A DNA stretch of 34,294 nucleotides from Comamonadaceae bacterium OH2545_COT-014. GTDB lineage: Bacteria; Pseudomonadota; Gammaproteobacteria; Burkholderiales; Burkholderiaceae_C. Under the pieces are notes generated by a model that saw only the letters and a program-made list of their open reading frames with translations, searched no databases and was not told where the DNA came from. The stretch's first letter is position 1, and each line of letters opens with the position of its first letter. Of the stretch, positions 1-34,294 are shown piece after piece. Location of the stretch: contig RQYR01000031.1 in assembly GCA_003859965.1 (NCBI GenBank), positions 1 to 34,294 of the forward strand. Reading direction: 5' to 3'. The translations under genes were made by a program, and so were the position numbers.

Positions 1-89
1 AATAGCACGCGCTATTGGCGGCGTTTTGCGCCTTGCATCCCATCCCAAACCGCTTGTTGCCCACTCGCGCCGAAACTTTGAACAGGTTC
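1..89 (+). mobile_element. Right-hand end of an IS5-like insertion sequence (partial)
   Basis: The last bases, 77-89, read on the minus strand as GAACCTGTTCAAA, identical to the start of the IS-like element at 34210. The adjoining triplet TCA (90-92) fits the TNA target of the IS1031 group of IS5 elements. One frame is open from base 1 to a TGA at 79-81 and could be the transposase C-terminus, but I do not recognise its residues. The boundary is inferred from the shared terminal sequence. The rest of the element lies outside the window. Confidence 0.5.
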
Positions 90-1703
90 TCAGAGAAACA
101 GCGGCAAGCCCATCAGCGGCCAGATGGCAAAGGCGAACAGCAGCACCAGCACGGCGCTGATGGGGCCAAGCCACAGACTCAGGCGCAGCAGGTCTTGCGC
201 CGAATAGGTGGGCGCGTCTTCCACTTTGGCGAACAGCGCCATCGGTTTGGCCGAGCTGCTCATGGTGTGGCAAAAGCCGGCGGCGGCGGTGGAGGCAAAA
301 GCGGCCGCCACGGCGGATACGCCCACTTCCGGCGCCAGCGACACCACCAGCGGAATCAGTACCGCCGAACGCGCCGAGCGAGACTGAATGACCAGGTGCG
401 CCGCCGTGGAGATGAGCACGATGACAACGATGAACACCACCCCGGCGGCTTTGCCCGCGCTGCGAATGGGGCCCAGCATGCCTTCGGCCGCCCAGGCCGC
501 CGCGCCGGAGCTGACCAGCGCTGAGCCCAGTGCCAGCGTGGCCGCCATGAAAATCAGCAGCGACCACGGCACCGACTTGAGCGCCTTGCCCAGCTTGACC
601 ACGCCCAGGCTGTTGCTGCTCATCGCCAGCCCGCCGGTGAGGGCGATCACCGCCGGGTGAATGCCGTGCAGCGGCTCGGAACACCACAGCGCCACCACGG
701 CGGCCACCAGCCAGGCGGCCCGCCCTTGCGCCGCCGTCAGCTTGCCGCTGATGGGAATGGTGGTGTAGCTCTGCAACTCGCGCACTGACACGGCCAGCGG
801 CTGGGCGCGGTCGGCGCGCGTGGTGAACAGCCATAGCACCAGCTCCACGCACACCACGCAGGACACCACGGCAAGCGGCAGGCCATAAAGCATCCAGTTG
901 GCGAAGGAAAAGCTGGCATGGCCGCTGGCCGCCAGGATCTGGCTGGTAATCAGGTGCGCGCCCGCGCCCAGGTAAGAGGCCACGGCCGACAGCAGAATGA
1001 CCGAGGGAAACAGCAGCGCCAGCGCCAGCACCACGGCGGGCCGCCCGCGCAGCACCGACGCCAGCGCCAGAAACACCGGCATGGCCAGCGCCGCCCGGCC
1101 CGAGGTGGAAGGCACGGCGAAGGCGGTGGCAATCAGCGCCGCATTGCTCAGGTGCAGCAGTTGGCGCATGTTTTGTGCGCCAGAGATGATGAAGGCTGCC
1201 GCCCGCGTGGCCAGCCCCGAGGCGGTGATACCCGCTGCAATGACGAAGGAGCCGAGCAGCAGCCACACCGTGTCTTCGCCCAGCGAGTCGAACAGGGTTT
1301 TCTCCGGCAGCACGCCCAGCACCACCAGCAGCACGGCAGCGCCCAGGGCGACGTAGGTGTCGTCAATGGCGGTGAAGATCCAGAACCACACCGCAATGGC
1401 GAAAACGGAGAGCGTGAGCGCGCCTTGCGTGCCAAGGCGGCTTGCGCCGCCCGTCTTGTCCAGCGCGATGGTGATCCACCACGCCGCCAGCGCGACCACC
1501 AGAACCGCAGTGCCAATGGCGACCAGATGGCGGCCGGAGAGATCCAGCCGCTGCAGGCGCGCCAGCAACCCCCCCGGCTGGGACGGCTGGGCGCCAGACG
1601 AAGCCGCTGCGGGAAAAGACCGCTCATCCCCGAGTGTCAGATTGAGCGAGGAGCGGGTACGGTAGAAAACCGGGGCTGGTTCGGGCGGGGGCTGCTGCGA
1701 CAT
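90..1703 (-). CDS. SLC13/DASS-type anion permease
   Basis: Predicted inner-membrane secondary transporter of 537 aa in the SLC13/CitT-like (divalent anion:sodium symporter) superfamily. About 60 hydrophilic N-terminal residues are followed by roughly a dozen hydrophobic segments. The two halves each carry a Ser/Thr-rich re-entrant-type motif, STSGRAALAMP in the first and STAAHLVIQSRSARSAVLIP in the second, as in the family's repeated SNT-like loops. The start ATG at 1703 (MSQQPPPEP) is preferred over an upstream in-frame extension; no strong ribosome-binding site is visible. The substrate (dicarboxylate, sulfate or other anion) cannot be read from sequence. The stop codon TGA (92-90) abuts the IS end at 1-89 and is also the putative target triplet, so the natural C-terminus may have been altered by the insertion. 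The next gene upstream on this strand stops 144 bases away. Confidence 0.8.
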   Translation of the reverse strand: MSQQPPPEPAPVFYRTRSSLNLTLGDERSFPAAASSGAQPSQPGGLLARLQRLDLSGRHLVAIGTAVLVVALAAWWITIALDKTGGASRLGTQGALTLSVFAIAVWFWIFTAIDDTYVALGAAVLLVVLGVLPEKTLFDSLGEDTVWLLLGSFVIAAGITASGLATRAAAFIISGAQNMRQLLHLSNAALIATAFAVPSTSGRAALAMPVFLALASVLRGRPAVVLALALLFPSVILLSAVASYLGAGAHLITSQILAASGHASFSFANWMLYGLPLAVVSCVVCVELVLWLFTTRADRAQPLAVSVRELQSYTTIPISGKLTAAQGRAAWLVAAVVALWCSEPLHGIHPAVIALTGGLAMSSNSLGVVKLGKALKSVPWSLLIFMAATLALGSALVSSGAAAWAAEGMLGPIRSAGKAAGVVFIVVIVLISTAAHLVIQSRSARSAVLIPLVVSLAPEVGVSAVAAAFASTAAAGFCHTMSSSAKPMALFAKVEDAPTYSAQDLLRLSLWLGPISAVLVLLFAFAIWPLMGLPLFL

Positions 1704-1847
1704 GGGTGATTCACATAAGCGGTTCGTGTGGCGGACTCGTGGAGGAAGACCGGCCGCCGCCTGCACGGCGGTAACACTGCGGGCGCCCACCGGCACGGCG
1801 GCAACGGCCCGGTGTGTGACACACAACTGTTAGCTGGCGCGCGGGGG

Positions 1848-3365
1848 TCATTTCTCCTGTTGCATGGCTTCCAGCGTGGCTTCCTGCACCTGTTCCGCGC
1901 GGGTGGCGTCGATGGCGTGCGTCAGCGGCAAATCAATGCCGAACACGGTGCCGCGCGCGGCGCCCGACTCCACCCAGGCATAGCCGCCGTGGGCATGCGC
2001 CAAGGCTTTCACCACGGCCAGCCCCATGCCCATGCGCGGCGCTTCGGCGGTGGTGCCGGCGGCGGCCGTGTCCGGGCTGGCATCACGCTGGTGCACGGGG
2101 GTTTCGAAGATGGCGCGCGCCTGTGCTTCGTTCAGCGGCAGCCCCTGGTTCACAACCCACAGGCTGACCATGGCCTCGCCATCAGGCAAGCGGCGCAGAG
2201 AGGAGCCCAGCTCTATGGTTTCACCAGGGCGGGTCTGCTCCACCGCGTTGCTGGCCAGGTGGCGTATGCCTTGGCTGACGCGCTGCGGATCCAGGCTGAC
2301 GGTGCAATGCAGCGCTTCCGTCACTTGCCAATGCCGCTCAGGGAAGGCTTGGCGCAGCTGCTGCGCCAGCTGGTGGGTCAGGGCGTCCAGCTTGACCTCG
2401 CGCTGATGCAGAAAGCCGGGCTGGCCGCTGTCGATCAGCAGGGCCAGGTCGTGGGTCAGGCGGCGCAGGTGGTTCAGCGGCCCGTCCAGCGCGGCCGGGC
2501 CCAGGCCGGAAGGCTGATCACGCCACAGGGCCAGCGCGTTTACCTGGGCCTGCATCTGGACCAGCACTTCGGAGAGCACATGGCGCTGCTCAACATGCGC
2601 GGTGCTCAGGCGGTCCAGCATGCCGTTGATGGCGCGCGCCAGGCCGGCCAGTTCATCGTTGCCGTCTTCTGGCAGGCGCGTGGCCAGATCCAGCGGCCCC
2701 ACGCGCTCGGACAGCCGGGCAAAGCGTTTGACCGGCGCCAGAATCTGGCCCGCAACCAGCCAGGCGATGGAAGCGGTCAGCAGCATGCCGGCCAGCATCA
2801 CGCCGAACAGCACTAGCATGTTGCGGCGCACGCCGTTGATGTCGGACTGCACGAACTGCGCCACCAGCAGCACGCCCTGCTGGCCGCGCCCTTCCACGGT
2901 GCTCTTGCCCCAGCGCAGCTCGCCGTCGGGCGTGTTCACCACGCCCGAGGGCGCGGCGTCATTGATCAGCGCGTTGAGCCGCTGCCGGTCGCCAGCCAGA
3001 CGTTCGCCCGCATCGTTGCTGGCGTTGTCCACGAACAGCACGTCGCTGGGCGTTACGGCAATGAAAGCCTCGCCCCGGTCGGGCGTCTGGCGCTCCAGGT
3101 AACGCTCCATCAGCGCCGTCAGCGACGTGAAGGGACGGCGGGTGCGCGAGTCCACGGCTTCGCTGGCAAACGCATTGAATTCGCGGATTTCCTGGACGAT
3201 GGCCGCATTGGCATCCAGATACACCTGGCGCAGAAAAATGGAGCGCGCCGTCAACAGCAGTGCCAGCACGGCCAGCGCCGCGGTCAGAACAATCCAGCCG
3301 ACGATGCGCCAGCGCGCCGTGGTGGGCATCACCAGCCATTCGTTGTCCTGCTTTGGGGCTTTCAT
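1848..3365 (-). CDS. Histidine-kinase-like membrane protein lacking a canonical H-box
   Basis: A 505-aa protein with sensor-kinase architecture: TM1 at about 20-42, a periplasmic domain at about 43-182, TM2 at about 183-205, a HAMP linker at about 205-258, and a C-terminal GHKL-type ATPase at about 350-480. The HAMP tail runs into VEQRHVLSEVLVQMQAQV (258-275), where active kinases have a phospho-accepting His in an HELRTP-type box; by alignment that His is Val269. The N-box Asn (N373 in SNAVEQT) and a glycine-rich G2 box (GMGLAVV, 446-452) remain, but the G1 box reads NQG (406-408) instead of DxG. It is probably a pseudokinase or signal-sensing scaffold; a non-canonical phosphosite such as H262 is possible. 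No response regulator is nearby. It overlaps the upstream small membrane gene by ATGA (3362-3365), so the two are translationally coupled. Confidence 0.8.
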   Translation of the reverse strand: MKAPKQDNEWLVMPTTARWRIVGWIVLTAALAVLALLLTARSIFLRQVYLDANAAIVQEIREFNAFASEAVDSRTRRPFTSLTALMERYLERQTPDRGEAFIAVTPSDVLFVDNASNDAGERLAGDRQRLNALINDAAPSGVVNTPDGELRWGKSTVEGRGQQGVLLVAQFVQSDINGVRRNMLVLFGVMLAGMLLTASIAWLVAGQILAPVKRFARLSERVGPLDLATRLPEDGNDELAGLARAINGMLDRLSTAHVEQRHVLSEVLVQMQAQVNALALWRDQPSGLGPAALDGPLNHLRRLTHDLALLIDSGQPGFLHQREVKLDALTHQLAQQLRQAFPERHWQVTEALHCTVSLDPQRVSQGIRHLASNAVEQTRPGETIELGSSLRRLPDGEAMVSLWVVNQGLPLNEAQARAIFETPVHQRDASPDTAAAGTTAEAPRMGMGLAVVKALAHAHGGYAWVESGAARGTVFGIDLPLTHAIDATRAEQVQEATLEAMQQEK

Positions 3366-3673
3366 GGCTGGCCCTCCTTCCGGGCCGATGCCGCTGGCGC
3401 CTCGGCGGGTGCGGCATCCTGACCTGCCGGCGCCGGCTCCTCATCGACTGAATGCACCTGCTTGACAGAGCGGGGCACATAAAACTGCGGCACCTCTCCG
3501 TTGGCCGCATCGGCGGCGGCGCGGCCAGTGGCGCGCACCTGGCCGAGCTTGACCTCAATGACTTTGCCCGAGAGCTCGGGCGGTGCCACCTTGTTCGCCA
3601 GCAACTGCGACAGCAGGGCAATGGCAATGGGCAGGCAGAGAAAAAGCGCAATGATGAACAGCCGTGGCAGCAT
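3362..3673 (-). CDS. Small single-pass membrane protein upstream of the kinase-like gene
   Basis: A 103-aa protein of unknown family. Residues about 4-27 form a hydrophobic segment (uncleaved anchor or signal), followed by a short hydrophilic region and an Ala/Pro/Glu-rich tail from about residue 80. The stop overlaps the start codon of the kinase-like gene (ATGA), so the two are very likely one operon and may act together, for example as sensor accessory and sensor. A 17-bp inverted repeat lies 13-29 bases upstream of the start codon. No domain assignment is offered. Confidence 0.65.
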   Translation of the reverse strand: MLPRLFIIALFLCLPIAIALLSQLLANKVAPPELSGKVIEVKLGQVRATGRAAADAANGEVPQFYVPRSVKQVHSVDEEPAPAGQDAAPAEAPAASARKEGQP

Positions 3674-3685
3674 GGCATGGAGCGG

Positions 3686-3702
3686 GTTCGAAAAAATCGA
3701 AC
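3686..3702 (-). promoter_or_regulatory. 17-bp inverted repeat in the leader of the small membrane/kinase-like operon
   Basis: On the minus strand it reads GTTCGATTTTTTCGAAC: 6-bp arms (3686-3691 and 3697-3702) around a 5-base spacer, 13-29 bases upstream of the start at 3673. Size and place suit a repressor operator or a small 5'UTR hairpin. No cognate regulator is identified and no clear -35/-10 pair is visible beside it. Confidence 0.4.
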
Positions 3703-4033
3703 GAAATGTTATCTGCCGTTATGGATATATATTTGAAATAGTTGAAACATGTTGCGCTTGGTGATTTTTATTACATCAGGAGCGGATGGATTTAATAAAA
3801 ATTTCAAAATTTTGTCATGGTTGTGTGAAAGGGAAAGTGCCTTGCTTTTTTCTTCGGATTTGAATTTACCTTGTTGAAAGGTGATTGTTTTTGGCGGGGA
3901 TTGATTTTGTGGTGATTGTTTTGGGGCAATTTTTTGAAAGGGGTTTGCAGATTTTTTTGCCTGCTTGTGATGTTCTGTTTTTGATGTCGCTGCCGGATAT
4001 GGATGGCCGCATGACTGTGGCCTTGCGCGCTCA

Positions 4034-4045
4034 AACAGGTTCTTA
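4034..4045 (-). repeat. Possible remnant IS terminal sequence
   Basis: On the minus strand, positions 4043-4034 read AGAACCTGTT, the same 10 bases as the IS ends at 90-81 and 34209-34218, and the flank TTA (4043-4045) fits the TNA target seen at both. Beyond 10 bases the match stops (TGAG instead of CAAA), and no transposase remains nearby. It may be a decayed solo end or coincidence. Confidence 0.25.
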
Positions 4046-4307
4046 GCCAGGCGCCACGCCATGGCGCAATGTGCCTGTGATGCGGCATCCGTAAAAAAGC
4101 CAGGCCGTTACAGGCGGGTGTTTCGGGGCGTATTGAAAATGGCGTTATTGCGGGCTGGTGATGGAGCGAAACCGGCCCTGTGCCCGTTTTGACCTTGGCG
4201 TGCGGTGAGGTCTGCGGCCGGGCCTCACGCATAGAGAAAGCGGCGCAGCAAGTGCGCAGTGGCAGATAACAGCCCGCTGCGCGCAGGCCAGGGGCCGAAC
4301 TCAGGCC

Positions 4308-5540
4308 TCAGCCCTGCGGCCAGGCGGTCCAGTGGTTGTCCAGCTGCAAATGGGGCGCGGGGCTGGCGGTGGCGGCTTGCGGCCCGCCGCTGTGCCGGGC
4401 GGCGCTTTCATGGCCGCCGATCCACAGGTGGCGTTGTCCGTCCGCGCGCGTTTGGGCGGCCAGGGCGCAGGCTTGCGGCAGGGGCGCGAAGCCTTGCCAT
4501 TGCCCGCTGGCGCTGAAACGGGCCACGCCGTGAGCGCGCGGGCAGCTCACCCACCACTGCCCGTCGAAGGCGGCAATGGAGCCGCCATAGCCGGCCAGGG
4601 CCGCAGCTACAGGCGGGCTGGCAGGGCCGGGGCCGGAAGGCGTGGCGGTCAGGGCGGCGGGGGCGGCCCCGGGCGGCGCGGGCAGGGCGTGGGCTTGCAG
4701 GCGCTGGCCGTCAAAGGTGGCGAGCACGGGGGCGGCGGCGCGGGCGGCGGCTTCGTCGTGTTCGGCCTGCAGGGCGATCCCCAGGCGCGCGGGGCCGCCG
4801 TCGCGGGCGGGCAGCCAGGCCAGGTGGCGCAGACTCAGGCGCGTGTCAGGCAGGCGCCACTGGCCGCGCAGGGCGCCGCTGGCGGCGTCGAGGCGGACGA
4901 TGGACGAGTCCATGCGCGCCAGATCGCGCTTGGCGCGGCCCGTTTCGGCCTGGGTGGGAATGCCGCCGTTGGCCACGATGAGGCTGCCGTCAGCGTCCAG
5001 CAGCAGCTCGTGCGGGTCCATGCCGTGGGTGGGCCATTCGTGCAGCAGGCGCAGGCTGCGCGCGTCGCGCACGCCGATCAGGCCGGCGCCGCTGGCCAGG
5101 TCGGTTTCGGTGGTGAACAGGCGGCGGCCGTCGGCGCTCCAGAGCGCGTGGCCGTTGAAGGCGCGGTCTGGCTCGGCCCAGGCCCATTGGGGCGGCGTGC
5201 GGCGGCCGGGCTGCCAGCGCAGCAGCCAGTCGCCAGGGCGGCGCGAGACGACGAGCAGGCTGCCGTCACGGGCGGCCAGCAGGGCGTGGGCGCGGGTGGG
5301 CAGCTCTTGGGTTGAATAAGGCGTTTTGGCAGATGGTTGTAAGACTGTTTGCTCTTTTTTATGTAGCGAAAGCAGGCCCGCGTGGTAGTGCCCGGTGCGC
5401 GTGTCGGCCCAGGTGGCGGCCAGCAGCGGGGCGCTGGCGCGGCGGGGCGCGGCTTGCGCGGCGCTGGCCAGCCACCAGGGCAGGGCGCTGGCGGCGTGCA
5501 GCAGGGCGCGGCGCGACAGGGGCGGGGGCGGGCGGTTCAT
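4308..5540 (-). CDS. DUF1513 family exported beta-propeller protein
   Basis: A 410-aa protein. The N-terminus has a Tat-like signal (SRRALL at residues 9-14, hydrophobic stretch, AQA cleavage region near 30), indicating export to the periplasm. The body matches DUF1513, a WD40/YVTN-like propeller family often found near imelysin-type iron-uptake genes: the segments FNGHALWSADGRRLFTTE, GLIGVRDARS, GMDPHELLLDADG and SLIVANGGIPT are characteristic. No imelysin gene is seen here. The start at 5540 (MNRPPPP) precedes the signal peptide directly; the ATG overlaps the TGA stop of the Nudix/MBL gene (5537-5540), so the pair is coupled. A short repeat unit at 5349-5376 lies inside the coding sequence, encoding part of a loop after the signal region. 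Biochemical role unknown. Confidence 0.8.
   Translation of the reverse strand: MNRPPPPLSRRALLHAASALPWWLASAAQAAPRRASAPLLAATWADTRTGHYHAGLLSLHKKEQTVLQPSAKTPYSTQELPTRAHALLAARDGSLLVVSRRPGDWLLRWQPGRRTPPQWAWAEPDRAFNGHALWSADGRRLFTTETDLASGAGLIGVRDARSLRLLHEWPTHGMDPHELLLDADGSLIVANGGIPTQAETGRAKRDLARMDSSIVRLDAASGALRGQWRLPDTRLSLRHLAWLPARDGGPARLGIALQAEHDEAAARAAAPVLATFDGQRLQAHALPAPPGAAPAALTATPSGPGPASPPVAAALAGYGGSIAAFDGQWWVSCPRAHGVARFSASGQWQGFAPLPQACALAAQTRADGQRHLWIGGHESAARHSGGPQAATASPAPHLQLDNHWTAWPQG
5349..5376. repeat. Dispersed GCT...TAGC repeat unit inside the DUF1513 gene
   Basis: The core is TTGCTCTTTTTTATGTAGC followed by GAAAGCAGG, an imperfect palindrome with an AT-rich centre. It resembles units at 11047, 15003, 25886 and 27827. 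The frame stays open through it. Membership of one family is judged by eye. Confidence 0.4.
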
Positions 5541-7258
5541 GGCGCAGGGGGCGCAGCGGTGGCAAGGGCGGTGGGATTGGGCGGCAGGGCCGTGGCGGGC
5601 AGCGCCAGCGGGGCCAGGTCGGGCGTGATGGCGCGCAGCCGCTGGGCGTGGGCCAGCAGCGAACGCTTGGCCACGGGCCAAGCTTGGCGGGGCACGTCGG
5701 CGTAGGCGTGGGCCACCCAGTCATCCAGCGTGCCGTGCGGCAGGGCGCGCAGGGCGGCGAGCACCTTGGCCTCGCGCGCCAGGCGGTGGGCCTTGAGGCG
5801 GGCGATGGTGGCGCGCGCTTCGTGCATGACGTGGCCGTGGGCGGGCAGGATGAACTGCACGCCGTGGGCGGCGCAGGCGGCGTCGAGCTTGTCGAGCGAG
5901 TCCAGGTAGGCGCTCATGTCGCCGTCGGGCGGGTCCACCACGGTGGTGCTGCCGCTGAGGATGTGGTCGCCGCTGAACAGCAGGCCGTCTTCTTCAAGCA
6001 GCAGGCAGACGTGGTTGGCGGCGTGGCCGGGGGTGTGCAGCACGCGCAGGGTGTGGGTGATTTCGCCCCCCAGGGCAGGCTCCTTCAGCGTGAGCAGCTC
6101 CTGATCTTGTAGCGCCCGTTGGGGCGTGAAGCGGCTGGCGGGGCGGGCGGTGGGTTGCGAGGGCAGGCCCAGCACGGGCGGGCGGCCGCCGCACAGGGCT
6201 TGCAGCGGGTAGGCGCCGGGCGAGTGGTCAGCGTGCGAGTGGGTGCAGACGATGGCGCGGATGTCGCCGCCCGCGGCCTGCCACAGCCGTTGCAGGTGGG
6301 CGGGGTCGTGCGGGCCGGGGTCGATGGCGATGTAGCCGCTGGCGGCGCTGCCCACCAGGTAGCTGTTGGTGCCGGGGCCGGTCATGAAGCCGGGGTTGGG
6401 CGCGGTCAGGCGCAGCACGTTTTTCAGCAGCGGCACGGGCTGGGCGCTTTGCCAGTCGAGCGCGTGGCCCATTTGGCCGTCGGGGCAGGTCAGGGCCAGC
6501 TCGCCAAAAGGCGGCTCGTGTTCCATGTAACGCGCCTCGCGCCCGGCCAGCGTGCCGGCGCGCGGGCAGCTTGTCCACAGCGGCTGCTCGCCGGCGCAGG
6601 CGGCGAGGGCGGCGTTGGCATCGGGCCACTGGCGCAGCCGCTCCAGCGTGCGGATGGTAGGAAAAATCATGTGGAACTGCCCGGCGGCATGGCGCGCCAG
6701 CGCGTCGGCGGGGCGTACCCACTCGGGGGCGAACTGCTCGGCGCCGTCGGCCACGGGGGTCTGGCCGGCAGGCATGTGGGCCACGAAAAAGGGCACGTCG
6801 TAGCGGCGCGGCAGGTCGCGGTCGGTGAGCCAGCGCGCCAGCCAGAACACGTCGGCCGCGGCCAGGCGCAGGCCGCGCGCGGCGCACTGGGCGGCCAGCG
6901 GGGCATGGCGGTCGAGGGCGGCCACGTCGCCAGCGGTGGCGGGCGTGCCGTCGGCGCGGCGGGCCAGCAGCACGCCCACTTCTTCAAAACATTCGCGGAT
7001 GGCAGCCAGGGCGGCGGTGAGGGTGTTGTCGTCCTGCGCGGCGCGGCGGGTGGCATGGGCGTGGGCGGCGGCATCCTGCGCGTCGATGACGCCGCCCGGA
7101 AACACGTAGGCGCCGGGCGCGAAGCGGGCGGCCGGGTGGCGGCGCGTCATCAGCACCTCCAGCCCCTGCGCGCCATCGCGCAACAGCAGCAAGGTGGCGG
7201 CGGGCAGCAGGGGCGCGGGCGTGCGCGGCGGGTGCAAAAGCTGGCTGGGGCGGGGCAT
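5537..7258 (-). CDS. Nudix hydrolase-metallo-beta-lactamase fusion protein
   Basis: A 573-aa two-domain protein. Residues about 10-240 form a Nudix-like domain (FPGGVID, then RECFEEVGVLLA matching the RExxEExG core), with a longer spacer between the Gly and RE parts than the classical Nudix box. Residues about 290-530 form an MBL-fold hydrolase with the zinc motif THSHADHSPG and later HTPGHAANH, SGDHIL and PAHGH ligand segments. The arrangement resembles LACTB2-like hydrolases with an N-terminal Nudix-like region; substrate unknown (CoA/acyl-phosphate-type Nudix plus a hydrolytic MBL is a guess). The start at 7258 (MPRPSQ) is chosen because a CATAAT -10-like box (7274-7269) lies only 10 bases upstream, implying a very short leader. 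Transcribed divergently from pepP, with ATGA overlap to the DUF1513 gene downstream. Confidence 0.82.
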   Translation of the reverse strand: MPRPSQLLHPPRTPAPLLPAATLLLLRDGAQGLEVLMTRRHPAARFAPGAYVFPGGVIDAQDAAAHAHATRRAAQDDNTLTAALAAIRECFEEVGVLLARRADGTPATAGDVAALDRHAPLAAQCAARGLRLAAADVFWLARWLTDRDLPRRYDVPFFVAHMPAGQTPVADGAEQFAPEWVRPADALARHAAGQFHMIFPTIRTLERLRQWPDANAALAACAGEQPLWTSCPRAGTLAGREARYMEHEPPFGELALTCPDGQMGHALDWQSAQPVPLLKNVLRLTAPNPGFMTGPGTNSYLVGSAASGYIAIDPGPHDPAHLQRLWQAAGGDIRAIVCTHSHADHSPGAYPLQALCGGRPPVLGLPSQPTARPASRFTPQRALQDQELLTLKEPALGGEITHTLRVLHTPGHAANHVCLLLEEDGLLFSGDHILSGSTTVVDPPDGDMSAYLDSLDKLDAACAAHGVQFILPAHGHVMHEARATIARLKAHRLAREAKVLAALRALPHGTLDDWVAHAYADVPRQAWPVAKRSLLAHAQRLRAITPDLAPLALPATALPPNPTALATAAPPAP

Positions 7259-7322
7259 GGTGACGGCGATTATGGGCGGGCGCGCCAGGCGGACGGGCGG
7301 GCATCCGCTAAGCTCGCGCTCC

Positions 7323-8813
7323 ATGACCACGACTGAAAACACCCACGGCGTCCGTGGCGCGGTGGCGGAGGGCGCAGGCCGCCAGGCGGCAGAAGCCGCT
7401 TGCCATGTTCATGCGGCCCGCCGCGCGCGCCTGGCGGCCGACATGGCCCGCCTGGCCGGCCCGGACGCGCTGGCGCTGATCCCCACTGCGCCGGAACGCC
7501 AGCGCAACCGCGACAGCGACTTTCCCTACCGCCACGACAGCTACTTCTATTACCTGACTGGCTTTGCCGAGCCGCACGCTTGGCTGGCGCTTACCGGCGA
7601 TGGGCGCAGCCGCCTGTTTTGCCAGCCCAAGGACATGGAGCGCGAGATCTGGGACGGCATCCGCCTTGGCCCCGAGGCCGCGCCCGCCGCGCTGGGCGTG
7701 GACGAGGCGTATTCGGTGGACGAGCTGGACGCGCGCCTGCCCGCGCTGCTGGAAAACCGCAGCGCCGTGTTCTACCCCTTTGCCACGCACGAAGGGCTGG
7801 CCGCGCGGGTGGAAGGCTGGCTGCAGAAAGTGCGCGCCCGCGTGCGCTACGGCGCGCTCGCGCCCGCCGCGCAGCATGACGCCTGCGCGCTGCTGGACGA
7901 AATGCGCCTGGTGAAAGACGCGCACGAGCTGGACCTGATGCGCCGCGCCAGCGTCATCAGCGCGCGCGCCCACGTGCGCGCCATGCAGCGCAGCGCCGCC
8001 ATGCTGCGCGCCGGGCAGGACGTGCGCGAATACCACCTGGAGGCCGAGCTGCTGCACGAATTCCGCCAGAGCGGGGCGCAGTTTCCGGCCTACGGCAGCA
8101 TCGTGGCCGCCGGCGCCAACGCCTGCGTGCTGCACTACCGCGCCAGCGACGCGCCCATCCGCGACGGCGAGCTGGTGCTGATTGACGCGGGCTGCGAGCT
8201 GGACGGCTACGCCAGCGACATCACCCGCACCTTTCCGGCCAACGGCCGCTTCACCGGCCCGCAGCGCGCGCTGTACGAGCTGGTGCTGGCCAGCCAGCAG
8301 GCCGCCATTGACGCCACGCGGGCTGGCGCGCGCTTCACCGACCCGCACGAGGCCACCGTGCGCGTGCTCACCCAGGGCCTGCTCGACCTGGGCCTGCTGG
8401 ACAAGAACCGCCACGGCGGCGTGGACGACGCCATCGCCAGCCGCGCCTACTTTCGCTACTACATGCACCGCACCGGCCACTGGCTGGGGATGGACGTGCA
8501 CGACTGCGGCAGCTACGTGGAGCCGTCCGAAGTGGGGCAGGCGAGCGAGCGGCGTGATCCGCTGTCGAACGAAGTCATCGTCAGCCGCCCCAGCCGCATC
8601 CTGCGCCCCGGCATGGTGTTGACCATCGAGCCGGGCCTGTACGTGCGGCCGGGCGACGATGTGCCGCGCGAGTTCTGGAACACCGGCATCCGCATCGAAG
8701 ACGACGCCGTGGTCTCCGCCACCGGCTGCGAGCTGCTCACGCGCGGCGTGCCCGTGGCCGCCAGCGAGATCGAGGCGCTGATGCGCGACCAGCCCCGCCA
8801 TGACGCCGCCTGA
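7323..8813 (+). CDS. pepP: Xaa-Pro aminopeptidase P
   Basis: A 496-aa cytosolic metallopeptidase that removes an N-terminal residue preceding proline. An AMP_N domain (about 30-170, with RNRDSDFPYRHDSYFYYLTG typical of the family) is followed by a pita-bread M24 domain. The dimetal ligands are visible in order: Asp in LIDAGCEL, Asp in SDITRTFP, His in HRTGHWLGMDVHD, Glu in TIEPGLY and Glu in IRIEDD. The start at 7323 is the first ATG after a divergent 64-base gap with the Nudix/MBL gene. The first 25 residues are poorly conserved in type, so a later start is possible. The MOSC gene begins 14 bases before this stop, which suggests cotranscription. Confidence 0.93.
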   Translation: MTTTENTHGVRGAVAEGAGRQAAEAACHVHAARRARLAADMARLAGPDALALIPTAPERQRNRDSDFPYRHDSYFYYLTGFAEPHAWLALTGDGRSRLFCQPKDMEREIWDGIRLGPEAAPAALGVDEAYSVDELDARLPALLENRSAVFYPFATHEGLAARVEGWLQKVRARVRYGALAPAAQHDACALLDEMRLVKDAHELDLMRRASVISARAHVRAMQRSAAMLRAGQDVREYHLEAELLHEFRQSGAQFPAYGSIVAAGANACVLHYRASDAPIRDGELVLIDAGCELDGYASDITRTFPANGRFTGPQRALYELVLASQQAAIDATRAGARFTDPHEATVRVLTQGLLDLGLLDKNRHGGVDDAIASRAYFRYYMHRTGHWLGMDVHDCGSYVEPSEVGQASERRDPLSNEVIVSRPSRILRPGMVLTIEPGLYVRPGDDVPREFWNTGIRIEDDAVVSATGCELLTRGVPVAASEIEALMRDQPRHDAA

Positions 8814-9468
8814 CCTGCCCCGCAACGCCCTGGCCGCGCCGCATGAGGCCGTGATGGCCCAAGGCGCCGTGCAGGCCGTGTGCGTGGGCCTGGCCAAACC
8901 CGTGAACCTGGGCGGCCGCCGGCTCACCAGTGCCATCGGCAAGCGCACGGTGGACGGGCCGGTGGCCGTGTACCCGCTGGGCCTGACGGGCGACGAGCAG
9001 GCCGACTGGAGCGTGCATGGCGGCCTGCAACGGGCCGTGTACGCCTACCCGGCCGAGCACATCCCTTTCTGGCTGGCGCAGCGCCGCCTGCATGGCGTGC
9101 CGGTGCAAGAGGGCGCGGACAGCCTGGCGGGCGACCCGGCGCTGCCACCCGGCTGCATGGGCGAGAACCTGCGCATCACCGGCTTGCTGGAAGAGCAGGC
9201 CTGGGTGGGCGACACGCTGCATTTCATCGGCTCCGACTGCGTGCTGCGCATCACCGCGCCGCGCGAACCCTGCGACAAGTTCTGCGCCGTGATGGGCTTT
9301 GCCGAAGCCGCCCGCGTGATGGTGCGCGAGGCGCGCTGCGGCTTTTACCTGGCCGTGCAATCGCCCGGCCAGCTGGCCGCGGGCATGCGCTTTGTGGTGC
9401 GGCCCGGCTCGCGCGGGCTGTCGGTGGCCGAGGCCATTCGCGCCAAGTGGGCCAAGCACCGGCTTTGA
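8800..9468 (+). CDS. MOSC domain protein (YiiM-like)
   Basis: A 222-aa protein with a MOSC (molybdenum cofactor sulfurase C-terminal) domain over most of its length. It shows the YiiM-type signatures VHGGLQRAVYAYP, GCMGENL and ITAPREPCDKF, where the Cys in PREPC is the conserved sulfur/substrate-binding residue. YiiM-type proteins reduce N-hydroxylated compounds with molybdenum cofactor in E. coli; that role here is by family only. It overlaps pepP by 14 bases. An internal ATG at residue 19 (MAQGAVQ) is an alternative start nearer to the conserved domain. Confidence 0.88.
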   Translation: MTPPDLPRNALAAPHEAVMAQGAVQAVCVGLAKPVNLGGRRLTSAIGKRTVDGPVAVYPLGLTGDEQADWSVHGGLQRAVYAYPAEHIPFWLAQRRLHGVPVQEGADSLAGDPALPPGCMGENLRITGLLEEQAWVGDTLHFIGSDCVLRITAPREPCDKFCAVMGFAEAARVMVREARCGFYLAVQSPGQLAAGMRFVVRPGSRGLSVAEAIRAKWAKHRL

Positions 9469-9521
9469 GCGGCGTCTGGCCCGGTTTGGGGAAAGCCCCG
9501 GCGGGAGAGTATCTCAAGTTG

Positions 9522-9550
9522 TGACATATTCTTGAAACTTTTTTGTCATG
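9522..9550 (+). promoter_or_regulatory. Pho-box-like repeats upstream of ugpB
   Basis: Three heptamers start exactly 11 bases apart: TGACATA (9522), TGAAACT (9533) and TGTCATG (9544). The PhoB consensus is repeated TGTCATA-like heptamers with 11-base period. The outer two units match at 6 of 7 positions; the middle one is poor. It lies 59-87 bases before the ugpB start, and ugp operons are PhoB-regulated in E. coli. The reading is plausible but not proven, and no clean -10 was identified. Confidence 0.5.
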
Positions 9551-9608
9551 CAGGCATGCCATGCTTGCGCTTTGTTTTTGCAACCTTCCGAGAACTGGAG
9601 AGCGATTC

Positions 9609-10919
9609 ATGTCCTTCAAACCCCATGCCCTGGCACTGGCCCTGGGCGCCGCCCTGGCGCTGCCTGCCGCTCATGCGCAAACCGAAATCCAGTGGTGGCA
9701 TTCGATGTCCGGCGCGCTGGGCGAATGGGTGAACGATCTGGCCAAGGAGTTCAACGAGAGCCAGAAGGAATACAAGATCGTGCCCACCTACAAGGGTCAG
9801 TACGGCGAGTCGATGACCGCCGCCATTGCCGCCTTCCGCGCGGGCAATGCGCCGCATATCCTGCAGGTATTCGAAGTGGGCACCGCCACCATGATGGCCA
9901 GCAAGGGCGCCATCAAGCCCGTGGCCGAAGTCATGAAGGAAGCGGGCGTGAGCTTTGACCCCGCCGCCTACGTGCCTGCGGTGGCCGGCTACTACACCGC
10001 GCCCAACGGGCAGATGCTGAGCTTTCCCTTCAACAGCTCCACCACGGTGTTCCACTACAACAAAGACGCTTTCAAGGCCGCTGGCCTGGACCCCGAAAAG
10101 CCGCCCAAAACCTGGCCCGAGGTGAAGGAAGCCGCCGCCAAGCTCAAGGCCAGCGGCCACAAATGCCCGCTCACGACCGGCTGGCCAAGCTGGACGCAGC
10201 TGGAGAGCTTTTCCACCTGGCACAACACGCTGTTCGCCACCGAGAACAACGGCTTTGGCGGCACCAAGGCGCGCCTGGCGGTGGACTCGCCCCTGCACCT
10301 GCGCCACATCGAAAACCTGGCCGGCATGGTCAAGGACGGGCTGATGATCTACAAGGGCCGGGGCAACCTGGCTGACGCCACTTACGTCTCGGGCGAATGC
10401 GCCATGCTCACCGGCTCCTCCGGCGTGTATGCCAACGCCAAGCGCAATTCCAAGTTCAGCATCGGCATCAGCACCATGCCGTATTACCCCGACGTGCAAG
10501 GCGCGCCGCAGAACACCGTGATTGGCGGCGCCAGCTTGTGGGTGATGAGTGGCAAGAAGGCTGAGGAATACAAGGGCGTGGGTCAGTTCCTCGCTTACCT
10601 GTCCCAGCCCGAGGTGGCGGCCAAGAGCCATCAGCGCACCGGCTACCTGCCCGTGACCACGGCCGCTTACGAGCTGACCGAGAAGTCCGGCTTCTACAAG
10701 GAAAACCCGGGCACCGACGTGGCTGTGCAGCAGATGATCCGCAAGACGACCGACAAGTCGCGCGGTATCCGCCTGGGCAACTTCGTGCAGATCCGCACCA
10801 TTGTGGACGAGGAGCTGGAAGGCGTGTGGAGCGGCAAGCAGACGCCCAAGGCGGCGCTGGCGGCCATCACCAAGCGCGGCAACGAGCAGCTGGAGCGCTT
10901 CCAGAAAGCCAACCGCTGA
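9609..10919 (+). CDS. ugpB: sn-Glycerol-3-phosphate ABC transporter substrate-binding protein
   Basis: A 436-aa periplasmic binding protein, close in length to E. coli UgpB (438). An N-terminal Sec signal ends at about residue 23 (AHA|QTEIQ). The mature start IQWWHSMSGALGEWVNDL, the segment YKGQYGESMTAAIAAFRAG and GGASLWVM in the C-lobe are typical of UgpB; it captures glycerol-3-phosphate and glycerophosphodiesters for UgpAEC. The start at 9609 is favoured by GGAG about 9 bases upstream and by the signal peptide; an in-frame ATG further upstream would add an unlikely extension. First gene of ugpBAECQ, with a Pho-box-like sequence upstream and a terminator-like hairpin downstream that would favour excess binding protein. 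Confidence 0.94.
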   Translation: MSFKPHALALALGAALALPAAHAQTEIQWWHSMSGALGEWVNDLAKEFNESQKEYKIVPTYKGQYGESMTAAIAAFRAGNAPHILQVFEVGTATMMASKGAIKPVAEVMKEAGVSFDPAAYVPAVAGYYTAPNGQMLSFPFNSSTTVFHYNKDAFKAAGLDPEKPPKTWPEVKEAAAKLKASGHKCPLTTGWPSWTQLESFSTWHNTLFATENNGFGGTKARLAVDSPLHLRHIENLAGMVKDGLMIYKGRGNLADATYVSGECAMLTGSSGVYANAKRNSKFSIGISTMPYYPDVQGAPQNTVIGGASLWVMSGKKAEEYKGVGQFLAYLSQPEVAAKSHQRTGYLPVTTAAYELTEKSGFYKENPGTDVAVQQMIRKTTDKSRGIRLGNFVQIRTIVDEELEGVWSGKQTPKAALAAITKRGNEQLERFQKANR

Positions 10920-10979
10920 TGCGGCTTTTGCCGCCGGTGCGCCTTGCGCCAGGGCAAGGCACACCGGGCTTGGCATGTC

Positions 10980-11013
10980 AAGCGGCGTTCTTCACGAGAA
11001 GAACGCCGCTTTT
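10980..11013 (+). terminator. Hairpin between ugpB and ugpA (attenuator/partial terminator)
   Basis: A perfect 14-bp stem (10980-10993 with 10998-11011, arms AAGCGGCGTTCTTC and its complement) encloses the loop ACGA and ends in TTTT. It looks like an intrinsic terminator with a short T-tract. As the downstream ugp genes must still be transcribed, partial read-through or 3'-end protection of ugpB mRNA is likely. Confidence 0.75.
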
Positions 11014-11046
11014 GCAATAAAATGCTACGTTTCCCGCGTCCCTGGG

Positions 11047-11076
11047 GCGCAAGCAGCTATTGATTAAATAGCAAAA
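11047..11076. repeat. Dispersed GCTATT...AATAGC repeat unit before ugpA
   Basis: It contains the palindrome GCTATTGATTAAATAGC next to GCGCAAGCA, which on the minus strand reads TAGCTGCTTGCGC. This matches the unit at 15003 (TAGCTGCTTGGGC). It ends 13 bases before the ugpA start codon, where no good ribosome-binding site is visible. Confidence 0.5.
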
Positions 11077-11089
11077 CAGCTTCTATTTC

Positions 11090-11974
11090 ATGGAAAAGCG
11101 CGTCGTATTCCGCTCCAACTGGCTACCCTGGCTGCTGGTGGCGCCCCAGCTGGCGATTGTTCTGGTTTTCTTCTTCTGGCCCGCGGGGCAGGCGCTTGTG
11201 CAAAGCGTGCAGCAGGAAGATGCGTTTGGCACCAGCACGCAGTTCGTGGGGCTGGACAACTTCCGCCATCTCTGGGAGGACGACAGCTATCTCGCCTCCT
11301 TCAAGACCACGTTGGTGTTTTCCGTCCTGGTGGCAGTGTTGGGTCTGGCGCTGTCGCTCATGCTGGCCGTGATGGCTGACCGCGTGATCAAGGGCGCGGC
11401 CTTCTACAAAACCCTGCTGATCTGGCCTTACGCCGTGGCCCCGGCGGTGGCGGGCGTGCTGTGGCTGTTCATGTTCGCGCCGTCCATCGGCATCGTCAGC
11501 TACTGGCTGCGCGCGTCCGGGCTGGACTGGAATCACCTGCTCAACAGCGGCCATGCCATGGCGCTGATCGTGATGGCGGCGGTGTGGAAGCAAATTTCGT
11601 ACAACTTCCTGTTCTTCCTGGCGGGGCTGCAATCCATTCCCAAGTCGCTCATCGAGGCCGCCGCCATTGACGGCGCGGGGCCGTGGCGGCGCTTCTGGAG
11701 CGTGCAGTTCCCGCTGCTGTCGCCCACCGCGTTCTTCCTGCTGGTCATCAACGTGGTGTATGCCTTCTTCGACACCTTCGGCATCGTGGACGCGGCCACC
11801 CAGGGCGGGCCGGGGCAGGACACGGCCATTCTGGTCTACAAGGTCTATCACGACGGCTTCAAGGCGCTGGATCTGGGCGGCTCGGCGGCGCAGTCGGTGG
11901 TGCTGATGGTGATCGTCATCGCGCTGACCGTGTTCCAGTTCCGCTTCATCGAGAAGAAGGTCAAGTACCAGTAA
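11090..11974 (+). CDS. ugpA: sn-Glycerol-3-phosphate ABC transporter permease UgpA
   Basis: A 294-aa inner-membrane permease of the MalF-like class with six predicted TM segments. The cytoplasmic EAA loop, [20 protein letters not shown], contacts the ATPase. The N-terminal segment ([21 protein letters not shown]) and the terminal [10 protein letters not shown] fit UgpA. It heterodimerises with UgpE. The gene sits 170 bases after ugpB, separated by a hairpin and a repeat unit; the ATG at 11090 lacks a clear Shine-Dalgarno sequence. A GC-rich 7-bp stem (11982-11988/12000-12006) followed by a pyrimidine run lies between ugpA and ugpE and might further modulate expression. Confidence 0.94.
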
Positions 11975-12048
11975 CGCAGGCGCGGCGCGCGGGCTGCCTG
12001 CGCCGCTTCTCTCCCCCCGCTTTTTTCCCGCTGTTCACCAGGTGATTC

Positions 12049-12906
12049 ATGGTTGAGAACCGTCCTGTTGCCACGCTGCTGTCGCACCTTGTGCTGGTGC
12101 TGGGCGTGCTCATCATTGCCTTTCCGGTCTATGTGACTTTCGTGGCGTCCACGCAGACGGCCGAGGCCATCGTGCAGAACGTGCCCATGTCGCTGCTGCC
12201 CGGCAGCAACTTCATGGAAAGCTACCGTCTGGCGCTGTTCGGCGGCACCAGCAGCTATGGCACGCGCATTGACCCGGTGTGGCCCATGATGTGGGTCAGC
12301 CTGGTCAGCGCCCTGGTCATTGCCATTGGCAAGATCATCATCTCCCTGTTGTCGGCCTTTGCCATCGTGTACTTCCGCTTTCCGCTGCGGGGGCTGGTGT
12401 TCTGGGCCATCTTCATCACGCTGATGCTGCCGGTGGAGGTGCGCATCCTGCCCACGTACAAGGTGGTGTCCGACCTGGGCCTGCTCAACAGCTACGCCGG
12501 CCTGACGGTGCCGCTGATTGCCTCGGCCACGGCCACGTTCCTGTTCCGCCAGTTCTTCCTGACGGTGCCTGATGAGCTGGTGGAGGCCGCCCGCATTGAT
12601 GGCGCCAGCCCCATGCGCTTTTTTAAGGACGTGCTGCTGCCTCTTTCCAAGACCAGCATCGCGGCGCTGTTCGTCATCCAGTTCATCTATGGCTGGAACC
12701 AGTACCTGTGGCCCCTGCTGGTGACCACCAGCAGCGACATGTACCCCGTGGTCATGGGCATCAAGGGCATGATCGCCGGCGGCGACGCCTACACCGAGTG
12801 GAACGCCGTCATGGCCACCGCCATGCTGGCCATGCTGCCGCCCGCGCTGGTGGTGATCCTGATGCAGCGCTGGTTCGTCAAAGGACTGGTGGACTCCGAA
12901 AAATGA
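12049..12906 (+). CDS. ugpE: sn-Glycerol-3-phosphate ABC transporter permease UgpE
   Basis: A 285-aa inner-membrane permease of the MalG-like class with six TM segments. The EAA motif reads [35 protein letters not shown] near the N-terminus and [14 protein letters not shown] before the last TM are typical of UgpE. It pairs with UgpA to form the channel powered by UgpC. AGGTG lies about 6 bases before the ATG at 12049. It is 74 bases after ugpA and about 51 bases before ugpC. Confidence 0.95.
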
Positions 12907-12957
12907 CCCGCGGGCCGGCTGCGCCCGCCCATGTTCGCAACGCATAACCCCGAACCC

Positions 12958-13968
12958 ATGGCTTCCATCCAATTCAGCAACGTCATCAAGCGCTACGGCA
13001 CCGGCCCCAAGGCCAACCAGGTGATTCACGGCGTGAACGCCGACATCCGCGACGGCGAATTCATCGTCATCGTCGGCCCCTCCGGCTGCGGCAAATCCAC
13101 GCTGCTGCGCATGGTGGCGGGGCTGGAAGAAATCTCCGACGGCACCATCAGCATTGGCGGACGTGTGGTGAACAACCTGGAGCCGGCCGAACGCGACATC
13201 GCCATGGTGTTCCAGAACTACGCGCTCTACCCGCACATGAGCGTGTACGACAACATGGCCTACGGCCTGAAGATCGCCAAAGTGCCCAAGGACGAAATCA
13301 AGGCCCGCGTGGACAAGGCCGCCGCCATTCTGGAGCTGGGCCACCTGCTCGATCGCACGCCGCGCCAGCTCTCCGGCGGCCAGCGCCAGCGCGTGGCCAT
13401 GGGCCGCGCCATCGTGCGCCAGCCCAAGGTGTTTTTGTTCGACGAACCCCTGTCCAACCTCGACGCCAAGCTGCGCGCGCAGACCCGGCTGGAAATCGAA
13501 AAGCTCCACCGCGAGCTGGGCATCACCAGCCTGTTCGTCACGCATGACCAGGTGGAAGCCATGACGCTGGCCGAGCGCATGATCGTCATGAACGGCGGCC
13601 GCATGGAACAGTTCGGCACGCCGGAGGAGGTGTACCACCGCCCGGCCTCCACCTTCGTGGCCAGCTTCATCGGCTCGCCCCCTATGAATCTGCTCAAGGG
13701 CGTGCAAGGCGTGCCGCAGGGCAGCATCCTCGGCATCCGCCCCGAACACCTGCGCTTGGCTGACAGCGGCTGGGCCATGACCGTGGAAACCGTGGAAATG
13801 CTAGGCGCCGAGCGCCTGATCTACGGCCACCTGGGCGGCGAATGGACCATCCTGCGCATGAGCGAAACCGACGCCCCGCCCGAGATCGGCAGCACCATCC
13901 ACCTGCTGCCGCTGGAAGACCGCGTGCACTGGTTTGACGCGGAAAGCGGCCAGCGCCTCGAAGCCTGA
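12958..13968 (+). CDS. ugpC: sn-Glycerol-3-phosphate ABC transporter ATP-binding protein
   Basis: A 336-aa ATPase of the MalK/UgpC type. Walker A is GPSGCGKST, the Q-loop is [11 protein letters not shown], the signature is [15 protein letters not shown], Walker B is [12 protein letters not shown] and the H-loop is VTHDQ. A C-terminal MOP/OB-like regulatory domain follows from about residue 240 (GIRPEHL). The start at 12958 ([14 protein letters not shown]) is the family-typical N-terminus; an upstream in-frame ATG at 12931 would add nine residues. It energises the UgpAE channel. UgpQ begins 11 bases after the stop. Confidence 0.95.
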
Positions 13969-13979
13969 ACGCGCCCGCC

Positions 13980-14735
13980 ATGCCTGCTGCCCTGCCTGCC
14001 ACCGCCCACTGGCCTTACCCGTTCTGGATCGCCCACCGTGGCGCGGGCCGCCTGGCGCCGGAAAACACGCTCGCCGCCTTCCGTCTGGGCGCCGCCCACG
14101 GCTGGCGCATGTTCGAGTGCGACGTCAAGCTCTCCGCCGACGGCGTGCCCTTCTTGCTGCACGACGCCACGCTGGAGCGCACCACCAGCGGCCACGGCAC
14201 GGCCGGCGCGCTGCCCTGGGCCGCGCTGAGCCAGCTCGACGCCGGCGGCTGGCATTCCCGCCAGTACGCGGGCGAGCCGCTGCCCACGCTGGCCAGCCTG
14301 GCGCGCTGGTGCCTGGCCAACGGCCTGTTGCTGGACATTGAAATCAAGCCCACCCCCGGCATGGAAGAAGAAACCGGCGCCGTAGTGGCCGAACACGCCG
14401 CCCGCCTGTGGGCTGGCGCACCCGTGCCGCCGCTGCTCACCTCTTTTCAGCCAGCGGCGCTGGCCGCCGCCCGGCGCGTGGCCCCGCATCTGCCGCGTGG
14501 CCTGCTGCTTGACACCTTGCCCGCCGACTGGGCTGAACAGGCCAGCGCCCTGGGTTGCGCGGCGCTGGTTTGCAACCATGCGCTGTGGAATGCCGGCCTG
14601 GTGGCCCAAGTCAAGCACATGGGCCTGCGTGCACTGAGCTACACCGTCAACGACGACTGGGCCGCCCAGCGCCTGATTGACCTGGGCGCCGACGGCATCG
14701 TGAGCGACCGGGTGGACTTTTTCTGTCCCGGTTGA
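13980..14735 (+). CDS. ugpQ: Glycerophosphodiester phosphodiesterase
   Basis: A 251-aa cytosolic GDPD-family TIM barrel that hydrolyses imported glycerophosphodiesters to glycerol-3-phosphate plus alcohol. Conserved motifs: IAHRGAGRLAPENT (catalytic His/Arg), ECDVKLSADGVPFLLHD (metal-binding Glu/Asp and second catalytic His), LERTTSGHG, DIEIKP and the C-terminal YTVND...GADGIVSDR. There is no signal peptide, as expected for a cytosolic UgpQ linked to the transporter. Last gene of ugpBAECQ, 11 bases after ugpC. No strong ribosome-binding site, so coupling to ugpC translation is likely. Confidence 0.95.
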   Translation: MPAALPATAHWPYPFWIAHRGAGRLAPENTLAAFRLGAAHGWRMFECDVKLSADGVPFLLHDATLERTTSGHGTAGALPWAALSQLDAGGWHSRQYAGEPLPTLASLARWCLANGLLLDIEIKPTPGMEEETGAVVAEHAARLWAGAPVPPLLTSFQPAALAAARRVAPHLPRGLLLDTLPADWAEQASALGCAALVCNHALWNAGLVAQVKHMGLRALSYTVNDDWAAQRLIDLGADGIVSDRVDFFCPG

Positions 14736-14879
14736 GGGCGGGGCTCCGCTCAGGGCGTTGGCCACCACCTGCCCGGCATTTCAGCTGGCTACGGAAGACG
14801 AAGGCGCCATTGCAGCGCAGGGCAGGGCGGATGGGGCAGACGCAGATCACGACGCCGAGCATGGCACTCTGCCCCTGTG

Positions 14880-15155
14880 TCATTTGCACTTTCGCAACCA
14901 CCCGTATTGGCACGTTGCGCATGTCAGCGCCATGGCGGCATAGGTGCCCAGACGCCCGTCATGCCCGGTCAGCCACAACCCTGCCAGCAGAACTGTCAAG
15001 GATGCTATGAAAAGAGTAGCTGCTTGGGCAATAAGAGAGTGCCTTGGGCACGATTTTCGCCAGACCATTCGGCACACGCCCACCATGCCCAGCGACAGGG
15101 CAAGCGCGGGCGCGGCAAAGCCCAGAACGTGAAACAGCAAATCGGCCATGCCCAT
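14880..15155 (-). CDS. Small hydrophobic membrane protein divergent from hemA
   Basis: A 91-aa predicted inner-membrane protein. It starts MGMADLLFHVLGFAAPALAL with a hydrophobic N-terminal segment (about 5-25), a second one at about 45-62 and a third weaker one at about 70-83. AAGGAA lies 8-13 bases upstream of the ATG at 15155, which supports translation. My recollection is that small membrane proteins with an LLFH-LxFxAPAL N-terminus occur beside hemA in betaproteobacteria. Function unknown. It begins 104 bases from the hemA start, so the two may share a divergent control region. A repeat unit lies inside the gene at 15003-15030. Confidence 0.6.
   Translation of the reverse strand: MGMADLLFHVLGFAAPALALSLGMVGVCRMVWRKSCPRHSLIAQAATLFIASLTVLLAGLWLTGHDGRLGTYAAMALTCATCQYGWLRKCK
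15003..15030. repeat. Dispersed GCTAT...TAGC repeat unit near hemA
   Basis: It reads TGCTATGAAAAGAGTAGC then TGCTTGGGCA: a GCTA/TAGC imperfect palindrome with an AT-rich centre and a TGCTTGNGC tail. It lies inside the small membrane gene (14880-15155). The tail matches the unit at 11047 read on the opposite strand. Confidence 0.5.
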
Positions 15156-15246
15156 GCCATGTTCCTTGGTGGCTGGCTTTTCTTGATGCGAGTCAAGCCA
15201 GTGCGTGATAACGGCCCGCCGCCCGTCGTGGAAAAGCGCCGAATTT

Positions 15247-15252
15247 TATAAT
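15247..15252 (+). promoter_or_regulatory. Consensus -10 box immediately upstream of hemA
   Basis: A perfect TATAAT ends only 7 bases before the hemA ATG at 15260. A start site 6-7 bases downstream would put transcription at or next to the ATG, giving a leaderless or near-leaderless mRNA. The -35 region (about 15224-15229) is weak. No Shine-Dalgarno sequence lies between. Confidence 0.5.
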
Positions 15253-15259
15253 CGCCCTC

Positions 15260-16561
15260 ATGGCTGTCTGGGCTTTGGGACTCAATCACAACACCGCGCC
15301 GCTGGACTTGCGCGGGCGTTTCGCCTTTGCGCTGGACCAGCTCAACCCCGTGCTGCACACGCTGCGCCAGTCTCACGCACAGCACCCCGAAGCCGCCATC
15401 CTTTCCACCTGCAACCGCACCGAGGTCTATTGCGCCAGCGAAGCGCCGCAGATCGACCGCACCCTCGACTGGCTGGCCCGCGCGGGCGACGTACCGGCCG
15501 ACGCGCTGCGCCGCCACACCTATGTGCTGGAAGACGGGCAGGCCGCGCGCCATGCCTTCCGCGTGGCCAGCGGGCTTGACAGCATGGTGCTGGGCGAGGC
15601 GCAGATCCTGGGTCAAATGAAAAACGCCGTGCGCGCCGCCGAAGACGCCGGTGCGCTGGGCGCCACGCTCAACCAGCTTTTCCAGCGCAGCTTTGCCGTG
15701 GCCAAGGAAGTGCGCACCAGCACCGAAATTGGCGCGCACAGCATCAGCATGGCCGCCGCCGCCGTGCGCCTGGCCGGCCAGCTGTTTGAAGACCTGAGCG
15801 ACATCCGCGTGCTCTTCGTGGGCGCGGGCGAAATGATTGAACTGGCCGCCACCCACTTCGCCGCCCGCAACCCAAAGGCCATCGCCATCGCCAACCGCAC
15901 GCTGGAGCGCGGCGAAAAACTGGCGGCCCGCTTCGGCGCCGAAGTGCTGCGCCTGGCCGATCTGGCCGAGCGCCTGCACGAGTTCGACGCCATCGTCAGC
16001 TGCACGGCCAGCCAGCTGCCCATCATCGGCCTGGGCGCCGTCGAACGCGCGCTGAAAAAGCGTCGCCACCGCCCCATCTTCATGGTCGATCTGGCCGTGC
16101 CGCGCGACATCGAGCAAGAAGTCAAACAGCTCAGCGACGTGTACCTCTACACCGTGGACGACTTGGCCCAAGTGGTGCAAACCGCCCACGCCAACCGCCA
16201 GGCCGCCGTGGCCCAGGCCGAGGCCATCATTGATGCGGGCGTGCGCAGCTTTGTCCATTGGCTGGGCCAACGCCACCCGGTGGGCGGCGTGGTGCCCCTG
16301 ATCCGGCAGCTCAACGCCCAGGCCGACACCTGGCGCGCCGCCGAACTTTCCCGCGCCCGCAAGCGCCTGGCCAAAGGCGAAGATGTGGAAGCCGTGCTGG
16401 AAGCCCTCTCGCGCGGCCTTACCCAAAAAATGCTGCACGGCGCCCTGGCCGAACTGCACGCCGCCGACGCCGACCACCGCGAACAAACCAGCCAAACCAT
16501 TTCGCGCATCTTTTTGCGCACGCAGACGCCTGCGCCCAAGCGGCTACCGCCCAGCCCTTGA
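15260..16561 (+). CDS. hemA: Glutamyl-tRNA reductase
   Basis: A 433-aa enzyme that reduces glutamyl-tRNA(Glu) to glutamate-1-semialdehyde, the first committed step of C5-pathway tetrapyrrole synthesis. It starts [18 protein letters not shown], has the catalytic Cys at about 51 ([11 protein letters not shown]), the [15 protein letters not shown] motif, an NADPH-binding Rossmann domain ([14 protein letters not shown]) and a C-terminal dimerisation domain ending in the [10 protein letters not shown] region. Full length for the family. A consensus -10 box lies 7 bases before the ATG. In many betaproteobacteria prfA follows hemA; here it is absent and an accessory island begins instead. Confidence 0.96.
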
Positions 16562-16849
16562 GAACCGCCGAAGCGCAAGGCCATGCACCAAACTGCATGC
16601 CTTCCGACAAGCTGGGCTCTTGCAGCCCGGCTGCGCGCATGGCCAGACATGCCAGGCAAAGAGGCCAGAAAAAGGCAGCCTCGTGACTTGCTTGCTTCCT
16701 GATCGCCGCTGGCCCAGCGCCTGAAGCTGGGCGTGTGCGTCGCTTTACTGCGCCCTGACCACGCGGGGCAAGCCAGACGGCTGTGAGCCCTTGAGCGATT
16801 GGCGTATTTCCCCTAGCTGCCAGCAGCGTGCAGAAACAGCGCTGGCCTT
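16562..16849. other. Non-coding junction after hemA
   Basis: These 288 bases separate hemA from the oppositely oriented XRE gene. I see no convincing gene, tRNA or attachment site. It is the left border of the accessory island, where prfA would commonly be found, so it may hold a recombination scar. Confidence 0.5.
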
Positions 16850-17134
16850 CTACGGCAGCGTGTTTTGCTGACCGGGGCCAGACAACCCTTCATCCAATTC
16901 CAATAGCGCCATGCGGCGCTCCGCATCGGCCAGCACCTCCGCCGCGCTCATGTCCAGCGCCTGGCATAGACGCAGCAGCATCCGCACGCTGGGGCTATTG
17001 CGCCCCAGTTCAATCAAGGACAGGTAATTGCGGTCCATCCCCGCGCGCAGCGCCAGCTCGGTCTGGCTCCAACCCCGTTCCGTGCGCAGCTTGCGCAGTG
17101 CCTGCCCCAGCGCCTGATCCACCACCTCCGCCAT
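16850..17134 (-). CDS. XRE-family helix-turn-helix regulator
   Basis: A 94-aa DNA-binding protein, essentially a single Cro/CI-type HTH. LGQALRKLRTERGWSQTELA leads into the helix-turn-helix, GMDRNYLSLIELGRNSPSV contains the recognition helix, and LLRLCQALDMSAAEVL closes the five-helix fold. A short acidic tail follows. The ATG at 17134 is chosen for its MAEVVDQALG start; a GTG at 17173 would add 13 residues and cannot be excluded. It is divergent from the WYL regulator, with about 190 AT-rich bases between, so it may control the island to its right, its own gene, or both. Confidence 0.85.
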   Translation of the reverse strand: MAEVVDQALGQALRKLRTERGWSQTELALRAGMDRNYLSLIELGRNSPSVRMLLRLCQALDMSAAEVLADAERRMALLELDEGLSGPGQQNTLP

Positions 17135-17321
17135 GGCGCGAGCGTGCGGCAGCAAATGCCGGTATTTCTGCACATATACGGCAGTAAATTATGATTACAA
17201 TTTGACTTGAAAAGTGACAAATGGACTTTTTGAAGCGCTTTGCCCAGGGCCTGAAGGTGCGGCACAAGCTGTCGCACCCGCTTCCTAGACTGCCTTCACC
17301 GTTTTGCCTTTCGCCACAAGC
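17135..17321. promoter_or_regulatory. Divergent control region between XRE and WYL regulators
   Basis: These 187 bases separate two oppositely transcribed regulators. The portion 17165-17225 is AT-rich, unlike both genes. On the minus strand TTGTCA (17220-17215) and CATAAT (17193-17188) are present but 21 bases apart, too far for a standard promoter; TTGACT (17202-17207) occurs on the plus strand. I infer the island's promoters lie here, but no complete promoter or operator is proven. Confidence 0.35.
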
Positions 17322-18308
17322 ATGCAGCCTGCCCGCCTCACCCGCCCGACGCATCACGCCAAAAACGAAAAGCTGGCTTGGCGCATCGCGCACATCATCG
17401 CCCGACTGCACCAGGGCGATGCGCTCGACAAACGGCAACTGGCCGCGGACTTTGGCGTGGACGTGCGCACCATCGAGCGCGACCTGCACCAGCGCCTGCG
17501 CGGCATCATCGAACGCAACGCCGAAGGCCGGTGGCAGCTCAGCGCCGCGGCGCGCGGCACCGTTCCGGCGAGCTATCTTGAAGGCTACGCCCAGCTCACC
17601 GGCACCCAGGGCTTCTTCCCAGACACCAGCCGCGGCTGGCTCATCCGTCAGCTTGAAACCGGCCCCGCCCACACCGGCCTGCATGCGCAAGCCACCCCCG
17701 CCGAAGACCTGCGCGCCCAAGGCGCCCTGTTCGAGCAGCTGCAAAACGCTGTGCAGCAGCGCCACCCCTGCCGCTTCACCTACAAAGGCAAACCGCGCCA
17801 CGCCCAGCCCCTGCGCCTGATCCAGCGTAACGGCGTGTGGTACCTGGCCGCCGCCGAAGTGCCGGGTGACACCCCGCACCCCAAGAACTTCAGCGTCAGT
17901 CTCATTCAAGACCTGCTCGTGGACCAGGCCAGCCGCTTTGCCCGCAACCCTGCGCACCAGCGCTACATCGACGAACAGCAAGACGTGTGGTTCACCAGCC
18001 AGGCCACCGAAGCCGTGCTGCGCGTCAGCCCCCAGGCTGCCCACTACTTCACCCGCCGCCCGCTGCTGCCCCACCAGCACACCCGCGCCGACACCGACGG
18101 CAGCCTGCTCGTCACCACCCGCATCCACCACCCCCAGCAACTTCTGCCCGTAGTGCGCTACTGGCTGCCGCACGTGCGCATTCTCAAGCCCGATGCGTGG
18201 CATGAGGCGCTGCTGGACAGCCTGCGCGAAAGCCTGGCGGCCTGGGGCGCGGCTCAGACGGCTGCCGGTACGGGATCAGTGGATGAACAAACCGATTTCA
18301 ACCAATAG
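17322..18308 (+). CDS. WYL-domain transcriptional regulator
   Basis: A 328-aa regulator: N-terminal winged HTH (about 15-75, with LDKRQLAADFGVDVRTIERD as the helix-turn-helix), WYL domain (about 140-205) containing the defining GVWYLAAAEV at 171-180 and a basic RFTYKGKPRHAQPLRL strand, and a C-terminal WCX-like extension (about 225-305). WYL domains bind nucleic acid or nucleotide ligands and often control phage-defence loci (BrxR/CapW type). The ATG at 17322 is preferred over a TTG at 17304. The SHOCT gene follows within 11-29 bases, and the other island genes lie in the same direction, so it is probably the island's regulator. Inference of a defence role rests on family and neighbourhood only. 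Confidence 0.9.
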   Translation: MQPARLTRPTHHAKNEKLAWRIAHIIARLHQGDALDKRQLAADFGVDVRTIERDLHQRLRGIIERNAEGRWQLSAAARGTVPASYLEGYAQLTGTQGFFPDTSRGWLIRQLETGPAHTGLHAQATPAEDLRAQGALFEQLQNAVQQRHPCRFTYKGKPRHAQPLRLIQRNGVWYLAAAEVPGDTPHPKNFSVSLIQDLLVDQASRFARNPAHQRYIDEQQDVWFTSQATEAVLRVSPQAAHYFTRRPLLPHQHTRADTDGSLLVTTRIHHPQQLLPVVRYWLPHVRILKPDAWHEALLDSLRESLAAWGAAQTAAGTGSVDEQTDFNQ

Positions 18309-18337
18309 AAAGGCGCTTCATGAAAGGTGGAGGATTC

Positions 18338-18625
18338 ATGGTCTTTATTTTTCTGCTGTTCTGCCTGCTTTTTGGCGCAGGGATGGTGATCAACGCCATT
18401 GGCAACATATTCAAGAGATGGCGTAACAAAGACGAGCCAAAGCAACCGCAGGAAACGCCAGTGCAAATACCTGTTATGAAAAGCGCCATCGATCCGCTGG
18501 CAGAAACCCTGAGGCAAATAAGGGAGGCGAGCGAACTGCACAAGACAGGCGCCATTTCGGCGGAGGAGTTTCTGCTTCTGAAGCAAAAAATCCTAGGCGC
18601 GGTGCCCCGGAGGGAAAGGGGGTGA
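18338..18625 (+). CDS. Small membrane protein with C-terminal SHOCT domain
   Basis: A 95-aa protein. The N-terminus is a hydrophobic anchor (MVFIFLLFCLLFGAGMVINAIG), followed by a basic/proline-containing linker and a SHOCT (short C-terminal) domain: LRQIREASELHKTGAISAEEF and LLLKQKIL match its pattern of a coiled helix, Gly-Ala-Ile-Ser turn and EEF helix. SHOCT domains are thought to mediate oligomerisation. The start at 18338 is chosen because GGAGG lies just upstream; an ATG at 18320 would add six residues (MKGGGF) largely encoded by that ribosome-binding site. It follows the WYL gene closely, so cotranscription is likely. Confidence 0.75.
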   Translation: MVFIFLLFCLLFGAGMVINAIGNIFKRWRNKDEPKQPQETPVQIPVMKSAIDPLAETLRQIREASELHKTGAISAEEFLLLKQKILGAVPRRERG

Positions 18626-18739
18626 TGTGTTTCTTTCGGAAAATGAAATTATTGCGGAGTTTTTTCTTTTTAAGGGGCTTGGTAAGTGATTTCAGGTGAA
18701 TATTTTGTGTTTTTTGTGTTTTTTGATGAAAGGTGAAAG

Positions 18740-19363
18740 ATGGGGAATAGTAAAAAATCTCTTACTGAGAAGGTGAGTGATACGCTTCATTCAGCTTTTG
18801 ATTATGTTATTGATACTAGGGGAGGTTACTTTTCAGATAATCCGGAAAAACTCCCGGATGTGGTTGGTATAGAAGGCATGATAAATTCCTATGCGAGAAA
18901 TAATGCTGCAATTTCTGGTGGTGCCAGCCTGATTCCTGGACCATTGGGAATGGCGGCAATTTTGCCAGAGTTGACGCTGGTTATAAAAAACCAGGTTCAG
19001 ATGGTTTATGACATTGGCGTGGCGCATGGCAAGCAAGCTCAAATAACAAAAGAGTTGTTGATTGGTATATTTGTTACCGCAGCGGGGACGAGCGCAGGGG
19101 GTGTTATTGCTGTTCATGGTGGTAGAATTTTAGTTAAACGTGCCTCGCTGCGTGTTATTCAAAAAGTTGTTGCAATGCTGGGCGGCAGAATTACCCAGCA
19201 AGCCCTGAAGTCAGCCCTAAGCAAGTGGATTCCATTTGCAGGGGCTGCTGCTATGGCTTATTGGTCAAATTACATGACCAAGAGCATTGGTAAAAAGGCT
19301 GATGAGCTTTTCAGGATGGATATTAAAGATGATCCAGATACATTGGATATAGAAATTGAATAA
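18740..19363 (+). CDS. EcsC/DUF697-like glycine-rich membrane-associated protein
   Basis: A 207-aa protein with three glycine/alanine-rich hydrophobic regions (about 56-80, 105-130 and 163-178). The segment IPGPLGMAAILPELTLVIKN then QVQMVYDIGVAHG resembles the PGP...Q-x2-MVxxI-x4-G core of EcsC/DUF697-type proteins, which associate with membranes and have no settled activity. AAAGGTG lies about 9 bases before the ATG. The gene and the 114 bases before it are markedly AT-rich compared with neighbouring genes, which points to separate, recent acquisition. The YaaW-like gene follows 39 bases downstream. A 10-bp palindrome (19371-19380) lies between. Family call is by motif memory and is moderate. 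Confidence 0.65.
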   Translation: MGNSKKSLTEKVSDTLHSAFDYVIDTRGGYFSDNPEKLPDVVGIEGMINSYARNNAAISGGASLIPGPLGMAAILPELTLVIKNQVQMVYDIGVAHGKQAQITKELLIGIFVTAAGTSAGGVIAVHGGRILVKRASLRVIQKVVAMLGGRITQQALKSALSKWIPFAGAAAMAYWSNYMTKSIGKKADELFRMDIKDDPDTLDIEIE

Positions 19364-19370
19364 ACTAATT

Positions 19371-19380
19371 GAGTGCACTC
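19371..19380. repeat. 10-bp perfect palindrome GAGTGCACTC
   Basis: It lies between the stop of the EcsC-like gene and the start of the YaaW-like gene and is followed by TTTTAATATTTT. It has no loop, so it is not a normal terminator hairpin; a dimeric regulator site is possible. No other copy was noticed. Confidence 0.3.
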
Positions 19381-19402
19381 TTTTAATATTTTGGGGATAA
19401 AA

Positions 19403-20188
19403 ATGGCATACCGAGAAGATGATGACTTGAAGTTTCTTGGCGAGATGGAGAGCGAGGTGCTGAGCGATCTGGTGGATGTGCTCACGAAGGACAAGGACGG
19501 AAGCGCAAGATTGACGGAGGAGCTGACGTCAAGCGAACTTTACAAGCAGCATGCGCCGGATCACAACAAATACTGGGAGTTGATTGCGGCGGAGATTCAG
19601 CTTTTTGGCGGCAATACGATCGTCAGCAACGTGTTCCGGCTTGGCAAGGGTGTTCTTTATCGCGAGGTGCTCCAGGACGTTTGCGACAAGCTCAAGGTGC
19701 AATACGCAAAGCATGAGTCTGTGGAGAGCATCGAGGCCCAGCTGCTCGCCAAGCTGTTTGCTGACATGATGGACAAAATGTCCGCTGATGAGCGCGAGGA
19801 GTTTGCCAAAGTCGTGGGCCTGGAGGCCGTGAAAACATTCGCGCCAGAGGCCATGGCGGCGGCAGTCCAGGCCGCCATCATCGCAGGGGGATTCGCTTCT
19901 TACCGCATTGCATTGATCGTGGCCAACCAGGTGAGCCGCGCCCTGTTGGGGCGCGGGTTGACCTTGGCGGCGAACGCCACGCTGGCGCGAACCATTGGCG
20001 TGATCAGCGGGCCGATTGGCTGGGCGGTGACAGGCGCATGGACCCTTGTCGATATCGCCAGCCCGGCGTTTCGTGTGACGCTGCCCGCGGTTGTGCATGT
20101 GGCGCTGCTGCGGAAAATGCACCGCGCCAAAGTTGAAGGCTTGATCAAAGAGCTGGAAAAAGAGCTGGCGGGTGGCGCTGCTGCGTAG
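19403..20188 (+). CDS. YaaW/UPF0174 family protein with DUF3944 N-terminus
   Basis: A 261-aa protein resembling E. coli YaaW in order and motifs. A short DUF3944-type N-terminus (DDDLKFLGEMESEVLSDLVD, then LTKDKDGSARLTEEL) is followed by YWELIAAEIQLFGGNTIVS, a helical middle (LYREVLQDVCDKLKV), a glycine/alanine-rich membrane-like segment (about 150-215, with GPIGWAVTGAWTLVDIASPAFRVTLP split over it) and a basic C-terminal helix. The molecular function of the family is unknown to me. The ATG at 19403 has GGGGAT upstream; a GTG at 19373 would add ten residues. Base composition moves from AT-leaning at the start to the genome norm by the end. The HEPN gene begins 21 bases after the stop. Confidence 0.82.
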   Translation: MAYREDDDLKFLGEMESEVLSDLVDVLTKDKDGSARLTEELTSSELYKQHAPDHNKYWELIAAEIQLFGGNTIVSNVFRLGKGVLYREVLQDVCDKLKVQYAKHESVESIEAQLLAKLFADMMDKMSADEREEFAKVVGLEAVKTFAPEAMAAAVQAAIIAGGFASYRIALIVANQVSRALLGRGLTLAANATLARTIGVISGPIGWAVTGAWTLVDIASPAFRVTLPAVVHVALLRKMHRAKVEGLIKELEKELAGGAAA

Positions 20189-20209
20189 GCGTTTGATGAC
20201 TCGTCAGCT

Positions 20210-20872
20210 ATGCCCATGAGTACAAAGGATGTCGTGGCGCATCTCGTGGAGCGCCACCAGACCTTGGTGGCGCAAGGCCGCACCGGCCTGACCTTGCGCA
20301 TGCACCGCGCGCTGAGTTGGCTGAAGCGCGCGGAGGCGGCGGCGGGGGACGACGATGTGGCGTTCATTTGCCTGTGGATCGCCTTCAATGCGGCGTATGC
20401 GCAGGAGCTGGAAGGCGGTTCGGAAAAGGCGTTGTTCAAGCAGTTCATGCGGCGGGTTTGCGATCTGGATCACTCCCGCTTGCTGTATGCGCTGGTGTGG
20501 CGCGATTTTTCGGGGCCGATCCGGAACTTGCTGAACAACCATTACGTTTATCAGCCGTTCTGGGATTGCCTGAACAGCGGCGGCGATGAGGCCGAGTGGC
20601 GCGGCGCGTTCGATGGCGCGAAGGCGGCGGCGGGCCGGGCGCTGGCGCGGCAGGATACGGCGCAGGTGCTGTTTACGGTGTTTCAGCGCCTGTACACGCT
20701 GCGCAACCAGTTGGTGCATGGCGGGGCCACGTGGGCCAGTTCGGTCAACCGGGCGCAGGTGCGCGACGGGCGGGCGATTCTGGCGCGGGTGCTGCCGGCC
20801 ATGCTGGCCGTGATGATGGATGAGCCGGGGCATTTTCAGGCGCCGCCTTTTTATCCGGTGGTGCAGGGCTGA
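20210..20872 (+). CDS. HEPN-superfamily protein, putative ribonuclease
   Basis: A 220-aa all-helical protein. Residues 165-170 read RNQLVH, a match to the R-x4-6-H motif of catalytic HEPN domains (metal-independent RNases of toxin and defence systems). FICLWIAFNAAYAQELEGG at 52-70 is a typical first-helix signature of the MAE_28990/Apea-like HEPN groups. The region between these is compatible with the helical bundle; the C-terminus carries a further helix and a short tail. No partner nucleotidyltransferase or classical antitoxin is adjacent; a zinc-ribbon protein follows 83 bases downstream. Start at 20210 or at the second ATG at 20216; neither has a strong ribosome-binding site, so coupling to the YaaW-like gene is possible. 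Confidence 0.75.
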   Translation: MPMSTKDVVAHLVERHQTLVAQGRTGLTLRMHRALSWLKRAEAAAGDDDVAFICLWIAFNAAYAQELEGGSEKALFKQFMRRVCDLDHSRLLYALVWRDFSGPIRNLLNNHYVYQPFWDCLNSGGDEAEWRGAFDGAKAAAGRALARQDTAQVLFTVFQRLYTLRNQLVHGGATWASSVNRAQVRDGRAILARVLPAMLAVMMDEPGHFQAPPFYPVVQG

Positions 20873-20955
20873 TTGACCTGGCGCTTTCAGTGGTGGAGTG
20901 ATGCCTCCTGTTGTTTTGGCAGCGGGCGGGCTTTTTTTGATGAGGGAGAAAACAA

Positions 20956-21162
20956 ATGTGCGTGGCGCCAAGGAAGCCCTGGGCGTTTTACTGCCCAGCC
21001 TGCCGGTGGCGGAAGGCGGTTTTTCCAAGGTCAGACTGTTTTTACCTGGGGCGGGATTGGTTTGAGTCGTGTCCGAAATGCGGCAATGAGAGCTTGGAGC
21101 GGAAAGACGCGAGCGTGCTTGAGACCTTGCAGTTCAAGCTGGGGATACGTCCGAACGGCTGA
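20956..21162 (+). CDS. Small zinc-ribbon protein
   Basis: A 68-aa protein with two CxxC knuckles, CPAC (13-16) and CPKC (39-42), spaced as in a rubredoxin-like zinc ribbon. A short basic C-terminal helix follows. GAGGGAG lies about 9 bases before the ATG at 20956. It sits directly after the HEPN gene in the same direction and may be its partner (RNA-binding or inhibitory), which is inference. Otherwise of unknown function. Confidence 0.75.
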   Translation: MCVAPRKPWAFYCPACRWRKAVFPRSDCFYLGRDWFESCPKCGNESLERKDASVLETLQFKLGIRPNG

Positions 21163-21278
21163 AGGGCGGCAGCACACCTGTCCCAGCGGCGTGTCTTGGG
21201 GCATGCGCAGGCTGCCAGCGTCTGGATGGCGCGGCACAATCGGGTTTTTCCGCATTCCAACCCCAAGCGAGTTTTCTG

Positions 21279-21776
21279 GTGATTGCACGACTTCTGGCGG
21301 CGCCGCGCCGCGTTCTGGTGGGGATCAGCGTGGCCTGTCTGGGCATGCTGGCCTTTGGCATCTTCTATTTGCAGGGGGTGGTGGGCTTGCAGCCTTGCCC
21401 CATGTGCATCGTGCAGCGTGAGGCGCTGATTCTGGTGGCGGTTTTTTGCGCGCTGGCGGCGCTTCGGCCGGGGCGCAGCTGGCGGCGCGCGTTCATGGCG
21501 CTGGCGTTGCTGGCGGCGGGGTTTGGCGCGTTCACGGCGGCGCGTCAGAGCTGGCTGCAATGGAACCCGCCGCCGTTTGCCACGTGCGGGCGTGACCTGT
21601 ACGGCATGATCGAGTCGCTGCCGCTGCAGCGGGTGATTCCCATGATCTTCAAGGGCGGCGGCGACTGCGCGGCGGTGGACTGGACGTTTCTGGGCGGCAC
21701 CATCGCCAACTGGTCTTTCATGTGGTTCGCGTTCTGCGTGGTTGCCTTGCTGGCCCTGTGGCTGCGGCGGGCCTGA
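21279..21776 (+). CDS. dsbB: Disulfide bond formation protein B
   Basis: A 165-aa inner-membrane quinone reductase that reoxidises DsbA. Four TM segments with two periplasmic cysteine pairs: C40/C43 in QPCPMC and C103/C130 in the second loop (ATCGRDL and GGDCAAVDW), the classical DsbB arrangement; the Arg after the first pair (VQRE) is at the position used for quinone interaction. The start is GTG at 21279 with only a weak ribosome-binding site. It forms the right border of the accessory island and ends at a bidirectional terminator. Confidence 0.95.
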   Translation: MIARLLAAPRRVLVGISVACLGMLAFGIFYLQGVVGLQPCPMCIVQREALILVAVFCALAALRPGRSWRRAFMALALLAAGFGAFTAARQSWLQWNPPPFATCGRDLYGMIESLPLQRVIPMIFKGGGDCAAVDWTFLGGTIANWSFMWFAFCVVALLALWLRRA

Positions 21777-21810
21777 GCGGGTTGGTTGGGGATGAGTGGA
21801 GCGGGGGAGA

Positions 21811-21842
21811 AAAAAAGCGGCCTGAAAAGGCCGCTTTTTTTT
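21811..21842. terminator. Bidirectional intrinsic terminator between dsbB and the DUF1501 gene
   Basis: Arms AAAAAAGCGGCC (21811-21822) and GGCCGCTTTTTT (21829-21840) enclose the loop TGAAAA, with T-runs on both strands. It terminates dsbB rightward and the DUF1501 operon leftward. A second 8-bp stem (21869-21876/21887-21894) lies nearer the DUF1501 stop. Confidence 0.9.
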
Positions 21843-21906
21843 GCGGGCTGGTGAGATGAATCCCGCCCGCTGCCGGAGATGGGCCACCGGCAGCCCAAGC
21901 CGCTGC

Positions 21907-23319
21907 TCAGGCGTTTGCGCCGGTGTGCATGAACTCGGGCCACTGCATGCCGAAGTTGCCGATGTGGGGCGCAACCAGGGGCAACTCGGTGTCGCTCACG
22001 CCAAACCAGCGCGCCAGCGCGGCGGCGAACTGGTCCACCGATGTGCTGGGCAGCAGGCGGCCCTGGCCGGTGTCTTCCGGCCCGCCCAGCGCCACTTGCG
22101 GCGCCTGGCCGTAAAAACGCCCGCCTTTGACGGCGCCGCCCATCACAAAGTGGTGGCTGCCCCAGCCGTGGTCGGAGCCGTCGCCGTTGGAGGTGAGGGT
22201 GCGGCCGAATTCGGACGCGGTGAAGGTCGTGACGTTGGCGCCCAGCCCCAGCTTGCTGATGGCCTGATGAAAGCCGGCCAGCGCGCGCCCTACGCGGGTG
22301 AGCAGCGCGGGGTGTTTTTGCAGCAGGCCGTCATGCAGGTCGAAGTCGCCCATGGACACCATGAACACCTGCCGTTTCATGCCCAGCGCCTGATGGGCGG
22401 AGATGAGCCGGGCCACCATGCGCAGCTGTGCGGCCAGGCCGTTGCGGTGGGGGCTGTCGATGCTGTCGGGCAGTTCGGCGGTCATGTCGTCGCTCACGCC
22501 GTCCAGGGCGCTGGTGAGGGTGCCGTAGGCGCTCATGGAGCGCGTGGTGATGCGGTTCAGCGCTTGCTCCATGGCGTGGCGGCGCGTTTCGGTGATGAGG
22601 CGTTTGAGCGCTTCGGCGCCGGCGGCGGAGCCATAGAGCTTGTCTTGCGCGCCTTCCACCGGGGTGGCGCCGCGGGTGCCGATCTGGTAGGTCATGGCGT
22701 TTTGGCCGGAAACGAACACGGCGTTGCCCGTGACGGACATGCAGGTAAAGAGCGACTGGCCGTTTTGCGACAAGGCCAGGTCGCCCATGCGGCCGCCCCA
22801 GCCGCGCACCGCGCCTTCGGCGCCGGAGCTTTGCCAGACGGATTGCTGGTCGTTGTGTGAGAACAGTTTGGGCGGCAGCGGCACGCTGCGCTGGCGGAAC
22901 TGCGCCAGCGTGGTGGGCTGGATGAGCGGGCCCACGTTGAGCTGCACGGCCAGTTGCCCGGCCTCGAACAGGGGCAGCAGCGGCGCGAGCTGCGGCGCCA
23001 GCGCGTATTGCGTGCCGTCGGGCAGGGCGGCGAGCTGGGTGGCGTCCAGCGCCGCGCGGGGCGTGGCCAGGCCGCCGCGCACCTTGGCGTATTCGGCGTA
23101 GCGGTCCGGGTCGCAGGGCACGAGGGTGTTGCCGTGGTCGTTGCCGCCGTAGAGAAACACGCACACCAGCGCCTTGTAGTCGTCGCTGGCGTTGAAGGCG
23201 GCGGCTTCGCCCATGGCGGCCAGGTTGATGGCCCAGGGCATGGCGGTGCTGGCCAGGCTGAGCTGGCCCATGCGTTGCAGGAAGGCGCGGCGCGCGAGCA
23301 GGTGGGAGCGGTGGGTCAT
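21907..23319 (-). CDS. DUF1501 family exported protein
   Basis: A 470-aa protein with a Tat-like signal (LARRAFLQRMGQLSLAS) and a cleavage region near residue 38. The body is of the DUF1501 type, an alkaline-phosphatase-like (sulfatase-superfamily) fold: LVCVFLYGGNDHGNTLVP, GDFDLHDG, TASEFGRTLTSNGDGSDHGWG and GGAVKGGRFYG are characteristic. The enzymatic role of the family is not established. It lies 19 bases downstream of the DUF1800 gene; the two families are commonly paired, so joint export or a surface complex is likely. Confidence 0.9.
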   Translation of the reverse strand: MTHRSHLLARRAFLQRMGQLSLASTAMPWAINLAAMGEAAAFNASDDYKALVCVFLYGGNDHGNTLVPCDPDRYAEYAKVRGGLATPRAALDATQLAALPDGTQYALAPQLAPLLPLFEAGQLAVQLNVGPLIQPTTLAQFRQRSVPLPPKLFSHNDQQSVWQSSGAEGAVRGWGGRMGDLALSQNGQSLFTCMSVTGNAVFVSGQNAMTYQIGTRGATPVEGAQDKLYGSAAGAEALKRLITETRRHAMEQALNRITTRSMSAYGTLTSALDGVSDDMTAELPDSIDSPHRNGLAAQLRMVARLISAHQALGMKRQVFMVSMGDFDLHDGLLQKHPALLTRVGRALAGFHQAISKLGLGANVTTFTASEFGRTLTSNGDGSDHGWGSHHFVMGGAVKGGRFYGQAPQVALGGPEDTGQGRLLPSTSVDQFAAALARWFGVSDTELPLVAPHIGNFGMQWPEFMHTGANA

Positions 23320-23338
23320 GGGGCGCTTTCCTTGGCGG

Positions 23339-25231
23339 TCATTTCTGCACGAGGTATTCGGGGCAGCTCATCACCAGCAGGATGGCTGTCCACACGCGGG
23401 CGTTGCGGTCGTACTCGCCCCAGAGCTGGATGGCGGCCACGGCGTCGGTGATGGTGCGCAGGGTGGCGTCGGAGAGCTGGCCGGCGGCCATCAGCCGGTT
23501 GATGCGCGCCACCAGCGCGGGCGGATCTTCAATCAGGGCCAGCTCGGCGCCGTAGCTGGCGATCAGCTTGGAGGTGGGCGGGTTGCGGTCCCACACGCCG
23601 TAGCCGATCACGTCCATCATGAAGTTGATGTAGCCGGCGGTGGAGTTCTCGTTGGTGATCTGGAACTCGGGCGCCACCTGTCCGCTGGCGGCCATGGCGG
23701 TGCCGGGCGGCACGTAGCCGGGGCGGAAGAAGTTGAATACCGAGGGGCTGCGCAGCGGGCTTTGGCCCAGGTGGATGGCGGGGTCGGTCAGCTCGTAGAT
23801 GATCCAGCGGTTGTCGGTGGAGATGGCGTTGAAGGTGCGCGCCCACTGAATGAAGCGCACCATGGGTTCGCGCAGCTTGCCCCAGCCGGGCGGGGCCAGC
23901 GCGGGGTCTTGCCGTGCTTCGGGGTCCAGCAGCACGGCGGCGGTTACGTCGCGCAGGTTGCCGCGTTCGCCTTGGCCGTTGTTCTCGAACACGGCGGCCA
24001 CGCGGTCCACGTAGGCCGGGCTGGGGTTGCTGGTGACCAGGCGCTGGATGAGCTGCTTGCCGATGAAGGGCGCGACGTTGGGGTGCTGGAACAGCCAGTC
24101 CAGCGCCAGGCGCAGCTTTTCCCGCCCGGGCGTGGCGCCGGGGATGTGGGCGCCGAGAAAGTTCACGTCTTGCGTGGAATGCTTGCTTTCGTCCAGCACC
24201 ATGGGCTTGCGCACGCGCAAGGGGTTGACGGCGCGCACGTGGCCGCTGCGGTCCCAGTGGTAGCCGGTGAACACGCGGGCGAGGTTGGTCACGTCGTCCG
24301 CGCCGTAGGTTTCCAGCGGCTGGCCGCGGCTGTCGCGCCGGGGCGTGCCGTCGCGGTGGAGCTGGTGCAGGCCAATGGTGAACAGCTGCATCACCTCGCG
24401 CGCGTAGTTCTCGTCAGGCACGCGGCCGGTGGCCGGGTCTTCCTTCTGGTTGCCGCGCGTATTGAGGTACGCGCCCATGGCCGGGTTCAGCGTGATGGCT
24501 TCCAGCAGCTGGCGGAAGTTGCCGAACACGTGCTGGTTCAGCAAGTCCCAGTAAGCGGCCATGGCGAAGGAGGGCGATTCGTCGTCGATGGCCTGGGTGG
24601 CCACCACCATGATTTCCGACCAGGCCAGCGCCACGCGCTTGCGCACGGCATCGCGCGAGGCGATGAGCTGGTTCCAGATCATGAAGTCGGCGAAGTGCGC
24701 GTGATAGACCACGTCCTCGCGGTTGTAGCCCTGATCCATCAGCCAGTCCCAGCCGCGCTGGCCCAGCGGCGCGTCCATCTGCGCGCGCAGCCAGGCGGCG
24801 TAACCCTGGTCGCGTACGGCCTGGATTTCCTCGTCGCTGGAGGAAAACTGCGCCTGGTGCAGAAAGCGCGCCGCGTCGGCCTCGCTGATGGCATGCGGCC
24901 CGGCGGGGGCTGGACCGGGCGCAGGGGCTGGGCCCGGCGGGGGCGGTGGAATGGGTGCCGGGCCAGGGGCCGGAATGGGCGCGGGTGCCGGTGCGGGCGC
25001 GGGGCCGGGGATGGATGGCGCGGGCGGGGCCGGGGCTGGGGCGCCGCCATCGCCGCCGCCGCAGGCGGCCAGCGCGCTGCTCAGGGCGGCCAAGCCCGCC
25101 AGCGTGGTGGTGCGGCGGGGCCGTCCGGTGTCTGGTGAAGGTTCGGGGCGGCGGGCCGTGGCGGGCGGGGCAGCGTCATCAGGGGCGCCAGCGGCGTCTG
25201 GGCCTGCCAGGGTGTCGTTGTTGTGCGTCAT
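23339..25231 (-). CDS. DUF1800 family lipoprotein-like protein with Pro/Ala linker
   Basis: A 630-aa protein. About 40 polar residues precede a hydrophobic segment ending in a lipobox-like LAAC (Cys57). Then comes a long, low-complexity Pro/Ala/Gly linker (about 65-100) and a DUF1800 domain to the C-terminus, with ARFLHQAQFSSSDEE near its start and YAREVMQLFTIGLHQL and NFFRPGYVPPG further on. The ATG at 25231 has CGGAAG 7 bases upstream and is preferred over the ATG at 25258. First gene of a two-gene unit with the DUF1501 gene. The linker suggests surface or periplasmic tethering. Function unknown; whether the late lipobox is used is uncertain. Confidence 0.88.
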   Translation of the reverse strand: MTHNNDTLAGPDAAGAPDDAAPPATARRPEPSPDTGRPRRTTTLAGLAALSSALAACGGGDGGAPAPAPPAPSIPGPAPAPAPAPIPAPGPAPIPPPPPGPAPAPGPAPAGPHAISEADAARFLHQAQFSSSDEEIQAVRDQGYAAWLRAQMDAPLGQRGWDWLMDQGYNREDVVYHAHFADFMIWNQLIASRDAVRKRVALAWSEIMVVATQAIDDESPSFAMAAYWDLLNQHVFGNFRQLLEAITLNPAMGAYLNTRGNQKEDPATGRVPDENYAREVMQLFTIGLHQLHRDGTPRRDSRGQPLETYGADDVTNLARVFTGYHWDRSGHVRAVNPLRVRKPMVLDESKHSTQDVNFLGAHIPGATPGREKLRLALDWLFQHPNVAPFIGKQLIQRLVTSNPSPAYVDRVAAVFENNGQGERGNLRDVTAAVLLDPEARQDPALAPPGWGKLREPMVRFIQWARTFNAISTDNRWIIYELTDPAIHLGQSPLRSPSVFNFFRPGYVPPGTAMAASGQVAPEFQITNENSTAGYINFMMDVIGYGVWDRNPPTSKLIASYGAELALIEDPPALVARINRLMAAGQLSDATLRTITDAVAAIQLWGEYDRNARVWTAILLVMSCPEYLVQK

Positions 25232-25488
25232 GTGGAACTTCCGGTCGGAAACGTCCATGGGAAAAGCAGCGCAGACGTTACCGCAAAAATGTCCCTTTTT
25301 TGTAAGCCAGCCATCAGAACAACGTAACGGCGAGGCTTGGCGCGCGGGTGGGCACTTGCTTGGCGCAGGGCGAAAAGGCGCATGGGCAGCCCCCCGCCAA
25401 CGCAGCTGTGGGCATGGCAGAGGTGTATTGGCAATGCTGAAAGCGCGCCCGGGCCGGACAGGCCGCGCCGCGCTGGAGCCCGTGTGTT

Positions 25489-26487
25489 TTAACGAGGGCC
25501 GGGGCGCGCCCAGGCGTCCAGCAGAGCCTGGGCCAGTGCCTCGGGCGTGCTGCCGGGGCCGACGGTGATGGGGCGCCGGGCGGGCATGCCGCGCAGCCAG
25601 GTGAGCTGGCGCTTGGCCAACTGGCGGGTGGCGGCCACGCCGCGTTCACGCAGCACGGCCGGGGGCCAGCCTTCATCCAGCGCCTGCCAGGCTTGGCGGT
25701 AGCCCACGCAGCGCATGGCGGGCAGCGCGGGGTGCAGGTCGCCGCGCGCGCGCAGGGCGGCCACTTCGTTCATGAAGCCAGCGGCCAGCATGGCGTCGAA
25801 ACGCTGGGCAATGCGTGCGTGCAGCCAGGCGCGGTCGGCGGGTTCCAGAGAAAAAAGCACGATATCGCCCGCCCAGCCTGCCTGATTAGCTTCTTTTTTT
25901 GTAGCGTGAAAGCTGGACAGCGGCCGCCCGCTGAGGCGCCAGACTTCCAGCGCGCGCTGAATGCGCTGGCTGTCGGCCGGGGCCAGGCGCGCGGCGGTTG
26001 CCGGGTCCACGCGCGCCAGCTCGGCGTGCAGCGCGGGCCAGCCGCGGGCGGCGGCCTCGGCCTCAAGGCGGCGGCGCACATCGGGGTTGGCGGCGGGCAT
26101 GTCGTCCAGTCCGTGCAGCAGCGCCTTGAAGTACAGCATGGTGCCGCCTACCAGCAGCGGCAGCGCGCCGCGCGCGCGGATGGCGGTGATGAGCGCGCGC
26201 GCGTCGCGCACGAATTCGGCGGCGCTGTAGGCATCGCGCGGGTCGCGGATGTCGATCAGGTGGTGCGGCACGGCCGCGCGCTCGGCGGCGCTGGGCTTGG
26301 CGGTGCCAATGTCCATGCCCCGGTAAACCAGGGCCGAGTCCACGCTGATGATTTCCGCCGCCTGCCCGCGCGCGGCCAGCTGCGCGGCCAGCGCCAGCGC
26401 CGCGCCGGTCTTGCCGCTGGCGGTGGGGCCGGCCAGCGCGAGGACGGGGGCAGGGGCGGGCGGCGGGGGCGCGGCGGGGGTCGTCAT
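25489..26487 (-). CDS. miaA: tRNA dimethylallyltransferase
   Basis: A 332-aa enzyme that transfers a dimethylallyl group to N6 of A37 in tRNAs reading UNN codons. P-loop GPTASGKT at about 20-27, then [44 protein letters not shown] and CVGYRQAW are all family signatures, with [20 protein letters not shown] in the middle. A GCT...TAGC-type repeat (25886-25915) lies within the coding frame just after this, in a region that varies among MiaA proteins. The gene is 19 bases downstream of coaD and likely cotranscribed with rsmD-coaD. Confidence 0.95.
25886..25915. repeat. Dispersed repeat unit inside miaA
   Basis: It reads TTAGCTTCTTTTTTTGTAGC then GTGAAAGC, an AGC...GTAGC element with an AT-rich centre, resembling the unit at 5349 (TGTAGCGAAAGC). 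In frame, on the minus strand, it encodes part of [11 protein letters not shown], so it has added to or replaced a loop of MiaA without breaking it. Confidence 0.4.
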
Positions 26488-26506
26488 GGTGGCGGGCGGC
26501 TGCCGC

Positions 26507-27019
26507 TCAGGGCTTGGTGCCCGCGTTTTTGCGGGCCATCAGCTTGGCCCAGACGTGGGGCGAGACGAATTGCGCCACGTCGCCGCCGAGCAGGGCAATT
26601 TCGCGCACGAAAGTGCTGCTGACGAACTGGTATCGCCCGCTGGGGGTGAGAAAGACGGTTTCCACCTCGGGCGCGAGCTTGCTGTTCATGCCGGCGAGCT
26701 GGAATTCGTAGTCAAAGTCGGTCACGGCGCGCAGGCCGCGCACCATGGCCTTGCCGCCCTTGGCCTGCACGAAGTGGCTGACCAGGCCGTCAAACGGCTC
26801 GGCGCGCACGCCAGGCCACTGGCGCGCCGATTCGCGCACCATGGCCAGGCGCTCTTCCAGGCTGAACAGCGTTTTCTTGTGGTGCGCGATGGCGACGGCG
26901 ATGATGACTTCATCGAACAGCTCGCGGGCGCGGCGCACGATGTCTTCATGGCCGAGGGTGATGGGGTCGAAGGTGCCGGGATAGACGGCGACGACGGGGC
27001 GGCGGGCGGGGGCGCTCAT
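26507..27019 (-). CDS. coaD: Phosphopantetheine adenylyltransferase
   Basis: A 170-aa enzyme making dephospho-CoA from 4'-phosphopantetheine and ATP (CoA pathway, penultimate step). Nucleotidyltransferase signatures [37 protein letters not shown] and [17 protein letters not shown] are intact. AAGGAG lies about 10 bases upstream of the ATG at 27019, which fixes the start and excludes an 11-residue extension. It lies 32 bases after rsmD, a conserved pairing. Confidence 0.97.
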
Positions 27020-27051
27020 GGGGCGGGGGTCTCCTTCTGGCAGGCGGGGCA

Positions 27052-27693
27052 TTATGCAGAGCGCTGCAACAGGTGCGCGTGCACGGCGCCTGCTTTCAGG
27101 TAGCGGTGCGGGGCCAGGCCCAGCGAGGCCAGGGCGGCGCTGTCGTGGTCGTGCCGGGCGGGGGCTTCCAGATAGACGTAGCCGCCGGGGCGCACGGCGG
27201 CGGCGGCGGCGGCCAGGGCGGGGGCGAACAGGTGGGCGGCGTCAAAAGGGGGGTCGAGAAAGACCAGATCCACGCTGGCCGCAGGCAGCGCGCGCAGGGC
27301 GGCCAGGCCGTCACCGCGCTGCACTTGCACGGCGCTGGCGTGCAGGCGCTGCTGGTGGGCGCGCAGGGCGGCGGCCAGCGCGGCGTCTTGTTCCAGCAGC
27401 AGCACGCGGGCCGCGCCGCGCGAGGCGGCTTCCAGCCCCAGCGCGCCGGTGCCGGTAAAGGCATCCACGGCGCGCCAGCCCGTCAGGTCCTGGCCAAGCC
27501 AGTTGAACAGGGTTTCGCGCACGCGGTCAGGCGTGGGGCGCAAGCCAGGCTTGGCGGGCACGGGCAAGCGGGTGCGTTTCCACTGGCCGCCAATCAGGCG
27601 CACATCGCCTGCCGGGCGCGCTGATGCGCCTGCGCGGGTGGAGGGCTTGGGGTGTGGCGCGGCAGCGCGCACTGGCGAGGCAGGTCTGGGCAT
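27052..27693 (-). CDS. rsmD: 16S rRNA (guanine966-N2)-methyltransferase
   Basis: A 213-aa SAM-dependent methyltransferase acting on G966 of 16S rRNA. VRLIGGQWKRTRLPV and RPTPDRVRETLFNWL at the front, motif I DAFTGTGALGLEAASRGA, and catalytic DPPF (FLDPPFDAA) identify RsmD. About 25 basic/proline-rich residues precede the domain from the ATG at 27693. It heads rsmD-coaD-miaA, downstream of the two M16 genes. Confidence 0.95.
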   Translation of the reverse strand: MPRPASPVRAAAPHPKPSTRAGASARPAGDVRLIGGQWKRTRLPVPAKPGLRPTPDRVRETLFNWLGQDLTGWRAVDAFTGTGALGLEAASRGAARVLLLEQDAALAAALRAHQQRLHASAVQVQRGDGLAALRALPAASVDLVFLDPPFDAAHLFAPALAAAAAAVRPGGYVYLEAPARHDHDSAALASLGLAPHRYLKAGAVHAHLLQRSA

Positions 27694-27826
27694 GGGGGCG
27701 CATTGTCGCGCCAGTGCAGCGCGTGGCTGCAACGCGGGTACACATTGCCGTGGCGGCCCGCACGGCGGCGGCCGGCCGGCAGCCATGGAAGAAAAAGCCG
27801 TTTCAGGCTGTATTAACGGCCTGGGT

Positions 27827-27860
27827 TGCTATGGTTTTTGAATCAATGGCTGCTGGCGTG
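27827..27860. repeat. Dispersed repeat unit upstream of rsmD
   Basis: It reads TGCTATGGTTTTTG then AATCAATGGCTGCTGGCGTG: GCTAT, AT-rich centre, GGCTGCTGGCG. It resembles the units at 15003 and, on the opposite strand, 11047. It lies in the non-coding 222 bases between rsmD and the M16 gene (27694-27915), which otherwise hold nothing I recognise. Confidence 0.4.
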
Positions 27861-27915
27861 CGCTGGGGGCTGAGCCGCGCCCCATGCGGGTGGCGGGTGC
27901 TTCAGTGCGCTGGTT

Positions 27916-29310
27916 TCAGTGCACTTTCCAGGGGGCGGCGGGCGCAGGCGGCGTGGCCTGGCTTGGGGCGCCCACGGTCACGGTGACCATGCGCCCGGGT
28001 TGCAGCACGCGCTGGAAGGCGCGGCGGATGTCCTGGGCGCTGACCTGGTTGACGCGCTGGGTCCAGTGGTCCAGGTAGTCCAGCGGCAGGCCGTGCCAGG
28101 CGATGTTGGCCACGTTGCCCAGCAGCTTGGCGTTGCTGTCCAGCCGCAGGGCGAAGCCGCCGGTGAGGTTGTCTTTGGCGGCTTGCAGTTCGTCGGCCGT
28201 GGGGCCGTTTTGGACGAAGCCGTCCAGCACGTCGCGCGCCACCTGCACGGCCTGGCGGGCCTGGTCGGGGCGGGTTTGCAGGCTGATGGTGAAGGCGCCC
28301 GCGTGCAGGCCGGGGCTGAACTGGCTGTAGGCGCCGTAGCTGAGGCCGCGCTTTTCGCGCACTTCATGCATCAGCCGGGCGGTGAAGCCGCCGTCGCCCA
28401 GGATGTGGTTGCCTACCAGCAGGGGGAAGAAGTCGGGGTCGCTGCGCTTGTGGCCGGGCTGGCCGATGAGGACGTGGGCCTGGGCGGCCTGGAAGGGCAG
28501 GTCGATTTGGGCTGCCTGGGCCAGCGGCGGCACCTCGGCCACGGCGGGCAGGGGCGGGCAGCCGCTGCCGCTGGCCTGCGGCAGGCGGGCCAGCAGCTGG
28601 GTGGCAATGGCGTCGGCCTGGGCGCGGCTGACGGCGCCGACCACGCTGACCTTGGCGCGGCAGGGCGCGATGGTGCGCTGGTGGAAGGCGCGCAGGTCGG
28701 CGGCGGTGATGCGGGCCAGGGTTTGCGGCGTGGTTTCCTGCCCGTAGGGATGGCCGCCGTGCACGACCTGGCTGAAGGCGCGCGCGGCCACGGCGCCGGG
28801 GCGGGTGAGGGATTCTTCAATGGCGGCGGACAGGCGTGCGCGTTCGCGTTGCCAGACGGCGGGGGTGAAGGCGGGTTCGGCCAGTTCGCGCGCGGCCAGG
28901 GCCACGGCGCGGGGCAGCAGGGCGGGGTCGGTCAGGGTGCGCAGGTGAAAGCTCATGCGGTCGGCGCTGGCGCCGGCGCCGAAGCTGGCGCCCAGGTCGG
29001 CCCAGGCTTCGCCCAGCTGGTTTTCGCCCAGCGCGGGCTGGCCGCCGGCGGCGCGCACGCCTTTGCCGGTCATGAGGGCGGTGGCGCTGGCCAGGCCGGC
29101 CTGGGCGGCGGGGTCGCGGCGGCTGCCGGCGTCAAAGTCGATCTGTACGTCCAGCATGGGAATGGCCGGGCTGGGCACGAACCAGATTTGCGCGCCGCTG
29201 GGCTGTGTCCAGTGCTCGATGGCCAGGGCGGCCTGCGCGGTCATGACGGGGGCCAGCGCGCTGGCGCCGGTCAGAAGGAGTTGGAGGGCTGTGTTTTTGA
29301 GCGTTTGCAT
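27916..29310 (-). CDS. M16 family peptidase, non-catalytic-type subunit
   Basis: A 464-aa exported protein with a Sec signal (about 1-27, ending AQA). The M16 fold is recognisable from SGAQIWFVPSPAIPMLDVQIDFDAG (split across about 36-60), GYGAYSQF-like LSYGAYSQF and the C-terminal VNQVSAQDIRRAFQRVL. At the position of the HxxEH zinc site the sequence is LASATALMTGKG, so this is the zinc-free partner of a heterodimeric pitrilysin-type peptidase. The zinc-binding subunit is encoded 70 bases upstream. The start at 29310 is set by the signal peptide. Confidence 0.9.
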   Translation of the reverse strand: MQTLKNTALQLLLTGASALAPVMTAQAALAIEHWTQPSGAQIWFVPSPAIPMLDVQIDFDAGSRRDPAAQAGLASATALMTGKGVRAAGGQPALGENQLGEAWADLGASFGAGASADRMSFHLRTLTDPALLPRAVALAARELAEPAFTPAVWQRERARLSAAIEESLTRPGAVAARAFSQVVHGGHPYGQETTPQTLARITAADLRAFHQRTIAPCRAKVSVVGAVSRAQADAIATQLLARLPQASGSGCPPLPAVAEVPPLAQAAQIDLPFQAAQAHVLIGQPGHKRSDPDFFPLLVGNHILGDGGFTARLMHEVREKRGLSYGAYSQFSPGLHAGAFTISLQTRPDQARQAVQVARDVLDGFVQNGPTADELQAAKDNLTGGFALRLDSNAKLLGNVANIAWHGLPLDYLDHWTQRVNQVSAQDIRRAFQRVLQPGRMVTVTVGAPSQATPPAPAAPWKVH

Positions 29311-29380
29311 GGCGGAAACCAAAGGCAATGGGGGCTGGGCGGGGGCGGGCAGGCGCGCTTGCCGGCGCGGGCGGCGGTAG

Positions 29381-30847
29381 TCAGTGGCGCAGCCCGGCGG
29401 GCGCGGGGCGGCGGGTGTCTTGTCGGGCGTCGCGCGGCTGCGGCACGAGGGTGGCCACGGTGAGCTGGTCATCACCGAAATAGCGGCGGGCCACGGCCTG
29501 CACTTGCTCGGCGGTGACGGTGCGCAGGCGTTCGATGAGGCGTTCGTCCGCGTCCACCGGCAGGCCCAGCGCCCATTGGTGGCCGAGCTCCTGCGCCTGG
29601 CCCATGACGGAATCGCGCTTGTAGGTCTGGCTGGCCACCCATTGGGTTTTCACGCGCGCCAGTTCGGCGGCGCCGATGCCGTTTTGCGCGATGCGGGCCA
29701 CTTCGGCGCGCAGGGCGGCTTCCAGCTCGGCCGGGGTGCGGCCCTTGGCGGGCACGCCGTACAGGGTGAACAGCTGCGGGCCGCGCCCCATGAGGCCGTT
29801 GCTGGTGTGCACGGCGTCGGCCACGCGCCGGGGGCCTTGGGTGAGCGCGCGTTCCAGCCGTGCGCCCTGGTAGCCGTCGAGCACGGCGGCCAGCACGGTG
29901 AGGGCGAGAGCGTCGTCATTGGCGGGCGAAGCGTCCAGCCCATCGAGCCGGGGCGCCTTGAAGGCCAGGGAGACAACGGCCTGTTCGGCCGGCGCCTTGA
30001 CTTCAATGCGGCGCAGGCCGGTTTGCACCGGCTCCGGCCGGGGCTTGCGGGCGGGCACGGCGCGGGCGGGGATGCGGCCGTAGGTTTTTTCGGCCAGCGC
30101 CTGCACGGCGGCGGGGTCCACGTCGCCCACCACCACGACGGCGGCGTTGGCGGGCACGTACCAGTGGCGGTGGAAGGCGCGCACGTCGTCGGCGGTCATG
30201 CTGTCCAGGTCGCCCATCCAGCCGATGACGGGGCGGTGGTAGGGCGAGGCCATGAAGGCGGCGGCCATCTGCTGCTCGTGCAGGCGGGCGCGCGGGTTGT
30301 CGTCGGTGCGCAGGCGGCGTTCTTCCTTGACCACGGCCATCTCGCGGGTGAACTCGTCGTCGGGCCAGCGGTTGTGGGCGAAGCGGTCGGCCTCCAGCGC
30401 CATCACGTCGGCCAGGCGGTGGGCGGGCACCTGCTGGTAGTAACCGGTGAAGTCAAGGCTGGTGAAGGCGTTTTCCTGCCCGCCCAGCGCGGCCACGCGG
30501 CGTGAGAACTCGCCGGGCGCCAGGGTGTCGCTGCCCTTGAACATCATGTGCTCCAGCATGTGGGCCAGGCCGCTGAGGCCGTCCACCTCGTCCATGGAGC
30601 CCACGCGCACCCACAGCATGTGCACGGCCGTGGGCGCGCGCCGGTCGGGCTTGACGATGAGGGTCAGCCCGTTGGGCAGCACGGTTTGGTGGATGGCGGC
30701 GCTGGCGGCCGGGGACACGGATGCGGATTCGGATGCGGCGGGCGCGGCCGGGGGGGTGGCCGGGGCGCTGGCGGGCAGCGAGGCGCAGCCGCCCAGGGCC
30801 AGCAGCGCGGCGGCGGCCATCAGGGAAAAGCGTGTGTTCAAAAGCAT
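29381..30847 (-). CDS. M16 family zinc peptidase, lipoprotein-type
   Basis: A 488-aa exported peptidase. The N-terminus is a lipoprotein signal (LLALGGCASL), followed by an Ala/Ser/Pro linker and an M16 domain: zinc motif HMLEHMMF (HxxEH) with downstream Glu in ALEADRF, plus KEERRLRTDDNPRARL typical of the catalytic half. It is expected to act at the outer membrane/periplasm with the non-catalytic subunit encoded just downstream. The ATG at 30847 is the only start that gives the signal. No strong ribosome-binding site. Confidence 0.93.
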   Translation of the reverse strand: MLLNTRFSLMAAAALLALGGCASLPASAPATPPAAPAASESASVSPAASAAIHQTVLPNGLTLIVKPDRRAPTAVHMLWVRVGSMDEVDGLSGLAHMLEHMMFKGSDTLAPGEFSRRVAALGGQENAFTSLDFTGYYQQVPAHRLADVMALEADRFAHNRWPDDEFTREMAVVKEERRLRTDDNPRARLHEQQMAAAFMASPYHRPVIGWMGDLDSMTADDVRAFHRHWYVPANAAVVVVGDVDPAAVQALAEKTYGRIPARAVPARKPRPEPVQTGLRRIEVKAPAEQAVVSLAFKAPRLDGLDASPANDDALALTVLAAVLDGYQGARLERALTQGPRRVADAVHTSNGLMGRGPQLFTLYGVPAKGRTPAELEAALRAEVARIAQNGIGAAELARVKTQWVASQTYKRDSVMGQAQELGHQWALGLPVDADERLIERLRTVTAEQVQAVARRYFGDDQLTVATLVPQPRDARQDTRRPAPAGLRH

Positions 30848-31160
30848 GGTGAAAGCGGGCAGGGCTGTCAGGATCGCGCCATTGTGGCGGATGCGGCGGG
30901 CGCAGGCCGTGGGCGCGGGGGCGGAAAGGGGGCAGCCATCTTGACTCAGCCCCCGGCGGCGGTGAGGCCGCCAAGACGCCAAGGGTGTGACTGGCCACGC
31001 GCCCGCCGCACGCGCGGGCCTGGGTGGCGGGGCGATGGCTTGTCCGGCCATGGCGTGCGCCATCCGGGCGAGGGCGCAGCGCATGGCTCCGGCGGGGGGA
31101 GGCACAGGCGTGTGGGGCGCCTGGATCACCTGGGGCGCGCGCCCGGCCTTTCCAGGCCGG
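30848..31160. other. Non-coding gap between M16 genes and zinc-ribbon gene
   Basis: These 313 bases are GC-rich and hold no convincing gene on either strand. A short GGCGGC/GCCGCC stem lies near 30960 without a T-run. The promoter for the M16 genes is presumably here, but I cannot point to it. Confidence 0.5.
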
Positions 31161-31970
31161 TCAGCCGCCGCCGCTGGCGCGGCGCAGCGCCTCTTGCTGC
31201 TCGCGCATGCGCACGCACTGTGGGTGGTTGCGCAGGCCCGGCTTGTCGCACTCGTTTTGCATGCAGACGGCGCGGGCGATGAAGCGGCGGTCGCCACAGG
31301 TTTGTGCTGGTGCGGCGGGGGCAGGAGGCGGCGGCGCGGGCACAGCCACCGGAGCGGGGGGCGGGGGCGGCGGCTCCGGGGCGGGGGGCGGCGCGGCCGG
31401 CACTGGCGCGGGCCGCACACGGGGCCGTGGCTTGGCGGCCGGGCGCGGCGCTGGGGCGGCGGCCGGGGTGGGCGCTACCGTCAGGGTGACGGCAGGCAGT
31501 GGGGCGGAGGCGACCGGCTGCGGCGCTGCCATGGAGGGGGTGGCTGCCGGGGTGTGCGGGGCGTTTAGGGCGGCAGTCGCCAGGTCTGGGGCCGCCGGCC
31601 CGGGCGTGGCCAGCGTGGGCGTATTTGCGGTGGCAGGGGCGGCAGGACGGGGCGCCGCGGGCGCCTGGGCCGTGATAGCGGGGGGCGCGGCCGGTGTGGC
31701 GGGCACGGCTGGCGCGCGGGTGGCGCCCAGGCGGCTGAGCCAGATGACCAGCAGGCCCAGGCACAGGGCGGCCACGACGATGGGCACCAGCCATGGCGTG
31801 CTGCCCGAGCCGCGGCGGCGCTGGCGCTGGCCGGGCGGGGGCAGCATTTCGGTGTCGCGCTCCAGCACCTGGGTTTCGGGCGAGAGCGGGGTCATCAGGC
31901 TGGCGCACTGGCGGCAGAACTTGGCGGAGGCGCGGTTGCTGGCGCCGCAGGCGGGGCAGATGATGGACAT
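31161..31970 (-). CDS. Zinc-ribbon membrane protein with Pro/Ala-rich stalk and Cys-rich tail
   Basis: A 269-aa protein in four parts. An N-terminal zinc ribbon (CPAC at 5-8, CRQC at 19-22) is followed by a single TM helix at about 58-80 (WLVPIVVAALCLGLLVIWLSRL region). Next comes a Pro/Ala-rich stalk of about 140 residues. The C-terminus has four Cys in TCGDRRFIARAVCMQNECDK and a following HPQC. The topology implied is ribbon inside, stalk and Cys tail outside, where two disulfides may form. The start at 31970 (MSIICPAC) begins directly at the ribbon. It lies 29 bases after trmB. Function unknown. Confidence 0.8.
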   Translation of the reverse strand: MSIICPACGASNRASAKFCRQCASLMTPLSPETQVLERDTEMLPPPGQRQRRRGSGSTPWLVPIVVAALCLGLLVIWLSRLGATRAPAVPATPAAPPAITAQAPAAPRPAAPATANTPTLATPGPAAPDLATAALNAPHTPAATPSMAAPQPVASAPLPAVTLTVAPTPAAAPAPRPAAKPRPRVRPAPVPAAPPPAPEPPPPPPAPVAVPAPPPPAPAAPAQTCGDRRFIARAVCMQNECDKPGLRNHPQCVRMREQQEALRRASGGG

Positions 31971-31999
31971 GGTGCGCAGGGGCGGTAGCAGGGGGCTGG

Positions 32000-32767
32000 T
32001 CAGTCCGGGCGTCGCTCGAAAACGAGATCCCACACGCCATGCCCGAGGCGCAGGCCGCGCTGCTCGAACTTGGTGGGGGGGCGGTAGGCCGGGCGGGGCG
32101 CGTAGCCGCTGGCGGTGTTGCGCAGCAGCGGCTCGGCGGACAGCACCTCCAGCATTTGCTCGGCATAGGGCTGCCAGTCGGTGGCGCAGTGCAGGTAGCC
32201 GCCGGGGGCCAGCCGCAGCGCCAGCTTGCGGACAAAGGCGGGCTGGATAAGGCGGCGCTTGTGATGGCGCTTTTTGTGCCAGGGGTCGGGAAAGAAGATG
32301 TGCACGCCGTGCAGCGAGGCCGGGGCGATCATGTGGTCGAGCACTTCCACCGCGTCGTGCTGCACGATGCGGATGTTGTGCAGGCCCTGCTCGCCCACGA
32401 GCTTGAGCAGCGCGCCCACGCCGGGCGGATGCACTTCGCAGCCGATGAACAGGGTCTCAGGCATCAGCCCGGCAATGTGGGCGGTGGCGTGGCCCATGCC
32501 GAAGCCGATTTCAAGAACGGCCTGCCTGAATGGGGGCGGGGCGCCATCGCCCGTCTGGCGGGCGAGGGCGGCGGCCAAATCAGTGATGGCCGGGTTGAAG
32601 GGCAGCACGTAGCGCGGCCCCAGCGCCGCCAGGGCGCGTGCCTGGCCGGTGGTGGTGCGGCCCGCGCGCACGACGAAGCTGCGGATGGCGCGCGGATGCG
32701 CGGCAGCGGAGGCCGCCGGGCGGTTGTCCGCGCTGCTGGCGGGCGATGGAAGGGGGCTGGCGTTCAC
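32000..32767 (-). CDS. trmB: tRNA (guanine46-N7)-methyltransferase
   Basis: A 255-aa SAM-dependent enzyme making m7G46 in tRNA. Motif [27 protein letters not shown], and [16 protein letters not shown] with the C-terminal [19 protein letters not shown] are diagnostic. The N-terminal 30 residues are low in conservation. The start is GTG at 32767, overlapping the suhB stop as GTGA (32764-32767), so translation is coupled. Confidence 0.96.
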
Positions 32768-33666
32768 GGGGCGCGGCTGGCGTCATCGGTGGTGTCCGCC
32801 GCATCGGCCGCCGTGGCGGCGGAAGGGGCTGGGGCAGCGGGCTGGGCGGCGCTGGCCGGGTTCGCGCGTGAATAGGAGCGCAGCAGGGACACCAGCTGTG
32901 CGTAAACGCGCGGGTTGGCGGCCAGGCATTCCCTGGGGGTGAGGTGATCGGCTTCGCCCGTGAAGTTGCCCACCAGCCCGCCGGCCTCGGTCACCAGCAG
33001 TGAGCCGGCGGCCACGTCCCAGGGCTTGAGGCCGGTTTCAAAAAAACCGTCGGTGAAGCCGGCGGCCACGTAGGCCAAGTCCAGCGCGGCGGCGCCGGGG
33101 CGGCGCAGGCCGGCGGTGCGCTTCATCACGTCGGCCATCATTTGCAGGTAGGTCTTGAAGTCGTCGCCCTTGCGGAAGGGAAAGCCCGTGGAGATCAGGC
33201 AGTCGGACAGGCGGGCGCGCTTGCTCACGCGCATGCGGCGGTCGTTCATGTAGGCGCCGCGGCCGCGCGTGGCGGTAAAGAGGTCGTTGCGCGTGGGGTC
33301 GTACACCACGGCCTGTTCGATGCGGCCCCGCACGCTGAGCGCAATGCTCACGCAGTACACCGGAAAGCCGTGGATGAAGTTGGTGGTGCCGTCCAGCGGG
33401 TCGATGATCCAGACGTGATCGGCCTGCGGGTTGCCATGCGTGCGGCCCGACTCCTCGGCATGGATGCCGTGCTGCGGGTAGGCCGACAGCAGCGTGTCGA
33501 TGATGATGTTCTCGCTGGCGTGGTCGATCTCGGTGACGAAATCGTTCACCTGTTTTTGCGAAACGCGCACGGCTTCCACGTCGAGCGCGGCGCGGTTGAT
33601 GATGGCGCCAGCGGCGCGTGCGGCCTTGATGGCCACATTGAGCATGGGGTGCAGGGAGGACGACAT
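32764..33666 (-). CDS. suhB: Inositol monophosphatase family protein
   Basis: A 300-aa Mg-dependent phosphatase of the SuhB type. Metal-binding motifs are intact: [21 protein letters not shown] and, near the C-terminus, [18 protein letters not shown]. It starts [20 protein letters not shown], as in SuhB, which in E. coli also takes part in rRNA transcription antitermination. An Ala/Pro-rich tail of about 35 residues extends past the usual end. It overlaps trmB by 4 bases; about 270 bases upstream (33667-33932) hold no gene I recognise. Confidence 0.94.
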
Positions 33667-33934
33667 GACTTGTAAGAAGAGCGCTTGAACAGCCTGCCTG
33701 CGCGATGGCAGCGGCAAAGCCGCGATTTTCCCACGGTTTGGATGCTGGCGCGAGGCGCCGCCAGGGCCGCGCCGCAGGCCGGTTCAGCAGGAAGACGCGG
33801 TGTCCCCCGTCCAGAAAGCGCGGGCAGGTCCAACAGCGCGGGCCCGCGACTGCTTCCACTTCACCGGTGCAGTTATCAGCGCGCCTCGCCATCCGACAGC
33901 CGTGCAGGCCGTGCGTGCAGCGGCATCATGAAGC

Positions 33935-33959
33935 AAAAAAGCCGCCCGAAGGCGGCTTT
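33935..33959 (-). terminator. Intrinsic terminator after the truncated coiled-coil gene
   Basis: On the minus strand it is a GCCGCC stem with a TTCG tetraloop (33950-33947), GGCGGC, then TTTTTT (33940-33935); AAA/TTT pairs extend the stem. It lies 18 bases after the stop at 33978. A textbook stable terminator. Confidence 0.88.
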
Positions 33960-33977
33960 GGCTTTGAATGCTCATCA

Positions 33978-34209
33978 TCACGAAAGAAGCTTGACGATGG
34001 CAATCGTCATACCCGCTGAGCCAAAAATGGTCCCCATGCACCACTTGATGATTTCGGCCTGCGCCTTGGCGATTTCTGCCTTCATATCGCCTCGCATTTC
34101 ACCAATTTCCTTGCGAACCGCTTCAATATCGCCCCGCGTCGCCAACTGCTTCGCGTGCAATTCGTAGCGACGGTCAATTGCAGCGTCAATGGCGGCAGCC
34201 ACGGCCTTA
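33978..34209 (-). pseudogene. 5'-truncated coiled-coil/TM protein gene (DUF1640-like)
   Basis: The remaining reading frame encodes about 76 residues: AAAIDAAIDRRYELHAKQLA, a coiled-coil (TRGDIEAVRKEIGEMRGDM, then KAEIAKAQAEIIKW) and a terminal TM helix (MGTIFGSAGMTIAIVKLL). This is the C-terminal half of DUF1640-like (CCDC90-type) proteins. The frame is interrupted exactly at the IS end (34210), and a stop follows inside the IS. A GTG at 34202 with TAAGG just before it could still allow a 74-aa product. Its terminator is intact, so this was a complete gene before insertion. Confidence 0.7.
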
Positions 34210-34294
34210 GAACCTGTTCAAAATCTTTTTGCCAATTTGTCTATGCTCGTTGCATGAGAGCGAAATACCCAAGCGATATCAGCCCAGAGCAATT
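34210..34294 (+). mobile_element. Left end of an IS5-like insertion sequence (partial)
   Basis: It begins GAACCTGTTCAAAATC after TTA (34207-34209), a TNA-type target triplet. The first 13 bases are the inverted complement of the end at 89-77. A transposase frame opens at 34254. The element runs out of the window. Confidence 0.7.
34254..34294 (+). CDS. IS5-family transposase, N-terminal fragment
   Basis: The frame from ATG 34254 gives MRAKYPSDISPEQ before the window ends. This resembles the M-R-x-x-YPSDIS-x-EQF start of IS5-family (DDE) transposases common in betaproteobacteria. It lies 44 bases inside the IS end. Only 13 complete codons are visible, so the family call rests on this motif and the terminal repeat. 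Confidence 0.65.
   Translation, partial: MRAKYPSDISPEQ

What the first reader, a model, noticed from the sequence alone, without database searches (positions are those of the whole stretch)
16850..21162. Accessory island with XRE, WYL, SHOCT, EcsC-like, YaaW-like, HEPN and zinc-ribbon genes between hemA and dsbB
Seen: six co-oriented small genes with short gaps, headed by a WYL regulator and divergent from an XRE regulator, between two housekeeping genes. Composition is mosaic, with an AT-rich core. Known: WYL regulators often control phage-defence loci, and HEPN domains with R-x4-H are RNases in toxin and abortive-infection systems. Inference: two membrane-active proteins (EcsC-like, YaaW-like), a membrane SHOCT protein and a HEPN RNase could form a stress- or infection-triggered system. 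I do not know a described system with this composition.
Basis: partly seen in the sequence, partly recalled or inferred. Interest (0 to 1): 0.78.

Follow-up and report, generated by a model that had tools for sequence, protein, structure and literature searches.

The report
JukA defence locus with EcsC-like neighbour
A small bacterial gene cluster carries a relative of JukA, a known sensor of phage infection, next to an unusual membrane-type gene where its known partner JukB would be expected, inside a regulator-headed cassette whose parts turn up at other places in related genomes with other cargo.

Summary
The genes are there as described: a divergent XRE gene, then WYL, SHOCT, EcsC-like, YaaW-like, HEPN-like and zinc-ribbon genes on the + strand. 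The key correction: the YaaW-like protein (19403-20188) is JukA, sensor of the published Juk (jumbo phage killer) system (PADLOC JukA 255 bits). None of the seven window proteins matches JukB. A remote relative of the EcsC-like protein (profile match 92%) is encoded upstream of JukA in one other genome, G284; JukB is unrelated to it. The full set recurs nowhere that I searched, but parts do. XRE occurs in 4 of 29 genus genomes, always divergent from WYL, with different flanks. Zinc ribbons accompany WYL at five loci and HEPN at three. G015 has XRE-WYL-SHOCT and zinc ribbon-HEPN on two contigs, without close EcsC or JukA matches. WYL homologues elsewhere lie beside EcsC-like or dynamin genes. 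Best reading: a JukA-based anti-phage locus with an EcsC-like candidate effector, inserted in a WYL-headed cassette. JukA with varied effectors is already described, so this is a new variant of a known kind. Function, operon structure and the EcsC-JukA partnership are inferred.

The parts
16850..17173 (-). XRE/Cro-type HTH regulator, divergent from WYL
   Evidence: HTH_3 58 bits; in 4 of 29 genus genomes, own included, each time next to WYL
17322..18308 (+). WYL-WCX transcription regulator, head of the cassette
   Evidence: WCX 47.8, WYL 38.1 bits; homologues at 12 other places, split ones counted once
18320..18625 (+). small membrane protein with C-terminal SHOCT-like segment (start may be 18338)
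   Evidence: SHOCT 22.9 bits, below cut-off; one strong hydrophobic helix; same gene type after WYL in G015, SHOCT 18.2 bits, below cut-off
18740..19363 (+). EcsC-like protein, candidate membrane-acting effector beside JukA
   Evidence: EcsC 25.3 bits, below cut-off; PADLOC PDC-S30 26.8, PDC-S29 23.3 bits; 68% homologue in G005; profile match to the EcsC-like protein beside JukA in G284
19403..20188 (+). JukA (YaaW/DUF3944), predicted phage-infection sensor
   Evidence: PADLOC JukA 255 bits, E 1.7e-76; DUF3944 49 bits
20210..20872 (+). HEPN-like protein with R165-x4-H170; forms a recurring pair with the zinc ribbon
   Evidence: motif invariant in 7 homologues; next to a zinc-ribbon homologue in G015 and G292
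20956..21162 (+). zinc-ribbon protein (two CxxC)
   Evidence: sub-cut-off zinc-ribbon hits; homologues near WYL in G005, G105, G027 by tblastn and in G026 by reading; beside HEPN in G015 and G292

Best explanation
This is a JukA-based anti-phage locus without a recognisable JukB, carried in a WYL-headed cassette. Shown here: JukA identity; no JukB match among the seven window proteins; the EcsC-like gene 39 bases upstream of JukA; remote homology of its product to one beside JukA in another genome; recurrence of XRE-WYL (4 genomes), WYL with zinc ribbon (5 loci) and HEPN with zinc ribbon (3 loci), window included each time. Inferred: XRE and WYL control expression; JukA senses the incoming phage at the infection site, as reported for JukA in Pseudomonas; the EcsC-like protein is recruited and perturbs the phage vesicle or host membrane in the place of JukB; SHOCT sits in the membrane; HEPN, with the zinc ribbon, is an RNase arm. 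EcsC and JukA, the AT-richer core, were probably inserted into an older XRE-WYL-SHOCT-HEPN-zinc ribbon cassette.
For: JukA 255 bits. JukB models of the same library score 413 and 372 bits on the partners in G292 and G153 and match none of the seven window proteins at E up to 1. EcsC-like genes lie upstream of JukA in the window and in G284 (L032); hhalign 92%, E 6.3e-7 over 152 columns; JukB comparison 0.1%. The window's EcsC-like protein also matches directly, 28% over 205 residues, E about 1e-7, a Klebsiella plasmid protein of the G284 type. In a tree of 24 JukA rows the window falls outside a group of three JukB-linked ones (93/97). WYL matches 3 of 61 neighbours kept at 26 other JukA loci. 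XRE-WYL-ZnR-EcsC recurs in G005 between M20- and M50-peptidase genes. G015 has XRE-WYL-SHOCT and zinc ribbon-HEPN without EcsC at E 1e-10 and with only a 30% JukA-like hit elsewhere. Review: JukA works with diverse effectors, and JukB forms pores.
Against: EcsC beside JukA was seen at only 2 loci (the window and 1 of 26 others); in G284 the gap is 216 bases. In G005 the EcsC-like gene stands in a genome without a JukA match at E 1e-8, so it may serve the WYL cassette and not JukA. Relatives of the G284 EcsC protein on six plasmid records have no JukA match in the stretches fetched (tblastn E up to 0.01). The profile match rests on a two-row alignment. JukA alone can protect (review), so no partner is required. 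EcsC and JukA differ in composition. JukAB itself gave no protection against the panel of one study in PAO1 (PMC12735699, passages). The EcsC model failed (pLDDT 38.7).
Confidence: 0.5

Rival explanations
1. JukA here is a stand-alone defence gene that landed inside a WYL cassette; the EcsC-like protein serves the cassette and not JukA.
For: G005 has XRE-WYL-ZnR-EcsC without JukA. Several JukA loci show no recognised partner among the frames kept. Review: JukA alone can protect. GC3 0.37 v 0.73 for EcsC and JukA.
Against: EcsC-like gene beside JukA also in G284 with profile homology; WYL beside JukA at three other loci, two of them near-identical.
Confidence: 0.33
2. A pile-up of unrelated small accessory genes with no joint function.
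For: The full set recurs in none of the other genomes searched. At 7 of 10 HEPN loci, the window included, no other window gene matches nearby (five of those seven stretches reach only about 1.5 kb or are plasmid stretches of 12.6 kb).
Against: XRE, WYL, zinc ribbon and EcsC recur together at another site in G005; XRE is next to WYL in 4 of 4 genomes; HEPN and zinc ribbon are neighbours in G015 and G292.
Confidence: 0.1
3. A membrane-stress response locus, not phage defence.
For: EcsC, SHOCT and dynamin-type proteins act at membranes (general knowledge, recalled); no phage test exists for this locus.
Against: JukA family has tested anti-phage action in Pseudomonas (review; PMC12571901 passages); JukA homologues occur on plasmids, phage-plasmid-like records and viral contigs.
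Confidence: 0.05

Closest known systems
Juk (jumbo phage killer) system, JukA-JukB
   Same: JukA family protein, 255 bits to the PADLOC model
   Different: No JukB among the seven window proteins; EcsC-like gene upstream instead; WYL/XRE regulators, SHOCT, HEPN, zinc ribbon; JukA lies outside a three-row JukB-linked group in the tree, though a fourth, weakly JukB-linked row (L058) is not in that group either
Phage-defence candidates PDC-S29 / PDC-S30 (PADLOC)
   Same: Weak matches of the EcsC-like protein (23-27 bits); same for G005 and, for S29, G284
   Different: Low scores; the models carry no description in the library
WYL-regulated defence loci
   Same: WYL regulator heads the cassette; PADLOC WYL 90 bits
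   Different: WYL loci that I recall regulate BREX or CRISPR; here the cargo looks membrane-acting
Leo-type dynamin systems (PADLOC LeoA/LeoBC)
   Same: WYL homologues lie beside dynamin genes at four loci; two of the four score as Leo-like
   Different: No dynamin in the window's set

Membership tests
Juk system | JukA protein | tested here: met
   255, 233 and 86 bits to three JukA models
Juk system | JukB partner (JukAB form) | tested here: not met
   no JukB match among seven window proteins at E up to 1; EcsC v JukB profile 0.1%; HEPN v JukB 0.3%; the rest of the genome was not searched for JukB
Juk system | JukA with another effector, as the review describes | tested here: inconclusive
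   EcsC-like neighbour at 2 loci with remote homology; no functional data
Juk system | protects against nucleus-forming phages | not testable with these tools
   needs a phage assay
EcsC family (PF12787) | Pfam score above cut-off | tested here: not met
   25.3 bits v 30.4; 19.8 in G005, 18.9 in G284
HEPN RNase | R-x4-6-H motif conserved | tested here: met
   R165 and H170 invariant in 7 of 7
HEPN RNase | HEPN profile match or fold | tested here: inconclusive
   no Pfam match at E up to 1; structure job for it not accepted, machine busy
WYL regulator | WYL and WCX domains above cut-off | tested here: met
   38.1 and 47.8 bits

The most novel reading that the evidence does not exclude
A movable cassette with a fairly constant frame (divergent XRE, WYL regulator, small membrane/SHOCT protein, zinc ribbon, at times HEPN) carries exchangeable membrane-attacking modules (EcsC-like, dynamin, patatin-dynamin, JukA) and is thus a regulated platform for membrane-level phage defence; in the window JukA has been joined to the platform's EcsC effector, a JukA-EcsC sensor-effector pair of which I found no description (searches, in a library that lacks the original Juk paper).
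Probability: 0.35. Interest if true: 0.65.

Novelty: new variant of a known kind. Interest (0 to 1): 0.48.

Why it matters
If true, JukA sensing can be coupled to an EcsC-like membrane protein, a family with no settled role that I recall, and a WYL-headed cassette would link several membrane-acting defence modules under one regulator. That makes EcsC function and effector swapping in Juk systems directly testable.

Tried and rejected
Rejected: six genes as one recurring system (no second genome with the set). Rejected: insertion between ancestral neighbours hemA and dsbB. Rejected: EcsC-like as a divergent JukB. Withdrawn on recheck: HEPN as a wholly separate passenger; a zinc-ribbon homologue lies beside it in G015 and G292, so I raised the novel case from 0.30 to 0.35, lowered the pile-up rival from 0.12 to 0.10, and raised interest from 0.45 to 0.48. 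Rejected as evidence: promoter and terminator scans (2 and 5 sites, about chance). Short repeats only, no tRNA in the window, no Rfam match. A palindrome between EcsC and JukA is no more frequent than chance at two mismatches (3 matches; 36 of 100 shuffles reach 3).

Led nowhere: EcsC and HEPN searches of viral contigs, two weak partial hits for the G284 EcsC protein there that I did not follow, EcsC in plasmids, solved-structure searches (no convincing hit), EcsC model of mean pLDDT 38.7, so no fold search was run. The original Juk paper is not held; I read passages of a review (PMC13282480) and of two papers (PMC12571901; PMC12735699). Searches: WYL domain with JukA, 0 papers; three of EcsC domain/WYL/SHOCT/dynamin/YaaW/phage defence, 0 papers; three of YaaW/phage/effector/JukB, the review and one unrelated paper; WYL, dynamin and phage, 1 unrelated paper; EcsC with anti-phage or defense system, 8 of 483 listed, none holding EcsC; two searches were listings. 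Judged from listings only.
Full report
What is there. The window holds a divergent XRE gene (16850-17173 -), then WYL (17322-18308), a SHOCT-type small membrane protein (18320-18625), an EcsC-like protein (18740-19363), a YaaW/DUF3944 protein (19403-20188), a HEPN-like protein (20210-20872) and a zinc ribbon (20956-21162), all + strand, before dsbB at 21279. Gaps are 11, 114, 39, 21 and 83 bases. The composition is mosaic: GC3 is 0.83 in WYL and HEPN, 0.62 in SHOCT, 0.37 in EcsC-like and 0.73 in YaaW and zinc ribbon. Promoter and terminator scans gave no more than chance. XRE, WYL and DUF3944 pass Pfam cut-offs; SHOCT, EcsC and the zinc ribbon do not, and HEPN has no Pfam hit at E up to 1.

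The YaaW-like protein is JukA. It matches three PADLOC JukA models at 255, 233 and 86 bits. None of the seven window proteins scanned matches JukB at E up to 1; the rest of the genome was not searched for JukB. As a positive control, the gene after JukA in G292 and in G153 scores 413 and 372 bits for JukB with the same library. Juk is a published immune system; the original paper is not held. Passages of a 2026 review (PMC13282480) say that JukA senses early phage proteins at the vesicle around the injected genome, works with diverse effectors including phospholipases and transcription regulators, that JukB forms pores, and that JukA alone sometimes protects. In one study JukAB in PAO1 gave no clear resistance to its phage panel, which its authors put down to the lack of an activating phage (PMC12735699, passages).

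What stands beside JukA elsewhere. I examined 26 other JukA-family loci from plasmids, viral contigs and genomes. Left out beforehand: L036 and L037 (looked at), L049-L054 (near-copies of L048, L026, L027) and L118, L120, L121 (same genus as one kept). At the 26, 61 neighbour frames of 60 to 1100 residues within 700 bases were kept; longer frames were dropped, one locus (L127) gave none, and frames were picked by length, so some may be false. Several loci are near relatives of each other (L026/L027, L056/L057, L035/L060). Of the 61, 4 match JukB, 3 match PADLOC WYL and 5 match HTH_3. At most one matches Pfam EcsC at E up to 0.01, since the families shared by two or more members are all shown; it is the one in G284: 18.9 bits, below cut-off, and 26.8 bits to PDC-S29, upstream of JukA with a gap of 216 bases. 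Pairwise BLAST between it and the window's EcsC-like protein is weak (E 0.016), but profile comparison gives 92% and E 6.3e-7 over 152 columns, on a two-row and a four-row alignment. The window protein also matches a Klebsiella plasmid protein of the G284 type directly (28%, E about 1e-7). The same profile comparison with a JukB alignment gives 0.1%. Against the pairing: relatives of the G284 protein on six plasmid records have no JukA match in the stretches fetched. A 24-row JukA tree puts the window outside a three-row JukB-linked group L034, L035, L060 (93/97, below the program's star level), but its exact place is unresolved and a fourth JukB-linked row, L058, is not in that group.

The cassette. 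XRE occurs in 4 of 29 genus genomes, own included, each time divergent from a WYL homologue. WYL occurs in 7 genus genomes. The chance of all four falling among seven of 29 is 0.0015 if genomes were independent, which they are not. The flanks differ: hemA and dsbB here; M20 and M50 peptidase genes (which I read as dapE and rseP) in G005; a GTP_EFTU protein that I read as cysN on one side in G015; a pyridine-nucleotide reductase on one side in G008 (the last two contigs end on the other side). In G005 the order is XRE, WYL, small membrane frame, zinc ribbon, EcsC-like (68%), with no JukA match at E 1e-8 in the genome. Zinc-ribbon homologues lie near WYL in G005, G105 and G027 by tblastn and in G026 by reading frames. 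Dynamin-family proteins above the Pfam cut-off lie beside WYL at four loci (G105 twice, one fused to patatin; G026; G118), of which two resemble PADLOC Leo proteins. The WYL proteins at G118 and the second G105 locus are only 35-37% identical to the window's. At three of the 12 other WYL loci the homologue is only 31-35% identical and no dynamin was tested beside it (G045, G102, G041).

HEPN and G015. R165-x4-H170 is invariant in 7 of 7 homologues. 6 of 299 genomes, own included, have a match, and 25 plasmid records, most of them from genera that I recall as alphaproteobacterial. Of 10 HEPN loci compared with all window genes, 3 have a zinc ribbon beside HEPN: the window, G292 (36.5%, just downstream, as here) and G015 (43.5%, just upstream); at the other 7 only HEPN matches (the window locus is known). 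In G005 HEPN lies 175 kb from the WYL locus. G015 has XRE-WYL-SHOCT to the end of one 5-kb contig and zinc ribbon-HEPN on another 3.3-kb contig. Whether the two belong together cannot be told from these contigs. G015 has no EcsC match at E 1e-10 and only a 30% JukA-like hit elsewhere. This fits the view that EcsC and JukA, the core with the lower GC, entered an older XRE-WYL-SHOCT-HEPN-zinc ribbon cassette; that is an inference.

Distribution of the others. JukA, own included: 7 of 299 relatives, 3 of 369 drawn from the class, 9 of 398 from the phylum, 2 of 101 relatives of G284 (neither of them the window's genome). [quoted passage not shown] EcsC-like: 7 of 100 genomes, own included, with only G005 close and the other five 30-33% identical.

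Conclusion. The locus is a Juk variant without a recognised JukB. The EcsC-like gene is the best candidate effector, on thin evidence (two loci). The WYL-headed cassette with changing membrane-acting cargo is the broader and perhaps more interesting pattern. Function is untested.

Noticed in passing
L103, L104, L107, L108: Dynamin-family genes beside homologues of the window's WYL regulator; in L108 patatin and dynamin are one protein.
   Followed up: partly
L056 6001-7450 and L057 6001-7455: JukA directly followed by a WYL regulator in two similar viral contigs.
   Followed up: partly
L026 4522-5753 and L027 4512-5753: HTH gene directly upstream of JukA on Escherichia phage-plasmid-like records.
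   Followed up: partly
L168 5060-5901: HEPN followed by a zinc ribbon in G292, near an ATPase-like gene (6989-9073, read by eye); the same genome has JukA-JukB on another contig (L034).
   Followed up: partly
L108 2307-3965: One open frame joins a DUF445-like start (read by eye) to a WYL protein; in L112 WYL is followed by a zinc ribbon (below cut-off) and DUF445.
   Followed up: no
L025 6887-7360, L105 5958-6926, L111 9090-10082: Homologues of PADLOC candidate PDC-M09A near JukA at one locus and near WYL at two others.
   Followed up: no
L114, L119, L122: JukA-like segment at the start or end of frames of about 580-600 residues, so probable fusions.
   Followed up: no
window 19403-20188: NCBIfam model NF007593, which matches this YaaW/JukA protein at 121 bits (cut-off 395), is named acidic protein MsyB; the name looks doubtful.
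   Followed up: no
window 19371-19380: Perfect 10-base palindrome GAGTGCACTC between EcsC-like and JukA; no second exact copy of the 12-base pattern that holds it.
   Followed up: partly
L028 5962-7686: HEPN homologue on a Croceicoccus plasmid between SbcCD-type and ParDE genes.
   Followed up: no
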